Of a stretch of 64,000 nt of DNA, positions 1 to 64,000 are shown piece by piece. The position numbers and the translations under genes were made by a program. This DNA is from Phycisphaerales bacterium (GTDB lineage Bacteria > Planctomycetota > Phycisphaerae > Phycisphaerales > UBA1924), in the NCBI GenBank assembly GCA_028289195.1, contig JANQQR010000002.1, forward strand, positions 336,629 through 400,628, in the 5' to 3' direction. A model generated the notes under the pieces. That model did not search any database. It was not told where the DNA came from and saw nothing but the letters and a program-made list of their open reading frames with translations. How positions within the stretch are numbered: position 1 is the stretch's first letter; the number at the start of each line of letters is the position of its first letter.

Positions 1-1523
1 GCCTCATGGTCGTCCTGGGTGACCAACTCGACCCCTCGTACCCGTCCGCCGTCGGCCTCGACCCCGATCTCGACGCCATCCTCATGATGGAGGTGCGCGG
101 GCAGTCGACGGATCCTCCCAGCCACGTGCAACGGACAGTGCTGTTTCTCAGCGCGATGCGCCACCACGCCGAGGTGCTTCGATCCGACGGCTGGCGGGTC
201 GAGTACGTGAGTCTCACCCAATCCGCGAACACCCACACCCTCGATGGTGAGATCCAGCGGGCCGTCGATCGACTGCGACCGAAGGAACTGTGCTGCATCC
301 AGCCGGGCTCGTACTCGGTCCTCGAGGAGATCGAATCTGCGTGCGCTGGCGCGGGCGTGCCTCTCGAGATCCACGAGGATCCACACTTTCTCTGCACTGT
401 GGCCGATTTCGAGAAATGGGCGTCCGGGCGGAAGCAACTGATCCTCGAGTACTTCTACCGCGAGATGCGCAGGAAGCTGGGCGTCCTCGTCGAACCCGAC
501 GGGAAGCCGATCGGGGGGCAGTGGAACTACGACAAGGACAATCGCAAGCGATTCAAGACCGCACCCGATCCTCCAGCGATCCCCCGGTTTCCTCCGGACG
601 AAACCACAGCCCAAGTGATCGAAGACGTGCGGCGCGTGCTGCCGGATCTTCCCGGCAGCCTCGAGGCCTTCGCGTGGCCCGTCTCGCGCGAGCAGGCCCT
701 GGATGCCCTGGCCGACTTCATCGAGCACCGGCTCCCAAAGTTCGGCGACTTCCAGGACGCGATGTGGACCGGCGAGACCACGCTCTATCACTCGCTCCTG
801 GCGCCTGCCCTCAACATGAAGCTGCTCGATCCGCGCGAGGTGTATCAGGCAGCGCTGGATGCGCATGAGTCGGGGGCGGCCCCGCTCAACTGTGTCGAGG
901 GGTTCGTGCGTCAGATCATCGGGTGGCGCGAGTTCATCCGCGGCGTCTACTGGACGCAGGGGCCGCAGTACGAGGCCTCGAACGCGCTCGACCAGACCGG
1001 TCGCCTGCCGGGGTTCTATTGGGACGGGGAGACCGACATGCGCTGCATGGGAGAAGCCCTCGGCAGCGTCCTGGATTCCGCGTACGGGCACCACATCGCC
1101 CGCCTGATGGTGACCGGGAACTTCGCGCTCATCGCCGGCGTCGACCCTCAGGCGGTCAACGACTGGTACCGGGGGATGTACGCAGACGCGGTCGACTGGG
1201 TCACGGCACCCAACACTCTCGGCATGGCGATGCACGCCGACGGCGGCATTGTGGGCACCAAGCCCTACGCCGCCAGCGGCAAGTACATCGATCGGATGTC
1301 CAACTATTGCAAAGGGTGCCGGTACGACGTCAAGGAGCGGACGGGCGACGACGCCTGCCCGTTCAACACGTTCTACTGGGACTTCCTGATCCGGAATCGC
1401 GAGACGTTCCGGCCGAACCAGCGCATGGCGATGATCCTCAAGAACGTCGATCGCCTCGCGCCCGAGCAGGTCGTCGAGATCACGACGAGTGCCGCGCATA
1501 GGAGGTCGGAGTTCGGGATCTAG
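1..1523 (+). CDS. Iron-sulfur (6-4) photolyase/cryptochrome-like protein, 5' end outside window
   Basis: DNA photolyase of the FeS-BCP/CryPro (PhrB-like) group, which repairs UV photoproducts with light using FAD and a 4Fe-4S cluster. The visible N-terminus MVVLGDQLDP is the characteristic start of the antenna domain, but the frame stays open to the window edge, so a few codons are probably missing. Counting from the ATG at 6, four cysteines (C347, C435, C438, C451) match the cluster ligands known in Agrobacterium PhrB (350, 438, 441, 454) with a constant offset of three. The C-terminal FAD-binding half holds the usual NTLGMAMHADGG segment. About 505 residues, normal for the family. No partner gene is visible; the next element is tRNA-Arg. 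Confidence 0.9.
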   Translation, partial: LMVVLGDQLDPSYPSAVGLDPDLDAILMMEVRGQSTDPPSHVQRTVLFLSAMRHHAEVLRSDGWRVEYVSLTQSANTHTLDGEIQRAVDRLRPKELCCIQPGSYSVLEEIESACAGAGVPLEIHEDPHFLCTVADFEKWASGRKQLILEYFYREMRRKLGVLVEPDGKPIGGQWNYDKDNRKRFKTAPDPPAIPRFPPDETTAQVIEDVRRVLPDLPGSLEAFAWPVSREQALDALADFIEHRLPKFGDFQDAMWTGETTLYHSLLAPALNMKLLDPREVYQAALDAHESGAAPLNCVEGFVRQIIGWREFIRGVYWTQGPQYEASNALDQTGRLPGFYWDGETDMRCMGEALGSVLDSAYGHHIARLMVTGNFALIAGVDPQAVNDWYRGMYADAVDWVTAPNTLGMAMHADGGIVGTKPYAASGKYIDRMSNYCKGCRYDVKERTGDDACPFNTFYWDFLIRNRETFRPNQRMAMILKNVDRLAPEQVVEITTSAAHRRSEFGI

Positions 1524-1612
1524 GCGCCCGGCCCACGCGTCGCGGCTCCCGGCTGGCGTCGGCAGCGGGCGGCTCCGCTGGAGGGGTGGTGCCGAGATAT
1601 CATCCCGTCGCC

Positions 1613-1686
1613 GCCCCCGTAGCTCAGTTGGATAGAGCAGCGGTCTTCTAAACCGCCGGTCAGAGGTTCGAATCCTCTCGGGGGTG
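1613..1686 (+). tRNA. tRNA-Arg(TCT)
   Basis: Complete cloverleaf of 74 nt. The acceptor arm GCCCCCG pairs with CGGGGGT (one G-U at the top). The D-loop reads AGCTCAGTTGGATAGAGC. The anticodon stem GCGGT/ACCGC carries loop CTTCTAA, giving anticodon TCT, and the T-arm is AGAGG-TTCGAAT-CCTCT. CCA is not encoded. It lies 89 bp after the photolyase stop codon. Confidence 0.96.
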
Positions 1687-1855
1687 TTGCCAGTGGCCGC
1701 CGGCGGAGGACCGGCACCGGGGACGCACCACGCAAGAGCAAGGACGCTACCAGTGGAAGACAACACCAGGACGACGCACGCCGCGTGCTCTCGCCCCCAG
1801 GGCGAACGCCTCGGCTGGACCGTACGGACGCTCCGGCACGATGAAGGGTGAGAGC
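1687..1855. other. Gap between tRNA-Arg and the transsulfuration gene
   Basis: No coding signal, T-run terminator or S-box-like SAM riboswitch core is visible here. The last bases hold AAGGGTGAG (about 1844-1852), which serves as ribosome-binding site for the ATG at 1856. Confidence 0.5.
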
Positions 1856-3124
1856 ATGAGCGATCACTCCAGCCAACCGTCGTTCGACCGGCCCACCGAT
1901 CCCGCGGGTGAGACGCATCAGACGCACCTCGCGTGCCTCCACTCCGGCGGTCCGACACCGGCCGGTGCTCCGCTCGTGCGCACGATCACCCAGTCCACCG
2001 CGTTCGCTCAAGGAGCGGTGGGGGCGTCGACAGATCATCAGTACTCGCGGGTCTCGAACCCCACGGTCGCTGATCTCGAGCAGACGCTCGGCGATCTCGA
2101 GGCTGCGCCCCCCGGGGTCTGCTTCTCGACGGGCATGGCCGCCGAGACGGCCCTGTTCCTCACCGCTTGCCGCGCGGGTGACCACGTCCTGTGCGCCCGA
2201 TCCGTCTACGGCGGCACGACCCGCCTCCTCAGGCAGGTCCTGAGCGGCCTCGGCATCGAGTCGTCGTTCGTCGACGCCACCGACCCGAGTCGCGTGCGCA
2301 CATCACTGCAACACAACACCCGCCTGATCTTCATCGAGACTCCCGCCAACCCCACGCTGGAGCTCACCGACATCGGCGCGGTCAGCACGATCGCCCGCGA
2401 AGCCGGCGCGCTCCTCGCAGTCGACAACACGTTTCTCACGCCGGTCCTGCAGCAGCCGCTCGATCTCGGCGCGGATCTCAGCGTCTACTCGACGACGAAG
2501 TTCATGGAGGGGCACTCGATCGCCATGGGCGGAGCTCTGGTCGGGCGCAACCCAGAGCTATTAGACCGACTCCGTTTCACCCGGAAATGCACCGGTGCCA
2601 TCCAGACGCCCCACAACGCCTGGCTGACCCTCAACGGGATCCGCACGCTCCCGCTCCGGATGCGCTCCCAGTCCGAGACGGCGGCCAGGCTCGCCGCGTG
2701 GCTCAAGGGCCGCGCGGGCGTTCGAGCTGTCCACCATCCGACGCTCTACTCGGGCCCCGCGCGGGCGCTGGCCGACGCGCAGCACCTGGACGGCCTTCAC
2801 GGCGCCGTCGTCGCGTTCGAGATCGAGGGTGGCATCGACGCGGGACGGAGATTCTCGCGCTCCTGTCGCCTGTGTGCCCTCGTGGAGCACGTCGGATCCG
2901 TCGAGACGCTCCTGACCCACCCCGCGACGATGACACACGCGGAGGTTCCTGCCGAGCAGCGCGCCGAATGCGGAGTGACCGACGGCCTCCTGCGCCTCTC
3001 GGTCGGCCTCGAACCGGTCGAGGCGATCATTGCCGATCTCTCACAGGCGCTCGACGCTGCGATGAGCACCTCCTCCGTTGCGCCCGAAGGTGGAGAGAAG
3101 GACGGCTGCGCGTCGGCGGCTTGA
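1856..3124 (+). CDS. Cystathionine gamma-synthase/beta-lyase-type PLP enzyme
   Basis: PLP-dependent enzyme of the Cys/Met metabolism family (fold type I), acting in transsulfuration between cysteine and homocysteine or in direct sulfhydrylation. The substrate cannot be decided from sequence alone. Visible motifs are the SRVSNPT substrate/PLP loop, FSTGMAAETALF, DNTFLTP, and the Schiff-base lysine in YSTTKFMEGHS (K215 from this start). The length of 422 aa is slightly above the usual 380-400. ATG 1856 was chosen because AAGGGTGAG lies just upstream; ATG 1841 in the same frame would add five residues. It may work with cysK at 6.6-7.6 kb, but the genes are on opposite strands and not co-transcribed. 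Confidence 0.85.
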   Translation: MSDHSSQPSFDRPTDPAGETHQTHLACLHSGGPTPAGAPLVRTITQSTAFAQGAVGASTDHQYSRVSNPTVADLEQTLGDLEAAPPGVCFSTGMAAETALFLTACRAGDHVLCARSVYGGTTRLLRQVLSGLGIESSFVDATDPSRVRTSLQHNTRLIFIETPANPTLELTDIGAVSTIAREAGALLAVDNTFLTPVLQQPLDLGADLSVYSTTKFMEGHSIAMGGALVGRNPELLDRLRFTRKCTGAIQTPHNAWLTLNGIRTLPLRMRSQSETAARLAAWLKGRAGVRAVHHPTLYSGPARALADAQHLDGLHGAVVAFEIEGGIDAGRRFSRSCRLCALVEHVGSVETLLTHPATMTHAEVPAEQRAECGVTDGLLRLSVGLEPVEAIIADLSQALDAAMSTSSVAPEGGEKDGCASAA

Positions 3125-3209
3125 GCGGGCGGTTTGCGCCGAAAGCGGGCGAACGAGCGCTCCCGGCCGACATCTGCCGCGCACACCGCAGCGCTAGACT
3201 CGCAGGCCC

Positions 3210-4082
3210 ATGAGTGAGTCGCCCGAATCAACAACCCCCGCCCCGCGGACGATCAAGCAGCGCATGACCGCCATCCTCAGCGTTCTGGTGAGCCTCTACA
3301 TCGTCTACGCCATCGGCGCAGCGATCATGCAGGACCGGCTGGTGTTCCCGCGTCATTTCGCGGGCCCGGGTGCTGATCCGATCCACGCGGATGTCGAACA
3401 ACTCTGGCTCCCGATCGGTGATGCCGGTCGCGTCGAGGCCTGGTTGCTTGTCGGGGAGGGGCGTTCCCAGGAATCGCCCGGCCCGGCCGTGATGTTCCTA
3501 CACGGCAACGGCGAGACGATCGACGAGGTGTTCGACTCGTTCCGGTTCTACGCCACGCGGGGCATCACGCTCCTGGTCCCGGAGTACCGGGGCTACGGGC
3601 GGTCGGACGGCAAGCCCTCCCAGAAAGCGATCGTCGAGGATTCGGCCCGGTTCTTCGACCTGCTCGCAGAGCGACCCGAGGTCGACCCCGATCGTATTTT
3701 TTTCCACGGTCGTTCGATTGGTGGTGGCGTGGCGTGCGCGCTCGCACGGGAGCGGGAGCCTGCGGCGATGATCCTCGAATCGACATTCACCAACGTCGCT
3801 TCGATGTCGTGGCGATTCGGCGTCCCGCCGTTCCTCTGCCGCCATCCCTTCCGCAACGACCGGACGCTGCGATCGCTCGATGCCCCGGTGCTGCTGATGC
3901 ACGGCACGGGCGACCTTCTGATCCCGCCCACGCACAGCGAGCGACTGCACGGGATCGCGCGGAGGTCAAGTCTCAGCCTGATGGATGGCGGCCACAACGA
4001 CTTCCCCGTGGATCGCTCGGCGTACCTCGGAGAGATCGAGCGGTTCCTCGAGAGCGCAGGTCTGGCGCCGGCCGATCAGTAG
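3210..4082 (+). CDS. Membrane-anchored alpha/beta hydrolase
   Basis: Serine hydrolase of the BEM46/ABHD13-like alpha/beta-hydrolase group, 290 aa. Residues about 17-39 form one hydrophobic N-terminal segment that should anchor it in the membrane with the catalytic domain outside the cytoplasm. The oxyanion motif FLHGNGE is followed by the nucleophile elbow GRSIGGG (S169), an acid in HGTGD (D235) and the histidine in GGHNDF (H262), a complete triad. The substrate is unknown. A TAGACT hexamer (3195-3200) ends nine bases before the ATG, so the 5' UTR may be only a few bases. The gene overlaps the convergent lipoprotein gene by 7 bp. Confidence 0.82.
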   Translation: MSESPESTTPAPRTIKQRMTAILSVLVSLYIVYAIGAAIMQDRLVFPRHFAGPGADPIHADVEQLWLPIGDAGRVEAWLLVGEGRSQESPGPAVMFLHGNGETIDEVFDSFRFYATRGITLLVPEYRGYGRSDGKPSQKAIVEDSARFFDLLAERPEVDPDRIFFHGRSIGGGVACALAREREPAAMILESTFTNVASMSWRFGVPPFLCRHPFRNDRTLRSLDAPVLLMHGTGDLLIPPTHSERLHGIARRSSLSLMDGGHNDFPVDRSAYLGEIERFLESAGLAPADQ

Positions 4083-5005
4083 GCCTTGGTCGCCGGGCGC
4101 TCGGTCGAGACGACCTCATCCGACTCCCGCTCGCTCCCGCGCTCGACCCGGACTCGGGCGCTGCCCACATCGGTCCGGACGTTCAGGTGCGCGTGCTCGG
4201 CGTCGCCCATGACCCCGTTGAAGATGCCCCGCCGGTCGCGGTAGATGCGCAGCGGCTCACCGCCGGGGCGCACGGACACGCCGCCGACATCCGTCTCGGC
4301 CGTGATCTCGCCTTCCCAGCCGCGCGGCAGGTAGACGACGGCGTCGCCCACATCGCTCCGAGCCGTGATATCGGCGTTCGTCACTTCGAGCACCTCGACG
4401 ACGACGTCACCGACATCCGTCCGGACCCAGATCTCGCCCGAGCCCTCGGCCGTGACATCGCCCACATCATTAGTGATCGTCAGCCCGCCGCTGGACCCGT
4501 AGACGACGACGTCGCCGACGTCGTTCTTAATCTCGACGCCTTCCTGGAACCCGTCGACGTCGACATCGCCGACGTCGTTCGTCAGCTGGATCGTGAGGTG
4601 CGGCGGGGCGGTGATCGTCCAGTCGACCTCGTACGCCTTGCCGTGCCGTCGCTTGGGGTGATGCACGATGGCGTTAAAGACCGAGCCGTCGCGCGGGTCC
4701 GGCGAGAACTCGATGTCGATCTCGTGGAGTGCGTCTTCGGCCTGAGTCATCGAGCGTCCGAGCCCCGTCTTCACGACCTCGGCGCGGATCTCGTAGGCGT
4801 CCGGATCAGCCAGAACCTGGATGTCGCCGACGTCGTTCTCGATCAGGAGAACGCGGCAGTCGGCGGCTCCGAGGAAGCTGTCGTCCTCGCTGACGCGGAA
4901 CTTCGGCCCCCAGCCGCACCCGGCCAGCAGGAGGGGGGCTCCGGCGACCAGGATCGACCCGGCGGAGGTGGCGGCAAAGCGACGGCGGGACGCGGGCTGT
5001 GTCAT
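4076..5005 (-). CDS. Lipoprotein with eight DVGD-type repeats (DUF4097-like)
   Basis: Exported protein of 309 aa. The N-terminus has a twin-arginine stretch (SRRRF) and a lipobox LLAGC, so it is predicted to be a lipoprotein, possibly Tat-exported. The mature part is made of beta-strand repeats, each opening with a variant of N/T/S-DVGD-V followed by an alternating hydrophobic strand. Eight copies are visible, the last three degenerating to DVGDA, DVGGV and DVGSA. This resembles the parallel beta structure of DUF4097 proteins; no catalytic motif is seen and the role is unknown. The C-terminus overlaps the convergent hydrolase gene. Confidence 0.75.
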   Translation of the reverse strand: MTQPASRRRFAATSAGSILVAGAPLLLAGCGWGPKFRVSEDDSFLGAADCRVLLIENDVGDIQVLADPDAYEIRAEVVKTGLGRSMTQAEDALHEIDIEFSPDPRDGSVFNAIVHHPKRRHGKAYEVDWTITAPPHLTIQLTNDVGDVDVDGFQEGVEIKNDVGDVVVYGSSGGLTITNDVGDVTAEGSGEIWVRTDVGDVVVEVLEVTNADITARSDVGDAVVYLPRGWEGEITAETDVGGVSVRPGGEPLRIYRDRRGIFNGVMGDAEHAHLNVRTDVGSARVRVERGSERESDEVVSTERPATKAY

Positions 5006-5120
5006 AGCTGCAATTCTCCTCGATTGAACGGGGGCATCGCCTCCGCTGAGTGATTCGGAAGCGGGAGGGCCGTGTTTCGCTCGTGGCCGTGGCTTTCGGG
5101 GGGCAAGCCTGCCAATCGGC

Positions 5121-5148
5121 TTGGACCCGCCCGCTTCGGGGGTACTCT
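5121..5148 (+). promoter_or_regulatory. Candidate sigma70-type promoter for the beta-helix gene
   Basis: TTGGAC (5121-5126) and TACTCT (5143-5148) are separated by 16 nt and lie about 55 bp before the ATG at 5203. Position and spacing are good; the match is moderate. Confidence 0.45.
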
Positions 5149-5202
5149 GAACTCTGGAGCCGCGCCCGGATCGTCGCAGTCGCTGCTCTGGGAGGACCCA
5201 AC

Positions 5203-6590
5203 ATGCCAGGATTCATGCGCTCGACGACCGCTGCCGCCGGCCGGACGCCGGGTCACTGGGGCACGAGGATGATCGGCTCCGGTGTGGTGGCGATCGCGGC
5301 TATCCCGGCAGTGGCAGGGCCCCTCGATCCGCCCGCCGGTGCCATCAACCCGACCGGAAGATTCGGCCCCCGCATCGAGGTCAACCCCCAGAACACACCC
5401 GGCGACGCCGATTCGGTGTTCCGAATCGACCAACCCGGCTCGTACTACCTCGCCGAGGGCGTCACGGGCGAGGCGCTCAAGCACGGCATCGAGGTCGCCT
5501 CAGCGGACGTGACCCTGGATCTGAACGGATTCGCCATCGAGGGCGTGATAGACGCACTCGACGGCGTGCACATCGAACTCAACGGATTCATGCTCAACAT
5601 CGTCGTGCGCAACGGCTCGATCAACCAGTGGCCACTCGACGGAGTCAACGCCGACGACGCCGTCGGGATCATCCTGGAAGACCTCTCGTTCTTCTTGTGC
5701 CAGGGCCTGAGCATCCGGGCGGGAGGCGCAGCGCGCATCGCTCGGTGCCACACGGTCGGCAGCAACGGATTCCAGGGGCTGGAAAGCTGCGTGGTCCAGC
5801 AGTGCCGCGTGATCGGGACGCTGTCGGGCAACGGTTTCGGATTCGGGGCGAACTCGAACATGTCTCACTGCGTCGCCGCCGATTGCGATCAGGCGGGCTT
5901 CACCATCGAGAGCGGCACGATCACCGGCTGCGTGGCCAACGGGAACGGCAATGGCATCCTCGCCAGCAGCGGCAGCTCGGTGGTCGCGTGCGCCGCTTTC
6001 GAAAACGACTTCTTCGGATTCAGCGGAATCGGGTGCACGTTCTCCCAATGCCACGCCGAGCAAAACGGCGCAATCGGCTTTAATGCCAACCGCTGTTCTC
6101 TCTCCGCGTGCTCGGCCGTGAGAAACGACACACGGGGGTTCTTTCTCCAGCAGTCGTTCGCCGAGGCCTGCCTGGCCATCCAAAACATGAACGCCGGATT
6201 CGATCTCTCCGACGGCGGTTCAGTGCTGCACTGCACCGCGCTCGACAACGGCAGCGCGGGAGTCTTCCCGGGAATCCACGCTCAGTCCGAGTCTCATATC
6301 GTCGGAAACTTCTCCGCGGGCAACAGCGGGCCCGGCATCGAGCTCGAGGGGCGCGAATCCCTGATCGACTCCAACAACGTCGCCAATAACGGCATCGGGA
6401 TCCGCATCACCATGGACCGCAATCTGGTGATCCGCAACGTCGCTCGCGACAACGGCGGTGTCGACTACGACATCATCGCCGGCAACCGGGTCGGCATCAT
6501 TTCCGTCCCGCCGCTCAGCGGCACGATCTCGACCCTCGCCGATCCGGACGCGCTGGGAACCGGCACCACCGATCCCTGGGCGAACTTCAG

Positions 6591-6597
<7 letters not shown>
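5203..6597 (+). CDS. Secreted right-handed parallel beta-helix protein
   Basis: Exported protein of 464 aa. ATG 5203 was chosen because GGAGG (5191-5195) lies seven bases upstream; the open frame extends further 5' without a better start. After a signal peptide ending near AIPAVAG, the sequence has a region on unfolding of a default state (DSVFRIDQPGSYYLAEG), then many turns typical of the pectate-lyase-like NosD/beta-helix fold, rich in N-G-N, C-V-A and S-N-N-V-A-N-N-G steps with regularly placed Cys. No catalytic residues of polysaccharide lyases are evident. Such proteins are common in planctomycetes and their function is not established. The stop region overlaps convergent cysK by 7 bp. 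Confidence 0.78.
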
Positions 6598-7586
<989 letters not shown>

Positions 7587-7689
7587 GAGAGAGAGTCCTT
7601 TCGGTTCGTCGAAGGGCGCGATTCTCGTGCGGCGCCCCGTCTCGATCCAAGGCGCATCCGGGGAGGGAGTGCTGCCAGGAATTCTCGCA

Positions 7690-7723
7690 AATCCGGAGCA
7701 TCCGAGCCCTTCCGCTCCGGATT
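7690..7723 (-). repeat. 10-bp perfect inverted repeat between the ATP-grasp gene and cysK
   Basis: AATCCGGAGC (7690-7699) and GCTCCGGATT (7714-7723) form a perfect 10-bp stem with a 14-nt loop, just after the ATP-grasp stop codon. No T-run follows on either strand, so it is not a standard intrinsic terminator. It could be an RNA processing or stabilising stem that sets cysK expression apart from the upstream gene. Confidence 0.55.
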
Positions 7724-7733
7724 CAGCGTCGAA

Positions 7734-8726
7734 TCAGCGAACAGCCCGTGTCAGGGCGTAGCGGGCCAGGTTTTCGAACGGGTCGAATCCCAGCAGGGTT
7801 GGGCCGTCTCCGACGAAGTTCGACAGAGCGTTGATGTCGAAGAACACCTCCCGACCGGTCACGTCGTCGACCAGGTACTCCACGCCGCCGACCTCGATCC
7901 CCGCGGCGGTGAGGAGCCTGGCCGCGGCGTCGCGCACCGGGGCAGGGGGCGTGTACGCCTCGATCGTCAGGTCCGATCGCTCCGGGGAGCCCGAATACCC
8001 GGGGCGCCGCAGCGCCTGCCCCGAGCCGCTGCGGCACACCGAGGCGCAGCACAGATTGAACGAGTCGCCCTCGTTCCGGACCTTCACGGCGTAGTGGAAC
8101 CTGCCCCCGAGCACCTCGACTCGGATGACCGCCCGGTCCCGCGCGGACACCAGGCGCTGCACGAGGGCGATCCCGTCGAGCCCGGGATTGAATCCCTCGG
8201 AAGCGAACGCCGTCTCGGCCTCGTCGCGATTCGCGAACCTGCGGACCCCCGTCCCGCTCGCCCCGAAGTTGGGCTTCACGATGACAGGCCCTCCCAGCAG
8301 CTCGATCGCGTCGAGGGCGTCACGCTCGGTGTGCGCGCGGACGGTGCGGGGTGACACGAGGCCGGACGACCGGATCAGCTGCAGCTGGCGGCGCTTGTCG
8401 ACCTCGATGCGCATGGCGCGCGATCCGTTGATCACGCGGACGCCCCGGGCCTCGAGATCATCGATGACGCGGATCGCTCGAGCCATCGCGTCGGGCCGCC
8501 CGCGGTCCTGCGAACTGATGCTCATGCGATTCAGAACGACGCCGATGTGCGCCCCGATGGTCGAGGCATCGGTGCCCACATCGTCGTCGTGGAGGCGCTG
8601 GGCGGGCGAGCCGAGGCGCTCGAACGCCCCAAAAAGCGACTCAAACCACTGCGGGTGTTCGTAGTACACGCCGACGGCGACCCCTCGGGCGACCGCCGGT
8701 TCCAATGCTGCTGCGATGCTTGCCAT
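7734..8726 (-). CDS. ATP-grasp ligase, RimK/glutathione-synthetase-like, function unknown
   Basis: ATP-grasp protein of 330 aa. The ATP-binding lid VIVKPNFGASGTGV lies near residues 150-165, and the C-terminal metal-binding part has EVFFDINALSNFVGDG. An N-terminal pre-ATP-grasp part (GVYYEHPQW) precedes it. Such enzymes join a carboxylate to an amine or thiol, as in glutathione synthetase or RimK; the substrate here is unknown. An unusual internal cluster FNLCCASVC holds three cysteines. ATG 8726 follows AAGGTGAG; GTG 8735 is an alternative start. It is the first gene behind a Cys-codon attenuator and precedes cysK, which suggests, as inference only, use of cysteine or control by it. Confidence 0.72.
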   Translation of the reverse strand: MASIAAALEPAVARGVAVGVYYEHPQWFESLFGAFERLGSPAQRLHDDDVGTDASTIGAHIGVVLNRMSISSQDRGRPDAMARAIRVIDDLEARGVRVINGSRAMRIEVDKRRQLQLIRSSGLVSPRTVRAHTERDALDAIELLGGPVIVKPNFGASGTGVRRFANRDEAETAFASEGFNPGLDGIALVQRLVSARDRAVIRVEVLGGRFHYAVKVRNEGDSFNLCCASVCRSGSGQALRRPGYSGSPERSDLTIEAYTPPAPVRDAAARLLTAAGIEVGGVEYLVDDVTGREVFFDINALSNFVGDGPTLLGFDPFENLARYALTRAVR

Positions 8727-8763
8727 GGTGCTCACCTTGCTGGTTGATGCTCCGAATCCGGTT

Positions 8764-8796
8764 CAAAAAGACAACCGCCCCGCGTGGGCGGGGCGG
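8764..8796 (-). terminator. Intrinsic terminator in the leader of the ATP-grasp/cysK unit
   Basis: Read on the minus strand, CCGCCCCGC (8796-8788), loop CCAC and GCGGGGCGG (8783-8775) make a perfect 9-bp GC stem, followed at once by TTGTCTTTTTG (8774-8764). It lies between the leader peptide stop (8828) and the ATP-grasp start (8726), the position expected for a transcription attenuator and not for a terminator of another gene. Confidence 0.85.
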
Positions 8797-8879
8797 CTGG
8801 GTACGTCTCTGCTCGTTTGTTCGTCCGCTATCGGCACGCGACGATCGAGCGACATCCCTTCCGGCCCGCCCAGTGGGCG
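8764..8879 (-). promoter_or_regulatory. Candidate cysteine-responsive attenuator (alternative RNA pairings)
   Basis: Four segments pair in alternative ways. Protector: CGCCC (8879-8875) with GGGCG (8871-8867). Antiterminator: GGGCGGGCCGG (8871-8861) with CCGCCCCGCCC (8796-8786), one mismatch in 11. Terminator: the 9-bp stem at 8796-8775. A ribosome stalled with Cys24 in the A site would end near 8875, covering the first protector arm and leaving 8871-8861 free to block the terminator. A ribosome that runs on to the stop codon covers 8871-8861 and lets the terminator form. The geometry is seen in the sequence; the function is inferred. Confidence 0.7.
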
Positions 8880-8959
8880 AGACAGGTGCAGCAGCACTGG
8901 CACATAGTGGTGCGGGTGCTGAGGCGGGGGGTGTCGCATTTGTACGCGCGGTGCGTCAT
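8828..8959 (-). CDS. Cys-rich leader peptide, 43 aa
   Basis: Short ORF from ATG 8959 to TAG 8828. Eight of its 43 residues are Cys, and residues 20-26 read CQCCCTC, with TGC TGC TGC at codons 22-24; further Cys occur at 8, 36 and 42. A GTG at 8962 is in frame directly before the ATG. No Shine-Dalgarno site is present: the -10 box ends six bases before that GTG, so the mRNA is probably leaderless. The ORF is followed 31 nt later by an intrinsic terminator and then by the ATP-grasp gene and cysK. Mycobacteria are known to use leaderless polycysteine ORFs as cysteine attenuators; this looks like a planctomycete counterpart. The peptide itself probably has no function beyond being translated. Confidence 0.72.
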   Translation of the reverse strand: MTHRAYKCDTPRLSTRTTMCQCCCTCLAHWAGRKGCRSIVACR

Positions 8960-8968
8960 CACGCGGAG

Positions 8969-8996
8969 AGTATGGCCGTGCGAGCGCGCGGGTCAA
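8969..8996 (-). promoter_or_regulatory. Sigma70-type promoter of the Cys leader transcript
   Basis: On the minus strand TTGACC (8996-8991) and CATACT (8974-8969) are spaced 16 nt apart, matching the consensus at 5/6 and 4/6 positions. The start site expected six to seven bases downstream falls on the GTG/ATG of the leader peptide (8962/8959). It lies in the gap shared with the divergent glycosylase gene at 9025. Confidence 0.65.
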
Positions 8997-9024
8997 GGAG
9001 TTTCCTGCTAGAAGCGGGTGCGCG

Positions 9025-9651
9025 ATGCACGAGCTGGCTTCAACTGCCGATCTCGAAGGAGCGATCGCAGAGTTGCGTGCGCTCGAACCGCGCTTCGCCG
9101 AGGTCGTGCAGGCCACCGGCACGCCGCCGCTCCGGCGCGTCGAGCCCGGTCTTTCGGCTCTGCTCTCGATCGTGAACGACCAGTCGATCTCGCAGCACGC
9201 CGCGTCGACGGTCTGGAGCCGGACGCTGGCGATCATCGATGCGGGAGATCCCCGGTCCGTCCTCGATGCGGACGCCGAGGAGCTCCGCAGCGCGGGACAG
9301 TCCCGCAACAAGATCGCGACCTTCCGCGCCGTGGCAGAGGCGGCACTCGACGGGCGTCTCGGTTTCGAGACGCTCTCAGCCCTCGACGATGAGGCAGTGA
9401 CCGCGCAGCTCACCGCGATCCGAGGCATCGGACCCTGGAGCGCCCAGATCTACCTGCTGACCTGCCTCGGCCGGTCCGACGTCTGGCCCGCTGCCGATGT
9501 CGCGCTGCAGATCGGCGCACAGCGGGCGTTCTGTCTCCCGGATCGCCCGGTCGGTCGACGGATGATCGAACTCGCAGAGCCCTGGCGTCCATGGAGATCG
9601 GTCGCCGCCCGCCTGCTGTGGGCCTATTACCGGGTCGGCCCGGCGGAGTGA
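9025..9651 (+). CDS. DNA-3-methyladenine glycosylase II family protein (AlkA-like)
   Basis: Base-excision repair glycosylase of the HhH-GPD superfamily, 208 aa, which should remove alkylated bases such as 3-methyladenine from DNA. The helix-hairpin-helix is visible as RGIGPWSAQIYLL (about residues 133-145), and the catalytic aspartate is in PAADVALQ (D158). LLSIVNDQSIS matches the usual LIxxIxxQQxS helix. It is shorter than E. coli AlkA because the N-terminal extra domain is missing, as in many bacterial homologues. It is divergent from the Cys-leader promoter and followed 33 bp later by a lipoprotein gene with no evident functional link. Confidence 0.87.
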   Translation: MHELASTADLEGAIAELRALEPRFAEVVQATGTPPLRRVEPGLSALLSIVNDQSISQHAASTVWSRTLAIIDAGDPRSVLDADAEELRSAGQSRNKIATFRAVAEAALDGRLGFETLSALDDEAVTAQLTAIRGIGPWSAQIYLLTCLGRSDVWPAADVALQIGAQRAFCLPDRPVGRRMIELAEPWRPWRSVAARLLWAYYRVGPAE

Positions 9652-9684
9652 ATCGAGCGTGACCCCGGCCGCGAATCCCCTTGC

Positions 9685-10293
9685 ATGACCCCGCTGAAGC
9701 CCATCTCGACCCGTCTCCGCATGCCCGTTCTCTTGGTCGCGATCCTGAGCGTCGGCGCTGTCTTCGGGCTGAACGCGTGCGGCGCGAAGTCGATCGAGAA
9801 TCGCAGCCCCCTTGGCGAGACGTTCCCGTCGGTCACCGGCAAGTCTCTCGAGAAAGAGACGGTCGATCTGCCCGAGGATCTCGCGGGTCGGCCGGCGATC
9901 CTGCTGGTGGGATACAAGCAGGGCGCGCAGTTTGACATCGATCGTTGGCTCATGGGTCTGATCCAGGCGGAGGTCAGCGTCCCCATCTACGAGATCCCCA
10001 CGATCCCGGGCCTCGTGCCGACGCCCGTCAGCAAGTGGATCGACGATGGCATGCGCTCGGGGATCCCGGAGGAAGACTGGGGCGCCGTCGTGACGCTCTA
10101 CCGGGGCCAGGCCAGGCCCGTCGCCGAGCTCACCGGGACCAAGAAAGGGCGCCTGACCCGCGTGCTCGTGCTCGATGACCGGGGAGAGATCGTCTGGTTC
10201 AGCGATCGGGGCTACTCGGCCCGCCAGGCGCTGGAGGTCGCGGCGCTCGCCGAGTCCCTGGCTCGAGAAGCGGCAATCAACGCCGACCGCTAG
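9685..10293 (+). CDS. Lipoprotein with thioredoxin-like fold, no CxxC
   Basis: Exported lipoprotein of 202 aa with signal peptide and lipobox LNAC (Cys near residue 32). The mature part has a redoxin-type layout: PLGETFPSVTGKSLEKETVDLPEDLAG opens like TlpA/ATP10-type proteins, followed by PAILLVGYKQGAQFD, VPIYEIPTIPG and a C-terminal RVLVLDDRGEIVWF strand. The active-site CxxC is absent, so it is unlikely to be a disulfide reductase; ATP10-like assembly factors look similar. The function is not assigned. Confidence 0.68.
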   Translation: MTPLKPISTRLRMPVLLVAILSVGAVFGLNACGAKSIENRSPLGETFPSVTGKSLEKETVDLPEDLAGRPAILLVGYKQGAQFDIDRWLMGLIQAEVSVPIYEIPTIPGLVPTPVSKWIDDGMRSGIPEEDWGAVVTLYRGQARPVAELTGTKKGRLTRVLVLDDRGEIVWFSDRGYSARQALEVAALAESLAREAAINADR

Positions 10294-10389
10294 CGCCACG
10301 AGCGCAGTCCTACAATCTGGTCGGCACGCCGGGAGGCGTCTCGAATCCGCCTCTCGCTTTCAGCGCTTCAGGAGCGCAGGAGGCACGCG

Positions 10390-10908
10390 ATGGCGACCGG
10401 AGTCCCGAATTCGAACCCGCTCGACATCCTCATCGAGCACGACCGCTGGGCGACTCGGAACATCCTCGAGACGTGCGCGCACCTCGCGGACGACGAGTTC
10501 CACCAGTCGTTCCAGATCGGGCCGGGTTCGCTCCACGACACCCTCTCGCACATCCTGGGCGCGCAGCGCGCTTGGACCGACGTGCTGTGCGAGCGCGACC
10601 CGATCCGGTTCAAGCTCGAAGAGGGCAAACGCTCGGTGCCCGCGCTCATCAAGCTGCACGACGACATCGCCGAGGGGTTCGAACTCGCGATCCACGACCA
10701 CCCGTTCACCGACACGGTGAGCCCCGAGCGCGCCGGGCAGACGTTCACGTTCACGCGCGGCTCGATCCTGACCCACGTCACGACGCACGGCATGCACCAT
10801 CGCGCCCAGTGCCTCAACATGCTCCGGCAGCTGCGCGTCGACCCGCTGCCGCACAACTCGGTGGTCGAGTGGATGCTCGCGACCGGCGCCGCGACGACGG
10901 GCGCGTGA
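10390..10908 (+). CDS. DinB-family metalloenzyme, four-helix bundle
   Basis: DinB/YfiT-like protein of 172 aa. The family forms a four-helix bundle with a metal bound by three histidines; some members are thiol S-transferases that use bacillithiol or mycothiol, and most have no known substrate. Candidate ligands are H54 (LSHILGAQ), H133 and H137 (HVTTHGMHHRAQ). GGAGG at about 10379 supports ATG 10390, and a TACAAT box lies at 10311-10316. It precedes the TPP riboswitch but reads as a separate unit. A second DinB-type gene lies at 17193-17789. Confidence 0.82.
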   Translation: MATGVPNSNPLDILIEHDRWATRNILETCAHLADDEFHQSFQIGPGSLHDTLSHILGAQRAWTDVLCERDPIRFKLEEGKRSVPALIKLHDDIAEGFELAIHDHPFTDTVSPERAGQTFTFTRGSILTHVTTHGMHHRAQCLNMLRQLRVDPLPHNSVVEWMLATGAATTGA

Positions 10909-10943
10909 GCTGGCGACCCCGTATACTCGCTCTCGACACGATC

Positions 10944-11027
10944 TCGCACGGGGCGCCCCGGCCGGATGCCGGGGCTGAGACGCACCCGTTGAACCTGAAC
11001 CGGGTCGTACCGGCGTAGGGAATGCGA
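10944..11027 (+). promoter_or_regulatory. TPP riboswitch (THI element)
   Basis: The conserved core is complete: GGGGCTGAGA (10971-10980), the CCCGTTGAACCTGAACCGGG helix (10984-11003), GTACCGGCGTAGGGAA (11007-11022), and a P1 helix TCGCA (10944-10948) with TGCGA (11023-11027). It lies about 100 bp before thiC, where thiamine pyrophosphate should repress expression. A TATACT hexamer at 10922-10927 is a candidate -10 box. Confidence 0.96.
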
Positions 11028-11032
11028 TCGCC

Positions 11033-11055
11033 GGCGGCGCCCATCCGGGCCCGCC
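11033..11055 (+). promoter_or_regulatory. GC hairpin in the riboswitch expression platform
   Basis: GGCGG-C-GCCC, loop ATCC, then GGGC-CCGCC: a nine-pair stem with one bulged C, six bases after the riboswitch P1 helix. No U-run follows, so control by intrinsic termination is not supported. Translational or Rho-dependent control is possible. Confidence 0.5.
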
Positions 11056-11125
11056 GCGCTTCTCATCCACCCGGCCGAGCCGCCCCGGCGCCACTGATGA
11101 GCGCCGAGAAAGGCACAGCCACTCC

Positions 11126-13072
11126 ATGTCCACAATCCAGACCACCGATGTTGCTCGCCCCGAGGGCGATGCCGCGCCGAACCCGACCTTGTCGCAGAAG
11201 TGGGCCGCGCCGATCCCCGGCGCGCACAACCCCGCGACCCTTCGCGAGGGTACGACGCCGGGCTCGTTCGCCCGCCCGGCGGACATCGGCGGCCCGCTCA
11301 TGTTCGCGTCGCCCGACACGCCCGGCATGCCTGCGCCGAGCGACAAGACCGCTTGGGACTTCCTGCCCGACGGATGGACAACCGGCCACGCGTCGGACGG
11401 TTCAGCTGTTTCCGAGGCTCCGGCCCCGTTTGCCGCCGGCGCCACCGAGGTCGCGTTCCGGGAGGCGACGGGCGCCGTTCGTCGCGTCTCGTTCCCCGCG
11501 GGTTTCGAACCGATCACGCAGCTGGAGCACGCCCGCGTCGGCACCATCACGCCCCAGATGCGCCGCGTCGCGGAGCGCGAGCCCCATCTGACACCCGAGC
11601 AGGTGCGCGACGAGGTCGGAGCCGGGCGCCTGATCATCCCGGCGAACACCACCCACCTGCGCTACAACCTCGACCCGATGGCGATCGGCAGGGCGAGCAA
11701 GACGAAGATCAACGCCAACATGGGCGCCTCGCCCGTCTCCAGCGGCACCGATGAGGAAGTCGAGAAGCTCCGCTGGGCGGAGAAGTGGGGGGCGGACACC
11801 GTGATGGATCTGTCCACCGGCGGCGACCTCGACGCCTGCCGCGAGGCGATCATCCAGAACTCGACGGTGCCGATCGGCACGGTGCCCATCTACTCGATGA
11901 TCATCGGCAAGCGCATCGAGGACCTCGATCGCGAGACGATCCTCGAGACCTGCCGCAAGCAGGCGGCCCAGGGCGTGGACTACTTCACGATCCACGCCGG
12001 CGTGAAGCGCGCCCACCTCAAGCACATCAAGAACCGCCTCATCGGCATCGTCTCGCGCGGCGGCTCGCTGCTGGCCAAATGGATGCTCGTCCACAACGAT
12101 GAGAACCCGATGTACACGCATTTCGAAGAGATCTGCGACATCATGCGCGCCCACGATGTCTCGTTCAGCCTCGGCGACGGCCTCCGCCCGGGTGGCCTCG
12201 CCGACGCGACCGACGAGGCGCAGCTCTCCGAGCTCGAGACGATCGCCGAGCTCACCGAGCGGGCGTGGCGCAAGGGCTGCCAGGTCATGGTTGAGGGCCC
12301 GGGCCACGTGCCCTTCGACCAGATCGAGTTCAATATGAAGCTCCAGCGCCGCCTGTGCCACGGCGCGCCGTTCTACGTGCTCGGCCCCCTGGTCACCGAC
12401 ATGTTCCCGGGTTACGACCACATCACCAGCTGCATCGGCGCGACGTCCGCGGGCTTCCACGGCGCCGCGATGCTCTGCTACGTCACGCCCAAGGAGCACC
12501 TCGGGCTGCCCAAGAAGGACGACGTCAAGCAGGGCTGCATCGCCTACAAGATCGCCGCCCACTCGGCCGACATCGCCCTGGGCATCCCCCACACGCGCGA
12601 TCGCGACGACGCTCTGACCAAGGCCCGTGCCGCGCTGAACTGGCAGAAGCACTTCGATCTCAGCTTCGACCCCGACACCGCCCGCGCCCTCCACGACGAG
12701 GACCTCGACGTGGACACCGACTTCTGCGCCATGTGCGGCCACGACTGGTGCTCGGTGCGCATCAGCAAGGAGATCCAGGAGTTCGCCTCCGGAAACGCCG
12801 AGGGCTTCGAGCGGGGCAAGCCCGTCAAGTCCGCTGCGTTGACCGCGGAGCAGCAGCAGATCCTCGAGAGCCGCGGCGTGCTCTCACCCGACGAGATCCA
12901 CAAGCTCGCGGCCAAGACCAAGAAGACCATCGGCGCCGACGACGATGGCAAGGCCGCGTGCCACTCGGACTACGTCGACCCCGACGAGGCGAAGCGCATC
13001 CAGGAGGAGAAGCTGGTCCCGCTGAACACCGCTCCGGCGCACAACGTGCCGAGCCACGACAGCGTGATTTAG
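11126..13072 (+). CDS. thiC: Phosphomethylpyrimidine synthase ThiC
   Basis: Radical SAM enzyme that rearranges aminoimidazole ribotide into HMP phosphate, the pyrimidine branch of thiamine synthesis. The protein has 648 aa, with an N-terminal ThiC-associated domain followed by the TIM barrel. The C-terminal 4Fe-4S motif CAMCGHDWC gives C534, C537 and C542 (CX2CX4C, the ThiC signature). Typical segments such as [16 protein letters not shown], GADFLCYVTPxEHLGLP-like and NANMG are present. It sits behind a TPP riboswitch, so end-product control is expected. No other thi gene is in the window. A weak GAGAAAGG lies 14 bases before the ATG. Confidence 0.98.
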
Positions 13073-13194
13073 GTTTCCGTCGATTGAGTGTGGTTCTGAA
13101 TGGCAGGGTCGTTCGGCGCGATGCGTGACCGAGAGGCCCGGACTGCTCACTCGCCGCGAGCATCCACTCGGTCCTCAACCGCGAATGCTCTGGC

Positions 13195-13869
13195 ATGACC
13201 GGTGAAGGATCCAGTCCGGACGGCGGTGCGCGTCCTCTGCACTCGCTCAGGCGGGACTACGAGAGCGCCCCGTTCGATGAGACGGACCTCAGCGACGATC
13301 CCATCGACCAGTTCTCGCGGTGGTTTGACGAGGCGCGGGCGGCTTCGATCATGGAACCGAACGCCATGACGATCGCGACCGTCGACGAGCACGGGCGTCC
13401 GGATGCCCGCATCGTGCTGCTCAAGGAATTCCGTCCCGAGGGGTTCGTGTTCTTCACCAACTACGATTCCACCAAGGGGCGTCAGCTCGAAGCGCAGGGC
13501 GACGCGGCGTTGGTGTTCTACTGGGATGTGCTCGAGCGACAGGTCCGCGTGACCGGGCGGGTCGAGCGGATCTCGCCGGAAGAGAGTTCCCAGTACTTCG
13601 CATCGAGACCCGTGAAGAGCCAGATCGGCGCGATCGCCAGCCCGCAGTCTCGCGTGATGGAAGGGCGCGCGGAGCTCGAAGAGATGTTCCGGCGTGTTTC
13701 GGCGCGGTTCGAGACGAGCGCCGAGCTGGAACGACCCGGTTCCTGGGGGGGCTATCTCGTGCGTCCCAGAACCGTCGAGTTCTGGCAAGGCCGACGCTCG
13801 CGCCTGCACGACCGGCTCCGCTACCTGCACGCAGGCGGCGAGTGGCTTATTGAACGCCTTGCTCCCTGA
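13195..13869 (+). CDS. pdxH: Pyridoxamine 5'-phosphate oxidase
   Basis: FMN-dependent oxidase that converts PNP and PMP to PLP, the last step of vitamin B6 synthesis or salvage, 224 aa. The signature is clear: LRRDY at the start, AMTIATVDEHGRPDARIVLLK, FFTNYDSTKGRQLE, the FMN-binding RxVRVTGRVER stretch, SRPVKSQIGAIASPQS and the terminal LHDRLRY with the expected Arg. Several PLP enzymes are encoded nearby (the transsulfuration enzyme and CysK), but there is no operon link; thiC ends 122 bp upstream. Confidence 0.96.
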   Translation: MTGEGSSPDGGARPLHSLRRDYESAPFDETDLSDDPIDQFSRWFDEARAASIMEPNAMTIATVDEHGRPDARIVLLKEFRPEGFVFFTNYDSTKGRQLEAQGDAALVFYWDVLERQVRVTGRVERISPEESSQYFASRPVKSQIGAIASPQSRVMEGRAELEEMFRRVSARFETSAELERPGSWGGYLVRPRTVEFWQGRRSRLHDRLRYLHAGGEWLIERLAP

Positions 13870-14151
13870 TTCGCGTGAGTGGTCCGTCCGTCAATCGACC
13901 GCCGGTTGGTGCGGTGCCCCGCACGTGACCCGCGTCAGTTCGATGCGATCGGCTGAATCCGCTCGGATCGGACGCTGCACGGTTCGCGCTCGCGCACGTC
14001 CATAAAAGCGCTCGGCCGTCGGCGATTGTGGCTGCTTCGATCGGTGTCTGCGTTGTAAGCACGCGGCCGCAGAATTCTCGGGCGGGTATCTGCACGCATT
14101 GCGGCACGACGCTCCGGCATCCAACCCGCTCGAATTGTCGAATGCACCGGC

Positions 14152-14385
14152 ATGGGCGCAGCGAATCAAATCCCACCCGAGCGGCTCATCGACGCCACCG
14201 ATGCCATCTTCGAGGCGTACGACGAGATCGGACTAATCTTCTTCTCACAGATGCCTTCGCAGTGGATGGGGCATCCAGACCAGCCGGCCGCATTGTGCGA
14301 GTTCTCTCGATACGAGATCGAGGAGGCGGAGCGGTTCTTGCTGCGGATGGGGCTGCTCGAGCGGAACAGCCAGGGTGCGTGTTGA
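14152..14385 (+). CDS. Small hypothetical protein, 77 aa
   Basis: I do not recognise this ORF. It encodes a mostly helical, acidic protein (ATDAIFEAYDEIGLIF, then EIEEAERFLLRMGLLE) without signal peptide or metal motif. Codon use looks coding, with G or C at most third positions. No clear ribosome-binding site precedes the ATG. The 282 bp between pdxH and this ORF hold nothing I can support. Confidence 0.45.
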   Translation: MGAANQIPPERLIDATDAIFEAYDEIGLIFFSQMPSQWMGHPDQPAALCEFSRYEIEEAERFLLRMGLLERNSQGAC

Positions 14386-14409
14386 TCAGCCCGGTTCTTG
14401 GCGGCTGAA

Positions 14410-15309
14410 TCAGATCCCCGGCAGCGAGTAGTCCTCGCTCTTGGCACGCGGCGCCCAGCGCCGCATGTCCTGCATCTCTTCCCAAGACAGCGTCTCGGCG
14501 TGCCCGTCGAACATCGACGCCACGCTCTTGCCGAGGAATCGGAAGGCCACGAATCCCGTTTCGGCTGGGCGCGATGATTCGTTCGGACTGTCCAGGGACC
14601 AGATCCGATCGGTGAACGACGGCGGCTGGACGTGGAACGATCCGTCGAGCTGCGTGCCGTTGATCGGGTCGGTGCCGTAGCTGCTGGCGAAGACGATGAG
14701 CTTCGAGGCGTTGCCAACGTCGGCCTCGCGGCGCACATACCAGCGCTTGCCGAACGATTGCTCGACGCCGCGCCGCACGCGCTCGCTGTCGACGAATGCG
14801 TATCCGGTGCCGGCGTGCTGCTCGCCGGAGCCGCCCACGAACGCCTGGTTCAGGCCCATGCGTGGGGCGGCGCTCACGGCGTAGTCGAACTCGGCGCCGG
14901 GCTGGAAGAGATCCTCGATCTTGCTCGCGTCCCGGTAGAACACGCCGAGCTCGTTTCCCAGATACGGCATAAGGCGCCAGGGGTACCGCTGGGCAGGGAG
15001 TCCCGAGAGCGAATCGCCAGCGAAGTTCCGAGCGCTGACATCTCCCCGCCGGACCATCGACGAACTCGGGTATCCCGGGAGCACGGTGCCCCGGTAGTCG
15101 CCCGAGTACATCCGGTGGGCCGCGATGAAGCTGCGGGCCGCAGAGAGTTCGCCGGTCACGATCGCGCACTTCCGCGCGTGGGAGAGAGCCGGTAGCAGGA
15201 TCGAGATCAGCACCCCGATGATCGCCACCACCACGAGCAACTCGAGCAGGGTGAACGCCCCGCGTGAACGGGTGAGGAAGTCGGATTGGCACGGTCTAGT
15301 TGCTGTCAT
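14410..15309 (-). CDS. Prepilin-type protein (DUF1559-like)
   Basis: Protein of 299 aa with a type IV prepilin/type II pseudopilin N-terminus: a short basic leader, cleavage site G|AFTLLELLVVVAIIGVL with the conserved Glu5 (mature numbering), then a hydrophobic helix. The large globular part is typical of the planctomycete expansions of DUF1559-like proteins and ends in FRFLGKSVASMFDGHAETLS, the usual signature of these proteins (DGHA). It would be processed by a prepilin peptidase and inserted in the inner membrane. Function in planctomycetes is unknown. It diverges from the dockerin-type secreted protein. Confidence 0.85.
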   Translation of the reverse strand: MTATRPCQSDFLTRSRGAFTLLELLVVVAIIGVLISILLPALSHARKCAIVTGELSAARSFIAAHRMYSGDYRGTVLPGYPSSSMVRRGDVSARNFAGDSLSGLPAQRYPWRLMPYLGNELGVFYRDASKIEDLFQPGAEFDYAVSAAPRMGLNQAFVGGSGEQHAGTGYAFVDSERVRRGVEQSFGKRWYVRREADVGNASKLIVFASSYGTDPINGTQLDGSFHVQPPSFTDRIWSLDSPNESSRPAETGFVAFRFLGKSVASMFDGHAETLSWEEMQDMRRWAPRAKSEDYSLPGI

Positions 15310-15346
15310 GCAGAGAAAAATCCGGCTGGGCGAGAATCCTACTCTA

Positions 15347-15394
15347 ATTGAGATACACTCTCAACTACGCCGGGGCCCATTTCTCGACCCCGGC
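15347..15394 (+). promoter_or_regulatory. AT-rich promoter-like region and 5' UTR hairpin
   Basis: TACACT (15354-15359), framed by a short dyad TTGAG (15348-15352) and CTCAA (15360-15364), is a candidate -10 box with an operator-like flank. Downstream GCCGGGG (15369-15375) and CCCCGGC (15388-15394) form a 7-bp stem before the dockerin-type gene. Weak but coherent signals in a locally AT-rich stretch. Confidence 0.35.
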
Positions 15395-15414
15395 ATCGAT
15401 TTGGAGAGAGCCAT

Positions 15415-16533
15415 ATGAGGATTCGGAGCGACCACCTCCTGGTTTCGCTGTTCATCGTCGGCGCCGGCATCGGTTCGGTGGCGCAGAGCGCCGGCGCGGG
15501 GACTCCAATCGAGGCGTCGTACGACACCCCAGCGATTGATCTCTGGAACTACCCCTTCAATTCGACGCGCGGTTTCAAGCCAGACGCTGACACGTTCTCG
15601 GCGCTCGGGCAGGAGCTCTTCCCGAATTGCCTCGGGAATGGTCAGGACTGCACGTTCGACCAGCGCGACAGCCAGACGCTCGTTGGGTTTGACACCGGGG
15701 CCGACATCCCGGCAGGGCTGAGCGTGTGCCAGTACGTGATCACGAGCGCTGCACTCGAGATCGCCACGGCAACAGCCAACGCGTTCGTCTACGACTCCAC
15801 CTACGACACGTGGGAGACGTACCTCGGCGGTGCAGAGGACGGCGACGGCCGCCCCGTCGAGTTGTACGGCGTGGGGTACCGCGGCACCGATTCCATGGGC
15901 ACTCCCTGGAGCAGCGCGAACTACTTCGAGGGTACGTTCCAGAGTCCCGGGCCGCCGATCCTCCCCTCAGGCACGCCGATGTCGGATGCTCGGTTCGTCT
16001 TTCCGACAGATTTCGCTGGCGGGATCGCAAGAGACATCTCCAACAACGTGCGCGACATGTTCGATCCGTCTCCGTTTGCAATCGGCCAGGCGGCAGGTGT
16101 ATCGCCGGGGGCCCTCGTGCCGGTCGACACGCAGTTCACGTTCACGCTCGACGTGCAGAATCCGGACGTTCAGAACTACCTGGCCGAAAACCTCCGCGAC
16201 GGTCGGATCCGGCTGATGCTCTCGTCCCTCCAGCCGGCGGTCAGCGACGGAGGGCCCGGGTCGGGGGCGTTCGCGAGTTGGATCTGCAAGGAGGCCTCAT
16301 TCAGCGAGGGGTTCCACGCCCGATTCGCGATTACGGTCGAACTCCTGCCGCCTTCGGACGCCAATGGCGACGGCGCGGTGAACTTCGCGGACGTCACGTC
16401 GGTCCTGGCAAACTGGCTGAACTCGGGCGCTCCCGGGATCCTTGGCGACGCCGACTGCAACGGCTCGGTGGAATTCGGCGACGTGACGGCCGTGCTGTCC
16501 GATTGGCTCGCCAGCGCACCGATGGCTCCGTAG
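15415..16533 (+). CDS. Secreted protein with C-terminal dockerin-like EF-hand module
   Basis: Exported protein of 372 aa. A signal peptide ends near residue 29. The central 280 residues form an unrecognised all-beta domain with a few Cys. The C-terminus has two dockerin type I-like calcium loops, DANGDGAVNFADVTSVLANW and DADCNGSVEFGDVTAVLSDW, a module that ends very many secreted planctomycete proteins. In clostridia dockerins bind cohesins; in planctomycetes no cellulosome is known and the module may serve surface attachment. GGAGAG lies about nine bases before the ATG. Confidence 0.82.
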   Translation: MRIRSDHLLVSLFIVGAGIGSVAQSAGAGTPIEASYDTPAIDLWNYPFNSTRGFKPDADTFSALGQELFPNCLGNGQDCTFDQRDSQTLVGFDTGADIPAGLSVCQYVITSAALEIATATANAFVYDSTYDTWETYLGGAEDGDGRPVELYGVGYRGTDSMGTPWSSANYFEGTFQSPGPPILPSGTPMSDARFVFPTDFAGGIARDISNNVRDMFDPSPFAIGQAAGVSPGALVPVDTQFTFTLDVQNPDVQNYLAENLRDGRIRLMLSSLQPAVSDGGPGSGAFASWICKEASFSEGFHARFAITVELLPPSDANGDGAVNFADVTSVLANWLNSGAPGILGDADCNGSVEFGDVTAVLSDWLASAPMAP

Positions 16534-16537
16534 GTCG

Positions 16538-17185
16538 TCAGCGGATCACGAGCAGCCGGAACGAGCCCTGCTCGACCACCACATCGAACTCGCGGAGCAC
16601 GAGCCCGTCCCGCAGCGCGGTGGGCGCGCGCAAGCGGAACGCGTTGTCGCCCAGGCTTTCCAGAAAGACGCCCGGAGTCTGCTCACCCATGGGGATGGTC
16701 GCGAACAGCGCGCCGATGTCCTCGCGGTGCGCCTTGAGCCACTCGAGCGCGTCGATCGGATCGAGCCCCCGCACGCGGTACTCGCGCTTGGTCCGGTCCG
16801 AGAGCACCTGATCGACGAGCAGTTCGTCTTCGCCCCGGGCGAGGGTCTGGGTCAGGTGGTACATCACATGACTCGGGGACTTGGACACGAGCCGGATGCT
16901 GCCGTCGGCAGCGGCGAGCCGGAGCGGCGAACCATCGATCTGTTCGTACTGCTCCGCGTCGCCCACCGACGATCCCGGCGTCGACTGGTATTCGGCGAGC
17001 AATTGCTCCCAGTCCTGGCCCTGGCCTTCCGGTGGTTCCTCGGCCCGGATGCCGCCCTGCGCGCCCGGGATGTCCTGGAGGATGTCGTTGGAGCGCACCA
17101 CTCGCTGCTCGCTGCATGCGCCAGCCACAGCCGCGCTCGTGAGGGCGATGGCGAACTTCACGATTGCAGGGCGAGCGGGCACCAC
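16538..17185 (-). CDS. Hypothetical lipoprotein
   Basis: Exported protein of 215 aa with a lipobox-like AGAC (Cys near residue 24). The mature protein starts with a flexible Glu/Gln/Gly-rich stretch and ends in a mixed alpha/beta domain with no motif I recognise. The start is GTG 17185, eight bases after the stop codon of the upstream DinB-type gene, so the two genes form an operon and may be translationally coupled. It is convergent with the dockerin-type gene. Confidence 0.62.
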   Translation of the reverse strand: MVPARPAIVKFAIALTSAAVAGACSEQRVVRSNDILQDIPGAQGGIRAEEPPEGQGQDWEQLLAEYQSTPGSSVGDAEQYEQIDGSPLRLAAADGSIRLVSKSPSHVMYHLTQTLARGEDELLVDQVLSDRTKREYRVRGLDPIDALEWLKAHREDIGALFATIPMGEQTPGVFLESLGDNAFRLRAPTALRDGLVLREFDVVVEQGSFRLLVIR

Positions 17186-17192
17186 GGAGGGG

Positions 17193-17789
17193 TTACGCCC
17201 CCGAGCCGTCGCCGGATGCGGCCGGCGCTCCGCCGACCATCAGATCGAGCTTGCGCGACAGGTACCAGGCGTGGTGCTCGAGGTGCCACGTCACCCGTGC
17301 CAAGACATCTCGCAGACGAATCTCCCCGTCTTCGGGGTGGAGACCCGTGCGGGCGAGGTCATCGCCGTTCAGGGAACGGAGCCAGTCCGTCGTCCAGAGC
17401 CTGAGCGTGTGGACGACCGCCACGGATCCCGCGATCGGGCGGTCGCTCCCGCCGTTCTCCCCCGCGTAGAGCGTGCTGTCGATCCAGGCGTTCTCGTCCC
17501 AGACCGCGAGCACCGGGCGGTCCTCGGCGACGATCCGGCGCATGCGCCATACCAGCATCATCTCGGCGTCGGCGAGATGGCCGATCAGGATGCGGCACGA
17601 CCAGCGTCCGACGCCGGCGTCGGCGCGAAAGCACGTGTCCTGCTGGTCATCGGTCAGTTGGAGGACACGGGGGTCCAGCCCGTGCACACCGGAGGCGTAG
17701 CGCGAGAGCAGGTCCGCGTCGGGAAGCTCGAGCACTTCACGCTCGATGGACGGGGCGTCGAGCGACGCGATTTCGGCGGGTGTCGGCAT
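17193..17789 (-). CDS. DinB-superfamily protein
   Basis: Protein of 198 aa with the DinB four-helix layout: WSCRILIGHLADAEMMLVWR in the second helix and VTWHLEHHAWYLSRKL in the last, giving candidate metal ligands in GHLADAE and HLEHH. The family binds Ni or Zn and some members transfer thiols; the substrate here is unknown. It is the first gene of a two-gene operon with a lipoprotein and is divergent from the STAS gene. The start codon at 17789 has no strong ribosome-binding site. Confidence 0.75.
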   Translation of the reverse strand: MPTPAEIASLDAPSIEREVLELPDADLLSRYASGVHGLDPRVLQLTDDQQDTCFRADAGVGRWSCRILIGHLADAEMMLVWRMRRIVAEDRPVLAVWDENAWIDSTLYAGENGGSDRPIAGSVAVVHTLRLWTTDWLRSLNGDDLARTGLHPEDGEIRLRDVLARVTWHLEHHAWYLSRKLDLMVGGAPAASGDGSGA

Positions 17790-17846
17790 CCGCCGAGTCT
17801 AGACGTGTTCTCACCTGCCGGCCGCGACGGGCGGCCCCGGGCCCGC

Positions 17847-17852
17847 TACCCT
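17847..17852 (+). promoter_or_regulatory. -10-like TACCCT placing the STAS mRNA start on its GTG
   Basis: TACCCT ends six bases before GTG 17859, so the transcript would begin on the start codon (leaderless). No Shine-Dalgarno site is present. Confidence 0.4.
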
Positions 17853-17858
17853 CTCGGC

Positions 17859-18212
17859 GTGACCACTTCATCGACATTCGTGCAGGTTCAGGTCGAAGGC
17901 GGCATCGCAGAGGCCCGCATCCTCGTCAACTCCGTTGGCGAGCGCGAAGCCGGCGTGCTCAAGGACGAGCTCATAGACGCGGCCCGCAAGGGAGCCGGTC
18001 GGCTTGTGCTCGACATGAGCGAGGTCAAGGTGCTCGGCTCCGTCGGGCTCGGCATGATGGTGACTGTGACCAACGAGTGTCGCGGCCTCGGCGGCGCGCT
18101 TGTCGTCTTCGGGATCAGCGAGCCGCTGCTCCAGATGATCAAGCTCACCAAGCTCGACAAGTTCCTGAAGATCAAGAAGGATCGCGCCGCGGCGATCAAA
18201 GCGGCGTCGTGA
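17859..18212 (+). CDS. STAS-domain anti-anti-sigma factor-like protein
   Basis: Single STAS domain of 117 aa (SpoIIAA/RsbV-like). In the family the conserved Ser is phosphorylated by an anti-sigma kinase and dephosphorylated by a PP2C-type phosphatase. Here the motif is VLGSVGLGMMV, with the Ser in place but Val where a second Ser usually stands. GTG 17859 was chosen because the preceding TACCCT box places the mRNA start there and the preceding sequence is non-coding; a longer frame upstream exists but is antisense to the DinB gene. The stop codon overlaps the purN ATG by one base. A candidate phosphatase partner is encoded at 46613-48217. Confidence 0.8.
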   Translation: MTTSSTFVQVQVEGGIAEARILVNSVGEREAGVLKDELIDAARKGAGRLVLDMSEVKVLGSVGLGMMVTVTNECRGLGGALVVFGISEPLLQMIKLTKLDKFLKIKKDRAAAIKAAS

Positions 18213-18832
18213 TGGCGTCCCCCGCGGGCCCGCGACCGACCAGGCTCGCCGTGATGCTCTCTGGGGGAGGGCGGACCCTGCTCAACATCATTGATGCGAT
18301 CGATCGAGGCGAACTCCCCGCCGAGATCGTGCTCGTCATCGCGTCCAAGACCTGCGCGGGGGCGGAGAGGGCGCAGGCCCGGGGCCTGCCCGTGCTCGTC
18401 GTAGAGGGCGAGATCCCCCGCGAGACGCTCGGCCGGATCCTGCGCGACCACGGGGCGGAGTGGGTGGCGCTCGCGGGATACGTGAAACTGGTGCGCATCC
18501 CGGAGGGGTTCGAGGGACGGATCGTCAACATCCATCCGGCGCTCCTTCCCGACTTCGGCGGCAAGGGCTTCTACGGAGGGCGCGTGCACCGAGCTGTCCT
18601 CGAATCCGGGGTCAGCCAGAGCGGGTGTTCGGTCCACATCGCCGACGAGGAATTCGATCACGGGCCCGTCCTGGCCCAGGCCCGATGCCCGGTCGAGGCC
18701 GGTGATACCCCCGAGTCGCTGGCAGCTCGGGTGTTCGAACTCGAGACCTCGCTCTACCCACGCGTTCTCGCCGACCTGTTCGCCGGTCGGCTGCAGCCCG
18801 AGGCCGAGGCGCCACGAACAGAACCCCGATGA
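18212..18832 (+). CDS. purN: Phosphoribosylglycinamide formyltransferase
   Basis: Transfers a formyl group from 10-formyl-THF to GAR in de novo purine synthesis, 206 aa. The GAR-binding loop is LSGGGRTLLNII (usually SGxGSN), the catalytic segment is NIHPALLPDFGGKGFYG with Asn, His and the downstream Asp in IADEEFDHGP, all expected for PurN. ATG 18212 overlaps the STAS stop codon, and the gene's end overlaps the following metallopeptidase-like ORF by four bases (ATGA), so the three genes are one transcription unit. Confidence 0.9.
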   Translation: MASPAGPRPTRLAVMLSGGGRTLLNIIDAIDRGELPAEIVLVIASKTCAGAERAQARGLPVLVVEGEIPRETLGRILRDHGAEWVALAGYVKLVRIPEGFEGRIVNIHPALLPDFGGKGFYGGRVHRAVLESGVSQSGCSVHIADEEFDHGPVLAQARCPVEAGDTPESLAARVFELETSLYPRVLADLFAGRLQPEAEAPRTEPR

Positions 18833-20307
18833 CCGCCCGAATCTCCTGGCTCATGATCGCCTGGGTGTGCGCAGGTATCGCCTGCGCACAGGAAGACCCC
18901 ACGCCCACCGGTTCCGACGCCGGAGCGACGTCGTACGCGGAGGCGTTCGCCGACAGAGACTACGAAGCCGCCCGAGACGCGCTCGAGCGCGAGCTGCGCC
19001 TGACACCGCTCGACCCGGTGCTCACATACAACCTGGCGTGCGCCCAGGCACAACTCGGGCAGACCGAGGAAGCCACCGAGACACTCATCGACGCGATCTC
19101 CCGGGGCATGGTCGATTTCCACCACCTCGCCAGGGACCCGCACCTCGAGCCGATCCGAGACCATCGCAGCTACCGGCTGATCCTGCGCGGGTGGCGCGAC
19201 CTGCTCGATGCGCGCGGTGACGCGGAATTCGAGGCCGCCCGCGAAGCGCTCGGGCCCACCTACACCTACGACACCGATCCGGCCATGCGCCTGCACTTCG
19301 CTTCAGCGGCGGAGGAACGTGCCTACGAGTCCGCCCGCGAAGAAGTGGGGCGGACAACGGAGTGGGCGCTCCGCCACGTCTTCCCCGACGGTTGGGACGA
19401 AGCCAGCGACGAGAGGCCCGATCCATGGGTGCTCGTGCTCATCCCCAGTCCGGAGGACTTCTTCCGGATCGTGCGGGCCGCAGGCATCGGCGGGTACTAC
19501 GACAAGGACCGCAAACGCCTCGTCACCCAGGACGTCGGGCCGAGCCTCCGCCACGAGTTCTTCCACGTCCTCCACTGGCGCCACATGGACCGCCTGGGCC
19601 AGGTTCACCCATACTGGGTCATGGAAGGGCTCGCCTGCCTTCTGGAAGACGTCAGCGTCACCGACGACGGCCGCTACGAGTTGGAGCCTTCGTGGCGGAC
19701 GAACATCTCAAAGCGCCTGGAACGGGCCGGGCGTCTCCGTCCGCTCAAGCAGTTGTTCTCGATGGAGCGCCCGTATTTCATGGGATCCAAGAGCCGCGCG
19801 AACTACGCGCAGGCCCGGGCGTTCTGCCTGTTCCTGTTCGACGAGGGCGTGCTGCGCGAGTGGTACGCGACCTACGTCGAGCTCTACCACGACGAACCGA
19901 CCGGATCGAGCGCGACCGAGACGGTGTTCGGCCTCCCGCTCGAGGATGTCGAGCGACGCTACAAGGCCTGGCTCCGCGAGCTGCCGGAAGTTGCAGAGAT
20001 CATCCGCCCGGCGGACGTCTCGCTGGGCGTCGAGCTGAGCGCCGGGCGGGGCGACGGCCCGGCCGTGGCGGCGCTGCCGAGCCGGCGAGCCCGTTTCCCG
20101 GGTGATGAGCGTCTGAGGCTCCGAGACGTCGTGAATTCCATCGACGGCCAGCCGGTACGCACGCTCGACGACCTGCACAGGATCCTGACCGATCACGAGG
20201 TCGGCGACCGCATCATCGTCGGGGTCCGCCGGGGCCAGCGCCAGCTAGAGGTCCTCGTCGAACTCATCTCGAGGGCCGACGCGGACCGGTCGTCGGGCTG
20301 GCCCTGA
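18829..20307 (+). CDS. Secreted TPR-gluzincin-PDZ protein (predicted zinc metallopeptidase)
   Basis: Exported protein of 492 aa. Signal peptide to about residue 21 (GIACA). Residues 30-110 look like tetratricopeptide repeats. A gluzincin-type site follows: HEFFH (H242, H246) with the third ligand probably E266 in WVMEGLACLLED, as in DUF1570-like and peptidase MA domains. Residues about 405-490 resemble a PDZ domain (LRDVVNSIDGQPVRTLDDLHRIL is the core). It is probably a periplasmic peptidase; the substrate is unknown. The gene overlaps purN by four bases. Confidence 0.72.
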   Translation: MTARISWLMIAWVCAGIACAQEDPTPTGSDAGATSYAEAFADRDYEAARDALERELRLTPLDPVLTYNLACAQAQLGQTEEATETLIDAISRGMVDFHHLARDPHLEPIRDHRSYRLILRGWRDLLDARGDAEFEAAREALGPTYTYDTDPAMRLHFASAAEERAYESAREEVGRTTEWALRHVFPDGWDEASDERPDPWVLVLIPSPEDFFRIVRAAGIGGYYDKDRKRLVTQDVGPSLRHEFFHVLHWRHMDRLGQVHPYWVMEGLACLLEDVSVTDDGRYELEPSWRTNISKRLERAGRLRPLKQLFSMERPYFMGSKSRANYAQARAFCLFLFDEGVLREWYATYVELYHDEPTGSSATETVFGLPLEDVERRYKAWLRELPEVAEIIRPADVSLGVELSAGRGDGPAVAALPSRRARFPGDERLRLRDVVNSIDGQPVRTLDDLHRILTDHEVGDRIIVGVRRGQRQLEVLVELISRADADRSSGWP

Positions 20308-20413
20308 CCCTGTTCACGGCTCGCGACGTATGGGCCGATAGACTCCCCATCCCCGGGCCCGTTGTCCCGGCACGGTCGCACAGGGTCTCGCCCGCGTAGG
20401 GTGGTGCTTCGAG

Positions 20414-21313
20414 ATGCTCTTCCGCCAGCGCAAATCCTTCTGGGACGACTTCAAGCAGTTCTTCAGCCGCGGGCTGGGGATCGTGCTGCCGTCTGTCCTG
20501 ACGCTCGCGCTGCTGTGGTGGGCCTATGGGTTCCTGCAGACGCGCGTCGCAGAGCCGATCAACGGGGCGGTGCGCCAGGGCATCATCGTGACTGCTCCGG
20601 AGCTGTTCAAAGCCGAGTCGCTGCCCGAGTGGTTCGCGGTGACCGACGCGCAGGTCGCCGCCCGCCAGCGCACGAGAGCCGAGCAGGGGCAGCCGGAACT
20701 CGCCGACGAGCAGGTCCGGCGCCGGATCCGGAGCGAGAACTTCAGCATTTGGTGGCACGACCGCTGGTACATGCAGGCGATCGGGTTCGTGGTTGCGCTG
20801 ATCCTCGTCTACCTCGCCGGACTCCTGGTCGGAAACCTGATCGGCCGCAGGCTCATCCAGCGATTCGAGCGCCTGTTCACGACCGTGCCGGTGATCAAGC
20901 AGGTCTACCCCAGCGTGAAGCAGGTGGTCGAATTCCTCATCGGCGGCGAGGAGAAGGTGCTGCCATCGAGCCGGGTCGTCTTGGTGCAGTATCCGCGTCA
21001 CGGGATCTGGTCGATCGGGCTGATGACCGGCGAGACGATGAAATCAATCGAGGCCGTCGCGGGCGAGGAATGCGTGACGATCTTCATACCGTCGAGCCCG
21101 ACCCCGTTCACGGGGTACACGATCACCGTCCCGAAGAAGGACGTGCTCGAGCTCAACATCTCGTTGGACGATGCTCTCCGTTTCTGTGTCTCCGGAGGCG
21201 TGCTGGTGCCGCCTCAGGAGGTGATCGGCCGGAGCGGTGAGCAGCAGCTCGAGGTCCCCAAAATCGAGGCGCCCGAGGCGCAGGACGAGCACCCGAACCA
21301 GGGCGCGGCGTGA
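20414..21313 (+). CDS. DUF502 family membrane protein
   Basis: Inner-membrane protein of 299 aa of the DUF502 family. Two hydrophobic segments are visible (about residues 20-42 and 117-140), with a hydrophilic loop rich in Arg/Gln between them. The family signature is clear in the cytosolic half: PVIKQVYPSVKQVVEFL, VLVQYPRHGIWSIGLMTG, VTIFIPSSPTPFTGYTI and the MSLDDALRFCVSGG-like segment. Function is unproven. The C-terminal 30 residues are an acidic tail. It precedes hpf by 89 bp. Confidence 0.85.
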   Translation: MLFRQRKSFWDDFKQFFSRGLGIVLPSVLTLALLWWAYGFLQTRVAEPINGAVRQGIIVTAPELFKAESLPEWFAVTDAQVAARQRTRAEQGQPELADEQVRRRIRSENFSIWWHDRWYMQAIGFVVALILVYLAGLLVGNLIGRRLIQRFERLFTTVPVIKQVYPSVKQVVEFLIGGEEKVLPSSRVVLVQYPRHGIWSIGLMTGETMKSIEAVAGEECVTIFIPSSPTPFTGYTITVPKKDVLELNISLDDALRFCVSGGVLVPPQEVIGRSGEQQLEVPKIEAPEAQDEHPNQGAA

Positions 21314-21402
21314 CCGGGACGCCGCCGATCCCCTACACTGCCGGAGATTGAGCGCTCGCCGATCGGGGCGGGACGCTGTTCGAGAGGAAGGATCAAGCCT
21401 CG

Positions 21403-21705
21403 ATGCGCATCGAGATCACGGGACGGCACCTGGAAGTCACAGACGCGATCCGGCAGTACACGGAAGAGAAATGCGCCAAGCTGCCGCGCTACTACGATGG
21501 CATCCTCGAGATCCACGCCATCTTGACCGAGGAATCGCACGTGCAGGAGTTCGAGGTGGAGCTGCAGGTCGACGCGGAGAAGCACGAGCCCTTCATTGCC
21601 CGTGATCGCGGCGACGACATCTACGCGTGCCTGGATCGCGCGGTCAACAAGGCCACCCGGCAACTCTCGGATTTCAAGGATCGCCTGAAGAACAGCAAGC
21701 GGTAA
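21403..21705 (+). CDS. hpf: Ribosome hibernation promoting factor, short form
   Basis: HPF/YfiA protein of 100 aa. It binds the 30S decoding region and stores inactive ribosomes as dimers or monomers during slow growth. The beta-alpha-beta-beta-beta-alpha pattern is visible (MRIEITGRHLEVTDAIRQYTE, then DIYACLDRAVNKATRQL). The dimerising C-terminal domain of long HPF is missing. GGAAGG lies about 13 bases before the ATG. It starts an hpf-ptsN-ptsH cluster, which recalls the rpoN-hpf-ptsN-rapZ-npr order of proteobacteria but lacks rpoN and rapZ. Confidence 0.9.
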   Translation: MRIEITGRHLEVTDAIRQYTEEKCAKLPRYYDGILEIHAILTEESHVQEFEVELQVDAEKHEPFIARDRGDDIYACLDRAVNKATRQLSDFKDRLKNSKR

Positions 21706-21733
21706 CACCGGACCGCGTACGCGGAGTGTGTAG

Positions 21734-22210
21734 ATGAAGCTCACGCAGATCGTTCACAAAGATGCGGTGATCCCTTCGCTCCAGGCGTCGGAGCGGGACG
21801 AGGTCATCTCGGAATTGCTCGAAGCCGCGATCGCGGCCGATGTCGTCGAGGCGCAGTACCGCGACGAGTTGCTCGCGGCGGTCCTGGAACGAGAGAAACG
21901 CGGGTCGACGGGGTTCGGCAAGGGTGTCGCGGTCCCGCACGTGAAGCATGCTTCCATCGAGTCCATGGGCGCCGCGATCGGCATCAGCGAGAACGGCGTG
22001 GACTTCTCGTCACTCGACAAGCAGCCGGTGTACTCGGTGTTCCTGCTCCTGAGCCCGGCCGACAAGCCCGAAGAGCATCTCCAGGCCATGGAGATCATCT
22101 TCAAGAACCTCAGCCAAGACACATTCCGGCGTTTCCTCCGTCAGGCCGGATCCGTCGATGACGTGCTCACGCTCCTCTCCGACGCCGACGCCCAGAAGCT
22201 CGTCGGCTGA
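21734..22210 (+). CDS. ptsN: PTS EIIA(Ntr)-type regulatory protein
   Basis: EIIA domain of the fructose/mannitol-Ntr class, 158 aa. The phosphoacceptor is H69 in GKGVAVPHVKH, with the preceding GSTGFG loop. No EIIB or EIIC is attached or nearby, so it should be regulatory and not part of a sugar transporter. It lies 28 bp after hpf and 71 bp before the HPr gene, which would phosphorylate it. Enzyme I is not in the window. A second, diverged EIIA at 51223-51693 heads an antiporter operon. Confidence 0.88.
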   Translation: MKLTQIVHKDAVIPSLQASERDEVISELLEAAIAADVVEAQYRDELLAAVLEREKRGSTGFGKGVAVPHVKHASIESMGAAIGISENGVDFSSLDKQPVYSVFLLLSPADKPEEHLQAMEIIFKNLSQDTFRRFLRQAGSVDDVLTLLSDADAQKLVG

Positions 22211-22281
22211 GCACCCGTCACCCTGTCGTTCGCAGCATCCCGGCATCGAGGCTTCCCCTCCAACCACGGGCCACCCAACCA

Positions 22282-22566
22282 GTGTCTTCTCGCGCTTCCA
22301 CCAAGGTGAAGATCAAGAACCGTCTCGGGCTGCACGCCCGTCCGGCGATGGCGTTCGTCGACATGGCGTCGCTCTTTGAGTCGGTGATCACCGTGCAACG
22401 CACCGATGGCGAGGGCGAGGCAGTCGATGGCAAGTCGATCATGCAGATGATGATGCTCGCCGCGACGCAGGGAACCGAGCTCGAGATCACCGCCGAGGGC
22501 GCCGACGCCGATGACGCGTGCGACAAGCTCGGTTCGCTCGTCAAGAGCGGGTTCGAAGAAGACTGA
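22282..22566 (+). CDS. ptsH: Phosphocarrier protein HPr
   Basis: HPr of 94 aa, start GTG 22282. The active-site histidine is H18 in NRLGLHARPA, and a regulatory serine site like that of HPr kinase targets is present (S52 in DGKSIMQMMMLAA). It carries phosphate from Enzyme I to EIIA, here most likely to the EIIA(Ntr) encoded just upstream. Having the Ser site means HPr kinase control is possible; the kinase gene is not in the window. It ends 9 bp from the convergent murA stop codon. Confidence 0.9.
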   Translation: MSSRASTKVKIKNRLGLHARPAMAFVDMASLFESVITVQRTDGEGEAVDGKSIMQMMMLAATQGTELEITAEGADADDACDKLGSLVKSGFEED

Positions 22567-22575
22567 CGGGCGGCC

Positions 22576-23922
22576 CTAGGCGACCAGGCTCATCTCCGCC
22601 GTCTGGCGATCGCTCACGCGCTCGATCACCGCGCCCAGGACCGAGAGGCGCTCCTCGAGTCGGTGATAACCACGGTCGAGGTGGTAGACGCGGTGGATCG
22701 TCGTCGTCCCCTGAGCCGCCAGTCCCGCGAGCACGAGCCCTGCCGAAGCCCGGAGATCGCTCGCCATCACCGGTGCGCCCACGAGACGCTCGACGCCGCT
22801 GACCACCACGGTCGGCCCCTGGCGGAACAGCTGCGCTCCCATCCGCGAAAGCTCGGGCACGTGCATGAATCGCTCGGGATAAATCCTCTCGGTGATGACG
22901 CTGTTGCCATCCGAGAGGCACAGCAGGGCCATCATCTGCGACTGCAGGTCGGTCGGAAATCCTGGGTGCGGCTGTGTCGTGATCTGCGTGGGACCGGGGC
23001 GGGCGTCGGCCTCGACGCGCACGAGCGAGCGCACGCGCCGTTCGAACGACAGGTCGTCGGTCGATACCCGCGTGCCGACCGCCTCCAGATGTCCGCACAG
23101 CGCGGTGAGGTCGTCGATGGGGCAGTTCTCGATCTCGATGTCGCCCCGAGTGATGGAAGCTGCGATCATGAACGTGCCGGCTTCGATTCGATCAGGGATG
23201 ACCTCGTGCTTGGCGCCATCGAGTTGGTCGACACCTTCGATTGTGATGCGCGGAGAGCCCGCCCCGCGGATGCGCGCCCCCATGGAGGTGAGCAGGTCGG
23301 CGAGATCGATGATCTCGGGCTCGCACGCGGCTGATTCGATGATCGTGACGCCTTCTGCAAGAGTGGCGGCGCACAGGATGTTGGCGGTGCCCAGGACTGT
23401 CGGGCCGGCCGGGCCACCCAGGAAGATCCTCGCCCCCTGCAGGCGCCCGGAGGCGGGCACCCGGGCGCTGATGTAGCCCGACTCCAACGTGATCTCCGCG
23501 CCGAGTTGGCGCAGGCCCCGCAGGTGGATGTCCACGGGGCGGGCCCCGATCGCGCAGCCCCCGGGCATCGACACCCTCGCTTCGCCACGCCGGGCCAGCA
23601 GGGGGCCGAGCGCGCAGATGCTCGCGCGCATGGTCCTGACGATGTCGTAGTGGGCCTCGATCCGCGACTCGTCGCGGGTCTGAATCTTCAGACGCCCGGA
23701 CGGGGCGCCGGTGTCTTTGCCCTCGTGGGAGATGTCGCAGCCGAGCTCCTCGAGCAGGCGGCGCATGTTGGCGATATCCGCGAGGTGGGGGACGTTGTCC
23801 AGGGTGACGACCCGGTCGGTCAGCAGCGCCGCCGCCATCAGCGGCAGCGAGGCGTTCTTCGAACCGTTGATCCTCACGCGGCCCGAGAGCCGCCTCCCCC
23901 CGTCGATCGTGAACGCGTCCAC
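22576..23922 (-). CDS. murA: UDP-N-acetylglucosamine 1-carboxyvinyltransferase
   Basis: First committed step of peptidoglycan synthesis: adds enolpyruvate from PEP to UDP-GlcNAc, 448 aa. The site SKNASLPLMAA (K22) and the loop cysteine in MPGGCAIGARPVD (C123; fosfomycin target in sensitive homologues) are both intact, as is the C-terminal DLRASAGLVLAGL. GTG 23922 was chosen for the GGAGG seven bases upstream. It supports the presence of a peptidoglycan wall together with murE, murF and mraY further right. Confidence 0.96.
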   Translation of the reverse strand: MDAFTIDGGRRLSGRVRINGSKNASLPLMAAALLTDRVVTLDNVPHLADIANMRRLLEELGCDISHEGKDTGAPSGRLKIQTRDESRIEAHYDIVRTMRASICALGPLLARRGEARVSMPGGCAIGARPVDIHLRGLRQLGAEITLESGYISARVPASGRLQGARIFLGGPAGPTVLGTANILCAATLAEGVTIIESAACEPEIIDLADLLTSMGARIRGAGSPRITIEGVDQLDGAKHEVIPDRIEAGTFMIAASITRGDIEIENCPIDDLTALCGHLEAVGTRVSTDDLSFERRVRSLVRVEADARPGPTQITTQPHPGFPTDLQSQMMALLCLSDGNSVITERIYPERFMHVPELSRMGAQLFRQGPTVVVSGVERLVGAPVMASDLRASAGLVLAGLAAQGTTTIHRVYHLDRGYHRLEERLSVLGAVIERVSDRQTAEMSLVA

Positions 23923-24161
23923 GGTGTGGCCTCCATGCCGAAAGATTGCTGCTCGCGTCCGCTGCGAACGCCGCCACTATATCGGACGCGGGAGACGGCG
24001 TGCCGTCGCAGACCCCATCCCTTCTCTCTTCGGCCCAGATCGGTCGCGCGGAACGACAATTCGGCCTGAGCTCTGGGAGCGGGGCGGCGCGTATTGCATC
24101 GTTGTTCCGGATCGCGGTGCGATCACGGGCGCACAGGAGGCGTCCGGAAGGAGCGAACACG

Positions 24162-24416
24162 ATGCAGGCCAAGCCCACTCAGAAGCGGACCATGGAAACC
24201 GTCATGGCAGCCCTCGGACTCGCCACGGCGGCGGTGCTCGTCTTCGGCCCGTGGGGCCCGGGCGCGTTCCCGAACGAGGCCGCCGCGCAGCAACCGGACA
24301 CGATCCAGAATCCGGGTGTGATGGAAGCCCCGATCGAGGACGGCGCAGAGACGCCCCTCGTGTTCGAGGGGATCCCTTCCCAAGAGCCGGAATCGCTCGA
24401 GGGCGTGGAGCGCTGA
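24162..24416 (+). CDS. Small exported hypothetical protein, 84 aa
   Basis: Not recognised. ATG 24162 follows GGAAGGAG (24146-24153). The N-terminal 45 residues contain one hydrophobic segment (AALGLATAAVLVFGPWG) and an AAAQQP junction that could be a signal-peptidase site; the rest is a short acidic Pro/Glu-rich tail without motifs. The stop codon directly adjoins the convergent rhodanese-like gene. A longer frame upstream exists but lacks support. Confidence 0.6.
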   Translation: MQAKPTQKRTMETVMAALGLATAAVLVFGPWGPGAFPNEAAAQQPDTIQNPGVMEAPIEDGAETPLVFEGIPSQEPESLEGVER

Positions 24417-24845
24417 TCAGCGCTCCACCGGCAGGCCGCGAGACTGCCAGGCTTCGAACCCGCCATCCAGCAGGTAGACCTTGTTGACCCGTGCGGTCAT
24501 CAGGCGTTTGGTCATCGCCTCGGCACGGAGCGACCCCGGGTTGGTCCCGTAGACCACCAGCGCCGAAGGGCGCCGGAGGGCCGGGTCCGGTGATTGGGGA
24601 TCGACGTCCTCGATCGACATCGTCGTGGCGCCGGGCAGACGCCCGTCGTTGAGCGCCTCAGAGCGACGCGCATCGATAATCATGTACTTGTTCGGGGAAC
24701 GTTCGATCCACTTCGCCAGCGTCGAAGCGTCCACGGTTTCGATCGAACTCGTGGAGATCTTCCCTGAGCAGGCGGCGAGTCCCGCGAGCAGCCCCAGGAG
24801 GCAGATCGCGACGATCAGAGCGGGTTTTGGCATCCGTGCGGGCAT
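24417..24845 (-). CDS. Rhodanese-like lipoprotein lacking the catalytic cysteine
   Basis: Lipoprotein of 142 aa. A signal peptide (ALIVAICLLGLLAGLAAC) ends in a lipobox Cys. The rhodanese fold is visible as MIIDARRSEALNDGRLPGATTM, then VVYGTNPGSLRAEAM and LLDGGFEAWQSRGLPV. The active-site loop normally reads C-x5-R with Cys right after VVY; here that position is Gly, so sulfurtransferase activity is not expected. ATG 24845 is preferred because TATTCT ends six bases upstream (leaderless) and it gives a normal signal peptide; ATG 24866 and 24917 are alternatives. Confidence 0.72.
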   Translation of the reverse strand: MPARMPKPALIVAICLLGLLAGLAACSGKISTSSIETVDASTLAKWIERSPNKYMIIDARRSEALNDGRLPGATTMSIEDVDPQSPDPALRRPSALVVYGTNPGSLRAEAMTKRLMTARVNKVYLLDGGFEAWQSRGLPVER

Positions 24846-24851
24846 TCTGAC

Positions 24852-24857
24852 AGAATA
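24852..24857 (-). promoter_or_regulatory. -10-like TATTCT six bases before the rhodanese-like start
   Basis: TATTCT on the minus strand ends six bases before ATG 24845 and would place the transcript start on the ATG. No clear -35 box or Shine-Dalgarno site. Confidence 0.35.
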
Positions 24858-24946
24858 ACGATGCATCTCGGCTGCTTCACAGGGGGCGGCTGGGCTCGCG
24901 TCGCAGACCCGAGCCAACGACGAGGACTGTCGGAGCTTCTACGCCC

Positions 24947-25810
24947 GTGCCCACACATCGTTTCTCCCTGAACCGTCTGATGCTTGGGCAGTTCGTGGCC
25001 GTGGCCTGCGCTGTCTGCCTGAGCACGACCTCTCCCGCGAGCGCCCAAAAGCCCGGCTTGAAGGGCAAAAAGGCGTCCGGGCACCCGATCAGCGCCAGAC
25101 TCGTGAGCGATGCCGACGCCCTCGTCCCCGGTGGCGAGGCCACGCTGGCGCTCGTTCTCGACATTCGATCAGGCTGGTACACCTACTGGCGGAATCCCGG
25201 CGAGACCGGTCTTCCGGTGAACGCGGTCTTCGACGCTCCCGAGGGCGTTGAGATCGGGCAGCCGATGTGGCCCGCTCCCAAGCGGAAGGTCCTCGCCGGG
25301 GGGATCCTCGACTACGTCTACACGGGCCAAGCCGTCTTGCTGTTCCCGGTCCGCGCGAGCGGATCGCTTCAGGCCGGGGCCGAGGTGACCATCCGCGGCT
25401 CCGCCGACTGGCTGGTGTGCGAGGAGTCCTGCATCCCAGGCAGCCAAGAGGTGAGTATCACGCTCCCGGTCCGCGCCAGCGCATCAACGGCGTCTTCTGA
25501 ACTGTTCCAGCGCACCCGCGCTCGCCTGGCCACGCGCGTGGGCGACGAATCGCGGGTTGGTATCTCGGTCGACGACAGCGCGTTGGAGATCGCCGCTCCC
25601 GGCGCTACCGGAATCCGGTTCTATCCCTTCTACTTCGACGAGCTGTCGTTCGTCGACCCTATCGCCGATGGCGAGAGCGACGGCGAACAACTCCGGATTG
25701 GTTTCGAGGGCGAGTTCCCTTCCGGTGCCGTGCTGGGGGAGATCGAAGTCATCCGAGGGGGCAAGAGCGAGTTTTATGTCGTCGCGCCGGACGCAAGCGG
25801 GGGCGGCTGA
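24947..25810 (+). CDS. DsbD N-terminal-domain protein (exported thiol-disulfide corrector)
   Basis: Exported protein of 287 aa resembling the N-terminal alpha domain of DsbD (disulfide bond corrector family), which passes reducing power to periplasmic partners. Signal peptide to about residue 33. Signature segments are SGWYTYWRNPGETGLP, the MWPAPKRKVLAGGILDYVY stretch, and the paired cysteines in DWLVCEESCIPG. The membrane domain and C-terminal thioredoxin domain of full DsbD are not in this ORF or next to it. GTG 24947 is the assigned start, with GGAG 11 bases upstream; ATG 24980 is possible. The next gene encodes a redoxin. Confidence 0.8.
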   Translation: MPTHRFSLNRLMLGQFVAVACAVCLSTTSPASAQKPGLKGKKASGHPISARLVSDADALVPGGEATLALVLDIRSGWYTYWRNPGETGLPVNAVFDAPEGVEIGQPMWPAPKRKVLAGGILDYVYTGQAVLLFPVRASGSLQAGAEVTIRGSADWLVCEESCIPGSQEVSITLPVRASASTASSELFQRTRARLATRVGDESRVGISVDDSALEIAAPGATGIRFYPFYFDELSFVDPIADGESDGEQLRIGFEGEFPSGAVLGEIEVIRGGKSEFYVVAPDASGGG

Positions 25811-25894
25811 GCCGCGTCCTACGGATCCGGTAGCGGTACGAAGAGTTCCCGAAGTGAGAGTGAAAGCGAACGCTTAGTCAAAGGAGAGTCATTC

Positions 25895-26539
25895 ATGCGG
25901 AATCTGAGCAAACTTGTTGCGGGCGCCGTGTCCGCTGCGGCCATCGCCTTCGGTGCCGCCATCGTCTCGGCCCCGGTGTCCGCCGGCGGACATGAAGAGC
26001 ACGCGGAAGTGGGCCAGAAGGCTCCCGATTTCACCCTCGTCGACGTGAACGGCAAGGAGCACACGCTCAGCGACTACACGAACGACGGTAAGATCGTGGT
26101 CCTCGAGTGGTTCAACTCCGGCTGCCCGTTCGTCGTCCGTCACTACGACAAGTACACGACCATGGCCGACACGTCCGCCAAATACGCCGGCAAGGATGTG
26201 CAGTGGATCGCCATCAACTCCGGCGCTCCCGGCAAGCAGGGCCACGGCAAGGACAAGGAAGCGATCGAAGCCTGGAACATCGAGTATCCGATCCTCATCG
26301 ATGAGTCTGGCAAGGTCGGGCACATGTACGGCGCCAAGACAACGCCCCACATGTACATCATCCACAAGGACGGCACCTTGGTCTACGCCGGCGGTATCGA
26401 CAACGACCCGCGCGACTCGATGCCCTACGAGTCGAAGATCAACTACGTTGCCAAGGCGCTCGACGAGATCATCGCCGGCACGCCCGTCTCGGAGGCCGAG
26501 ACACGTCCGTACGGCTGCAGCGTGAAGTACGCCAAGTAA
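25895..26539 (+). CDS. Exported peroxiredoxin/TlpA-like redoxin
   Basis: Thioredoxin-fold protein of 214 aa with signal peptide (cut near VSAGG). The redoxin start APDFTLVDVNGKEHTLSDY is followed by WFNSGCPFVVRHY, with one peroxidatic-type Cys (C77) and no CxxC; a second Cys lies in the C-terminal RPYGCSVKY, a conserved end in this group, probably a resolving Cys. It may reduce peroxides or act as a thiol oxidoreductase in the periplasm. AAAGGAGAG precedes the ATG, and a strong terminator follows. The preceding gene encodes a DsbD-type domain, a plausible electron donor. Confidence 0.82.
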   Translation: MRNLSKLVAGAVSAAAIAFGAAIVSAPVSAGGHEEHAEVGQKAPDFTLVDVNGKEHTLSDYTNDGKIVVLEWFNSGCPFVVRHYDKYTTMADTSAKYAGKDVQWIAINSGAPGKQGHGKDKEAIEAWNIEYPILIDESGKVGHMYGAKTTPHMYIIHKDGTLVYAGGIDNDPRDSMPYESKINYVAKALDEIIAGTPVSEAETRPYGCSVKYAK

Positions 26540-26567
26540 GCCTCGCCTGATTCCACCGAACGACCGA

Positions 26568-26597
26568 GGGGTCGGGCAGTGTGCCCGGCCCCTTTTG
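26568..26597 (+). terminator. Intrinsic terminator after the redoxin gene
   Basis: GGGGTCGGGC (26568-26577), loop AGTGT, GCCCGGCCCC (26583-26592), then TTTTGTGT. A ten-pair stem with one G-T pair and a T-run, 29 bp after the redoxin stop codon. Confidence 0.88.
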
Positions 26598-26630
26598 TGT
26601 GCGCCCGAACCCTGCTCCGGATGCTGGCGA

Positions 26631-27278
26631 CTAGACGCGATCGTCCGGCTTGTCTTGATCGGGGTCAGCGGGCAGCGGGGCCGTCTCGGGCTCTTCCGGT
26701 TCCTCGGGAGCCGGCGACGGCGCGGGCGCAGCGCTGACGGGCGCACTCATCGGGCGGGGAGGATCCGCCGGCCGCTCGTCAGGAGTTTCGTCTTCTTCCC
26801 GGCCGGGCTTCTCGAGCCTGGGCCGCTGGGCGAGCAACGCGATGAAGGCGAAGACGCTCAGCGCGGCGACGCCGCCGATGCCGACGGCCTGGTAGCCCAG
26901 CGGGAATTCCGGAGCCACGTCTTCCACCGCCTCGGCCTGCGGGGCGCCTTCCGCTTCGAGCGACTGCGCGGCGTAGTAGGCACGGTTCTTCTCGAGCGAC
27001 GACGGGACACGCATGCCCGCTCCCACGGCCACCAGCAGGGGCAGGACAAGGCCCAGATGGATGCCGATCATCGCGTTGCGATAGCTGCTCTTGACCTGCA
27101 TCGAAAGCACCGCACAGACGATCATCATCGCGGCGGCGATGCTTGGCACGAGCACGGCGGTCGCGGCCTTCGCCCACCCGACCCCCTCCGGCCTGGCCAG
27201 GTAGGTCAGCGCCCCCATGAGCACGAGGGCGAGGGCGTAGGCGAACATGGTGATCACGGCGGGGGCCACACGGCGCAT
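26631..27278 (-). CDS. Hypothetical membrane protein, four helices and a Pro/Glu-rich tail
   Basis: Protein of 215 aa. Three hydrophobic segments lie in the first 95 residues (MFAYALALVLMGALTYLA, VLVPSIAAAMMIVCAVL, IGIHLGLVLPLLVAVGAG) and a fourth near residue 140 (AVGIGGVAALSVFAFIAL). The last 65 residues are Pro/Glu/Ala-rich and disordered. The first three helices recall TMEM14-like proteins, but I am not certain. ATG 27278 follows GGAGCC; the open frame extends further upstream with no coding character. Confidence 0.6.
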   Translation of the reverse strand: MRRVAPAVITMFAYALALVLMGALTYLARPEGVGWAKAATAVLVPSIAAAMMIVCAVLSMQVKSSYRNAMIGIHLGLVLPLLVAVGAGMRVPSSLEKNRAYYAAQSLEAEGAPQAEAVEDVAPEFPLGYQAVGIGGVAALSVFAFIALLAQRPRLEKPGREEDETPDERPADPPRPMSAPVSAAPAPSPAPEEPEEPETAPLPADPDQDKPDDRV

Positions 27279-27375
27279 GGTGGAAGGCTCCGTTCCTGCT
27301 GCGGGAAGAGGGGTTGGCCCTGAGACTACTTGGGATTCAGATCGCCGGCGCTCCGCGGCTTCGCCAGGACGCCCC

Positions 27376-28080
27376 TTAGGTCGGGACATCCGCCGTGACG
27401 GCGTGCCGAACGGCCGCCTCGGCGAGCAGTTCCACAGGATCGAACACCGGCAGCGGGCTCTTCTCGAGAGCGAGGAGGTGCGACGCTTCGGTGGTGCCGA
27501 GGATGAGTGCCTCGCACCCGCGATCGGCCAGATCCTGGATCGTGTCGACAACGAGCTCGCGGGACTCCGGGCGCACGCTGCCGTAGATCGCCTCGGAGAA
27601 GATGATCTTGTCGATCGCCTCCGTGCTCTCCTCCGGCGGCACCAGGAGGTGCATGCCGCGGAGCCCCAGGACCGTCTGGTACGTGCTGCCGTAGGTGACG
27701 TACTTGGTGCCGATCAGGCCGACCTGGTGGCACTCCTGGGCCTGGATCGCGTCGGCGACGAGGTCGATCATGTTCAGCCACGGGATCGGCGAGCCCTGCT
27801 CTGCCATGGGCAGCGCGTGGTGGGCGACGTTGTCGGGGAGCACACAGAACTCGGCGCCCGCGTGGGCCAGGACCTCGGCGCTGACGCGGAGCATGTCCGC
27901 GAGCTTGGTCCAGTTCCCCTCGTGGATGCAGTCGACATACGTCGAGAACGGCCGGTTGTGGAGCGTAATGATCGGGCGCTGGGCCGGATCGTCGATCTCA
28001 GAAGCCCGCCTGCCGATCCTGCGATAGCAGAACGACGAGCCCTCGGGACTCACGGCGACAATGCCGATGTGCTTTGACAC
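27376..28080 (-). CDS. Aspartate/glutamate racemase family protein with altered catalytic residues
   Basis: Protein of 234 aa of the Asp/Glu racemase superfamily. GTG 28080 follows AAGGAGAG. The fold motifs are present: GIVAVSPEGSSFCYRR, HNRPFSTY, then VLPDNVAHHAL and ALILGTTEASHLL. In cofactor-independent racemases the two motifs read PCNTAH and GCTE, with two catalytic Cys; here they are Asp83 and Thr196. Known variants keep one Cys, so losing both makes racemisation doubtful, and another reaction of the superfamily is possible. It is divergent from the hscB-like gene. Confidence 0.75.
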   Translation of the reverse strand: MSKHIGIVAVSPEGSSFCYRRIGRRASEIDDPAQRPIITLHNRPFSTYVDCIHEGNWTKLADMLRVSAEVLAHAGAEFCVLPDNVAHHALPMAEQGSPIPWLNMIDLVADAIQAQECHQVGLIGTKYVTYGSTYQTVLGLRGMHLLVPPEESTEAIDKIIFSEAIYGSVRPESRELVVDTIQDLADRGCEALILGTTEASHLLALEKSPLPVFDPVELLAEAAVRHAVTADVPT

Positions 28081-28199
28081 GCAGCGCTCTCCTTGGCGCG
28101 TCCGCAGCGTTGACCGCCGCTCCGGATCGCATCGTGCGCCCGCTTCGCGGGACCGCCAAGATCCTAGCGGGCGGCAACGCTGCTCGGCAGGAGGCGCGA

Positions 28200-28205
28200 T
28201 ACCAT
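28200..28205 (+). promoter_or_regulatory. -10-like TACCAT six bases before the hscB start
   Basis: TACCAT ends exactly six bases before GTG 28212, so the mRNA would start on the start codon. No Shine-Dalgarno site is present between them. Confidence 0.4.
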
Positions 28206-28211
28206 GACCTC

Positions 28212-28715
28212 GTGAGCGCCGAAGCATCGAAGCCTGTGGTCGGAGATCCGTTCGCACTCTTGGGTGTCGACCGGTCTTTCGACGTGGATTCTGCGGCAAT
28301 CAACGCGAATTGGCTCAGAATGATCGCTGATCTGCACCCGGATCGGAGCGCCGGTGACCCAGAGGCGGCCCAGGCGCTCGCGAAGCTCAACGAAGCGAAG
28401 ACCGTCCTCCTTGATCCCGAGTCCCGCGCCGACGCACTGGTCGTGCTGCTGGGAGGACCCCGGCGAGACGAGCACAAGGAGCTTCCCGCGGGGTTCCTGA
28501 TGGAGATGCTGGAGATCCGCGAGCAGGTGGAAGGCGCGGCGGCGTCGGGCGACGCCGGGGAGGTCGCATCGCTCCGGCAGTGGGCGGATGCCGAGCGCGA
28601 TCGCATGCTCGCCGAGATAGCCGTGATGTTTCAGTCGGGGACCGCACTCGAAGACGTCCGGACCGCGCTCAACGCGCTGCGGTACATCGAGCGGATGATC
28701 GAGCAGGTCGAGTAG
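28212..28715 (+). CDS. hscB: Iron-sulfur cluster co-chaperone HscB-like J-protein
   Basis: J-domain protein of 167 aa with the HscB architecture. In this family the J domain stimulates an Hsp70 (HscA or DnaK) and the C-terminal three-helix bundle holds the IscU scaffold during Fe-S cluster transfer. The N-terminal DPFALLGVDRSFDVD is followed by the HPD motif (H42-P43-D44 in DLHPDRSAGD) and ALAKLNEAKTVLLDPESRA. The C-terminal part (GFLMEMLEIREQVE, then ALRYIERMIEQVE) matches the HSCB_C bundle. GTG 28212 gives the normal HscB length; a longer frame begins at 28074. No isc or suf genes are adjacent. Confidence 0.83.
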   Translation: MSAEASKPVVGDPFALLGVDRSFDVDSAAINANWLRMIADLHPDRSAGDPEAAQALAKLNEAKTVLLDPESRADALVVLLGGPRRDEHKELPAGFLMEMLEIREQVEGAAASGDAGEVASLRQWADAERDRMLAEIAVMFQSGTALEDVRTALNALRYIERMIEQVE

Positions 28716-28724
28716 CTTCCCGGA

Positions 28725-29657
28725 CTAGATCGCGTCGAGACCCAGGTCGAGACTGACCGCCTGGTGGGTCATGGCCCCGACACTGATCCGGTCGATACCG
28801 GTGGCAGCGATCGCTCCGATGGTCTCGAGCGTCACGCCCCCGCTCGCTTCGAGCGAAATCGATGAGCCCGCCTCGTCGCGCATCCGCACCGCATCGCGGA
28901 GCATCGGCGGGGCCATGTTGTCGAGCAGAACGATGTTGATCGTGCCCGGGGCCAGCGTCAGGAGCGTGGCGAACTGGTCGAGCGAATCGACCTCGACCTC
29001 GACGAATCGCAGCGGTCGATCGGCCCGGGCGCGCGCCGAGGCGTCGGCCACAGACTCTGCGAGATGCTCGGGCTCGACCTGTGCCAGGTGATTGTCCTTC
29101 AGCAGCACGGCATCACCGAGGTCCAGGCGGTGCAGGTGGCCTCCCCCGCAGCGGACCGCATACTTTTCCAGGCGCCGAAGCCCGGGAGTCGTCTTGCGCG
29201 TGTCCAGGACGTGCACGCCCGGTCGCCCCTCCCCGGCAGCGTCGACGAACCGTCGCGTCAGGGTCGCCACACCGCTCAGGCGCGACACGAGATTCAGTAG
29301 GGTGCGCTCGAGGCGCAGGACCTCCTGAGCCGGGCCCTCGAGCGTGGCCAGCGTCTCGCCGGATGAGATCACGGAGCCGTCGTCGACCCGCGTCTGACGG
29401 TGAACGCTGGGCGCGAACGAGTCGATGAGCATCGGCAGCGCGGCCAGGCCGGCGACTATCCCCGGCGATCGCCCGCGGAGCGCGACGCGCATCGTTTTGG
29501 TCGCCGGAGGCCACGCGATCGACGTGATGTCGCCGGCCCCGGCGTCTTCGTCGTGGGCGAGCGTGATCAGGCGTTCGATCAGGCCGCCCTCGCCCAACCG
29601 GACGAACAACTCGGAGAGTCCGAGCGCATTGAGGTCTTCGAGCGCCGCGCGGGTCAT
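28725..29657 (-). CDS. nadC: Quinolinate phosphoribosyltransferase (carboxylating)
   Basis: Makes nicotinate mononucleotide from quinolinate and PRPP in de novo NAD synthesis, 310 aa. Signature segments are LDTRKTTPGLRRLEKYAV, RCGGGHLHRLDLGDAVLLKDNHL, and the phosphate-binding SLEASGGVTLETIGAIAATGIDRISVGAMTH. It is the last gene of the GT9-maf-membrane protein-lpxK-hldE-nadC unit; its ATG overlaps the hldE stop codon by four bases. nadA and nadB are not in the window. Confidence 0.95.
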   Translation of the reverse strand: MTRAALEDLNALGLSELFVRLGEGGLIERLITLAHDEDAGAGDITSIAWPPATKTMRVALRGRSPGIVAGLAALPMLIDSFAPSVHRQTRVDDGSVISSGETLATLEGPAQEVLRLERTLLNLVSRLSGVATLTRRFVDAAGEGRPGVHVLDTRKTTPGLRRLEKYAVRCGGGHLHRLDLGDAVLLKDNHLAQVEPEHLAESVADASARARADRPLRFVEVEVDSLDQFATLLTLAPGTINIVLLDNMAPPMLRDAVRMRDEAGSSISLEASGGVTLETIGAIAATGIDRISVGAMTHQAVSLDLGLDAI

Positions 29658-31135
29658 CGCAGATCGAGCTTGGCGATGGCCTCGGAAGTGGAGCGCCCCT
29701 CGAGCGCGTCGATGAGCTCCACCCGCCCGCCGTAGGACTGCACCAACTCGTGCCCAACGACCTGGTCCTTGGTGTAGTCCCCGCCTTTGACGAGCACCTC
29801 AGGCCGGATGGACTCCAGCAGAGACATCGGCGTGTCTTCGTCGAACACCACGACTGCGCCGACACTCTCGAGCTCGCTCATGACCGCCACTCGATCCGAC
29901 TGCGAGTGAACCGGACGGCCCTCGCCCTTGAGGCGTGTGATCGATGCGTCGCTGTTGAGACCGACGATCAGGAAGTCGCCGCAAGCCTTGGCCTTCTGGA
30001 GCAAACGGATGTGGCCGGCGTGGAGGATGTCGAAACACCCGTTGGTGAACACGACCGTGCCCCCCTCACGCCTGATGGCTGCGGCTTCGATGAGCGCTTC
30101 ATCGAGCGTGCGGAGCTTGCCGGCTTCGGTCCGCGACTCGGCGAGCACCTGCTGGTGCAGGCGCTCGATGGGGATCGGCCGGGCGCCGAACACCTCGACC
30201 TCCAGGCCGGCGGCCGTGTTCGCCAGGCGGACCGCGTCCGTCCACGCCATTCCCTGAGCCCGGCCCGCGACAAGGCCCGCAAGGACCATGTCGCCCGCGC
30301 CGGTCACGTCGTACACCTCTCGTGCCACCGTGGGGATCGCGTCCGCCTTGTCGTGCTCGTCGAGCAGAAGGGCGCCGTGCCGGTCGAGGGTGAGCACGAT
30401 ATTCGCCACACCGCTCCGTTCACGCAGCGCGCGTGCGAGGCCGGCGTTGATCTCGATCGAGGCGTCGGGGCACGCGGGGAGGCCCGTGGCTTTCTCGGCT
30501 TCAGAGCGATTCGGTGTGATCGCCGTGCCGCCCGAGTAGATCGAGTAGTCGGCCGAGCCGGCGGGATCGACGATCACTTCCTTGCCGGCCTCGCGGGCGA
30601 TGGTGATCACCGCCTGGGCCAGCTCCCGGGTAACAACACCCTTGGCGTAGTCCTCGATCGCGACGACGTCGCATTGGGGGATGGCCTCTTCGAGGAGCGA
30701 ACTCACCAGGTTGACGATGTCGGTGGCGATCGGCTCGGTTGATTCGTGGTCCAACCGGAACATCTTCTGAGGGTGCCGATGCTGTGCGCGTCCGACGAGG
30801 CTTCGCTTGACCGTCGTCGGACGCGTCGAGTCGGTGACGATCCCGCTGGTGTTGACCCCGGCTCCCCGGAGGCACTGGCGAAGGATCTTCCCCTCGCCGT
30901 CGTCGCCGACGACTCCGAACGCCGCGACCTCCGCGCCGAGCGCGACGAGATTCATGCACACGTTCGCGGCGCCGCCCGGATTCTGATCCGTCTCGCGCAG
31001 ATGCAGGACGGGAACCGGGGCGTCGGCGGTCAGACGCTCGGCGTCGCCCATGACGATCTGGTCGAGCATGAAGTCGCCGATGACCAGAACGCGAAAGGGC
31101 TTCCAGTTGCGGAGATGGTTCAGGAGTTCTGCCAA
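29654..31135 (-). CDS. hldE: Bifunctional heptose 7-phosphate kinase/heptose 1-phosphate adenylyltransferase
   Basis: Bifunctional enzyme of 493 aa in ADP-L-glycero-D-manno-heptose synthesis for the LPS inner core. The N-terminal PfkB-type kinase domain (about 1-320) shows VIGDFMLDQIVMGD, NPGGAANVCMNL and the anion-hole DVTGAGDMVLAG. The C-terminal nucleotidyltransferase domain (about 345-493) has the FTNGCFDILHAGHIRLL motif and VGLNSDASI. It lies 24 bp after lpxK in the same unit and overlaps nadC by four bases. The gene supports a heptose-containing outer membrane glycolipid. Confidence 0.95.
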   Translation of the reverse strand: MAELLNHLRNWKPFRVLVIGDFMLDQIVMGDAERLTADAPVPVLHLRETDQNPGGAANVCMNLVALGAEVAAFGVVGDDGEGKILRQCLRGAGVNTSGIVTDSTRPTTVKRSLVGRAQHRHPQKMFRLDHESTEPIATDIVNLVSSLLEEAIPQCDVVAIEDYAKGVVTRELAQAVITIAREAGKEVIVDPAGSADYSIYSGGTAITPNRSEAEKATGLPACPDASIEINAGLARALRERSGVANIVLTLDRHGALLLDEHDKADAIPTVAREVYDVTGAGDMVLAGLVAGRAQGMAWTDAVRLANTAAGLEVEVFGARPIPIERLHQQVLAESRTEAGKLRTLDEALIEAAAIRREGGTVVFTNGCFDILHAGHIRLLQKAKACGDFLIVGLNSDASITRLKGEGRPVHSQSDRVAVMSELESVGAVVVFDEDTPMSLLESIRPEVLVKGGDYTKDQVVGHELVQSYGGRVELIDALEGRSTSEAIAKLDLR

Positions 31136-31159
31136 GGGGGGAATAGTAGAGCGCCGGGA

Positions 31160-32206
31160 TCAGGCGGGCGACGGCGCCCGGACCGCCCCGATGACCGATC
31201 GGTGTAACTCATTCTGACCCTCCCGGAAGCAGATCTCCAGCTTCGGTCGGAGCACGCGGATCCCCGGGTCGTCGATCGCTCTGATCTTGACCCAGTCTTT
31301 CTCGGAGGTCAGGAGCGTGGGGGCTTCCCCTCCGAGTGCGCGGGCCCGCGCCAGGTCCGCGGCGGTCCACGTGTGGTGGTCCGCGAGATCGAGAGTGCCG
31401 AGCACGTCCGCGCCGGCTCGGCGAGCGGCTTCGAGAAACGCTCCCGGATTCCCGATTCCCGCGCCGGCGACAACCGGAGTGTCGCGAACCTCCGAAAGCG
31501 GGACCGACGAATCGCCATCTCGAAGCGCGGTCCATTCATGGAGCGATTCTGCGACGGCGAGTTCCGGGTGGATCGCTCGGATCTGGCCGCCGAGGCCGGC
31601 GATCGATTGGTCGTCGGCGCATTCGCAGTGGGTGAGCACCGCGTGTGTCGCGCGGCTGAGCGACGAGACGGGTTCACGGAGCCAGCCCGCCGGGAGGCAC
31701 CGGTCGGCGAACAGATCGCGGGTCGCATCGATCAGCACGATGTCGACGTCGCGCGCGATCCTGCGGTGCTGGAACCCGTCATCGAGGACGACCACGTCGA
31801 CCGCGCCCGCGTCGAGCAGCGGTCGCAGCCCCGCGAGCCGGTCAGGCTGCGCGACGATCGGCACGCCGACGAACCGCTGCGCGTACTCCGCCTGTTCGTC
31901 CGAGTGCTCGGCGCCCCGCTTCTTGTACCCCCTCATCGCGATGACGGGTCTGGCGCCCGCGTCGAGCAGCCACTGCACGATGACCATCACGTGCGGCGTC
32001 TTGCCGGTTCCGCCGACCGAGAGATTGCCCACGCTGATGACCGGGACGCCGAGGCGCGTGACGCCCCGCCCGCGATCGAACGCGCGATTGCGACGGGCGA
32101 CCTCGAGCCGGTACAGCGCCGACAGCGGCGCGCCGACGAGCGCCGGGGTCGGCCCGCGTGAGTCAGCCCGCGCCATTTCCAGGCTCGGGCTCTGTCGCGT
32201 CTGCAT
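31160..32206 (-). CDS. lpxK: Tetraacyldisaccharide 4'-kinase
   Basis: Phosphorylates the lipid A precursor tetraacyldisaccharide 1-phosphate at the 4' position on the inner membrane. The P-loop is VISVGNLSVGGTGKTPHV, followed by MRGYKKR, VLDDGFQHRRI and the LLTSEKDWVKI end motif, all family-typical. 348 aa from this start. ATG 32176 would remove ten residues and reduce the overlap with the preceding gene from 44 to 14 bp; it is at least as likely. With hldE and the family 9 glycosyltransferase it indicates lipid A/LPS core synthesis. Confidence 0.93.
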   Translation of the reverse strand: MQTRQSPSLEMARADSRGPTPALVGAPLSALYRLEVARRNRAFDRGRGVTRLGVPVISVGNLSVGGTGKTPHVMVIVQWLLDAGARPVIAMRGYKKRGAEHSDEQAEYAQRFVGVPIVAQPDRLAGLRPLLDAGAVDVVVLDDGFQHRRIARDVDIVLIDATRDLFADRCLPAGWLREPVSSLSRATHAVLTHCECADDQSIAGLGGQIRAIHPELAVAESLHEWTALRDGDSSVPLSEVRDTPVVAGAGIGNPGAFLEAARRAGADVLGTLDLADHHTWTAADLARARALGGEAPTLLTSEKDWVKIRAIDDPGIRVLRPKLEICFREGQNELHRSVIGAVRAPSPA

Positions 32207-32591
32207 TCGCCCCGCCGGTGCGCTGACGCACAGACTCGTGGAGCGTTCGGCGCAGGTGCACGCGGAGTTCTCTCTGTGTGTTGACCGCGAGACGCATCGT
32301 GTTGACGGCGTCCGCCATCGCCAGCAGCACGCTCAGCGCCAGGAGGCCCCCGGCGAGCATCCAGACCATCGCCCACTCTCTCGGGCGCGTGCTGTGATCG
32401 ATCACCGAGAAGCCGATCACGAAAAGCGGAGTGGCGAGCGCCATGATCGCCGAGTTCGCCAGGCGGATCCGCGTCCGGCTCGCCGGCTCGGTCGACCGGA
32501 TCAGGATCGCTGTGTGCATCGAGATCGCCAGCAGCAGGCCGATCGCCAGCGAGCAGGTGATCCAGAGCGGGATGATCGGGTCGGTCGTCAT
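32163..32591 (-). CDS. Hypothetical membrane protein, 142 aa
   Basis: Three hydrophobic segments are visible (PLWITCSLAIGLLLAISM, LANSAIMALATPLFVIGFS, MVWMLAGGLLALSVLLAM), then an amphipathic, Arg-rich C-terminal stretch and a flexible Glu/Gly/Ala tail. No family recognised. The ATG overlaps the maf stop codon by four bases and the end overlaps lpxK, so it belongs to the LPS-related operon; a role in envelope assembly is only a guess. Confidence 0.7.
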   Translation of the reverse strand: MTTDPIIPLWITCSLAIGLLLAISMHTAILIRSTEPASRTRIRLANSAIMALATPLFVIGFSVIDHSTRPREWAMVWMLAGGLLALSVLLAMADAVNTMRLAVNTQRELRVHLRRTLHESVRQRTGGANADATEPEPGNGAG

Positions 32592-33193
32592 CGATCGGCT
32601 CGGCAGTCCAGGTTCAGCATACGCGCCAGCACCGGCGTGAGAATCTCCATCGGCAGACCCATGATCGTTCCGGGGTCGCCCTCATATGTGATCGGCCACC
32701 CGGCCCCGATCCGTTCGACGAGGTTGTACGCGCCCGCCTTTCCCTGCCAGTCGCCGCTCTCGACGTACTCCTCGATCTTCTCGGGGCCGATCCGCCCGAC
32801 ACTCACCCTCGCGCTGTCGAGCAGCAGCACCCTCGCCTCGGCGATCCCGAGAATCGCAACGCCCGTCGCCACAGTGTGCGAGCCGTCTTCCAGCGTTTCG
32901 ATGATCGCTCTGGCGTGCGCGGCATCCCGCGGCTGGCCGATGACGCGTCCGCCCTTCACGACAACCGTGTCCGCCGCGAGAACGACCGGCTTTCCGGCAT
33001 CCGTCAGCGCATCGAGCACCGCACGGCCCTTGAGGTATGCGAGCGCCGAGACCCAAACAAGGGGGCTCACCTGCGCCGGCTTGGCGAGTTCGGCGTCGTC
33101 GATCCGAGGCCGGACCACCTCTGGCTCGAATCCGCGCTCGCGGAGCAGGAGGCTTCGACGGGGGGACGAACTGGCGAGGATCAGGCGGCGCAC
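32588..33193 (-). CDS. Maf-family nucleotide pyrophosphatase
   Basis: Maf/HAM1-type protein of 201 aa that hydrolyses non-canonical or modified nucleoside triphosphates (dTTP/UTP or m7GTP, depending on subgroup). The typical N-terminus LILASSSPRRSLLLRERG is followed by VLAADTVVV and the QGKAGAYNLVERIGAGWPITYEGDPGTIMGLP segment (part of the expected QGKAGAYxxQG motif). GTG 33193 overlaps the TAG of the upstream glycosyltransferase by one base. The long frame reading through 33691 is antisense-like overlap with that gene and was not used. Confidence 0.9.
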   Translation of the reverse strand: MRRLILASSSPRRSLLLRERGFEPEVVRPRIDDAELAKPAQVSPLVWVSALAYLKGRAVLDALTDAGKPVVLAADTVVVKGGRVIGQPRDAAHARAIIETLEDGSHTVATGVAILGIAEARVLLLDSARVSVGRIGPEKIEEYVESGDWQGKAGAYNLVERIGAGWPITYEGDPGTIMGLPMEILTPVLARMLNLDCRADR

Positions 33194-34275
33194 TATCGCC
33201 AAAGGTCGGCTCGAGGCTTCGGTCCGCGTCGAGAAACGGTCGGTCGCTGGCGCAATCGCTCGACGGCCGCTTCGATGACCTGCTCCGATTCGATCAGGGC
33301 CATGGCCTCGGCGCCGAATCCGTCGTCCTTGTGCCGGTTCCGCTCCAGCTTGATCGGCGGCTGGATCACGTCCTCTTCGCGCTGGTAGGGGCCGACGAGG
33401 TCGATCCGAGTCGGCCCGAACAGCCCGATGAGGGGCTTGTCGAACCCGACGGCCATGTGCAGCGCGGCCGAGTCGTTCGCGACCACCAGCGAGGACGCCT
33501 CGATGTGCGCCAGCAGCGTGCCGACGCCACCGGAGCCGATCAGGTCGACCACGCGGGAGTCGGACTTGGCGAGCGCCTCGAGCGGCGCGCACTGCGCACG
33601 CTCGTTCGACGCGCCCGTGAACGCCACGGCTTCCGCGTCGGTCTGATCGAGGATCGCCGAAGCCAGCTCGGCGAATCTCTCGGCGGGCCATCGCTTGCCG
33701 GGCCAGCGGCTCGTGGGCGCCAGCAACGCAAATCGCTTGCCCCGGAGCCGAGGGTCGAGCGTGTCGCGCTGCGCCTGCGTCGTGAACAGGCGCATGTCCC
33801 GGGCGGGCTCGACACCTGCGGCCTCGATCAGACCGAGCATCCGATCCACAGTGTGCAGGTCAGCCGGGATGTCGAAGCGCTCGTTGCAGCCGAGCCACCC
33901 CAGTTCGCGGGCTCCCGAGAATCCGATCCGGCGCGGCGCCCGGGTCGCCCACGCGAAGAAGCCGCTCCGTCCAAGGCCCTGGCAGTCGAAAACCATGTCG
34001 TACCGCGCCCGCTTGAGGCCCTTGAGCAGAGAGTTGAGCTCCCGGCGAGCCTCCGCCCGGCGCAGACGCCCGATCGCAACCCTCGAGCGCGGGAACAGAA
34101 CCGTCCGGTCGATCGATGGGTGGCCCTCGATCGCCGGTTCGAACCCGGCCTGCACAAGCCAGTCGATGCGCGCCCGCGGGTACGCATTGCGCAGCGACGA
34201 GGCGACCGGCACGCTCCGGCACACATCTCCCAGGGCGCTGGGGCGGATGATCAGGATGGACTCGGGGTCGGTCAC
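33193..34275 (-). CDS. Family 9 glycosyltransferase (LPS heptosyltransferase-like)
   Basis: GT9 family enzyme of 360 aa, which in Gram-negative bacteria adds heptose from ADP-heptose to Kdo or to heptose of the LPS core. Visible motifs: ILIIRPSALGDVCRSVPV at the N-terminus, YDMVFDCQGLGRSGFFA, the nucleotide-sugar part FALLAPTSRWPGKRWPAERFAEL, and NDSAALHMAVGFDKPLIGLFGPT near the C-terminus, including the conserved D-S/T-G/A-xxH. GTG 34275 start. It heads a tightly packed six-gene unit with maf, a membrane protein, lpxK, hldE (which makes its donor sugar) and nadC. Confidence 0.88.
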   Translation of the reverse strand: MTDPESILIIRPSALGDVCRSVPVASSLRNAYPRARIDWLVQAGFEPAIEGHPSIDRTVLFPRSRVAIGRLRRAEARRELNSLLKGLKRARYDMVFDCQGLGRSGFFAWATRAPRRIGFSGARELGWLGCNERFDIPADLHTVDRMLGLIEAAGVEPARDMRLFTTQAQRDTLDPRLRGKRFALLAPTSRWPGKRWPAERFAELASAILDQTDAEAVAFTGASNERAQCAPLEALAKSDSRVVDLIGSGGVGTLLAHIEASSLVVANDSAALHMAVGFDKPLIGLFGPTRIDLVGPYQREEDVIQPPIKLERNRHKDDGFGAEAMALIESEQVIEAAVERLRQRPTVSRRGPKPRADLWR

Positions 34276-34307
34276 AGTCAGAGCGATCCTTCGCGTCTCG
34301 GCCTCCG

Positions 34308-34313
34308 TAGTAT
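34308..34313 (+). promoter_or_regulatory. -10-like TAGTAT six bases before the ATG at 34320
   Basis: TAGTAT ends six bases before ATG 34320, placing the expected transcript start on the ATG (leaderless). No convincing -35 box and no Shine-Dalgarno site. Confidence 0.38.
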
Positions 34314-34319
34314 CCGCCG

Positions 34320-35819
34320 ATGTCGCCGCGCCTGCTCGGACTCATTGTTGGATGCCTAACGGGGCTCGTCCTCGCGGCTCCCTGCTCGGGGGAGGGTGGA
34401 ATTCCCGCCGATGCCCTCGCCTGGTGGCGCCTGGCGCCGCCGGATTTCGATGCGTCCGAGCAGGGCCCCGGGCGTGCCGCCAACTCCGACGCCGCCCGGC
34501 AGGCGCTCCTGGCCACTCTCCGGGCCGCCGTTTCTTCGGGTCTGCTCGGCTCCGAGACACCGGCGCAGATCGGCGAGGGCCTGCTGGCCGCGGCAGAGAT
34601 CGGGCCGCGCGGGCACACGCTGTGCCTGCTCGATCTTGAGGCCGCCCGCCGGGTCGACGGCACCGGCATGGTGCCCGACCTGCTGCAGATGGTCCTGGCG
34701 ATCGATGGACCCGGTGATCACTCGCGATACGTGCGCACGATCGAGGCGATCGCCCTGAAGGGGGCCGCGTCGAAAGGGCTGGAGGACAGTGCCCAGGCCC
34801 GCCAGCGGGTCATCGATCTTCCTGGCGGGCGCCGGGGCGTCGGCCTGCGTTTCGAATCCTGGCCGGAGTGGCGCCAGCTGAGCTGGCACTCGGGGGAAGA
34901 CGGCTTTGTCATCGGTCTTGGTCCGGAATCGCTCGAGCGTTGGTACACGGCAGGCGACGACGGCGACGCGCCGCGATGGGGCACGCATCGCGACGCGCGT
35001 GCGGAGATGACGACGAACCGGCGCGACCACGTGTTCCTGGAGGCCTACTGCGATCTCGACGGATTGCGCACGCGCTTCCCTTCCGCGTTCGCCTACGGGC
35101 GCACGCCCCGCCTGCTCAAGTCGCTCGGCCTGACTGGTTCACGCAGCCTCATGGTGCACGGTGTGCTGACACGTGTCGCTGGAGATCGGCGCGTCATGGC
35201 GTGGTTCATCGCGACCGTCGAGCGCGAGGGCGGCGCCATCGAGTCGTTCCGTCTTGGGGAACGAAACTGGAACGAGGAGCGCACGGGTCTGCCGATGCCC
35301 GCCGCGACGTTCGGGTTCTGCGCGCGGGCGAACTGGCGGACCGCGTTCGAGCTCGGCCTCAAGCTCCACGAGGCCACCATCCCCGATTCGCACCTTCCCC
35401 GGTTCCGCGATCGCCTGGCGCGGTGGCGCGAGCGCCACCAGGCGCACCTTGACGAGCTTCTTGACGGGCTTGATCCATACATGGCGCTTGCCGACTACCC
35501 GCGCCCGCCGATTCCGGCGCCCGGCTTGTGCACGGTCTATGCGCGTGCGGACGACGGCATGTCGACAGCCCGGCTGCGTGCGCTCATGACCGAGGTGCTC
35601 CGAGCGTTCTCGGGCGCCGTCGGTCGAGACGACGCGGGCGTCTGGTCGCTGCGCGTCGATCCCGCGGGGATCATCCGCATCCCAGCGTGGGGGGTTCTCC
35701 AGGGGCCGGGCGAACGCGCGATGGTGGTCGGAGGCTGGGGCCCGCCCGTGGTCAACACGAACGAGCGCTGGTTCGAGCAGCTCCGCACCGACGCGCTGGT
35801 CCCGAGCGCCGATCCGTGA
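34320..35819 (+). CDS. Exported hypothetical protein, 499 aa
   Basis: Not recognised. A signal peptide covers about residues 1-24 (LLGLIVGCLTGLVLA, APCSGEG). The remainder is a large mixed alpha/beta protein with no catalytic motif that I can name; the central DLEAARRVDGTG and DLDGLRTRFPSAFAYGRTPRLLKSL regions are well conserved-looking. Codon use is consistent with a real gene. It diverges from the LPS unit and converges with the 6-pyruvoyl-tetrahydropterin synthase-like gene, 9 bp apart. Confidence 0.68.
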   Translation: MSPRLLGLIVGCLTGLVLAAPCSGEGGIPADALAWWRLAPPDFDASEQGPGRAANSDAARQALLATLRAAVSSGLLGSETPAQIGEGLLAAAEIGPRGHTLCLLDLEAARRVDGTGMVPDLLQMVLAIDGPGDHSRYVRTIEAIALKGAASKGLEDSAQARQRVIDLPGGRRGVGLRFESWPEWRQLSWHSGEDGFVIGLGPESLERWYTAGDDGDAPRWGTHRDARAEMTTNRRDHVFLEAYCDLDGLRTRFPSAFAYGRTPRLLKSLGLTGSRSLMVHGVLTRVAGDRRVMAWFIATVEREGGAIESFRLGERNWNEERTGLPMPAATFGFCARANWRTAFELGLKLHEATIPDSHLPRFRDRLARWRERHQAHLDELLDGLDPYMALADYPRPPIPAPGLCTVYARADDGMSTARLRALMTEVLRAFSGAVGRDDAGVWSLRVDPAGIIRIPAWGVLQGPGERAMVVGGWGPPVVNTNERWFEQLRTDALVPSADP

Positions 35820-35828
35820 TCCGGCCGC

Positions 35829-36635
35829 TCAGCCCGGGTAGCAGCACGACGTTCGATCCGTCTCCCAGACCGTGATGTCGCGCAACCGCGCGCTGCCACC
35901 AGACTCAGATTGGATGACGGGAGCGAGGATCTCGTAGCAGACACGCGCGATGTTCTCGACCGAAGGGTTGAGCCCCTCGCCCGTCTTGAACTCCGACGTG
36001 TCGAGGTTCAGGTTCAGGTGATCGAAGTGGTCGATCACGTGTTCCGCGACCAGGCGTTCGAGAACCTGCAGGTTGAACGTCGGTGACGGCGAGTCGATCT
36101 CGACGGCGGGCTCCACCTGGTAGTTGTGACCGTGGTAGCACGGCAGATTGCACTTGCCGAACATCTCGCGGTTCTCTTCATCCGACAGCTGCGCCGAATG
36201 CAGGCGGTGCGCGGCAGCAAAGTCAAACCGCTGGCGGAGCACGAACGTGGTCTTGGAATCCCGGGTCATCTCGAGCCCATAGTAGGGGGCCAGGCGCCAG
36301 CGCAGGAGCACCAGGCGCCCGCCGAGTTCGCCATCCAGCGCTTCGAACAAGGAGGGCATCAGCGAGCCGGGATCTTGCGTGGGATCGGTCGCGCACGCCG
36401 TGGCGATCAGGCGAACGGCGCTGGTCCGGGCGGCGCGGTCGATCTCCTGGATATTCATCAGGTAGCCCGTCACCTTGTCGGGCTCGCCCGCGCAGGTGAT
36501 GTCGAGCTCGTAGTGACGCCCGAGGCCCGCCATCGACGGACGCGCGGCGTAGCCGTTGTCTGTGTCCGGCGAGAGGGGGTCGCCCTCGCCACCGGGATTC
36601 ACGCTGAACCGGACTGTTCGCTCGAGGCGGATCAC
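35829..36635 (-). CDS. Tandem 6-pyruvoyl-tetrahydropterin synthase/QueD-like protein
   Basis: Protein of 268 aa containing two PTPS-fold domains. The C-terminal domain (about 130-268) has the zinc and catalytic residues: FDFAAAHRLHS and FGKCNLPCYHGHNYQVE (GKCN catalytic-Cys region plus HGH), and DHFDHLNLN. The N-terminal domain (RTVRFSVNP, then GLGRHYELDI) has the same fold pattern but lacks the His ligands, so it is probably structural. It may serve queuosine/7-deazaguanine or pterin synthesis. GTG 36635 was chosen because TACACT ends seven bases upstream and it starts exactly at the first PTPS strand. Confidence 0.82.
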   Translation of the reverse strand: MIRLERTVRFSVNPGGEGDPLSPDTDNGYAARPSMAGLGRHYELDITCAGEPDKVTGYLMNIQEIDRAARTSAVRLIATACATDPTQDPGSLMPSLFEALDGELGGRLVLLRWRLAPYYGLEMTRDSKTTFVLRQRFDFAAAHRLHSAQLSDEENREMFGKCNLPCYHGHNYQVEPAVEIDSPSPTFNLQVLERLVAEHVIDHFDHLNLNLDTSEFKTGEGLNPSVENIARVCYEILAPVIQSESGGSARLRDITVWETDRTSCCYPG

Positions 36636-36642
36636 GGGGCTG

Positions 36643-36648
36643 AGTGTA
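36643..36648 (-). promoter_or_regulatory. -10-like TACACT seven bases before the PTPS-like start
   Basis: TACACT on the minus strand ends seven bases before GTG 36635, suggesting a leaderless transcript. No Shine-Dalgarno site; no clear -35 box. Confidence 0.38.
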
Positions 36649-36709
36649 GGGCCCCCGGACGCCGGGTCGCGTACCATCCCGCCCGTGGGGACAGCCAAGG
36701 AGACGAGCG

Positions 36710-37297
36710 ATGACGATGCAGGATCTGATCTGGAAGTGTGCGGCCGTCGCCGCCGTAGCGGGCGCGAGCCTTCTGTCCGTGGCGGGCGCGAGCGCCGGTG
36801 AGGGCGAGGCCTCCGTGCACGACTTCGAGATGAACCGGATCGACGGCGCGCCCCAGAAGCTCAGCGACTACGAGGGCAAGGTCGTCGTCATCGTCAACGT
36901 CGCCAGCAAGTGCGGCCTGACCCCGCAGTACGAACAACTGCAGGCGCTCTACGAAGAGCACAAGGAGGACGGCCTCGTCGTGCTCGGCTTCCCGGCCAAT
37001 AACTTCGGCAAGCAGGAGCCCGGCACGAACAAACAGATCGCCGAGTTCTGCGACGCCAACTACGGCGTGTCGTTCCCGATGTTCGAGAAGGTCAGCGTCA
37101 CCGGCGACGATCGCTGCGCGCTGTACGACTACCTGGCCGGGCTGCCCGATCCGCTCGGCGGCGAACCCAAGTGGAACTTCACCAAGTTCATCGTCGATCG
37201 TGAAGGCAGGGTGGTTGCGCGCTTCGAACCGCGCCAAGGCCCGGATAACGCGCAATTCAAGCGCACCATCGAATCGCTTTTGCAACAAGAGTCTTGA
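36710..37297 (+). CDS. Glutathione peroxidase family protein, exported, Cys type
   Basis: Thiol peroxidase of 195 aa with a signal peptide (cut near ASAGE). The active-site motif NVASKCGLTPQY carries Cys (C68) where animal enzymes have Sec; the rest of the tetrad is visible in FPANNFGKQEPG (Gln) and WNFTKF (Trp, Asn). Cys-type bacterial members usually take electrons from thioredoxin. A TACCAT box lies near 36672 and AAGGAG precedes the ATG. It is divergent from the PTPS-like gene and followed 50 bp later by a small exported ORF. Confidence 0.92.
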   Translation: MTMQDLIWKCAAVAAVAGASLLSVAGASAGEGEASVHDFEMNRIDGAPQKLSDYEGKVVVIVNVASKCGLTPQYEQLQALYEEHKEDGLVVLGFPANNFGKQEPGTNKQIAEFCDANYGVSFPMFEKVSVTGDDRCALYDYLAGLPDPLGGEPKWNFTKFIVDREGRVVARFEPRQGPDNAQFKRTIESLLQQES

Positions 37298-37302
37298 CGC
37301 AC

Positions 37303-37344
37303 CCCGCCTCTGCGCGCATTTTAGTAACAAATCGCAGAGGTGGG
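37303..37344 (+). repeat. 12-bp dyad covering the ribosome-binding site of the next gene
   Basis: Positions 37303-37314 and 37333-37344 pair over 12 positions (one G-T), with an AT-rich 18-nt loop. The 3' arm contains AGAGGTGGG, the apparent Shine-Dalgarno site of the ATG at 37348. TTGACG at 37294-37299 is a candidate -35 box, so transcription could also start inside the loop. Confidence 0.5.
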
Positions 37345-37347
37345 TAA

Positions 37348-37584
37348 ATGTTATTCGGACGTTCAAGACTCGACCGGCGCTCGCGCCTTTTCGCCCTCGC
37401 GGCGATGGCGACGGTGTCGACCTCATCACTTATCGGGGTATCGGCGCTCGGTGCTTCGAAGATTCAGAATTCGTCGCCGGAAGTTGGCGCCCCCGCGGGC
37501 ACCATCGAGATAGCCGGCGGGCGCACCCTGGTGCCCAAGCGCGTCCGGCTGATCATCGACTTCAAGCAGACGGTCACCGTCTGA
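37348..37584 (+). CDS. Small exported hypothetical protein, 78 aa
   Basis: Not recognised. The N-terminus is basic, followed by a hydrophobic stretch (LFALAAMATVSTSSLIGVSALG) that may be a signal peptide or anchor. The rest (GTIEIAGGRTLVPKRVRLIIDFKQTVTV) looks like a short beta domain. The ribosome-binding site AGAGGTGGG lies in a 12-bp dyad. It may be co-transcribed with the glutathione peroxidase gene or use its own promoter beginning with TTGACG at 37294. Confidence 0.55.
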   Translation: MLFGRSRLDRRSRLFALAAMATVSTSSLIGVSALGASKIQNSSPEVGAPAGTIEIAGGRTLVPKRVRLIIDFKQTVTV

Positions 37585-37621
37585 CCAACGCCGGGCCTCG
37601 CGGGGCGCTGCCCGGTTCTGA

Positions 37622-38002
37622 TCAATCTGATTCGAGAAGGCTGACCTGCTCGCACACGATCTCGATCGTTGGCGAGGGGTGGAAGATGTCGATCGTGTGG
37701 TGAGCTAGGCCGAGCGGCGGGCTCTTGCTGTTGCTTGCAAACCAAGACCGCACGGACTCGATTCGATCGGACTCGGCGGTGGATGCGCCGCTCGAGATCG
37801 CGATGGGCGGCGCCTGGTGCATGGACCACTCGCACGCAAACAACCAGCATCGATCGAATCGGAGAACTCGCTCAGAAGCGGCGAGCGGCTCGTACGACTC
37901 GATGTAGTCGAGCCGGAGGTCGATTCGGTGCTCGCTCAGCACGCGCAGGCTCAAGATCGAACTGTCGTGCAGGTTGAGTTGATCGAGTGTGGGGACGTTC
38001 AT
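37622..38002 (-). CDS. Hypothetical protein, 126 aa
   Basis: Not recognised. ATG 38002 gives NVPTLDQLNLHDSSILSLRV, a start seen in small beta-rich proteins of unknown function in which an HDS motif is followed by a strand pattern (RIDLRLDYIES, VLRFDRCWLFACE). The upstream part of the frame (to 38134) has no coding character. GC content is lower than that of neighbouring genes. No ribosome-binding site is evident. Confidence 0.5.
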   Translation of the reverse strand: MNVPTLDQLNLHDSSILSLRVLSEHRIDLRLDYIESYEPLAASERVLRFDRCWLFACEWSMHQAPPIAISSGASTAESDRIESVRSWFASNSKSPPLGLAHHTIDIFHPSPTIEIVCEQVSLLESD

Positions 38003-38186
38003 TCGCTGATGAGCGAGAATACTCGCCCGACCTGTTGGATGGCTCCCACGCTTCCCAAGTCGGCCGGCTTTCCGCTCTTCCCTGACACACCACCAGCTTG
38101 TCGCATCCAATCTTGACCGCCCACCGACGGACATCTAGTCTCCGCCCCGCCCCGTTCCAATCGGGGCAGAGAGCCGCGCAGACCAG

Positions 38187-39176
38187 ATGACGCCAGCCAC
38201 GAACGAGACTTTCATCATCGGCGCCGGAGGGATCGGGTGCGCCATCGGCTACGCGCTCCGCGCAGGCGGGGTCGAAGTCGCGTTTGTTGAAACAGAGCCA
38301 GACAAGGTCAAGTGGGGGGCCAGCCACGGCGTCGGGCTCGAAGGGAGCGACACGCTGCCGGCCCGCTTCGTGCAGTTCGAGGACTGGTCACCCGGTCCGA
38401 ACGACACGCTGATTCTCTGCACGAAGTGCTACCACAACGAGCGGGTCCTCGAACGCGTGCCCGATACGGCGACTGTGATCCCTGTGCAGAACGGGTTCGA
38501 TCAGCGTCTGCGCGAGCGCGTGGCGATCGAGGGCATCGCGTCCTTCGTGTCCGAGTGCGATGCGCACCGGCCGGTGACACGCATCACCCGCGCCGGAGAT
38601 CTCCACATCGGCTACTGCGAAGACGGCCAATCCGGTTCACTCCCCGAGCATGTTGACCGACTCGTCGCGGTTCTCGAGCAGCACGCGCCCTTCAAGGTGC
38701 AGCGCGTGCCCAGCGTCCTGCCCTACAAGTACGCCAAGCTGATGTACAACGCCGCCATTGGCCCGCTCGCCGCGGCAGCGGGTCTCGACAATGGCGAGCT
38801 GCTCACCAACGCCCGCGCGCGAAGGCTGTTCTTCGCGCTCCTGCGCGAGAACTACGACATCCTGAGGCGTGCGCACATCGAGCTCGGCCGGATCGGTCCG
38901 ATGCACCCCGGCACCGCCAACAGAATCCTGCAACTGCCGCTGCTGGCCCGTGCGATGGCCGGGCCGTTTTCGCGGACGCTCCGCGGCACCTACTGCTCCA
39001 TGTCGGGCGACATCCCCAAGGGGCAGACCGAGATCGAGAACTTCAACGGGCACCTCATCGAGCTGGCGGGGGGCGTGGGTTGCGACCTCAATCGCGCCGT
39101 GTTCGAGCTCGTCACGCAGATGGCGCTCGAGCGGGCCACGCCGGCGATGCAGCGCCTCGACGAGATCGCGGCGTGA
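38187..39176 (+). CDS. Ketopantoate reductase (ApbA/PanE) family protein
   Basis: NAD(P)-dependent dehydrogenase of 329 aa with the ApbA/PanE layout. The Rossmann motif FIIGAGGIGCAIGYAL lies at the N-terminus. ILCTKCYHNERVL and VIPVQNGFDQRL correspond to the NADP/substrate region, and the C-terminal helical domain contains the conserved Lys-Asn-type stretch YKYAKLMYNAAIGPLAA. It may reduce ketopantoate for coenzyme A synthesis, but paralogues have other 2-oxo acid substrates. It overlaps the following epimerase gene by four bases (GTGA), which argues for a joint role outside pantothenate synthesis. Confidence 0.8.
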   Translation: MTPATNETFIIGAGGIGCAIGYALRAGGVEVAFVETEPDKVKWGASHGVGLEGSDTLPARFVQFEDWSPGPNDTLILCTKCYHNERVLERVPDTATVIPVQNGFDQRLRERVAIEGIASFVSECDAHRPVTRITRAGDLHIGYCEDGQSGSLPEHVDRLVAVLEQHAPFKVQRVPSVLPYKYAKLMYNAAIGPLAAAAGLDNGELLTNARARRLFFALLRENYDILRRAHIELGRIGPMHPGTANRILQLPLLARAMAGPFSRTLRGTYCSMSGDIPKGQTEIENFNGHLIELAGGVGCDLNRAVFELVTQMALERATPAMQRLDEIAA

Positions 39177-40201
39177 GTGCGCCGGACACGGTGCTCGTGA
39201 CCGGCGGGGCGGGGTTCATCGGCTCCCACCTCGTCGCGCAGCTCCTCGGGGAGGGCCGGCCGGTCCGCGTGCTCGAGAAGCCGGGCGTGGACACGTCGCA
39301 CCTCCCGGAGGACCGCATCGACGTCGTCTTCGCCGACATACGCGACGCCGGGGCGATGCGCGGCGTCGCCGAGGGGTGCGATGTCGTGCTCCACCTCGCG
39401 GCGAATCCCAATCTCTGGGCGCGGGACAGCTCAGAGTTCGAGCGTGTCAACCATCAGGGGACGCGCCACGTGCTCGGCGCGGCACGAGAGGCGAGCGTCC
39501 GGCGCACGGTGTACGTCTCAACCGAGTCGATCCTGGCTCCGCCCAGGAATCGCGGCGCGATCACCGAGGACACCGTGACGACGCTGGACGACATGCTCGG
39601 CGCCTACTGCCGCAGCAAGTGGCTGGCCGAGAAGGCAGCGAGCGAGGCTGCGAGCGAGGGCGACCCGGTCGTGATCGTCCGCCCGAGCATCCCCGTCGGG
39701 CCGGGTGATCTGCGCATGGGCCCGCCCTCGCGCATGATCTGCGACTTCTGCAACGGACGCATCAAGGCGTACCTTCCCGGTCATATCGATCTCGTCGACG
39801 TGCGCGACATCGCCGCCGGCATCTGGACGGCTGCGGAGCGGGGCGAGATCGGTCGCCCGTACCTGCTCGTGAACGAGCAGTGGTCGATCCTCAAGTTGTT
39901 CGAATTCCTCTCAGAGCTGACGGGCCGGCCGGCGCCGCGTCACCGGGTGCCGTACCACGTGGCCCTGCTCTACGCGTGCGCCGAGGAGTTCGTCTGCACG
40001 CACATCACGGGCAAGATGCCGATGGCGACGGCGACCGGCGTGCGCCTCACGCGTCGGCCGCTGCGTTTCGACGGGCGCCGGTCCGCGGAGGAACTCGGCC
40101 TGGGCGAGCTGCGCAGCTGCCGCGAGGCGATCCGCGAATCGCTGGGTTGGTACGAGGCGCACGGGCATATTCGGGAAGGGTCGGGCGCTGTCGCGAGGTG
40201 A
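39173..40201 (+). CDS. NAD-dependent sugar epimerase/dehydratase, HpnA-like
   Basis: Extended SDR of 342 aa. The NAD-binding motif VLVTGGAGFIGSHL is followed by a GCDVVLHLAANPNLWARD stretch that resembles hopanoid-associated sugar epimerase HpnA (which typically reads AADYRLW). The catalytic Ser and YxxxK are in YVSTESIL and YCRSKWLAEK (Y-C-R-S-K). It may act on a lipid-linked or nucleotide sugar. GTG 39173 overlaps the upstream TGA by four bases. No squalene-hopene cyclase is in the window, so the hopanoid link is only a similarity argument. Confidence 0.78.
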   Translation: MSAPDTVLVTGGAGFIGSHLVAQLLGEGRPVRVLEKPGVDTSHLPEDRIDVVFADIRDAGAMRGVAEGCDVVLHLAANPNLWARDSSEFERVNHQGTRHVLGAAREASVRRTVYVSTESILAPPRNRGAITEDTVTTLDDMLGAYCRSKWLAEKAASEAASEGDPVVIVRPSIPVGPGDLRMGPPSRMICDFCNGRIKAYLPGHIDLVDVRDIAAGIWTAAERGEIGRPYLLVNEQWSILKLFEFLSELTGRPAPRHRVPYHVALLYACAEEFVCTHITGKMPMATATGVRLTRRPLRFDGRRSAEELGLGELRSCREAIRESLGWYEAHGHIREGSGAVAR

Positions 40202-40206
40202 TCCCC

Positions 40207-40258
40207 GCGCGCCCCCGAGAGCGGGCGCGCCCGACACCGGAATCGTCAGTGATTCCGG
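40207..40258. terminator. Two adjacent hairpins between convergent units
   Basis: GCGCGCCC (40207-40214) pairs with GGGCGCGC (40223-40230), and CCGGAATC (40237-40244) pairs with GATTCCGG (40251-40258); both stems are perfect 8-bp. They lie between the epimerase stop codon and the 3' end of tRNA-Ser on the other strand. No T-run, so factor-dependent termination or RNA protection is more likely than classic intrinsic termination. Confidence 0.5.
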
Positions 40259-40277
40259 GGCGATCGGAGAAGGGAAG

Positions 40278-40367
40278 CGGACAGGGCGGGATTCGAACCC
40301 GCGGTGCCGCTTTACACGACACGCCGGTTTAGCAAACCGGTGCCTTCAGCCGCTCGGCCACCTGTCC
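40278..40367 (-). tRNA. tRNA-Ser(GCT)
   Basis: Class II tRNA of 90 nt. Acceptor GGACAGG pairs with CCTGTCC, discriminator G. TGGCCGAGCGGCTGAAGGC gives the D-arm, the anticodon stem CCGGT/ACCGG holds TTGCTAA with anticodon GCT, and a long variable arm precedes T-arm GCGGG-TTCGAAT-CCCGC. CCA is not encoded. Confidence 0.96.
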
Positions 40368-40493
40368 CAAAGCGGTTCGACGGCGATGATAGCGGGATGC
40401 CGGCGAGTGTCGAGGGGGCGGGCCCGGGTGTGCCCGCTCTCGGTAGACTGTGGGACTTGACGCCAGCGCGTCAGAGTTGTTGAGGCGCGATTT

Positions 40494-43400
40494 TTGGGAG
40501 ATCCGGCCATCGAGCATCTCGGTTCGTATGAGATCCTGCGGGAGATCGGGCGCGGGGGGATGGGGATCGTGCATCTCGCCCGCGACCCCGGGCTGGATCG
40601 CGAGGTCGCGATCAAGGTGCTTCCCGGTGAGGTGGCGTCGGACCCGGCTCGCCTGGCCCGGTTCGAGCGCGAGGCGCGGGCAATCGCCGCGGTCAACCAC
40701 CCGCACATCGCCACGATCCACGCCCTCGAAGAAGCCGAAGACGGATCGCGATTCATCGTGATGGAGTTCATCGAGGGCCAGAGCCTCGGAGCCAAGCTCG
40801 ACAGCGGCGCGCTCGACCCGATCGAGGCGCTGCGTCTCGGGCGACAGATCGCCGACGCCCTGGCGGCGGCGCACGCCCGCGGGATCGCTCACCGGGACCT
40901 GAAGCCCTCGAACATCATGCTCACCGAGTCGGGCCACGCCAAGGTGCTCGACTTCGGTCTGGCCAAGGAGGCGTCGGGCGACATCGGCGCGCTGGCCTCG
41001 CAGGCGCCGACGGTGACCGAGCGCATGACCCAGCCGGGCTCGATCATGGGTACGCCGGGCTACATGAGCCCCGAGCAGGCGCGCGGGCTCCCGACCGACA
41101 CGCGCACCGATGTGTTCGCCTTCGGGTGCGTGCTGTACGAGGCGCTCTCCGGTCAGTGCGCCTTCGGCGGCGGCACGGCGACCGACGTCATGGCCGAGGT
41201 CCTCACGGCGGAGCCCAAGTGGACCGCGTTGCCCGACGAGGTGCCCTCGAGCGTGCTCGAACTGCTCATCCGCTGCCTCGCGAAGGAAGCGGGGGAGCGC
41301 CTGGCCGATCTGACCCACGCTGTGAGCGTGCTGGACAAAGCGCTCGCCGGACGGCGCCGATCATCGACCTCGCGCCTCACGGCGCTCAGCGCCCCGCCGA
41401 ACAATCTGCCGGCGAGCGTCACGAGCTTCGTCGGGCGCGAGAAAGAGCTGGCCGAACTCGCCGAACTGATCGATCGCTCGCGCCTCGTCACGCTGAGCGG
41501 ATCAGGAGGCTGCGGCAAGACGCGCCTCGCGCTCAAGTTCGCCGAGCGACAGCTCTCGGCCTTCCCCGACGGCGTCTGGTTTGCGCCTCTTGGTGGCGTG
41601 ACGGATCCCGCGATCGTGCAGCAGACCGTCCTCGGGGCGCTCGGCCTGAAGGACGAGCCCGGCAAGCCGACGCTCACCACGCTCACGGATCACCTGCGTA
41701 CGCACCACGCGATGGTCATCCTCGACAACTGCGAGCACCTGCTGGAGGAGTGCGCCGGGCTGGTCGAGGCCTTGCTGCAGGGCTGCCCCGGGCTGCGGAT
41801 CGTGGTCACCAGCCGTCAGAGTCTGGGCACGTCGGGCGAGGCGACGTTCCACGTCCCTTCTCTCGGCGTTCCCCACGATCTGCAGCACGCCCCGGTGGAC
41901 GAGATCCTCGCCTGCGAGGCGGTGAAGCTGTTCATCGATCGTGCCGCGGCGAGTTCGTCGCGATTCAAGGTGACGGACCAGGTCGCGCCCATCGTTGCGC
42001 AGATCTGCGCCCAGCTCGACGGGATCCCGCTGGCCATCGAGCTCGCCGCGGCTCGGGTGAAGGCGATGCCTGTCGGCCAGATCGCACGCCGGCTCGACGA
42101 CAGTTTCCGCCTGCTCCGTGGCGGCAGCAAGACCGCCCTCGAGCGCCACCAAACCCTCCAGGCGACCATCGACTGGAGCTACTCGCTGCTCGCCGAAGAA
42201 GAGCAGACGCTCCTGCGCCGGCTCTCGGTCTTCAGCGGAGGGTGGACGCTCGAAGCCGCCGAACAGATCTGCTCGGGCGACCCGATCGATGAACTCGACG
42301 TGCTCGACCTGCTCTCGCAGCTCGTCGAAAAGTCGCTCGTGATCTACGAGGAGAAGGGGGAGTCGGCGCGGTACCGCCTGCTCGAGACGATGCGCCAGTA
42401 TTCGCTCGCCAAACTGATCGAGCGCGGCGAGGCCGAGGGCATCCGGGACCGGCACCTGGAGTTCTACCTGGCGTTGGCTGAAGAGGCCGAGCCGCATCTG
42501 CGAGGCTCCGTCGAGTGGCTCGAGCGTCTCTCCGCGGAAGGCCCCAACATCATCGCGGGGCACCAGTGGTGCAGCGCATCTCCGGACAGAGCGCCCGCGG
42601 GCATCGACCTGCTCGGGCGTGCGTGGCGGATGTGGGACGTGCAGGGTCAGCAGAAACTGGCCCGCACGATCGTCGATGAGGCACTCTCCAGACCCGGCGC
42701 TCAGGAGCGCACCTCTGAACGCGCGAAGCTGCTGTTCGGCGCCGGCGCGCTGGCGACCCGGCTCGGCGAGTACGACGACTCCACGGCGCGCCTCCAGGAA
42801 GCGATCGAGACCGCCACAGAGATCGGCGACGACCGAAACCTCGCTGGGTCCTTGAATGCGCTCGCGATCGTCGACCACGACAAGGGCGATCTGGACGCCG
42901 CCGATGAGAAGTACTCGCGCTCGCTCGAGATCTACCGGAGGATCGGCGACGACACCGGGCAGGCGCTGGCGCTCGGGAATCTGGGCGAGCTCCGCCTCAA
43001 CCAGAACAAGCCCGAAGAGGCCCGGCAGATGCTCGAGGAATCGGTCGATATCGGCCGCCGGAGCCAGACGCTCACGGCGACCGCGCTCCCGGATCAGTTG
43101 CGAATCGTCGCGCTCCTGTGCATCGAAGTCGGTGAGATCCGCGCGGCGGCGGGTCACCTCAAGGAATGCGTCGGGTTCGTCAAGGAATTCTCGGCGCGCT
43201 TCTATTCCATCACCGCGATCGAAGCCTGTGCCAGGCTCGGCCTCGTGGTGTCCGGGGAGATCCCCGATTCCGTGCGCTTCAGCGCCAAGCTCCTCGGCAG
43301 CGCCGAAGGGGCCCGCACACTCATGGGTTTCCCCGTGCCGCCCAGCGAGATCGAGGAGCGGGACGCCCTGTTCTCTGACGTCGAATCGAAGCTCGGCAAG

Positions 43401-43520
43401 GCGGAATTCGACGCCGCGATCACAGAAGGCAAGCGCACCGCGACCGATTCCGTGCTGACCGAGACCATCGAGTGGCTGGAATCGGTCCGCTCAGGCCTGG
43501 AGCACGCTCAGGGCGGGTGA
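40494..43520 (+). CDS. Serine/threonine kinase fused to NB-ARC ATPase and TPR region (STAND-type)
   Basis: Protein of 1008 aa. Residues 12-285 form a Hanks-type kinase with all key residues: GRGGMG loop, K41, HRDLKPSN (D135), DFG (D153), GTPGYMSPEQ. Residues about 305-650 form an NB-ARC/AP-ATPase module opening with SFVGREKEL, Walker A SGSGGCGKTR near 335-345, Walker B MVILDNCEHL, and the VVTSRQ sensor. The rest (to ~980) is TPR-like helical repeats. No transmembrane segment. It probably senses an unknown ligand through the repeats. TTG 40494 follows GAGG; this is an unusual start but gives a kinase beginning right at the domain. The 3' end overlaps the oxidoreductase gene by 30 bp. Confidence 0.85.
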   Translation: MGDPAIEHLGSYEILREIGRGGMGIVHLARDPGLDREVAIKVLPGEVASDPARLARFEREARAIAAVNHPHIATIHALEEAEDGSRFIVMEFIEGQSLGAKLDSGALDPIEALRLGRQIADALAAAHARGIAHRDLKPSNIMLTESGHAKVLDFGLAKEASGDIGALASQAPTVTERMTQPGSIMGTPGYMSPEQARGLPTDTRTDVFAFGCVLYEALSGQCAFGGGTATDVMAEVLTAEPKWTALPDEVPSSVLELLIRCLAKEAGERLADLTHAVSVLDKALAGRRRSSTSRLTALSAPPNNLPASVTSFVGREKELAELAELIDRSRLVTLSGSGGCGKTRLALKFAERQLSAFPDGVWFAPLGGVTDPAIVQQTVLGALGLKDEPGKPTLTTLTDHLRTHHAMVILDNCEHLLEECAGLVEALLQGCPGLRIVVTSRQSLGTSGEATFHVPSLGVPHDLQHAPVDEILACEAVKLFIDRAAASSSRFKVTDQVAPIVAQICAQLDGIPLAIELAAARVKAMPVGQIARRLDDSFRLLRGGSKTALERHQTLQATIDWSYSLLAEEEQTLLRRLSVFSGGWTLEAAEQICSGDPIDELDVLDLLSQLVEKSLVIYEEKGESARYRLLETMRQYSLAKLIERGEAEGIRDRHLEFYLALAEEAEPHLRGSVEWLERLSAEGPNIIAGHQWCSASPDRAPAGIDLLGRAWRMWDVQGQQKLARTIVDEALSRPGAQERTSERAKLLFGAGALATRLGEYDDSTARLQEAIETATEIGDDRNLAGSLNALAIVDHDKGDLDAADEKYSRSLEIYRRIGDDTGQALALGNLGELRLNQNKPEEARQMLEESVDIGRRSQTLTATALPDQLRIVALLCIEVGEIRAAAGHLKECVGFVKEFSARFYSITAIEACARLGLVVSGEIPDSVRFSAKLLGSAEGARTLMGFPVPPSEIEERDALFSDVESKLGKAEFDAAITEGKRTATDSVLTETIEWLESVRSGLEHAQGG

Positions 43521-45482
43521 GCGCGAAACCCGGATGCGGACATTCTTGAATGCCGGAGTTCGGCTGCTGGCATCTGCTGCCCGTGGCACGAGCACATTCG
43601 CCTCCGGGTAGTACATCGCTGCATTGCCCGCTCGGATGTCGGCGCGCCGGACCAGGATCTGCTCCATGCGCCCGGTGGCGCTCTCGACCGCCACCGGCTG
43701 ATCAACGTCGAGGCCAAGACCGGTGATATCCGTCGCGTTCATCAGGATGACGTCGCGGCGCTCCTGGCCCCGGTAGATGTCCTCTTCTTCGTAGACGACG
43801 GTGTTGAACTGGCCTTCGGAGCGGATCGTCATGAGCCGAAGAGACCCGTCCTCGAGATCGTCCGAGGGCAATTCAAGCGCGTGGAACCGCGCGCGCCCGC
43901 TCTCGGTCGCAAACTCCGGCTCATGGAATGTCCGGCCGTCGATCTGGAACTCGCGCTTCGTCTCATCGATCGAGCCGATCGCCTCGTATCCGGGGATGAC
44001 CTGGGCGATCAGGCTCCGTATCTCCCGGTGGCGCTCGAGGGACTCGAAGTCGAGGGGGGTGCTGTCGCCGAGAACGCGTCGGGCGATGTGGGCGATCAGC
44101 TCGACCTCGTGACGCGGGCCCTCGTATCGGGCCTTTCCACCCGAGCTCAGGCGCACGAAGTTGAACATGGACTCTTGCGTCGTCTCCTGTGATTCCTCGT
44201 CTCGGGCGCGCACGGGGAGGATGATCGACTCCTTGCCGCGTCCCCTGATGTGGCCGGTGTTCAGCGTTGTGCTCAGGAACACCGTCATGCCGACTTCTGC
44301 CAGGGCTTGCTCGGCGCTGTCGGCGTCCGGGCACGACCCGAAGAGGTTGCCCCCGAGGCACACCGCCGCGTCGACACCTCCCGCTTCCGCACGCTCGATG
44401 CAGGCGAGGGTGTCCAGCCCGGGCGTCGTGGGGAGCGAGAGCCCGATCCGCGATTCGAGCGCCTCGAAGATCTGCGTCTTGAGCTTCGGCGTCACGCCCA
44501 TCGACCCGATGCCCTGCACGTTCGAGTGCCCGCGGAGCGGGAGCAACCCCGAGCCGGGTCGTCCGAGCATGCCGCGCATCATCGCGAGATTGGCGATCAT
44601 CTGAACGTTCTGCACGCCATGGACGTGGTGGGTGATGCCCATCGTCCAGCAGAAGATCGTCCGCTCCGACGCGGCATAGATCCGGGCGATGCTCTGGATT
44701 CGCGAGCGCCCCACACCCGAGCATCGCTCGATGTCCTCCCAATTCGTGCGCTCGACCCTCTCGCGGAACTCCTCCCAGTCGTCGCAGTGCTGCGTGACGA
44801 AGCGTTCGTCGAACTGTCCCGATTCGAGAAGCGCCCGGGCGATACCGGTCAGGAAGGCGATGTCGCCACCGATGTGCGGCTGCACGTACTCGCTGGCGAT
44901 GTCCGTGCCACGCAGGAGGCTGCGCACATCCGAGGGCACGCGGAATCGGACCAGACCCAGCTCCCGCAGCGGATTCACGACGACGACCGTTCCGCCCCGC
45001 CGGCGCAGATCCATCAGGCTCCGCATCAGACGCGGGTGGTTCGACGCCGGGTTGCCCCCGATCAGCACGATCGTGTCGCACTCATCGATGTCGTCGAGCG
45101 TGATCGTCGCGGTCCCCGATCCGGTGACACTCGCAAGTCCGACGCCCGAGGCCTGATGGCAGAAGTACGAGCAGTTGTTGACGTTGTTCGTCCCGTAGAG
45201 ACGGGCGAAGAGCTGGAGCAGGAAGCCCGCCTCGTTCGACGAGCGACCGCTGAAGTAAAAGAACGAGCGATCCGGCTCGGTGGCAGAGAGCTTCGACGCG
45301 ACGCGCTCGAGCGCGTCGTCCCAGGAGATCGCCCGGTATGAACGGTCCCCGGGGCCCGCGTACAGCGGCCGGGTGATCCGGCCGGACCACTCGAGTTCGC
45401 GCGGCGTCATACGCCGCAGATGGTCGAATCCGAACCGGTCGAAGAAGTCCTCGCGGAGCGATCCCTGCGCGTCGGCTGCCAT
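43491..45482 (-). CDS. Molybdopterin-dependent oxidoreductase (FdhA/YdeP-like), main part
   Basis: Molybdopterin enzyme of the FdhA/YdeP group, 663 aa from ATG 45482. Motifs: WDDALERVASKL, FYFSGRSSNEAGFLLQLFARLYGTN, the active-site region YFCHQASGVGL with Cys108 where formate dehydrogenase H has Sec, GGNPASNHPRLM, and the C-terminal MopB-type domain (LMNATDITGLGLDVDQPV). The first ~70 residues of the family, including a Cys-rich motif, are encoded just upstream in the same frame but separated by a TAG (45488-45486). GCA then ATG directly follow that TAG, so this part might be made by reinitiation. Otherwise the gene is broken by one base. Confidence 0.8.
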   Translation of the reverse strand: MAADAQGSLREDFFDRFGFDHLRRMTPRELEWSGRITRPLYAGPGDRSYRAISWDDALERVASKLSATEPDRSFFYFSGRSSNEAGFLLQLFARLYGTNNVNNCSYFCHQASGVGLASVTGSGTATITLDDIDECDTIVLIGGNPASNHPRLMRSLMDLRRRGGTVVVVNPLRELGLVRFRVPSDVRSLLRGTDIASEYVQPHIGGDIAFLTGIARALLESGQFDERFVTQHCDDWEEFRERVERTNWEDIERCSGVGRSRIQSIARIYAASERTIFCWTMGITHHVHGVQNVQMIANLAMMRGMLGRPGSGLLPLRGHSNVQGIGSMGVTPKLKTQIFEALESRIGLSLPTTPGLDTLACIERAEAGGVDAAVCLGGNLFGSCPDADSAEQALAEVGMTVFLSTTLNTGHIRGRGKESIILPVRARDEESQETTQESMFNFVRLSSGGKARYEGPRHEVELIAHIARRVLGDSTPLDFESLERHREIRSLIAQVIPGYEAIGSIDETKREFQIDGRTFHEPEFATESGRARFHALELPSDDLEDGSLRLMTIRSEGQFNTVVYEEEDIYRGQERRDVILMNATDITGLGLDVDQPVAVESATGRMEQILVRRADIRAGNAAMYYPEANVLVPRAADASSRTPAFKNVRIRVSRSPALSVLQA

Positions 45483-45485
45483 TGC

Positions 45486-45692
45486 CTACACAGAGTTCTT
45501 GCACACCTCGGGGAACCGGCCCTGCTCGTTGACCATGCCCCCTTGCTGCCCGCCCATCCCCAGCGCGCACGTCTTGCACGCGTTGCGGCTGCGGAGCGCC
45601 TTGTACGTTCGCAGAATGCCGCCGCCCCGCCGCGACATCTTGAGCGTGTACCAGATGGCTGGCCAGCCGCCGCCGGCGTCCGGGCGCTTCAA
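45486..45692 (-). pseudogene. N-terminal 68 codons of the oxidoreductase, ended by in-frame TAG
   Basis: Same frame as 43491-45482. It reads GGGWPAIWYTLKMSRRGGG, then NACKTCALGMGGQQGGMVNE (C39, C42) and FPEVCKNSV (C64), the conserved N-terminus of FdhA/YdeP proteins, and stops at TAG, codon 69. Family members read Gln at this place (SxQAM), so one CAG to TAG change explains the break. The probable start is TTG 45692, overlapping the MOSC stop codon by four bases (TTGA). It could be a recent nonsense mutation, a sequencing error, or a stop-restart site with ATG 45482 five bases on. Confidence 0.75.
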
Positions 45693-46363
45693 GATGCGTG
45701 GTCCTTGAACTTCTCTGCGATCCACTCGCGCCACTTCTCCGGCAGATCGGGAGCCCGGCGCGCCCGCTCGATGACGTGCGGCGCGGGTTCCTTGCTCGCG
45801 TAGAGATGCGTCAGGTCGCTCACGGGCAGCGCGTCGGTGGGGCGGCCCGTGTGCACGAGCGAAGCTCCCGCCTCGACCGACCCGGGCGCAGCGATCGTGA
45901 AGTAGAAGCCGGTATGCCCGGTCTCGAGCATGTACTTGATCACGCCGTTGTCGTTGAGGCGGATCGCGAACTTGTAACACGGCATGCGGGGCTCGGTGAC
46001 GACGAACTCGGCCTCGCCACAGCGGAACCGGTCGCCGATACACACGTCGGCCTCGGTCATGCCCTGCAGAGTGAGGTTCTCGCCGAACGCGCCCCATCCA
46101 AACTCGGAGTCGGGGAAGCGCTCTTCCCACTGGCGGTAGTGCTCGGACGCGAAGGCGTAGACGGCCTTCGATTCCCCGCCGTGCACCGTCCGGTCGGCTT
46201 GGTCGTCGCCCGTGAGGTTGACGCCAGAGGCGTACACCGGGCCGTCGACCGGCTCCTTGAAGATGCCTGTGACGACTGTGCGCCCCTTCCACTCAACCTC
46301 GCGCTGGCCCCCGACGTTGACCGAGATGATTGTGGCGTCGAGGGGAATGGCTGGCCCTTTCAC
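45689..46363 (-). CDS. MOSC-domain protein (YiiM-like)
   Basis: MOSC domain protein of 224 aa, related to E. coli YiiM, which reduces N-hydroxylated compounds with molybdenum cofactor. Family motifs are DRTVHGGESKAVYAFASEHY, GAFGENLTLQG, the cofactor Cys in EPRMPCYKFAIRL and the small C-terminal tail. It overlaps the molybdopterin oxidoreductase gene by four bases, so the two Mo-cofactor proteins form one unit. The start is uncertain: GTG 46363 was chosen, as no ATG lies near the first strand; the open frame continues into tRNA-Leu. Confidence 0.82.
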   Translation of the reverse strand: MKGPAIPLDATIISVNVGGQREVEWKGRTVVTGIFKEPVDGPVYASGVNLTGDDQADRTVHGGESKAVYAFASEHYRQWEERFPDSEFGWGAFGENLTLQGMTEADVCIGDRFRCGEAEFVVTEPRMPCYKFAIRLNDNGVIKYMLETGHTGFYFTIAAPGSVEAGASLVHTGRPTDALPVSDLTHLYASKEPAPHVIERARRAPDLPEKWREWIAEKFKDHAS

Positions 46364-46388
46364 GAAGGGGTTCGGGAGTTCGAGGCAA

Positions 46389-46474
46389 TGGGCCCGGTGG
46401 GACTCGAACCCACACTGGGGTTGCCCCCAAGCGGATTTTAAGTCCGCCGCGTCTGCCAGTTCCGCCACAGGCCC
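46389..46474 (-). tRNA. tRNA-Leu(TAA)
   Basis: Class II tRNA of 86 nt. Acceptor GGGCCTG pairs with CGGGCCC (one T-G), discriminator A. The anticodon stem GCGGA/TCCGC holds CTTAAAA with anticodon TAA. A long variable arm (TTGGGGGCAACCCCAGT) precedes T-arm GTGGG-TTCGAGT-CCCAC. CCA is not encoded. It is upstream of the MOSC gene on the same strand. Confidence 0.96.
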
Positions 46475-46612
46475 GTCCGGCGCCGGCCCCGCGGCCGACG
46501 CCGGAAACAAGCGTATCGCGTTGTGGCTGGAACACCCACTTCTGGCCATCTCCGACGTCTCCCCGGCTGCGGCTATAGGATCCCCGCTCGCACCCCGCTA
46601 GTGTGGATACTC

Positions 46613-48217
46613 ATGCGTCTGACCGTTGTGAACGGCCCCCGGCGGGCCGACATCGAGCTTGATCCCGCAAAGCCGCTGAGCTTCGGCCGGTCGTCGACGC
46701 AGGGCGTCCAACTCGACGACCCGTCGGTGTCGCGCCGGCACGCCCGGTTTGTGCTCGAGGGCGGTCAATGGCACGTCTTCGACGAGCAGAGCCGGCACGG
46801 CACCTTCGTCAACGGTGTCCGCCTGGAGGCTGGCGAGGGCGTGCCGCTCGATGCGGGCGACAGGATCACGATGGGGCCCTGGACGATGCTCCTGACCGAG
46901 GAGGGGCGTGCTCCGTCCACCCTCGCGTCGCAGGCCGATGAGCCGGTCGCCCACTCGTCGATCAAGACGGTCGGCAAGGAAGAACTGGGTGAGCTCGCTC
47001 GTCGGCGCCTCGCGCTGCTGATGGAAGCTCAGCGGACCATCCACCGATGCGCCGACGCACGCGAAGCTGCCGGCCAGGTCGCCGAAACCCTCCGCGAGAG
47101 CACCGGCGCCGAGCGGGTGGCGATCATCCAGCCCGCTGCCGGCCTCGATGAGCTCGACCTGCTCGCCTGGGCCGGGCCGGGCGGGCCCGACCAGGGGGCC
47201 GACCCGGTGATCAGCCGCACGCTGCTGTCGGCGGCTTCGCGTGGCGAGGTCGTCCGGCTCTCGGACGAGCGGATCGCACAGGGCGCGATGAGCATCATCA
47301 GCCAGGGCGTGACCGAGGCGCTGTGCGCCCCGGTGATGATCGACGGGCAGATCGACTGCTATCTCTACGTCGACAGCCGCGGCTCGTCGCGAAACCTGCA
47401 AGCCGACTCTCCGGCCCTGTGCCTGGCGCTCGCGGATCTGCTCGGTCTGGCGCTCGCCAACATCCAGCGCCACGAGTTGGAGCTCCGCCAGGAACGCCTG
47501 ATCCGCGACATGCGCGCGGCGCACGACGTGCAACGACGGATCATGCCGCCGCTCGAAGGGCGCGTCGGGGAGGCGTCGTACCGGCTGTACTGCGAGCCGG
47601 GCCGGTTCGTCGCCGGAGACTTCTTCGGCGTGCTCCCCGCGGGGGAGCGCACGCTCGTGTTCCTCGGAGATGTCGCGGGCAAGGGGCTCGGCGCGGCGTT
47701 GCAGATGGCGGCGATCCAGTCCCACATCAGCGCGATCGTGAACAACCACGAGAATCTCGCGGATCTTGTCTCGAGCGTGAACAGCTACGTCGCGACACAC
47801 TCGGCGGAGAACGAGTTCGCGTCGCTGTGGGTCTGCCTGCTCGACCCGGGCACCCGCAAGATGATCTCGGTCGATGCCGGTCACGGGTACGCCGTGAGGA
47901 TCTCGGCGTCGTCGCCTCCGATCCTGCTGCCTTCCGACGGCGGGTTGCCGGTCGGGATCGACCGCAACGGGTCCTACGAGGAATCGGACCACCAGCTCGC
48001 CGAGCAGGATCGCATTGTGCTGTTCAGCGACGGCCTCCCCGAGCAGCAGGCGCCCTCGGGCGAGCAGTACGGCGTTGAGCGCATCCTCGCGTGCCTCGAA
48101 GGATCGGCCTCGCACGAGGAGGATCTCACCCGCCTGCGCGACGGTGTGAAGGCGTTCGCCGAGCAGGACCAGATGGCCGATGACCTGACGATTGCGTCAT
48201 TCCACCTGGGGTCGTGA
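46613..48217 (+). CDS. FHA-GAF-SpoIIE (PP2C-type) phosphatase
   Basis: Signal transduction protein of 534 aa with three domains: FHA (about 1-95; SFGRSSTQGVQLDD, SVSRRHA, NGVRL) for binding phosphothreonine; GAF (about 130-290) for sensing; and an RsbU/SpoIIE phosphatase (about 325-534; AHDVQRRIMPP, GDFFGVLPAG, LGDVAGKGLGAAL, VLFSDGLPEQ, DDLTIASF) with the metal-binding Asp residues. It should dephosphorylate a STAS-type anti-anti-sigma factor; the STAS protein at 17859-18212 is a candidate. ATG 46613 starts exactly at the FHA domain. The gene's end overlaps the convergent antiporter gene by 21 bp. Confidence 0.9.
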   Translation: MRLTVVNGPRRADIELDPAKPLSFGRSSTQGVQLDDPSVSRRHARFVLEGGQWHVFDEQSRHGTFVNGVRLEAGEGVPLDAGDRITMGPWTMLLTEEGRAPSTLASQADEPVAHSSIKTVGKEELGELARRRLALLMEAQRTIHRCADAREAAGQVAETLRESTGAERVAIIQPAAGLDELDLLAWAGPGGPDQGADPVISRTLLSAASRGEVVRLSDERIAQGAMSIISQGVTEALCAPVMIDGQIDCYLYVDSRGSSRNLQADSPALCLALADLLGLALANIQRHELELRQERLIRDMRAAHDVQRRIMPPLEGRVGEASYRLYCEPGRFVAGDFFGVLPAGERTLVFLGDVAGKGLGAALQMAAIQSHISAIVNNHENLADLVSSVNSYVATHSAENEFASLWVCLLDPGTRKMISVDAGHGYAVRISASSPPILLPSDGGLPVGIDRNGSYEESDHQLAEQDRIVLFSDGLPEQQAPSGEQYGVERILACLEGSASHEEDLTRLRDGVKAFAEQDQMADDLTIASFHLGS

Positions 48218-49648
48218 CTCGTCCGCTTGCGTCTCGCCGCCACTCTGGGTTCGCGCTTCCGGTTCGTCATCCTTAGAGAGGACGAGACCCAATCGGAAGA
48301 CAACAGGTCCGACGAGCTGGTGGACCGCGATGATCGCGAGGATGAACCCGAACAACGGCTCGGCGAAGTCTTCGTTCTCGAACTGCTCGTTGACGATGGT
48401 CGCCAGCGCAACAGCGATACCCGCCTGCGGGATGAACCCGCTCCAGAGCCACTGCTTGCACGACCGGGGTGTTTCGACGAGCAGGCACGCACCGGTCGTC
48501 GTCGCCCATACGAGCGCGGCCCTGCCCGCCACGAAGACGAGCGCCCAAGGCCAGACGTCCGCCAGCGAAACGAGGTCGAGCTTGGTCCCCGCGACGCCAA
48601 AGAACACGCAGTACACCGGCAGGCTCAGCTCCTCGATGCTCTCGAACAGCTCCTCGGTGACCTCGCCGAACAGGTTCTCCATGAGCATGCCTGCCACGAT
48701 CGCGACGATGAGAGGCTCGAGGTGCAGCGCCTCGCTGCCCAGCGCGATCGCGAAGCAGGCGAACACGACGAAGAAGACCAGGTGCTGCCGGAACGCGCGG
48801 GTCGAGTAAGCGAGCACCACACCGACCACAAGGCCGGCGACCAGTGAGCCGCCGAGGTGGACCGCGATGTCCTTCACGACGGCCGACGCGCCGGCCGACT
48901 CATCGGCGCCCAGGACGGCGGTCGCCGCGAGCGCAAGCGTCACCGTGAAGACGACGACGAGCAGGAGGTCCTTGCAGACGGTTACAGCCAGGGCGAGCTT
49001 GCTGACGGTCCCGCGGGCGTTGAGTTCGTTGATGACCGCCACGACGATCGCCGGAGAGTTGGCGACCGCGATGACCGCGACCAGCGCAGCGATGGCGAGC
49101 GACGGCGCCGTCCACGGGTCGGAGATGATCCCTGCGCCGCTGAGCACGAGCGGGGCGAGCACCAGGCAGCCGGCCAGCACACCGCCCGCTTCGACGATGG
49201 CGATCGTCGAGACCTGCTTCCAGCTCTCTCGCAGGAAGCTCAGGCGGATCTCGCCGCCGGCGGTCAGGGCGATGAGCGAGATCGCCAGGTCGTTCACGAG
49301 CGTGAGGTACCCGATCTCCTCGGCGCGGATGATGCCGAGCACCTGCGGGCCGACGAGCACGCCGAGCAGCAGGTACCCGGTGACCGCCGCCAGCTTGAGG
49401 CGCGAGCAGAGACGCCCGGCGAGGTATCCCGCGAGCAACAGCAGCCCGACGCCCGCCCCGGTGTCGAGCAGACCGGGCGGGAGCGGCTCGAACACCCGTC
49501 CCGTCGGATCAGAGAGCGGGACCTCACCGGACGATGCCGCCCCCCGCTCGGCTCCGCTCCGGAGCTGCGAGCCCCAGAACCGAACGATCCACGCGAACCC
49601 GACCAGTGCGCCGATCGCGAACGACAGCCGCAGCACCCGGACAATCAT
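48197..49648 (-). CDS. CPA2-type cation:proton antiporter (second of two)
   Basis: Membrane protein of 483 aa with about 12-13 hydrophobic segments in the KefB/CPA2 pattern: LLLLAGYLAGRLCSRLKLAAVTGYLLLGVLVGP, then AVIAVANSPAIVVAVINE and VAIVAGMLMENL, ending in a hydrophilic Glu-rich tail. It has an N-terminal segment with one extra helix before the core. ATG 49648 overlaps the preceding antiporter stop codon by four bases (ATGA). It is the last gene of the EIIA-PII-like-antiporter-antiporter unit. Ion specificity cannot be told. The 3' end overlaps the phosphatase gene. Confidence 0.8.
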   Translation of the reverse strand: MIVRVLRLSFAIGALVGFAWIVRFWGSQLRSGAERGAASSGEVPLSDPTGRVFEPLPPGLLDTGAGVGLLLLAGYLAGRLCSRLKLAAVTGYLLLGVLVGPQVLGIIRAEEIGYLTLVNDLAISLIALTAGGEIRLSFLRESWKQVSTIAIVEAGGVLAGCLVLAPLVLSGAGIISDPWTAPSLAIAALVAVIAVANSPAIVVAVINELNARGTVSKLALAVTVCKDLLLVVVFTVTLALAATAVLGADESAGASAVVKDIAVHLGGSLVAGLVVGVVLAYSTRAFRQHLVFFVVFACFAIALGSEALHLEPLIVAIVAGMLMENLFGEVTEELFESIEELSLPVYCVFFGVAGTKLDLVSLADVWPWALVFVAGRAALVWATTTGACLLVETPRSCKQWLWSGFIPQAGIAVALATIVNEQFENEDFAEPLFGFILAIIAVHQLVGPVVFRLGLVLSKDDEPEARTQSGGETQADESRPQVE

Positions 49649-50868
49649 GACGCCGCCCCGTTCTCGCCAGCGCGCGGCGTCGGGGACCGAGCCAGAAAGA
49701 GCGCCGCAAACTCGGTGGAGAGCCCGATGATCACAACGATGGTCACGAGTTCCCGGTTGAACGCGGACGGCTCGACGAGCGCCAGCCCCAGCGCGAGCGC
49801 CAGGGCGATCGGGCTCTGCCGGAGCAGGGTCCAGCGCAGCGACCGGTCGTGGCCGGCATCGGGAGCCCCGGCTTCGGCGAATCGGAGCGCCGGCGGCTTG
49901 GCGATCCCGCGGAGTACCACGAACGCCGCCGCGATCCCGATTCCCCACCATCCGACGGTCCGGCTCATCAGCATGCCGGCCATCAGGAACACGATGATGG
50001 CCACGACGTGCTCGGCCTTGAGAATGAACCGCTCGAATCGCGTGATCTCATCGGCCGCGATGTTCGCGATCACGATCCCGGCGAGCGCCGCAGAGAGCAG
50101 CGGTGAGTTCCCCAGCTCCGCAGAGATGCCGCCAACGAACGCGATGAGCCCGATGTAGACCGCGAGTTGTTCGCCCTGCGAGCGCCCAGTTCGTCCGATG
50201 ACGTAGCGCGCCAGGACCCCCAGAATCCCGGCAACGCCGATCGCCGACGCCAGGGCGAGTGTGGAATAGGCGCCATCGAACTGGATCGCACCCGTTTCTG
50301 ATCGGGTCGTGAGTTTGTCACCGACGCCGACGATGACCACGGCGATCAGCGAGGCGAGCCCGCCGCCCAAGCGGATCAGCAGCAGTCGCGCCTCTTCACC
50401 CGGCGATGCGCCGAGAGACCTCGTTTCCATAGACCAGCCGAGCGCTGCGCCCACCAGCAGCGTCCAAGGCGCGACGATCGCTGCGATACCGCTTTCTCTG
50501 CCCGCCCAGGCCCAGAGCAGCAAACCGGCGCACGTCCCGAACAGGACCAGCACCGTCGCCAGGTCGTATCCGAGAATCCGCGAGACACTCGCGGGGAGTT
50601 GCCGGAGCAGCGCCACCCGGAGCTGGAGCCCGATCATCAGGCCGACCCACCCGAGCGCGAGGATGAGGAGCGGGGCGGTCCACTCGATCGTCCGATCGCT
50701 GATCAGCGCGAACCCGCTCGGTCCGATCGCGAATCCGACGACGACCGCGGGCCACCCGCCGCTGACGATGCGTGTGATCGGCCCCGACTTCCGAAACCTG
50801 TAGCGAGACGGACCGGTCGCGAGCAGCGCCAGCGTGACGATCACCGCGATGGCCAGGAAGACGTCCAT
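49645..50868 (-). CDS. Cation:proton antiporter (first of two)
   Basis: Membrane protein of 407 aa with the Na+/H+ exchanger-type arrangement of about 12 helices (VVVGFAIGPSGFALI, LLILALGWVGLMIGLQLR, ELGNSPLLSAALAGIVIANIAADE). It resembles the neighbouring protein only in outline, so the pair is not a recent duplication and may form a heteromer, as seen with some antiporter pairs. Glu/Asp residues expected for ion exchange are present in the helices but I cannot assign them. It follows the PII-like gene by 23 bp. Confidence 0.78.
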   Translation of the reverse strand: MDVFLAIAVIVTLALLATGPSRYRFRKSGPITRIVSGGWPAVVVGFAIGPSGFALISDRTIEWTAPLLILALGWVGLMIGLQLRVALLRQLPASVSRILGYDLATVLVLFGTCAGLLLWAWAGRESGIAAIVAPWTLLVGAALGWSMETRSLGASPGEEARLLLIRLGGGLASLIAVVIVGVGDKLTTRSETGAIQFDGAYSTLALASAIGVAGILGVLARYVIGRTGRSQGEQLAVYIGLIAFVGGISAELGNSPLLSAALAGIVIANIAADEITRFERFILKAEHVVAIIVFLMAGMLMSRTVGWWGIGIAAAFVVLRGIAKPPALRFAEAGAPDAGHDRSLRWTLLRQSPIALALALGLALVEPSAFNRELVTIVVIIGLSTEFAALFLARSPTPRAGENGAAS

Positions 50869-50891
50869 GTCATCGGTGCCCGGGCCCGCGC

Positions 50892-51230
50892 CTACGTGCG
50901 GAGCCCGACGATCCGCTCCAGCGGCGTGATGAACCCGAGGGGCCGCTGCGCGTGCTTGAGCTCCTCTTCCATGAAATCCAGAACCTGCTGGGCCTGCTTC
51001 CGCTGCGCAACACAGAAGATGATCTTGCTCCCGGTCGACTGTGGCAACAAGGAAGCGAGGCCGCTGAAGATCGGCATCTCCTCGCGGAGGTGCGCCGCCA
51101 AGCCCTTGGACTCGACGAGGGTCCCGCCAACCCCGAAGTCCAGCATCGCGGTCACGAGATCATCCAGCACCTCGGGGCTCCCCACGATGATCACCAGCAA
51201 GACCGGGTCGTCAGGACCGCCGTCAGCCAT
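50892..51230 (-). CDS. PII-superfamily-like small protein
   Basis: Protein of 112 aa with a ferredoxin-like beta-alpha-beta pattern: VLLVIIVGSPEVLDDLVTAMLDFGVGGTLVESKGL, then KIIFCVAQRKQAQQVLDFMEEEL, as in PII-related proteins that regulate transporters by binding nucleotides or second messengers. The T-loop signature of GlnB is absent, so nitrogen sensing is not implied. It overlaps the EIIA gene upstream by 8 bp and precedes two antiporters, so a role in tuning ion flux is a fair inference. Confidence 0.65.
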   Translation of the reverse strand: MADGGPDDPVLLVIIVGSPEVLDDLVTAMLDFGVGGTLVESKGLAAHLREEMPIFSGLASLLPQSTGSKIIFCVAQRKQAQQVLDFMEEELKHAQRPLGFITPLERIVGLRT

Positions 51231-51693
51231 GGGCGCGGTCCTCGGCGATCAGGAGTTCCAGGAGTTCGTCGGCGCTGGATGCCCCGCGGATCCGGTCGAG
51301 GGCTTGATCCGCCCGCACGATCCTCGCCAGCCGGGCCAGCAGTCGCACATGCTCCCACGGACGGTTCGCGGCACCGATCATGACGAACACGAGCGTCTGG
51401 CTCGGGCCGTCGTCGTCGCCGTCTTTCCACGGGATCGGCGTTTTCACGAGGCAGGGAACGACCAGGGTCTGCTCGAAGTCCGGGATGAGGGCGTGCGGGA
51501 ACGCCACCCCTTCGGGCGTCGCGGTCGAATAGGCCAGTTCCCGCTCCTCGAGCTTCGCGACGACATCGTCGGGATCGACGTCGACGTCCAGGCCCCCCAG
51601 GAGCTCGGCGAGACGCCTGAACAGCGTCTGCCGATCGGGGCAGTCCGCCAGGACCAGCGCTGCGCCCGCTTTCAGGATGGGTTCGAGGCGCAC
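51223..51693 (-). CDS. EIIA(Ntr)-like PTS domain protein heading an antiporter operon
   Basis: PTS EIIA domain of the fructose/Ntr class, 156 aa. The phosphoacceptor is H67 in EGVAFPHALIPDFEQTLVV. There is no EIIB/EIIC domain. It is clearly diverged from the EIIA at 21734-22210. In other bacteria EIIA(Ntr) controls potassium uptake, so its place directly before a PII-like protein and two cation antiporters suggests control of ion transport. It overlaps the next gene by 8 bp. HPr is encoded elsewhere in the window. Confidence 0.85.
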   Translation of the reverse strand: MRLEPILKAGAALVLADCPDRQTLFRRLAELLGGLDVDVDPDDVVAKLEERELAYSTATPEGVAFPHALIPDFEQTLVVPCLVKTPIPWKDGDDDGPSQTLVFVMIGAANRPWEHVRLLARLARIVRADQALDRIRGASSADELLELLIAEDRAHG

Positions 51694-51877
51694 GGTATCG
51701 GTCTCCGGGCCGGCCCCTCGGGAGCTGCCCCGCGGCCGATCGGCAGACTATACAACCCGCCGATCTGAGCGCCAGCGGCCCGGTCGGCCCCGGCGGGCAA
51801 TAATGAAAGGCCGGGCGCCGGGATCCGAACAACCCCGCAGGCCCGGGGTAGATCTCGGAGCTACAGGAGTTGGTGCC

Positions 51878-52135
51878 ATGGACCTTCTGATTCCGACACT
51901 CGCGTCCGAATGGGTGATCTCGCCGCTCATCGAATCAGCAGCGCAACAGCCGTTCTGGTTCATCGGGGGGGCGATCGCGCTGACCGCGATCATCGTCGAG
52001 GGGATCAAAGCGATCATCCGCACGGGAACCCGCGAGCGTTCGCGTCGCGAGATCGCGGCGTACATCGCCGAGGGCAGCATGACCCCCGAGCAGGGCGAGC
52101 GTCTGATGAAGGCCGATCCCAAGCAGGAATGCTGA
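51878..52135 (+). CDS. Small membrane protein with C-terminal REIAAYIAEGSMTPEQG motif (copy 1)
   Basis: Protein of 85 aa: one transmembrane helix (FWFIGGAIALTAIIVEGI) followed by a basic stretch and an amphipathic helix-turn (RREIAAYIAEGSMTPEQGERLM), reminiscent of SHOCT-type oligomerisation motifs. ATG 51878 follows AGGAG (51865-51869). The neighbouring ORF at 52170 shares the same plan and much of the C-terminal sequence, so the pair arose by duplication. No known function. The pattern is typical of proteins sitting on membrane stress-response modules (compare phage-shock type), which is inference only. Confidence 0.72.
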   Translation: MDLLIPTLASEWVISPLIESAAQQPFWFIGGAIALTAIIVEGIKAIIRTGTRERSRREIAAYIAEGSMTPEQGERLMKADPKQEC

Positions 52136-52169
52136 GCACACGATTCGCCCAGAGGGCGGGAGGATCCCA

Positions 52170-52430
52170 ATGGACATGATGCTGCCGATCCTGGCGGACA
52201 TCTCAGACACGATCGCCCAGGAACTCATGCCGCTGGTCGCGGTCACCGGGGGCCTGCTCGTCGCGATCATCGCGATCATCACCACGCAGGTCCGAGGCGC
52301 GATGAAGACGAGCCAGGTCGAGCGCACCCGACGCGAGATCGCGGCCTACGTCGCAGAAGGCTCGATCGCTCCCGAAGACGGCCATCGCATGATGGCGACT
52401 TCCGGTCAGGAACCCCGCTCCTGTGCGTAG
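52170..52430 (+). CDS. Small membrane protein, paralogue (copy 2)
   Basis: Protein of 86 aa with the same plan as the upstream gene: one helix (LVAVTGGLLVAIIAIITT), a basic/polar linker, then RREIAAYVAEGSIAPEDGHRMM, matching copy 1 (RREIAAYIAEGSMTPEQGERLM) at most positions. GGGAGG lies about ten bases before ATG 52170. The two genes are 34 bp apart and probably co-transcribed. Function unknown. Confidence 0.72.
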   Translation: MDMMLPILADISDTIAQELMPLVAVTGGLLVAIIAIITTQVRGAMKTSQVERTRREIAAYVAEGSIAPEDGHRMMATSGQEPRSCA

Positions 52431-52448
52431 CGAACCCCGCCCCGGAAG

Positions 52449-52955
52449 TCAGATCGTTCGATCGATCAGGCGGCCCTCGGGGGCGTACACCGTGAGCTGG
52501 TAGGCCTTGCGCACCTTCTCGGTGAGCTTGGTTTGCTGCGCCTGCGGAATCTCTCCCAACTCAACTCCGAGTCGAGCGGCCTTGGGTCTCAGATCTCGGA
52601 CCGTGTCGATCGAAGTGCCGCGCTTGGAGCGAGGTTCAGTGGTCCGGGCGGCGCGATCTGTCATCGCCTGCGCGATGACAAACTCCCGGTTCTGCTGCTT
52701 GAGCGCCTCGGCGTAGAGGATCGGTGTCGGCTTCGGGTTCCGGACGTTCTCGGTCGCGAGCGCTGCCCAGTAGTCCTTCGTTTCAAAGCGTGCCCGCGCG
52801 ATCTCCTCGATCTGGCGATCGGCTCGGGCGTCTTCGATCCTCCGGTCTGCGCGACCGGGGCCCCTGGTGGCGTCGAGAATCGCTTCGCGCACAGAGCCGG
52901 TGGCGCGGTACGCGGGCGGTGGAGGGCTGGACGGCTGGACAGGGTCGATCGGCAT
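52449..52955 (-). CDS. Hypothetical protein, 168 aa
   Basis: Not recognised. A Pro-rich N-terminus (PVQPSSPPPPAY) is followed by a charged helical region (REAILDATRGPGRADRRIEDAR, EEIARARFETKDYWAALATENV) and a conserved-looking C-terminal half. ATG 52955 was chosen by composition; no ribosome-binding site is seen. The longer frame to 53303 is non-coding in character. It diverges from queA and converges with the small membrane protein genes. Confidence 0.5.
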   Translation of the reverse strand: MPIDPVQPSSPPPPAYRATGSVREAILDATRGPGRADRRIEDARADRQIEEIARARFETKDYWAALATENVRNPKPTPILYAEALKQQNREFVIAQAMTDRAARTTEPRSKRGTSIDTVRDLRPKAARLGVELGEIPQAQQTKLTEKVRKAYQLTVYAPEGRLIDRTI

Positions 52956-53118
52956 CGGAGTGCTGGGTGCACACGCCGGGCCGGACGATCGATCCGCACG
53001 AACTCCCGATAAGACCGCGCTCGAGGGGCTGCCGGATGCGGATTGAGGGTCGTGCCGTCTGGCGCGATCGTGACGCCGTGTTGACGCCGCTCGCCGGGGC
53101 GTGTGAAGTCTCGCCACG

Positions 53119-54195
53119 GTGACGCTCCGAACCGCTGATCTCGAGTTCGAACTGCCCGACCGTTTGATCGCGCGCCGGCCGGCTGAGCCCCGCGATTCCT
53201 CTCGACTGCTCGTGTGCTCCCGGAGCGATCCCGGCATCCTCGGGCACGCTCGCTTCGGCGACCTGCCCGGGCTGCTCGCGCCGCAAGACCTCCTCGTGTT
53301 CAACGTCTCGTCGGTGGTGCCCGCCCGGCTGGTCGGTCACCGGACGGATACCGGCGGGAAGGTCGAGGGCCTGTACCTCTCATCCGACGAGGATGTCTGG
53401 ACCGTGGCGCTGCGGTCGAACGGACAACTCCGCCCGGGGCAGACCATCGAGTTCGTCGGCGAGTCCGGCGAGTGCGCGGGCGTCGAACTGCTGGAGAAGC
53501 TGGGCGCCGAGTGGCTCGTCCGCGCGGATGGCAATCCCACGGAGACCCTCGGGCGTGTCGGGCGCACACCCTTGCCTCCATACATCCTTCGATCTCGGCG
53601 TGACGCCGAAGAGACTGTCGGCGATGCCCAGGACCGGGCCTGGTACCAGACCGTGTATTCACGCGCCGAGCGAGCCGGGTCCGTCGCGGCCCCGACGGCC
53701 GGCCTGCATTTCACCCCTGAACTGATCGACGAGATTCGAACGCGCGGGGCCCGCACCGCAGAAGTCGTGCTGCACGTCGGCGCCGGGACCTTCCGGCCGG
53801 TCGAGGCCGACACCGTCGAGGATCACGACATGCACGCCGAGCGCGCGATCGCACCAGCGGAGACCCTCCAGCGGGTCAGCGAAACCCGGGGTTCGGGCGG
53901 ACGCGTCGTGGCCGTCGGCACGACGAGCGTGCGAGTCCTCGAGACGGTGGGGGCAGGGAAGGGACGCGTCGACGGCGGAGAGATGGAAACCCGTCTTCTC
54001 ATCACGCCGGGATGGGAGTTCCGGCTCGTTGACGGGCTGATCACCAATTTCCACCTGCCGCGGTCGACGCTGCTCGCGCTCGTCGGGGCGATGTTCCAGG
54101 GCGGAGTGGAGCGTGTGAAGGAGATCTACGCCGAGGCGATCGCCTCGGGCTATCGCTTCTACAGCTACGGCGACGCCATGCTCATCCTCCCCTGA
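53119..54195 (+). CDS. queA: S-adenosylmethionine:tRNA ribosyltransferase-isomerase
   Basis: Transfers and isomerises the ribosyl part of SAM onto 7-aminomethyl-7-deazaguanine at position 34 of tRNA, making epoxyqueuosine, 358 aa. Motifs: LPDRLIARRPAEPRDSSRLL, DLLVFNVSSVVPARL (usually NxTRVIPARL), AAPTAGLHFTPELIDEI, and LLITPGWEFRLVDGLITNFHLPRSTLLALV near the C-terminus. GTG 53119 start. The PTPS/QueD-like gene at 35829-36635 might serve the same pathway, but the two are unlinked. Confidence 0.95.
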   Translation: MTLRTADLEFELPDRLIARRPAEPRDSSRLLVCSRSDPGILGHARFGDLPGLLAPQDLLVFNVSSVVPARLVGHRTDTGGKVEGLYLSSDEDVWTVALRSNGQLRPGQTIEFVGESGECAGVELLEKLGAEWLVRADGNPTETLGRVGRTPLPPYILRSRRDAEETVGDAQDRAWYQTVYSRAERAGSVAAPTAGLHFTPELIDEIRTRGARTAEVVLHVGAGTFRPVEADTVEDHDMHAERAIAPAETLQRVSETRGSGGRVVAVGTTSVRVLETVGAGKGRVDGGEMETRLLITPGWEFRLVDGLITNFHLPRSTLLALVGAMFQGGVERVKEIYAEAIASGYRFYSYGDAMLILP

Positions 54196-54272
54196 CCCCG
54201 ACGCGCACCGGGCGCGGTATCCTCTGGGGGTCGCCCGCTACGGATAGCCCAGGAGGGACACGGAAGCTCCCC

Positions 54273-55874
54273 ATGCGCCTGCAGGATCTCATCGAGGGTC
54301 TGCCGATCACGCTCGCCGACGATGCGTCGGGTGATATCCGGATCTGCGACATCACCGAAGACAGCCGCACGGTCATGCCCGGCTCGCTGTTCGTGGCTCG
54401 CAAGGGGCTGTCGGTCGATGGGCGCGAGTTCATCACGCAGGCCATCGCCATGGGGGCGGCGGGGATCCTGACCGATCCGGAAGCACCGCGACCTCGCGTG
54501 CTCGCCAGCGCGGCGTGGCTGACGACTCCGGACCCCGCATCCGTCGAGTCTTGCCTGGGAGAGCGGTTCTTCAAGGAGCCGTCAAGCAAGCTCCGCCTGG
54601 CCGGCGTCACCGGAACAAACGGAAAGACGACGGTCGCCCATCTGGTCTACCAACTCATGAATGCCGCCGGCCAACGGTGCGGCCAGGTCGGCACGGTGTT
54701 CGTGGACGACGGGATCGGCATCGCGCGCAGCGCGATGACGACTCCCCCCGCGCTCGAACTGTCACTCTCGCTCGCGAACATGGTCGAGGCCGGGTACCGG
54801 GCCGCGGTCCTCGAGGCGTCATCGCACGCGCTCGATCAGCAACGCGTCGCAGCGCTGGATTTCAACGTCGGAGTGTTCACCAACCTCTCGGGCGATCACC
54901 TGGACTACCACGGTGATCTCGAGTCGTACGCGAGTGCAAAGGCGCGCCTGTTCTCGATGCTCCCGCCCGGAGGAGTCGCTGTCGTGAACGCCGACGACCC
55001 GCGCGCCGAATTCATGGTCCAAGAGTGTCCGGCTCGGATCCTCCGCTGCTCCATGGCAGGCGCCGCGGGCGCCGAGACGACCGCAGAGACCGTGCGCACG
55101 ACGGCACAGGGCGCTCTGGTGCGCCTGCGGGGCGCCTGGGGCGAGATCCAGGCGCAGACGGGCATGATCGGCGAATTCAACGTGATGAACCTCCTGCTGG
55201 CCGTCGCGTCGGCGCACGAACTCGGTATCGATCCAGGGGGTCTCGAGGAAGCGATCGGCTCGCTCGATCTCCCCGAGGGCCGACTCCAGCGTGTCGCGCG
55301 AGCGGTCGAGGATGCGGACCGCGACCCGCTGGTTCTCGTGGACTTCGCTCACACGGACGACGCGCTGCGACACGCCTTGGGCGCGGCCAGGCCCATCGCC
55401 GAGGCCCGAGGCGGCCGCCTGCGCGTGGTATTCGGCTGTGGCGGCGATCGAGACCGAACCAAGCGCCCGCGGATGGGCCGCGTCGCGCGTTCGATCGGCG
55501 ATGTGCTCTATGTCACGAGCGACAACCCTCGGACCGAGAGCCCCTCGGACATCGTCCGGGATGTTCTGGGCGGGATCACCGAGACCGGTGACAACGTCCA
55601 CGTCGACGTCGACCGGCGCCGGGCGATCGAGAAAGCTGTCGTGGGCGCGGATCCTCGCGACGTCGTCGTGATCGCTGGCAAGGGGCACGAGCAGGAGCAG
55701 ATTCTCGCGGGAGAGGGGCCCGCGACCCGCACCGTGCGCTTCGTCGATCAGGAGGTCGCGCTGGAGGCTCTCCACAATCGAGAGCGGGCCGGTGGTGAGC
55801 CGCGCCTCGGCCACCCTCACGCCGCAGAGCGGGCCGGATCAGCGGAGCCGGAGAACCAGGAGGCCGCGCCGTGA
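54273..55874 (+). CDS. murE: UDP-MurNAc-L-alanyl-D-glutamate--2,6-diaminopimelate ligase
   Basis: Mur ligase of 533 aa that adds the third residue of the peptidoglycan stem. The ATP-binding motif is VTGTNGKTTVAH (near 113-122), followed by SSHALDQQRV, the carbamylated-Lys region, and the specificity motif DNPR (D417-R420), which selects meso-diaminopimelate over lysine. A C-terminal tail of about 35 residues past the usual end is Glu/Pro-rich. It is part of a murE-murF-mraY order typical of dcw clusters and overlaps murF by four bases (GTGA). Confidence 0.94.
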   Translation: MRLQDLIEGLPITLADDASGDIRICDITEDSRTVMPGSLFVARKGLSVDGREFITQAIAMGAAGILTDPEAPRPRVLASAAWLTTPDPASVESCLGERFFKEPSSKLRLAGVTGTNGKTTVAHLVYQLMNAAGQRCGQVGTVFVDDGIGIARSAMTTPPALELSLSLANMVEAGYRAAVLEASSHALDQQRVAALDFNVGVFTNLSGDHLDYHGDLESYASAKARLFSMLPPGGVAVVNADDPRAEFMVQECPARILRCSMAGAAGAETTAETVRTTAQGALVRLRGAWGEIQAQTGMIGEFNVMNLLLAVASAHELGIDPGGLEEAIGSLDLPEGRLQRVARAVEDADRDPLVLVDFAHTDDALRHALGAARPIAEARGGRLRVVFGCGGDRDRTKRPRMGRVARSIGDVLYVTSDNPRTESPSDIVRDVLGGITETGDNVHVDVDRRRAIEKAVVGADPRDVVVIAGKGHEQEQILAGEGPATRTVRFVDQEVALEALHNRERAGGEPRLGHPHAAERAGSAEPENQEAAP

Positions 55875-57310
55875 TGTTCTGGACCGCCCAAAACCTCCGC
55901 AGCCTGACCGGAGGATCGTGGCTCCGTCGCCCGGGGCCGCAGGTCGATGACCAACTCGACGGGATCGGCACCGACTCAAGGGCGCTGCGCCGGGGGCAGG
56001 CGTTCCTGGCGATCCCCGGCGAACGCTTCGACGGTCATGACTTTCTGATGGGCGCGCTCGACGCTGGCTCGCCCCTGCTGGTCGTGCAGGACCAGGCGCC
56101 GATCGAATCGCTTGGCGACCGCGTCCCGCAGGGCGTGGGTGTCCTGCGGGTGAAGGACTCGGTCCGTGCTCTCGGGCTCATCGCTCAGGGTTACCGGCGC
56201 TCGCTCGTGGGCGTGCGCGTCATCGCCGTGTGCGGATCCAACGGGAAGACCACAACGTGCCGGCTCATCACAGGCGCGCTGTCGAAAAAGCTCCGCGGCT
56301 CATCGAGCCCCAAGAGCTTCAACAACGAGATCGGCTTGCCGCTGACGATCCTCGGGGCGAAACCCACCGACCAGTTCCTGGTGTGCGAGGTGGGCACCAA
56401 CGCGCCCGGCGAGATCGCCTATCTGGGTTCGATCGTGCAGCCCGATGTCGCCGTGATCACAAGCATCGGACGTGCGCATATGGAGAACTTCGAGTCGGTG
56501 GATGATGTCGCGCGTGAAGACGCCGCGATCTTCGCCGACCTCCGGGCCAACGGCCTGGCCGTGGCTCCGGTGGGGAACAAGGTCCTCGATGATCATCTTC
56601 GCGTCGTGCCGAACGTCGTGACGTTCGGCCGGGGCGATGACGCCGACCTCCGGATCAGCGACATCGAGCATGTCGCCCTCGGAGAACTCGGGCAGGGGCT
56701 CCGATTCACCGTGAACGGGAGGAGCGAGTTCCAGATCCCCCTCGTCGGAGCGCACAACGCGCAGAACGCGGTCGCGGCGATCGCCGTGGCACGCCGGCTC
56801 GGGCTCGACGACCGGGCGATCGCTGCCGGGTTGTCGGCGGTGCAACCCGCGGACCTGCGCCTCAACCAGCGTGAGATCGGCGGGATCCGGGTGATCGCCG
56901 ACTGCTACAACGCGAATCCGGAGTCGATGATCGCCGCGCTCGAAACATTCGAGGAACTCGGCCGCGACAGCCGCCGGCGCGTGCTGGTCGTCGGCGACAT
57001 GCTCGAGCTGGGCGAGTCTGCCGAGCACGAGCACGAAGCGATCGGCCGTTTCATCGCCGAGAGGTGCCACCCCGGGTTGGTGTTCACGGTCGGACGCCAC
57101 GCGCTGCACACCGCCGAGGCGATCAGCCGCGCCGAGTGCGCGTGCGAGCTGCGCATGCTGTCCTCGATGGACGAATCGGCCGCGGCCAAGATCGCCTCTC
57201 GTCTGGAGCCCGGCGACACGCTTCTTCTCAAGGGTTCGAGAGGGATCCGCCTTGAGATGGTCCTGAGCGCTCTCGAGCGCAGGGCGGGCATCGAGAGCGG
57301 GGTCGCGTAG
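55871..57310 (+). CDS. murF: UDP-MurNAc-tripeptide--D-Ala-D-Ala ligase
   Basis: Mur ligase of 479 aa that adds D-Ala-D-Ala to UDP-MurNAc-tripeptide. Motifs: GIGTDSRALRRGQAFLAIPGERFDGHDF, the P-loop VCGSNGKTTTCRL, NNEIGLPLTIL, the EVGTNAPGEIAYL segment and the ADCYNANPESMIAAL region that is diagnostic for MurF. The start is GTG 55871 or ATG 55874, overlapping murE. mraY follows 13 bp later. Together with murE this is a co-translated cell-wall unit. Confidence 0.94.
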   Translation: MMFWTAQNLRSLTGGSWLRRPGPQVDDQLDGIGTDSRALRRGQAFLAIPGERFDGHDFLMGALDAGSPLLVVQDQAPIESLGDRVPQGVGVLRVKDSVRALGLIAQGYRRSLVGVRVIAVCGSNGKTTTCRLITGALSKKLRGSSSPKSFNNEIGLPLTILGAKPTDQFLVCEVGTNAPGEIAYLGSIVQPDVAVITSIGRAHMENFESVDDVAREDAAIFADLRANGLAVAPVGNKVLDDHLRVVPNVVTFGRGDDADLRISDIEHVALGELGQGLRFTVNGRSEFQIPLVGAHNAQNAVAAIAVARRLGLDDRAIAAGLSAVQPADLRLNQREIGGIRVIADCYNANPESMIAALETFEELGRDSRRRVLVVGDMLELGESAEHEHEAIGRFIAERCHPGLVFTVGRHALHTAEAISRAECACELRMLSSMDESAAAKIASRLEPGDTLLLKGSRGIRLEMVLSALERRAGIESGVA

Positions 57311-57323
57311 GCAGCCAGCGGCC

Positions 57324-58496
57324 ATGCTCTTCAACCTCATCGAACATTTTCGGCCTTGGCTGATCGAGAGCGGGCTCTATCGCTTTGTCATGGTGCTCGA
57401 TCAGATCGGGTTCCGCGCGTTCCTGGCGGGCATGCTGTCGTTCACGATCGTGCTCACACTCGGTCGCCGGGTTATCCGCTGGCTCCGCGAGAAGAAAATC
57501 GGCGACCAGGCGCAGTTCGATGTCGACTCGCTCAACATCGCCCTGGCATCCAAGGCCAACACGCCGACGATGGGCGGTGTCCTGATAGCCGCCGCGATTC
57601 TCGTCTCGACCCTCCTCTTCGCGGATCTGCGCAGCTCGTACGTGATCTACGCGATCGTCGTCACGCTGTGGCTCGCGATCCTGGGCGGCGCCGATGACTG
57701 GCTGAAGCTCACCGCCGCGTCACGCCCGGGAGGATCCCGTCAGGGTCTCTACGCGTGGGAGAAGCTGGTCTTTCAGCTCGGGCTCGGCGCACTGATCGGG
57801 TACTTCACGTACACCGCGGGGTTCGCGCCCGAGGCCGACTCGCTGGCGCACGTGCTCAACCTGCCCTTCCAGAAGACCTACTTGAGCCCGACAGGCGACG
57901 TCTCATCGACGCTGCTCTACTTCTCGCTGCCGCTCTTCGTGATCTTCACCATGCTCATGATGACCGGCATGTCCAACGCCGTGAACATCACGGACGGCAT
58001 GGACGGGCTCTCGACGGGGATCACCGGGGCCGTCGGACTCGGGCTCATGGTGCTCTGCTTCGTCGCGGGCTTCGAAGAGGCCGCGCGGGACCTGCTCGTC
58101 CCGTACGTGCCGACGAGTGACGAACTCGGTGTCGTCTGCGCCGCGCTGGTGGGGGCGTGCCTCGGGTTCCTGTGGTGGAACTGCTCCCCGGCGCAGGTGT
58201 TCATGGGCGACACGGGCTCCCTGTTCCTCGGCGGCCTCCTGGCGTACGTCGCGATCGTCATCCGCCAGGAAGTTCTCCTGCTGCTCATGAGCGGGATTTT
58301 CCTGATCGAGATCGGCAGCGTCACGCTGCAGGTCGGCTATTTCAAGTGGACCAAGGGCAAGCGGATCTTCCGGTGCGCGCCGTACCACTGGCATCTCCAC
58401 CAGAGCGGCTGGCGCGAGACGACCGTGGTCACGCGCTTCTGGCTCATCACCGTGATCCTCGTCGCGATCGCGCTGGCCTCGACCAAGGTGCGCTGA
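57324..58496 (+). CDS. mraY: Phospho-N-acetylmuramoyl-pentapeptide-transferase
   Basis: Integral membrane enzyme of 390 aa with about ten helices that makes lipid I from UDP-MurNAc-pentapeptide and undecaprenyl phosphate. The signature segments KANTPTMGGVLI (usually KxGTPTMGG), GGADDWLKL, NITDGMDGLSTGITG and FMGDTGSLFLGG all fall in their usual places, including the catalytic Asp residues. The C-terminal half ends in HHxxH-type FRCAPYHWHLHQSGW. It is slightly longer than E. coli MraY. It follows murF by 13 bp. Confidence 0.96.
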   Translation: MLFNLIEHFRPWLIESGLYRFVMVLDQIGFRAFLAGMLSFTIVLTLGRRVIRWLREKKIGDQAQFDVDSLNIALASKANTPTMGGVLIAAAILVSTLLFADLRSSYVIYAIVVTLWLAILGGADDWLKLTAASRPGGSRQGLYAWEKLVFQLGLGALIGYFTYTAGFAPEADSLAHVLNLPFQKTYLSPTGDVSSTLLYFSLPLFVIFTMLMMTGMSNAVNITDGMDGLSTGITGAVGLGLMVLCFVAGFEEAARDLLVPYVPTSDELGVVCAALVGACLGFLWWNCSPAQVFMGDTGSLFLGGLLAYVAIVIRQEVLLLLMSGIFLIEIGSVTLQVGYFKWTKGKRIFRCAPYHWHLHQSGWRETTVVTRFWLITVILVAIALASTKVR

Positions 58497-58553
58497 GCGC
58501 CGGCCCGGCCTAGCATCGCCGTCGCGGCCGGTGCCGCAAGAGGGAGCCTGCTG

Positions 58554-60146
58554 TTGGCCAAGGGGCGGACCGAGCAAATAGAGATCCAGCAGCAGCCCGC
58601 TGTGTCCGACCCGGGCGCCGCGTGCGCGAGCATCGAGCGCAACGGCGACACCCCGGCGATCACTGCGTCGGGGAAGATCCGGACCGGCCGACTCGCCGGC
58701 CTCTCGATGTGGCAGGCGATCTGGGTGCTGACGTGGCCGGTCCTCGTGGAATCAACCCTCGCCTCGCTGGTCGGGCTCGCCGACACCGTGCTCGCCGCGG
58801 GGATCAGCGAACCCGCGACCGACGCCATCGGCGGCACGGCGTACTTCATGTGGTTCATCAACCTGATCGGCATGGCGCTGGGAATCGGGGCCACGGCGAT
58901 GGTCTCGCGGAGCGTCGGGAAGGGCCGGCTGGCGGTCGCGAACGCGGCGGTGGGGCAGGCGATCTACCTCGGGATCGGCGCGGGGCTCGGGGTGGGTGTC
59001 CTCATCGCGGTGCTCGCGCCGTGGATCGCGGACTGGTTCGGGCTGGTCGGCGAGGCGAACTCGCTGGCGGTCATGTACCTCTCGATCACGGCCCTCGCGG
59101 TGCCCCTGCAGACGATCTTGAACATCGGCATCGCGTGCCATCGCGGGGCCGGCGATTCGTTCCGGCCGCTGCTGCTGATGGGAGTGGTGAACGTGGTCAA
59201 CATCAGCGCCTCGTTCGTCCTCTCGGGCGTCGACATCGGCGTCGCCCGGAAGTCCGAGAGCGGTGAACTTGTCCGGCACGTCCTGGTCGAGAACCCGTTC
59301 GGGTTCGATCTCGGGCTGTCCGGCATCGCCGCCGGGACCTGCCTGGCGTGGTCGCTCGGTGGCGTGTTGATGCTGCTCATGCTCGGGCGGGGCACGCACG
59401 GCGTGCGCCTGATGGCCAAGCGACTCTCGCCCCACCGGCACACGATGCGGCGCCTGGTGAAGGTGAGCATCCCCAACTTCCTCGAGACCCTCGGGCTGTG
59501 GTTCGGGAACATCCTCGTGATATGGATGATCGGCCAGGTCGCGCTCCCAGGGGTGCTCGGCGCCCACATCGTTGCGGTGCGCATCGAAGCGTGGAGCTTC
59601 ATGCCGGGGTTCGCGGTATCGCTCGCCGCAGCAACCCTCGCAGGCCAGTACCTCGGTGCCGGCAGTCCGACGTGTGCGCGGAGGGCGATCCTCCGGTGCG
59701 CAGCGATCGGCACGGGCATCATGACCATGTTCGGTGTCCTGTTCGTATTCGTCCCGCTGCGGATCACCGGGATCTTCACGCAGCTCCCGACGCACCTCGA
59801 ACTCGTGCCCGAGATCCTGATGATCTGCGGCTTCATCCAGATCCCCTTCGCCCTGGCGATCGTGCTCCGATCAGCCATGCGCGGGGCCGGCGACACAACT
59901 GTCGTGATGTGGATCACGTGGACCACGACGTTCGGGATCCGTCTCCCGCTCGTGTGGCTCTTCTGCGGCGTCGAGGTCCCGCTTCCCGGCGGATACGTCC
60001 TCCCGAACCCGGCTCCGCTTCAGGAGCACTGGGACATCCACCCGCTCGTGGGCACGTGGATCGGCTTGAGCGCCGAGATCGCGCTGCGAGGGCTGGTGTT
60101 CACCGTGTACTTCATGACTGGGCGCTGGGCGAAGGCCAAGGTCTGA
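58554..60146 (+). CDS. MATE-family efflux transporter
   Basis: Multidrug/toxin extrusion-type antiporter of 530 aa with about 12 transmembrane helices in two similar halves. The conserved N-lobe opening LTWPVLVESTLASLVGLADTVL and the C-lobe equivalent VSIPNFLETLGLWFGNILVIWM are both seen. An N-terminal cytoplasmic extension of about 50 residues (Gln/Pro/Ala-rich) is unusual for MATE proteins. TTG 58554 is the assigned start, with GAGGGAG about ten bases upstream; the true start could be further in. Its place after mraY may point to lipid or precursor flipping, since MurJ belongs to the same superfamily, but this is inference. Confidence 0.85.
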   Translation: MAKGRTEQIEIQQQPAVSDPGAACASIERNGDTPAITASGKIRTGRLAGLSMWQAIWVLTWPVLVESTLASLVGLADTVLAAGISEPATDAIGGTAYFMWFINLIGMALGIGATAMVSRSVGKGRLAVANAAVGQAIYLGIGAGLGVGVLIAVLAPWIADWFGLVGEANSLAVMYLSITALAVPLQTILNIGIACHRGAGDSFRPLLLMGVVNVVNISASFVLSGVDIGVARKSESGELVRHVLVENPFGFDLGLSGIAAGTCLAWSLGGVLMLLMLGRGTHGVRLMAKRLSPHRHTMRRLVKVSIPNFLETLGLWFGNILVIWMIGQVALPGVLGAHIVAVRIEAWSFMPGFAVSLAAATLAGQYLGAGSPTCARRAILRCAAIGTGIMTMFGVLFVFVPLRITGIFTQLPTHLELVPEILMICGFIQIPFALAIVLRSAMRGAGDTTVVMWITWTTTFGIRLPLVWLFCGVEVPLPGGYVLPNPAPLQEHWDIHPLVGTWIGLSAEIALRGLVFTVYFMTGRWAKAKV

Positions 60147-60158
60147 CCGCCCAAATTG

Positions 60159-60911
60159 TCAGGCGCCGACGCGCAGGCGCTCGCCGAGATGATCTGGCAG
60201 ACCCAGCCGAGCGACCTTGGCGTGGACGGCCTCAACGTCGTACTCGACGCGGCGCACCTGGAAGACCATCGCCTCTGAATCCAGGATGCCCCAACTGGCG
60301 TCCGGGTTGCGATCGCGGGGCTGGCCGACAGAGCCGGGGTTCAGGATCATGCGCGATCCCTGAACCAGCTTGACGTCGGCGAAGCTCGGGATCGGCATCG
60401 CTTCGATCTCGCGGAATCCCGCCGCGTCGGGGGTGCCCATCACGAACATCGAGGGGATGTGCGTGTGACCGACCACGCCGATCGGCGTCCGCATGGCGCC
60501 GAACGCCCGGGTCGCGGCCTCGGCGTTGTAGAGGTACTCGAACCGGACCGGGCCGAACGTCGCGTGGGCGAGCGAGAGATCACCGATCTCCGTGACCGGC
60601 TGCATGAGCTCGATGAGTCCCATGTGCGAGTCGTCGAGCACCCGTCGGGTGTATTCGATCGAGGCCCGCGCGCCGTCGCGGAACGTAGCACTCAGGCGGT
60701 TGCAGCCGACGGCTTCGTCATGGTTGCCGCGGATCATCAGCTCGCACGTGCCCGCGATGAGCTCCAGGCACGCGACAGGGTCGGGCCCGTATCCGACCAC
60801 GTCACCCAGGCAGACGAGAGCGTCGACGCCGGCTTCGCCGGCATCGGCGAGCACCGCCTCAAGCGCCTCGAGGTTCGCGTGGATATCCGAGATGAATCCG
60901 ATTCTCGACAA
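60159..60911 (-). CDS. Metallophosphoesterase
   Basis: Calcineurin-type phosphoesterase of 250 aa. The two-metal ligands are all visible: DIHANLEALEAV (D, H), GDVVGYGPDP (D), RGNHDEA (N, H), a later His, and GHTHIPSMF (GHTH). NPGSVGQPRD is another family motif. It is similar to YfcE/ApaH-related cyclic-nucleotide or phosphodiester hydrolases; the substrate is unknown. TTG 60911 is the assigned start. It is convergent with the MATE gene (12 bp apart). Confidence 0.87.
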   Translation of the reverse strand: MSRIGFISDIHANLEALEAVLADAGEAGVDALVCLGDVVGYGPDPVACLELIAGTCELMIRGNHDEAVGCNRLSATFRDGARASIEYTRRVLDDSHMGLIELMQPVTEIGDLSLAHATFGPVRFEYLYNAEAATRAFGAMRTPIGVVGHTHIPSMFVMGTPDAAGFREIEAMPIPSFADVKLVQGSRMILNPGSVGQPRDRNPDASWGILDSEAMVFQVRRVEYDVEAVHAKVARLGLPDHLGERLRVGA

Positions 60912-60980
60912 CCCGAATTGGCTCCCACCGCAGCGAACGTTCCGCTCTTGTGTTTCGTCCGTCAGGACGCAAGAGCTATA

Positions 60981-61012
60981 CGGAACAGTCGCATGTTCTA
61001 GACATTGTTCCG
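60981..61012. promoter_or_regulatory. Dyad-symmetric operator-like element
   Basis: CGGAACA (60981-60987) and TGTTCCG (61006-61012) are 7-bp inverted arms with an 18-nt spacer; inside lies a second dyad GAACA-N6-TGTTC (60983-60998). It sits between the divergent phosphoesterase and ComF genes, near a TATACG hexamer at 60978-60983. It resembles a regulator-binding site; the regulator is unknown. The remaining 240 bp of this gap hold nothing else I can support. Confidence 0.45.
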
Positions 61013-61154
61013 CTCAGGCGGTCCCGCGTTTCACAATCCTCACCAGCGTTCTCCCGCGCAGGACCAGCGCAACCACCCAGACTCACGCAGAAATTGGCGC
61101 CGATAACTCGGAGTGGAACCACCTTGCGCATCCGCTGGGTACCTTGGTAGTGGC

Positions 61155-62078
61155 GTGAATCAGAGCCAGCAGATGACATCAGAGGCGCCGGACTCGGGCG
61201 AGCGATTCAGTTGGCCGCCCGCTCACGTTGCGCCGGGCGCTCCGGTGCCCGCGATCGACCCGCTGCCTCCTGCTCAGAGCCCTCGTTCCGTCTTGAGCCG
61301 GTGGTGGCGCGCGCTGGAGGATGAGTGGCTGGACCCGGTTGCGCTTCCGTTGCGCGACCGGGCGGAGGCCGCCGGGTGGATACCGGACGAACCGGGCGAG
61401 TACTGCGATCAGTGCGGCGCGAGCACGGGCGCGCACGAGGCGAGCGAGTTCGGGTGCGCCGCGTGCCGTGGCTCGCGCCCGTCATGGGATGTCGTCGTGC
61501 GCCTCGGGTCGTACGCGCACCCGATCGACAGTTGGATCCAGGAGGTGAAGTTTGATCGGGCACACCTGCTCGGGGTCGACCTGGGGCGCTGTCTCGGCGC
61601 ACGCATCCAGACGATCCTCGGTGCGCCCGATCCCGAGACCGTTGTCGTCCCGGTGCCCACGACAGCGCGCCGGCGCGCCGGCCGCGGCATCGACCACGCG
61701 CTGCGAATAGCGCAGGGGGTCGGTTCGAGTCTGGGGCTGCGGGTCGTGCGGGGGCTCAAGCGGGCCCATCGCCCGAGCCAGCGCTCGGTCGCGCCGAGCG
61801 CTCGTGCCAAGAATGTCTTCGGCGCGTTCAGGATGGCCCGGAGCGAGCAGTTGACGGGCCGGCCCGTGATCCTCGTGGACGACGTCATGACCTCCGGAGC
61901 GACTCTGAGGGCCGCCGCCAGAGCCCTCCGGGGGCCTAGTGGCTGCGCGGGCCTGGTGGTTGGGGTCGTGGGTGTGACGCCGGCGCCGGAGCGCCGGGAG
62001 GGTCTCGGTGATGGGGCGGACGCCCTAAAGAACCCCGACTTATCCACAGAATCGCGGTCGGGGGATTCGCCGGCTTGA
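61155..62078 (+). CDS. ComF-family phosphoribosyltransferase-like protein
   Basis: Protein of 307 aa. A Cys-rich zinc-ribbon-like segment (EYCDQCGAS, FGCAACRG) is followed by the ComF phosphoribosyltransferase domain, with VVVPVPTTARRRAGRGIDHALRIAQGV and the PRPP-binding motif VILVDDVMTSGATL. Homologues such as ComFC are needed for uptake of transforming DNA, though enzymatic activity is unproven. The first 90 residues are Pro-rich and poorly conserved. GTG 61155 or ATG 61173 is the start. A perfect DnaA box lies inside its 3' end, just before the rRNA promoter. Confidence 0.85.
   Translation: MNQSQQMTSEAPDSGERFSWPPAHVAPGAPVPAIDPLPPAQSPRSVLSRWWRALEDEWLDPVALPLRDRAEAAGWIPDEPGEYCDQCGASTGAHEASEFGCAACRGSRPSWDVVVRLGSYAHPIDSWIQEVKFDRAHLLGVDLGRCLGARIQTILGAPDPETVVVPVPTTARRRAGRGIDHALRIAQGVGSSLGLRVVRGLKRAHRPSQRSVAPSARAKNVFGAFRMARSEQLTGRPVILVDDVMTSGATLRAAARALRGPSGCAGLVVGVVGVTPAPERREGLGDGADALKNPDLSTESRSGDSPA
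62040..62048 (+). promoter_or_regulatory. Single DnaA box (TTATCCACA)
   Basis: A perfect consensus DnaA box at the 3' end of the ComF gene, 26 bp before the -35 of the rRNA promoter. No box cluster, AT-rich unwinding element or dnaA gene is nearby, so it is not evidence of an origin; it might affect rRNA transcription or be chance. Confidence 0.4.
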
Positions 62079-62102
62079 CATCCCTGTGAGGTTTGCTACA
62101 TT
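62075..62102 (+). promoter_or_regulatory. rRNA promoter
   Basis: TTGACA (62075-62080) matches the -35 consensus perfectly; TACATT (62097-62102) is a good -10 with 16-nt spacing. It overlaps the last codons of the ComF gene and directs transcription into the 16S leader. Confidence 0.82.
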
Positions 62103-62496
62103 CTTCGGTCCCGCCTCGGCGAGGCCGAGGTTGGGCTGGTATCCGCGTGACGCGGGTCCGGCCCAGCATCTTTGACAAGTGAACAGCTTGGACGCTACGA
62201 GATTGTGCGGCGCTGGCTAGGGACACGACCCGAACGCCTAGCAAGCTGCCAGTGCCGTACTGCTGCGATCGAGGGTTCACAGCCTCGGTCGCCGCTCAAA
62301 TCTCGTGTGAACCCTTGAGTGAAACGATCCGCCGGTTTAGCCGACCGGCGGGTTCGTGGTCGGGCAACCGATCACGGATAAGACCAGCGATTCGTGTTGT
62401 CGTGTGCTTCGGCATGCGTCGGCAAGATCGCGATTAACAGGCAAACACTTCATCCGAAGTACCTCAGTCATGCCGAAAGGCTGGCTGTCTTTGGAT
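62103..62496 (+). other. 16S rRNA leader region with hairpins and a boxA-like element
   Basis: Stretch of about 400 nt without protein-coding signal. It holds a stem CCTCGGC/GCCGAGG (62114-62130), a long hairpin at 62132-62165 (eight plus seven pairs, loop TGA), a boxA-like GCATCTTTGACAA (62166-62178) as in antitermination sites of rRNA leaders, an inverted repeat GGGTTCACA (62273-62281)/TGTGAACCC (62306-62314), and a stem CCGCCGGT/ACCGGCGG (62329-62351). The later repeats may take part in 16S processing. Confidence 0.65.
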
Positions 62497-63996
<1,500 letters not shown>

Positions 63997-64000
63997 GATT

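What the first reader, a model, noticed from the sequence alone, without database searches (positions are those of the whole stretch)
8764..8996. Complete cysteine-codon attenuator with a leaderless Cys-rich peptide upstream of an ATP-grasp gene and cysK
Seen on the minus strand: promoter TTGACC-16-CATACT; six bases after the -10 box a GTG-ATG opens a 43-codon ORF with Cys at 8, 20, 22, 23, 24, 26, 36 and 42. The ORF ends at 8828 and a 9-bp GC hairpin with a U-tract follows (8796-8764). The segment GGGCGGGCCGG (8871-8861), a few bases after the Cys tract, pairs with CCGCCCCGCCC (8796-8786, one mismatch), which would block the terminator, and also with CGCCC (8879-8875), which would protect it. 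The spacing fits: a ribosome stalled at Cys24 covers 8879-8875 but leaves 8871-8861 free; a ribosome at the stop covers it. The downstream genes include cysteine synthase, the logical target. Cysteine attenuators with leaderless polycysteine ORFs are established in mycobacteria; I know of none in planctomycetes. That the mechanism works here is inference.
Basis: partly seen in the sequence, partly recalled or inferred. Interest (0 to 1): 0.93.

Follow-up and report, generated by a model that had tools for sequence, protein, structure and literature searches.

The report
Conserved cysteine-sensing transcription attenuator
A short cysteine-rich reading frame, predicted to begin right at the start of its RNA, sits with a terminator hairpin ahead of an ATP-grasp gene and a cysteine-synthase gene, and the same arrangement stands before ATP-grasp, cysteine-synthase or other sulfur genes in some Acidobacteriota and before an ATP-grasp gene in a Chloroflexota genome, so bacteria of little-studied phyla likely switch on sulfur genes when the ribosome runs short of cysteine.

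Summary
No other place in any frame of the 64 kb has 5 Cys in 8 codons. Comparison supports the interpretation. Of 47 loci with a related ATP-grasp gene, 21 carry a short Cys ORF upstream, 17 by rule and 4 by eye. The same kind of leader precedes cysK in 6 of 72 acidobacterial cysK loci and one further genome, and a metY-type gene. In 26 of 27 leaders the stretch after the Cys codons pairs with the terminator's 5' arm better than its shuffles. With a ribosome modelled on the Cys codons this pairing holds the 5' arm in 23 of 27, with one at the stop in none; at full-length equilibrium, however, the terminator is lost in only 5 of 27. Eleven of 21 have a promoter match that would put the start codon at the RNA's 5' end. 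Best reading: a cysteine-responsive, leaderless transcription attenuator. Response to cysteine is untested. One detail fails: a ribosome at the stop does not cover the antiterminator segment.

The parts
8991..8996 (-). -35 box TTGACC
   Evidence: TTGAC stands at the matching place in 13 of the 21 ATP-grasp leaders scored, window included
8969..8974 (-). -10 box CATACT, 6 nt before GTG and 9 nt before ATG
8828..8959 (-). leader ORF, 43 codons from ATG (44 from GTG 8962), 8 Cys; predicted leaderless
8882..8902 (-). Cys tract C-Q-C-C-C-T-C (codons 20-26), predicted stalling site
   Evidence: Cys clusters in the 26 other leaders used
8875..8879 (-). strand 1, CGCCC, can pair with strand 2
8861..8871 (-). 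strand 2, predicted antiterminator segment GGGCGGGCCGG
8788..8799 (-). strand 3, terminator 5' arm CAGCCGCCCCGC
8772..8783 (-). strand 4, terminator 3' arm GCGGGGCGGTTG
8764..8771 (-). U tract TCTTTTTG
7734..8735 (-). ATP-grasp gene, RimK-like (GTG 8735 or ATG 8726 as start)
6591..7586 (-). cysK, cysteine synthase A (TIGR01139 above its cut-off); the consensus scan found no promoter-like or terminator-like site between it and the ATP-grasp gene

Best explanation
The region is a Cys-codon leader ORF with an intrinsic-type terminator and a competing segment, conserved in kind upstream of sulfur genes in other phyla, and it likely works as a ribosome-mediated transcription attenuator that would let transcription into the ATP-grasp gene and cysK when charged cysteinyl-tRNA is short. 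Inferred steps: the transcript likely starts at or within a few bases of GTG-ATG, so the ribosome would load on the 5' end. With enough cysteine it would run past the tract, strand 2 would not capture strand 3 in time, and hairpin 3:4 with the U tract would stop RNA polymerase. With little cysteine it would stall at codons 20-26 and leave strand 2 free to take strand 3 before strand 4 is made (at codon 26 it would also cover strand 1), so the polymerase would read through. Shown by sequence and calls: anatomy, recurrence across genomes, placement on cysK and a metY-type gene, and excess pairing between strands 2 and 3. Not shown: transcript start, translation, termination, co-transcription of cysK and any response to cysteine.
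For: Anatomy and rarity in the window. Recurrence at ATP-grasp genes: 21 of 47 loci, 17 by rule and 4 by eye. Recurrence at cysK: 6 of the 72 loci, 3 by rule (L158, L161, L162) and 3 with two adjacent Cys codons by eye (L159, L160, L163), these being the six most similar to the query (71-81%), plus L149; and at a metY-type gene, L153. Genomes G568, G574 and G575 carry both an ATP-grasp and a cysK leader. Strands 2 and 3: mean duplex energy -19.8 against -13.7 for shuffles and -9.6 for the stretch before the tract; better than the shuffle mean in 26 of 27; Wilcoxon 1.5e-8, and 9.5e-7 after dropping six members of close pairs (n=21, 12 of them singly below 0.05); window alone p=0.017. Other terminator letters go with other strand-2 letters in the window, L124 and L125. 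Before strand 4 is made, a ribosome in the tract gives strand 2 hold of strand 3 with P>0.5 in 23 of 27 (shuffled spacers 7-15 of 27), one at the stop in 0 of 27. Window: modelled stalls at Cys 20, 22, 23, 24 and 26 remove the terminator fold, stalls at 8, 36 or 42 do not. Promoter: 11 of 21 score at least 9 of 12 with the -10 ending 6-9 nt before the start codon, against 0.9% of shuffles. In the window's family: short Cys leaders before a cysE-like-cysK pair in two genomes.
Against: At full-length equilibrium the terminator survives a modelled stall in 22 of 27 leaders (lost in 5, mean 1.05 in shuffled controls), so most leaders need the kinetic argument. Swapping terminators among the 21 leaders changes the mean pairing energy only from -15.8 to -14.6; L121 and L126 keep 5-6 matched letters without a clear energy preference, and L147 and L148 show none. 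In the window the RNA without a ribosome also favours 2:3 before strand 4 is made (0.75, as with a stall). Stalls at Cys 8, 36 and 42 would leave the terminator standing. 26 of 47 ATP-grasp loci have no such leader found (one had only 12 nt upstream), and 66 of 72 acidobacterial cysK loci have none found (two had about 90-100 nt). In the window's family 27 of 29 other cysK loci have none found, and the two that do, like the five genus-g51 ATP-grasp leaders, score 9-23.5 for a terminator where 20 of the 21 leaders score 29-50.5 and one 21. RNAalifold finds no pairs on the plain MAFFT alignment. Leaders are partly related, so p-values are not from independent cases. No RNA or expression data.
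Confidence: 0.85

Rival explanations
1. The Cys ORF makes a working small peptide (a precursor modified by the neighbouring ATP-grasp enzyme, or a metal- or redox-binding peptide), and the hairpin is just its transcript end.
For: Peptide-modifying ATP-grasp enzymes exist (recalled); the window's enzyme has one weak hit to an ATP-grasp peptide maturase model, 21.9 bits against a cut-off of 350. Cys-rich peptides can bind metals (recalled).
Against: The same kind of leader sits on cysK, a metY-type gene and a cysE-like-cysK pair. The peptides share little beyond the Cys cluster, and length varies from 14 to 43 in the 27 leaders. Strand 2 pairs with the terminator in excess of shuffles, which a precursor does not need.
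Confidence: 0.05
2. The leader controls translation rather than transcription: stalling frees or hides the start site of the ATP-grasp gene, as reported for mycobacterial cysteine leaders.
For: Mycobacterial leaderless Cys ORFs are described as acting on translation (passages in PMC13236596, and PMC9031893). In the window's own family, Cys leaders at five distant ATP-grasp genes and two cysE-like-cysK pairs have no comparable terminator.
Against: The window and the leaders have a stem followed by a T-rich stretch between ORF and gene, and strand 2 matches the terminator 5' arm.
Confidence: 0.08
3. The leader senses something other than cysteine supply, such as metal, oxidation or tRNA-synthetase failure, through slow decoding of Cys codons.
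For: Any of these would slow Cys codons; sequence cannot tell them apart.
Against: Genes behind the leaders include cysK, a metY-type gene, a cysE-like gene and an SfnG-like monooxygenase, all tied to sulfur supply.
Confidence: 0.1
4. Chance: an unused ORF over an ordinary terminator.
For: The terminator letters are common: 18 of 162 other family genomes have a DNA match to the query, nearly all to the hairpin.
Against: Rarity in the window, recurrence at homologous genes, promoter placement and pairing excess.
Confidence: 0.02

Closest known systems
Mycobacterial leaderless polycysteine short ORFs (Canestrari et al. 2020, not held; first noted in Shell et al. 2015, PMC4633059, passages)
   Same: Short ORF at the RNA 5' end, cluster of Cys codons, upstream of sulfur genes such as cysA2.
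   Different: Described as acting on translation (passages in PMC13236596 and PMC9031893); here a terminator and a matching antiterminator segment stand between ORF and gene. Other phyla, other target genes.
uORFC-8-2 motif upstream of cysS in Rhodobacterales (PMC8632094, passage)
   Same: uORF with Cys codons and an intrinsic terminator; ribosome-mediated attenuation proposed.
   Different: Two tandem Cys codons inside the first stem; only in Rhodobacterales, only at cysS; a leaderless start is not mentioned in the passage read. No Rfam family reached its threshold at the window leader or at the leaders of the 13 loci scanned.
Streptomyces lividans metL leader MSTTSDRTPATEATTTPGARCMCRRMCAF (PMC8079986, passage)
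   Same: Leaderless short ORF with a C-M-C-R-R-M-C cluster, much like C-M-C-C here, upstream of a sulfur amino-acid gene set (metNIQ).
   Different: Its authors assign it to methionine and report no typical Rho-independent terminator.
Classical amino-acid attenuators (trp, his, leu leaders; recalled)
   Same: Stall codons, strands 1-4, terminator against antiterminator.
   Different: Leader ORF predicted to lack a Shine-Dalgarno site; cysteine as the amino acid; in the window the stop lies too far from strand 2 for a ribosome there to mask it.

Membership tests
Ribosome-mediated transcription attenuator | Short leader ORF rich in codons of the regulated amino acid | tested here: met
   8 Cys of 43, 5 of 7 at codons 20-26; unique in window
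Ribosome-mediated transcription attenuator | Intrinsic-type terminator between leader ORF and first gene | tested here: met
   by sequence: and relatives; termination itself not measured
Ribosome-mediated transcription attenuator | Segment past the stall codons able to pair with the terminator 5' arm | tested here: met
Ribosome-mediated transcription attenuator | A ribosome at the stop masks strand 2, or hairpin 1:2 re-forms | tested here: inconclusive
   stop is 31 nt past strand 2, so masking is not met in the window; 1:2 can form but is not clearly favoured
Ribosome-mediated transcription attenuator | Readthrough rises when the amino acid is short | not testable with these tools
   needs RNA or reporter data
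Mycobacterial leaderless polycysteine attenuators | Start codon at or near the transcript 5' end | tested here: inconclusive
   promoter placement fits in the window and 10 more of 21 leaders; no mapped 5' end
Mycobacterial leaderless polycysteine attenuators | Run of adjacent Cys codons | tested here: met
   TGC-TGC-TGC at codons 22-24
Mycobacterial leaderless polycysteine attenuators | Control at translation of the downstream gene | tested here: inconclusive
   a terminator with matching strand 2 points to transcription instead; level of control not measured, and mycobacterial leaders were not examined here; so it works like them at the sensor but is not filed as a member
uORFC-8-2 (cysS leader) | Upstream of cysS, two Cys codons within stem 1 | tested here: not met
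   target is an ATP-grasp gene and cysK; the alternative strands start after the Cys tract

The most novel reading that the evidence does not exclude
A cysteine regulon run by leaderless, transcription-terminating Cys attenuators exists in Acidobacteriota, Planctomycetota and Chloroflexota, with ATP-grasp, cysK, cysE-like and metY-type genes as members; the planctomycete joined two members, the ATP-grasp gene and cysK, behind one attenuator, and this ATP-grasp family, often paired with an SfnG-like monooxygenase, is an unrecognised enzyme of cysteine or organosulfur supply.
Probability: 0.7. Interest if true: 0.8.

Novelty: new variant of a known kind. Interest (0 to 1): 0.74.

Why it matters
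If true, cysteine attenuation by ribosome stalling is not a peculiarity of mycobacteria or of cysS in Rhodobacterales but a recurrent way of running sulfur supply in phyla with almost no known amino-acid regulation; [quoted passage not shown] It joins predicted leaderless translation to intrinsic termination, which one reporter can test, and gives a large RimK-like ATP-grasp family (2049 proteins at E<=1e-20 among 7998 scored candidates) a first pointer to sulfur metabolism.

Tried and rejected
Looking again at the flagged ORFs showed that L066 and L068 have one about 1 kb upstream of cysK, at the head of a cysE-like-cysK pair. L062 (3 scattered Cys) was looked at and not counted; flagged ORFs in L052, L053, L055, L061, L063, L064, L075, L076 and L077 were not examined further. 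The rule would miss leaders with two Cys, and only 30 loci were given, so other family cysK genes were not seen. DNA similarity of the leader in the family: apart from the window, 18 of 19 matches are to the terminator letters. Consensus fold on a plain MAFFT alignment: no pairs, as spacing varies; no covariance model was built. Rfam: nothing at the leader. Full-length equilibrium folding with a stalled ribosome: terminator lost in 5 of 27; kept as evidence against. SfnG-like gene in the window's genome: none found. A separate ATP-grasp group of the phylum (13 genomes, f23) has another neighbour (an FAD-type oxidoreductase by eye) and no Cys leader (short Cys ORFs flagged in L096, L099, L100, L102 judged to lie in coding sequence). 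ORFs flagged by rule but judged not leaders: at ATP-grasp loci L133, L135, L137, L145; at cysK loci L193, L213, L225. Not examined: G786, G821, G927, which gave no loci, and the weak matches L004-L030 and L036-L048. Upstream letters were printed for 47 ATP-grasp loci but for only part of the 72 cysK loci; the rest were judged by script alone.

Full report
What is there. On the minus strand, TTGACC-16-CATACT is followed after six bases by GTG-ATG, a 43-codon ORF with eight Cys codons, and a 9-bp G-C hairpin with a U tract, then a RimK-like ATP-grasp gene and cysK. In the 64 kb no other place in any frame has five Cys in eight codons. In 6400-9200 this is the only promoter-like site (0.3 expected) and the only terminator place (two overlapping hits, 1.0 expected), so the scan found no separate promoter or terminator for cysK.

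Which gene carries the leader. The ATP-grasp gene is sporadic. In 101 genomes (the window's own and 100 relatives) the best-scoring other matches are 32-33% identical; in 392 genomes of the phylum 15 match at E<=1e-25: the window's, one close one (G533, no leader found) and 13 of a separate group. Closer relatives lie in Acidobacteriota, Chloroflexota and Caulobacteraceae: 13 of 148 genomes in one acidobacterial class, 33 of 396 across that phylum (30 gave loci), 3 of 150 in the Chloroflexota class. I examined 47 loci, the window among them. By rule (3 or more Cys in 8 codons of a short ORF) and position 17 have a Cys leader; 4 more were added by eye (L033, L128, L143, L148); 26 have none found. 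The two Caulobacteraceae loci have none. The window's enzyme sits on a long branch of the tree, and the leader label needs 7 changes against 16.3 for shuffled labels, so leader and family go together with several gains or losses. In 11 of the 21 the next gene is a flavin monooxygenase of one kind; scored by model in L033 and L035, its best hit is dimethylsulfone monooxygenase SfnG, below that model's cut-off; in the other nine it was recognised by its shared N-terminal motif.

The leader is not tied to ATP-grasp. A pattern for Cys codons followed by this terminator type, run on 145 genomes, hit six places in 5 genomes (the reversed pattern hit 2); three were at ATP-grasp genes, and three directly ahead of cysK (L149, L150) or of an O-acetylhomoserine sulfhydrylase-type gene (L153). 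A cysK search in 297 acidobacterial genomes gave 72 loci; a script read the upstream of all 72 (two had about 90-100 nt). Six have the leader with a terminator, three by rule and three with two adjacent Cys codons by eye; they are the six most similar to the query (71-81%), L149 itself being outside that sample. G568, G574 and G575 have both a cysK and an ATP-grasp leader. This is why a cysteine signal is the best reading, and why a planctomycete with ATP-grasp and cysK behind one leader makes sense.

In the window's own family. In genus g51, a more distant ATP-grasp gene (30% identity to the window's) is present in 5 of 8 genomes and preceded in all 5 by a Cys-rich ORF such as MTIQIDKSHQHRGQMCCAGHCQRHCSQL, with GAGGAAC before ATG in 4. 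None of these seven has a terminator of the strength found elsewhere (scores 9-23.5; 29-50.5 in 20 of the 21 leaders), so they may be a translational or Rho-dependent version.

Start at the 5' end. In 11 of 21 leaders a promoter match of at least 9 of 12 puts the -10 box 6-9 nt before the start codon; 0.9% of shuffled upstream stretches do so. Two of 21 have a Shine-Dalgarno-like stretch. No transcript was mapped.

Alternative pairing. In 27 leaders (19 at ATP-grasp genes, 7 at cysK, 1 metY-type) the 40 nt after the last Cys codon of the tract pair with the terminator 5' arm at -19.8 kcal/mol on average, against -13.7 for shuffles of the same letters and -9.6 for the stretch before the tract; 26 of 27 beat their shuffle mean (p = 1.5e-8; 9.5e-7 after dropping six members of close pairs, n = 21). 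Earlier tests on the 21 ATP-grasp leaders gave combined p of 1.7e-5 and 0.0017, and run scores of 15.0 after the tract, 10.2 before it and 8.6 nearer the terminator. Where the terminator letters differ, strand 2 prefers its own terminator in the window, L124 and L125; L121 and L126 keep 5-6 matched letters without a clear energy preference, L147 and L148 show none, and over all 21 the mean with swapped terminators is -14.6 against -15.8 for the own. In a model in which the 3' arm is not yet made, a ribosome in the tract lets strand 2 hold the 5' arm with P>0.5 in 23 of 27 (7-15 of 27 in shuffled controls), no ribosome in 10 of 27, a ribosome at the stop in 0 of 27. At full-length equilibrium the terminator is lost in 5 of 27, the window among them, against a mean of 1.05 in shuffled controls. 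In the window, modelled stalls at Cys 20-26 remove the terminator and stalls at 8, 36 or 42 do not; a 13-nt reach ahead of the A site is assumed throughout. So the tract is placed where a stall would matter.

What is known. Shell et al. 2015 (PMC4633059, passages) proposed cysteine leaders in mycobacteria; Canestrari et al. 2020 tested them (not held; described as translation attenuation in passages of PMC13236596 and PMC9031893). A cysS leader of Rhodobacterales with two Cys codons and a terminator is in PMC8632094 (passage). A Streptomyces leader with C-M-C-R-R-M-C ahead of metNIQ is assigned to methionine in PMC8079986 (passage). The listings of the paper searches on cysteine, leader peptides and attenuation, some with Acidobacteri, Planctomycet, cysK or sulfur added (one search listed 25 of 1,654), show no cysteine attenuator in these phyla; the library lacks most subscription journals. 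I file it as a new variant of a known kind. Confidence 0.85 that it is a cysteine-codon transcription attenuator; the response to cysteine is not shown.

Noticed in passing
L131-L134, L137-L139, L142, within about 110 nt before the ATP-grasp gene: Eight acidobacterial genomes without the Cys leader share a conserved stretch (CATCTAAANTTGAGATATNAGAT ... TTGTAAC ... AGTCGAA in most) directly upstream of the ATP-grasp gene; no Rfam match there in the two scanned, L132 and L138.
   Followed up: partly
L230-L234: In genus g51 of the window's family a distant ATP-grasp gene has a Cys-rich upstream ORF (5 of 5 loci), with a Shine-Dalgarno-like site in 4 and no strong terminator: perhaps a translational version.
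   Followed up: partly
L066 and L068, about 1 kb before cysK: MQRRPHQCCC and MTRCCRSCCC, short Cys ORFs ending at the Cys run, head cysE-like-cysK pairs in the window's family, without a strong terminator.
   Followed up: partly
L143, L148: Two ATP-grasp loci have a very short upstream ORF ending in R-C-I-C-R and stop, a possible second leader type.
   Followed up: no
L113, L115, L116: Behind these ATP-grasp genes lies an o-succinylbenzoate synthase-like gene instead of the SfnG-like gene (named by model in L115 only).
   Followed up: no
window 10939-11039 (+): TPP riboswitch ahead of the ORF at 11126-13072, which looks like thiC (the gene name is recalled).
   Followed up: no
window 1841-3124 (+): A Cys/Met metabolism PLP-enzyme gene (cystathionine gamma-synthase / sulfhydrylase family) without a Cys tract leader in the same 64 kb.
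   Followed up: no
window 7587-7733 (-): Between ATP-grasp and cysK a 10-bp inverted repeat (AATCCGGAGC ... GCTCCGGATT) without a T tract; could be a pausing or processing hairpin.
   Followed up: no
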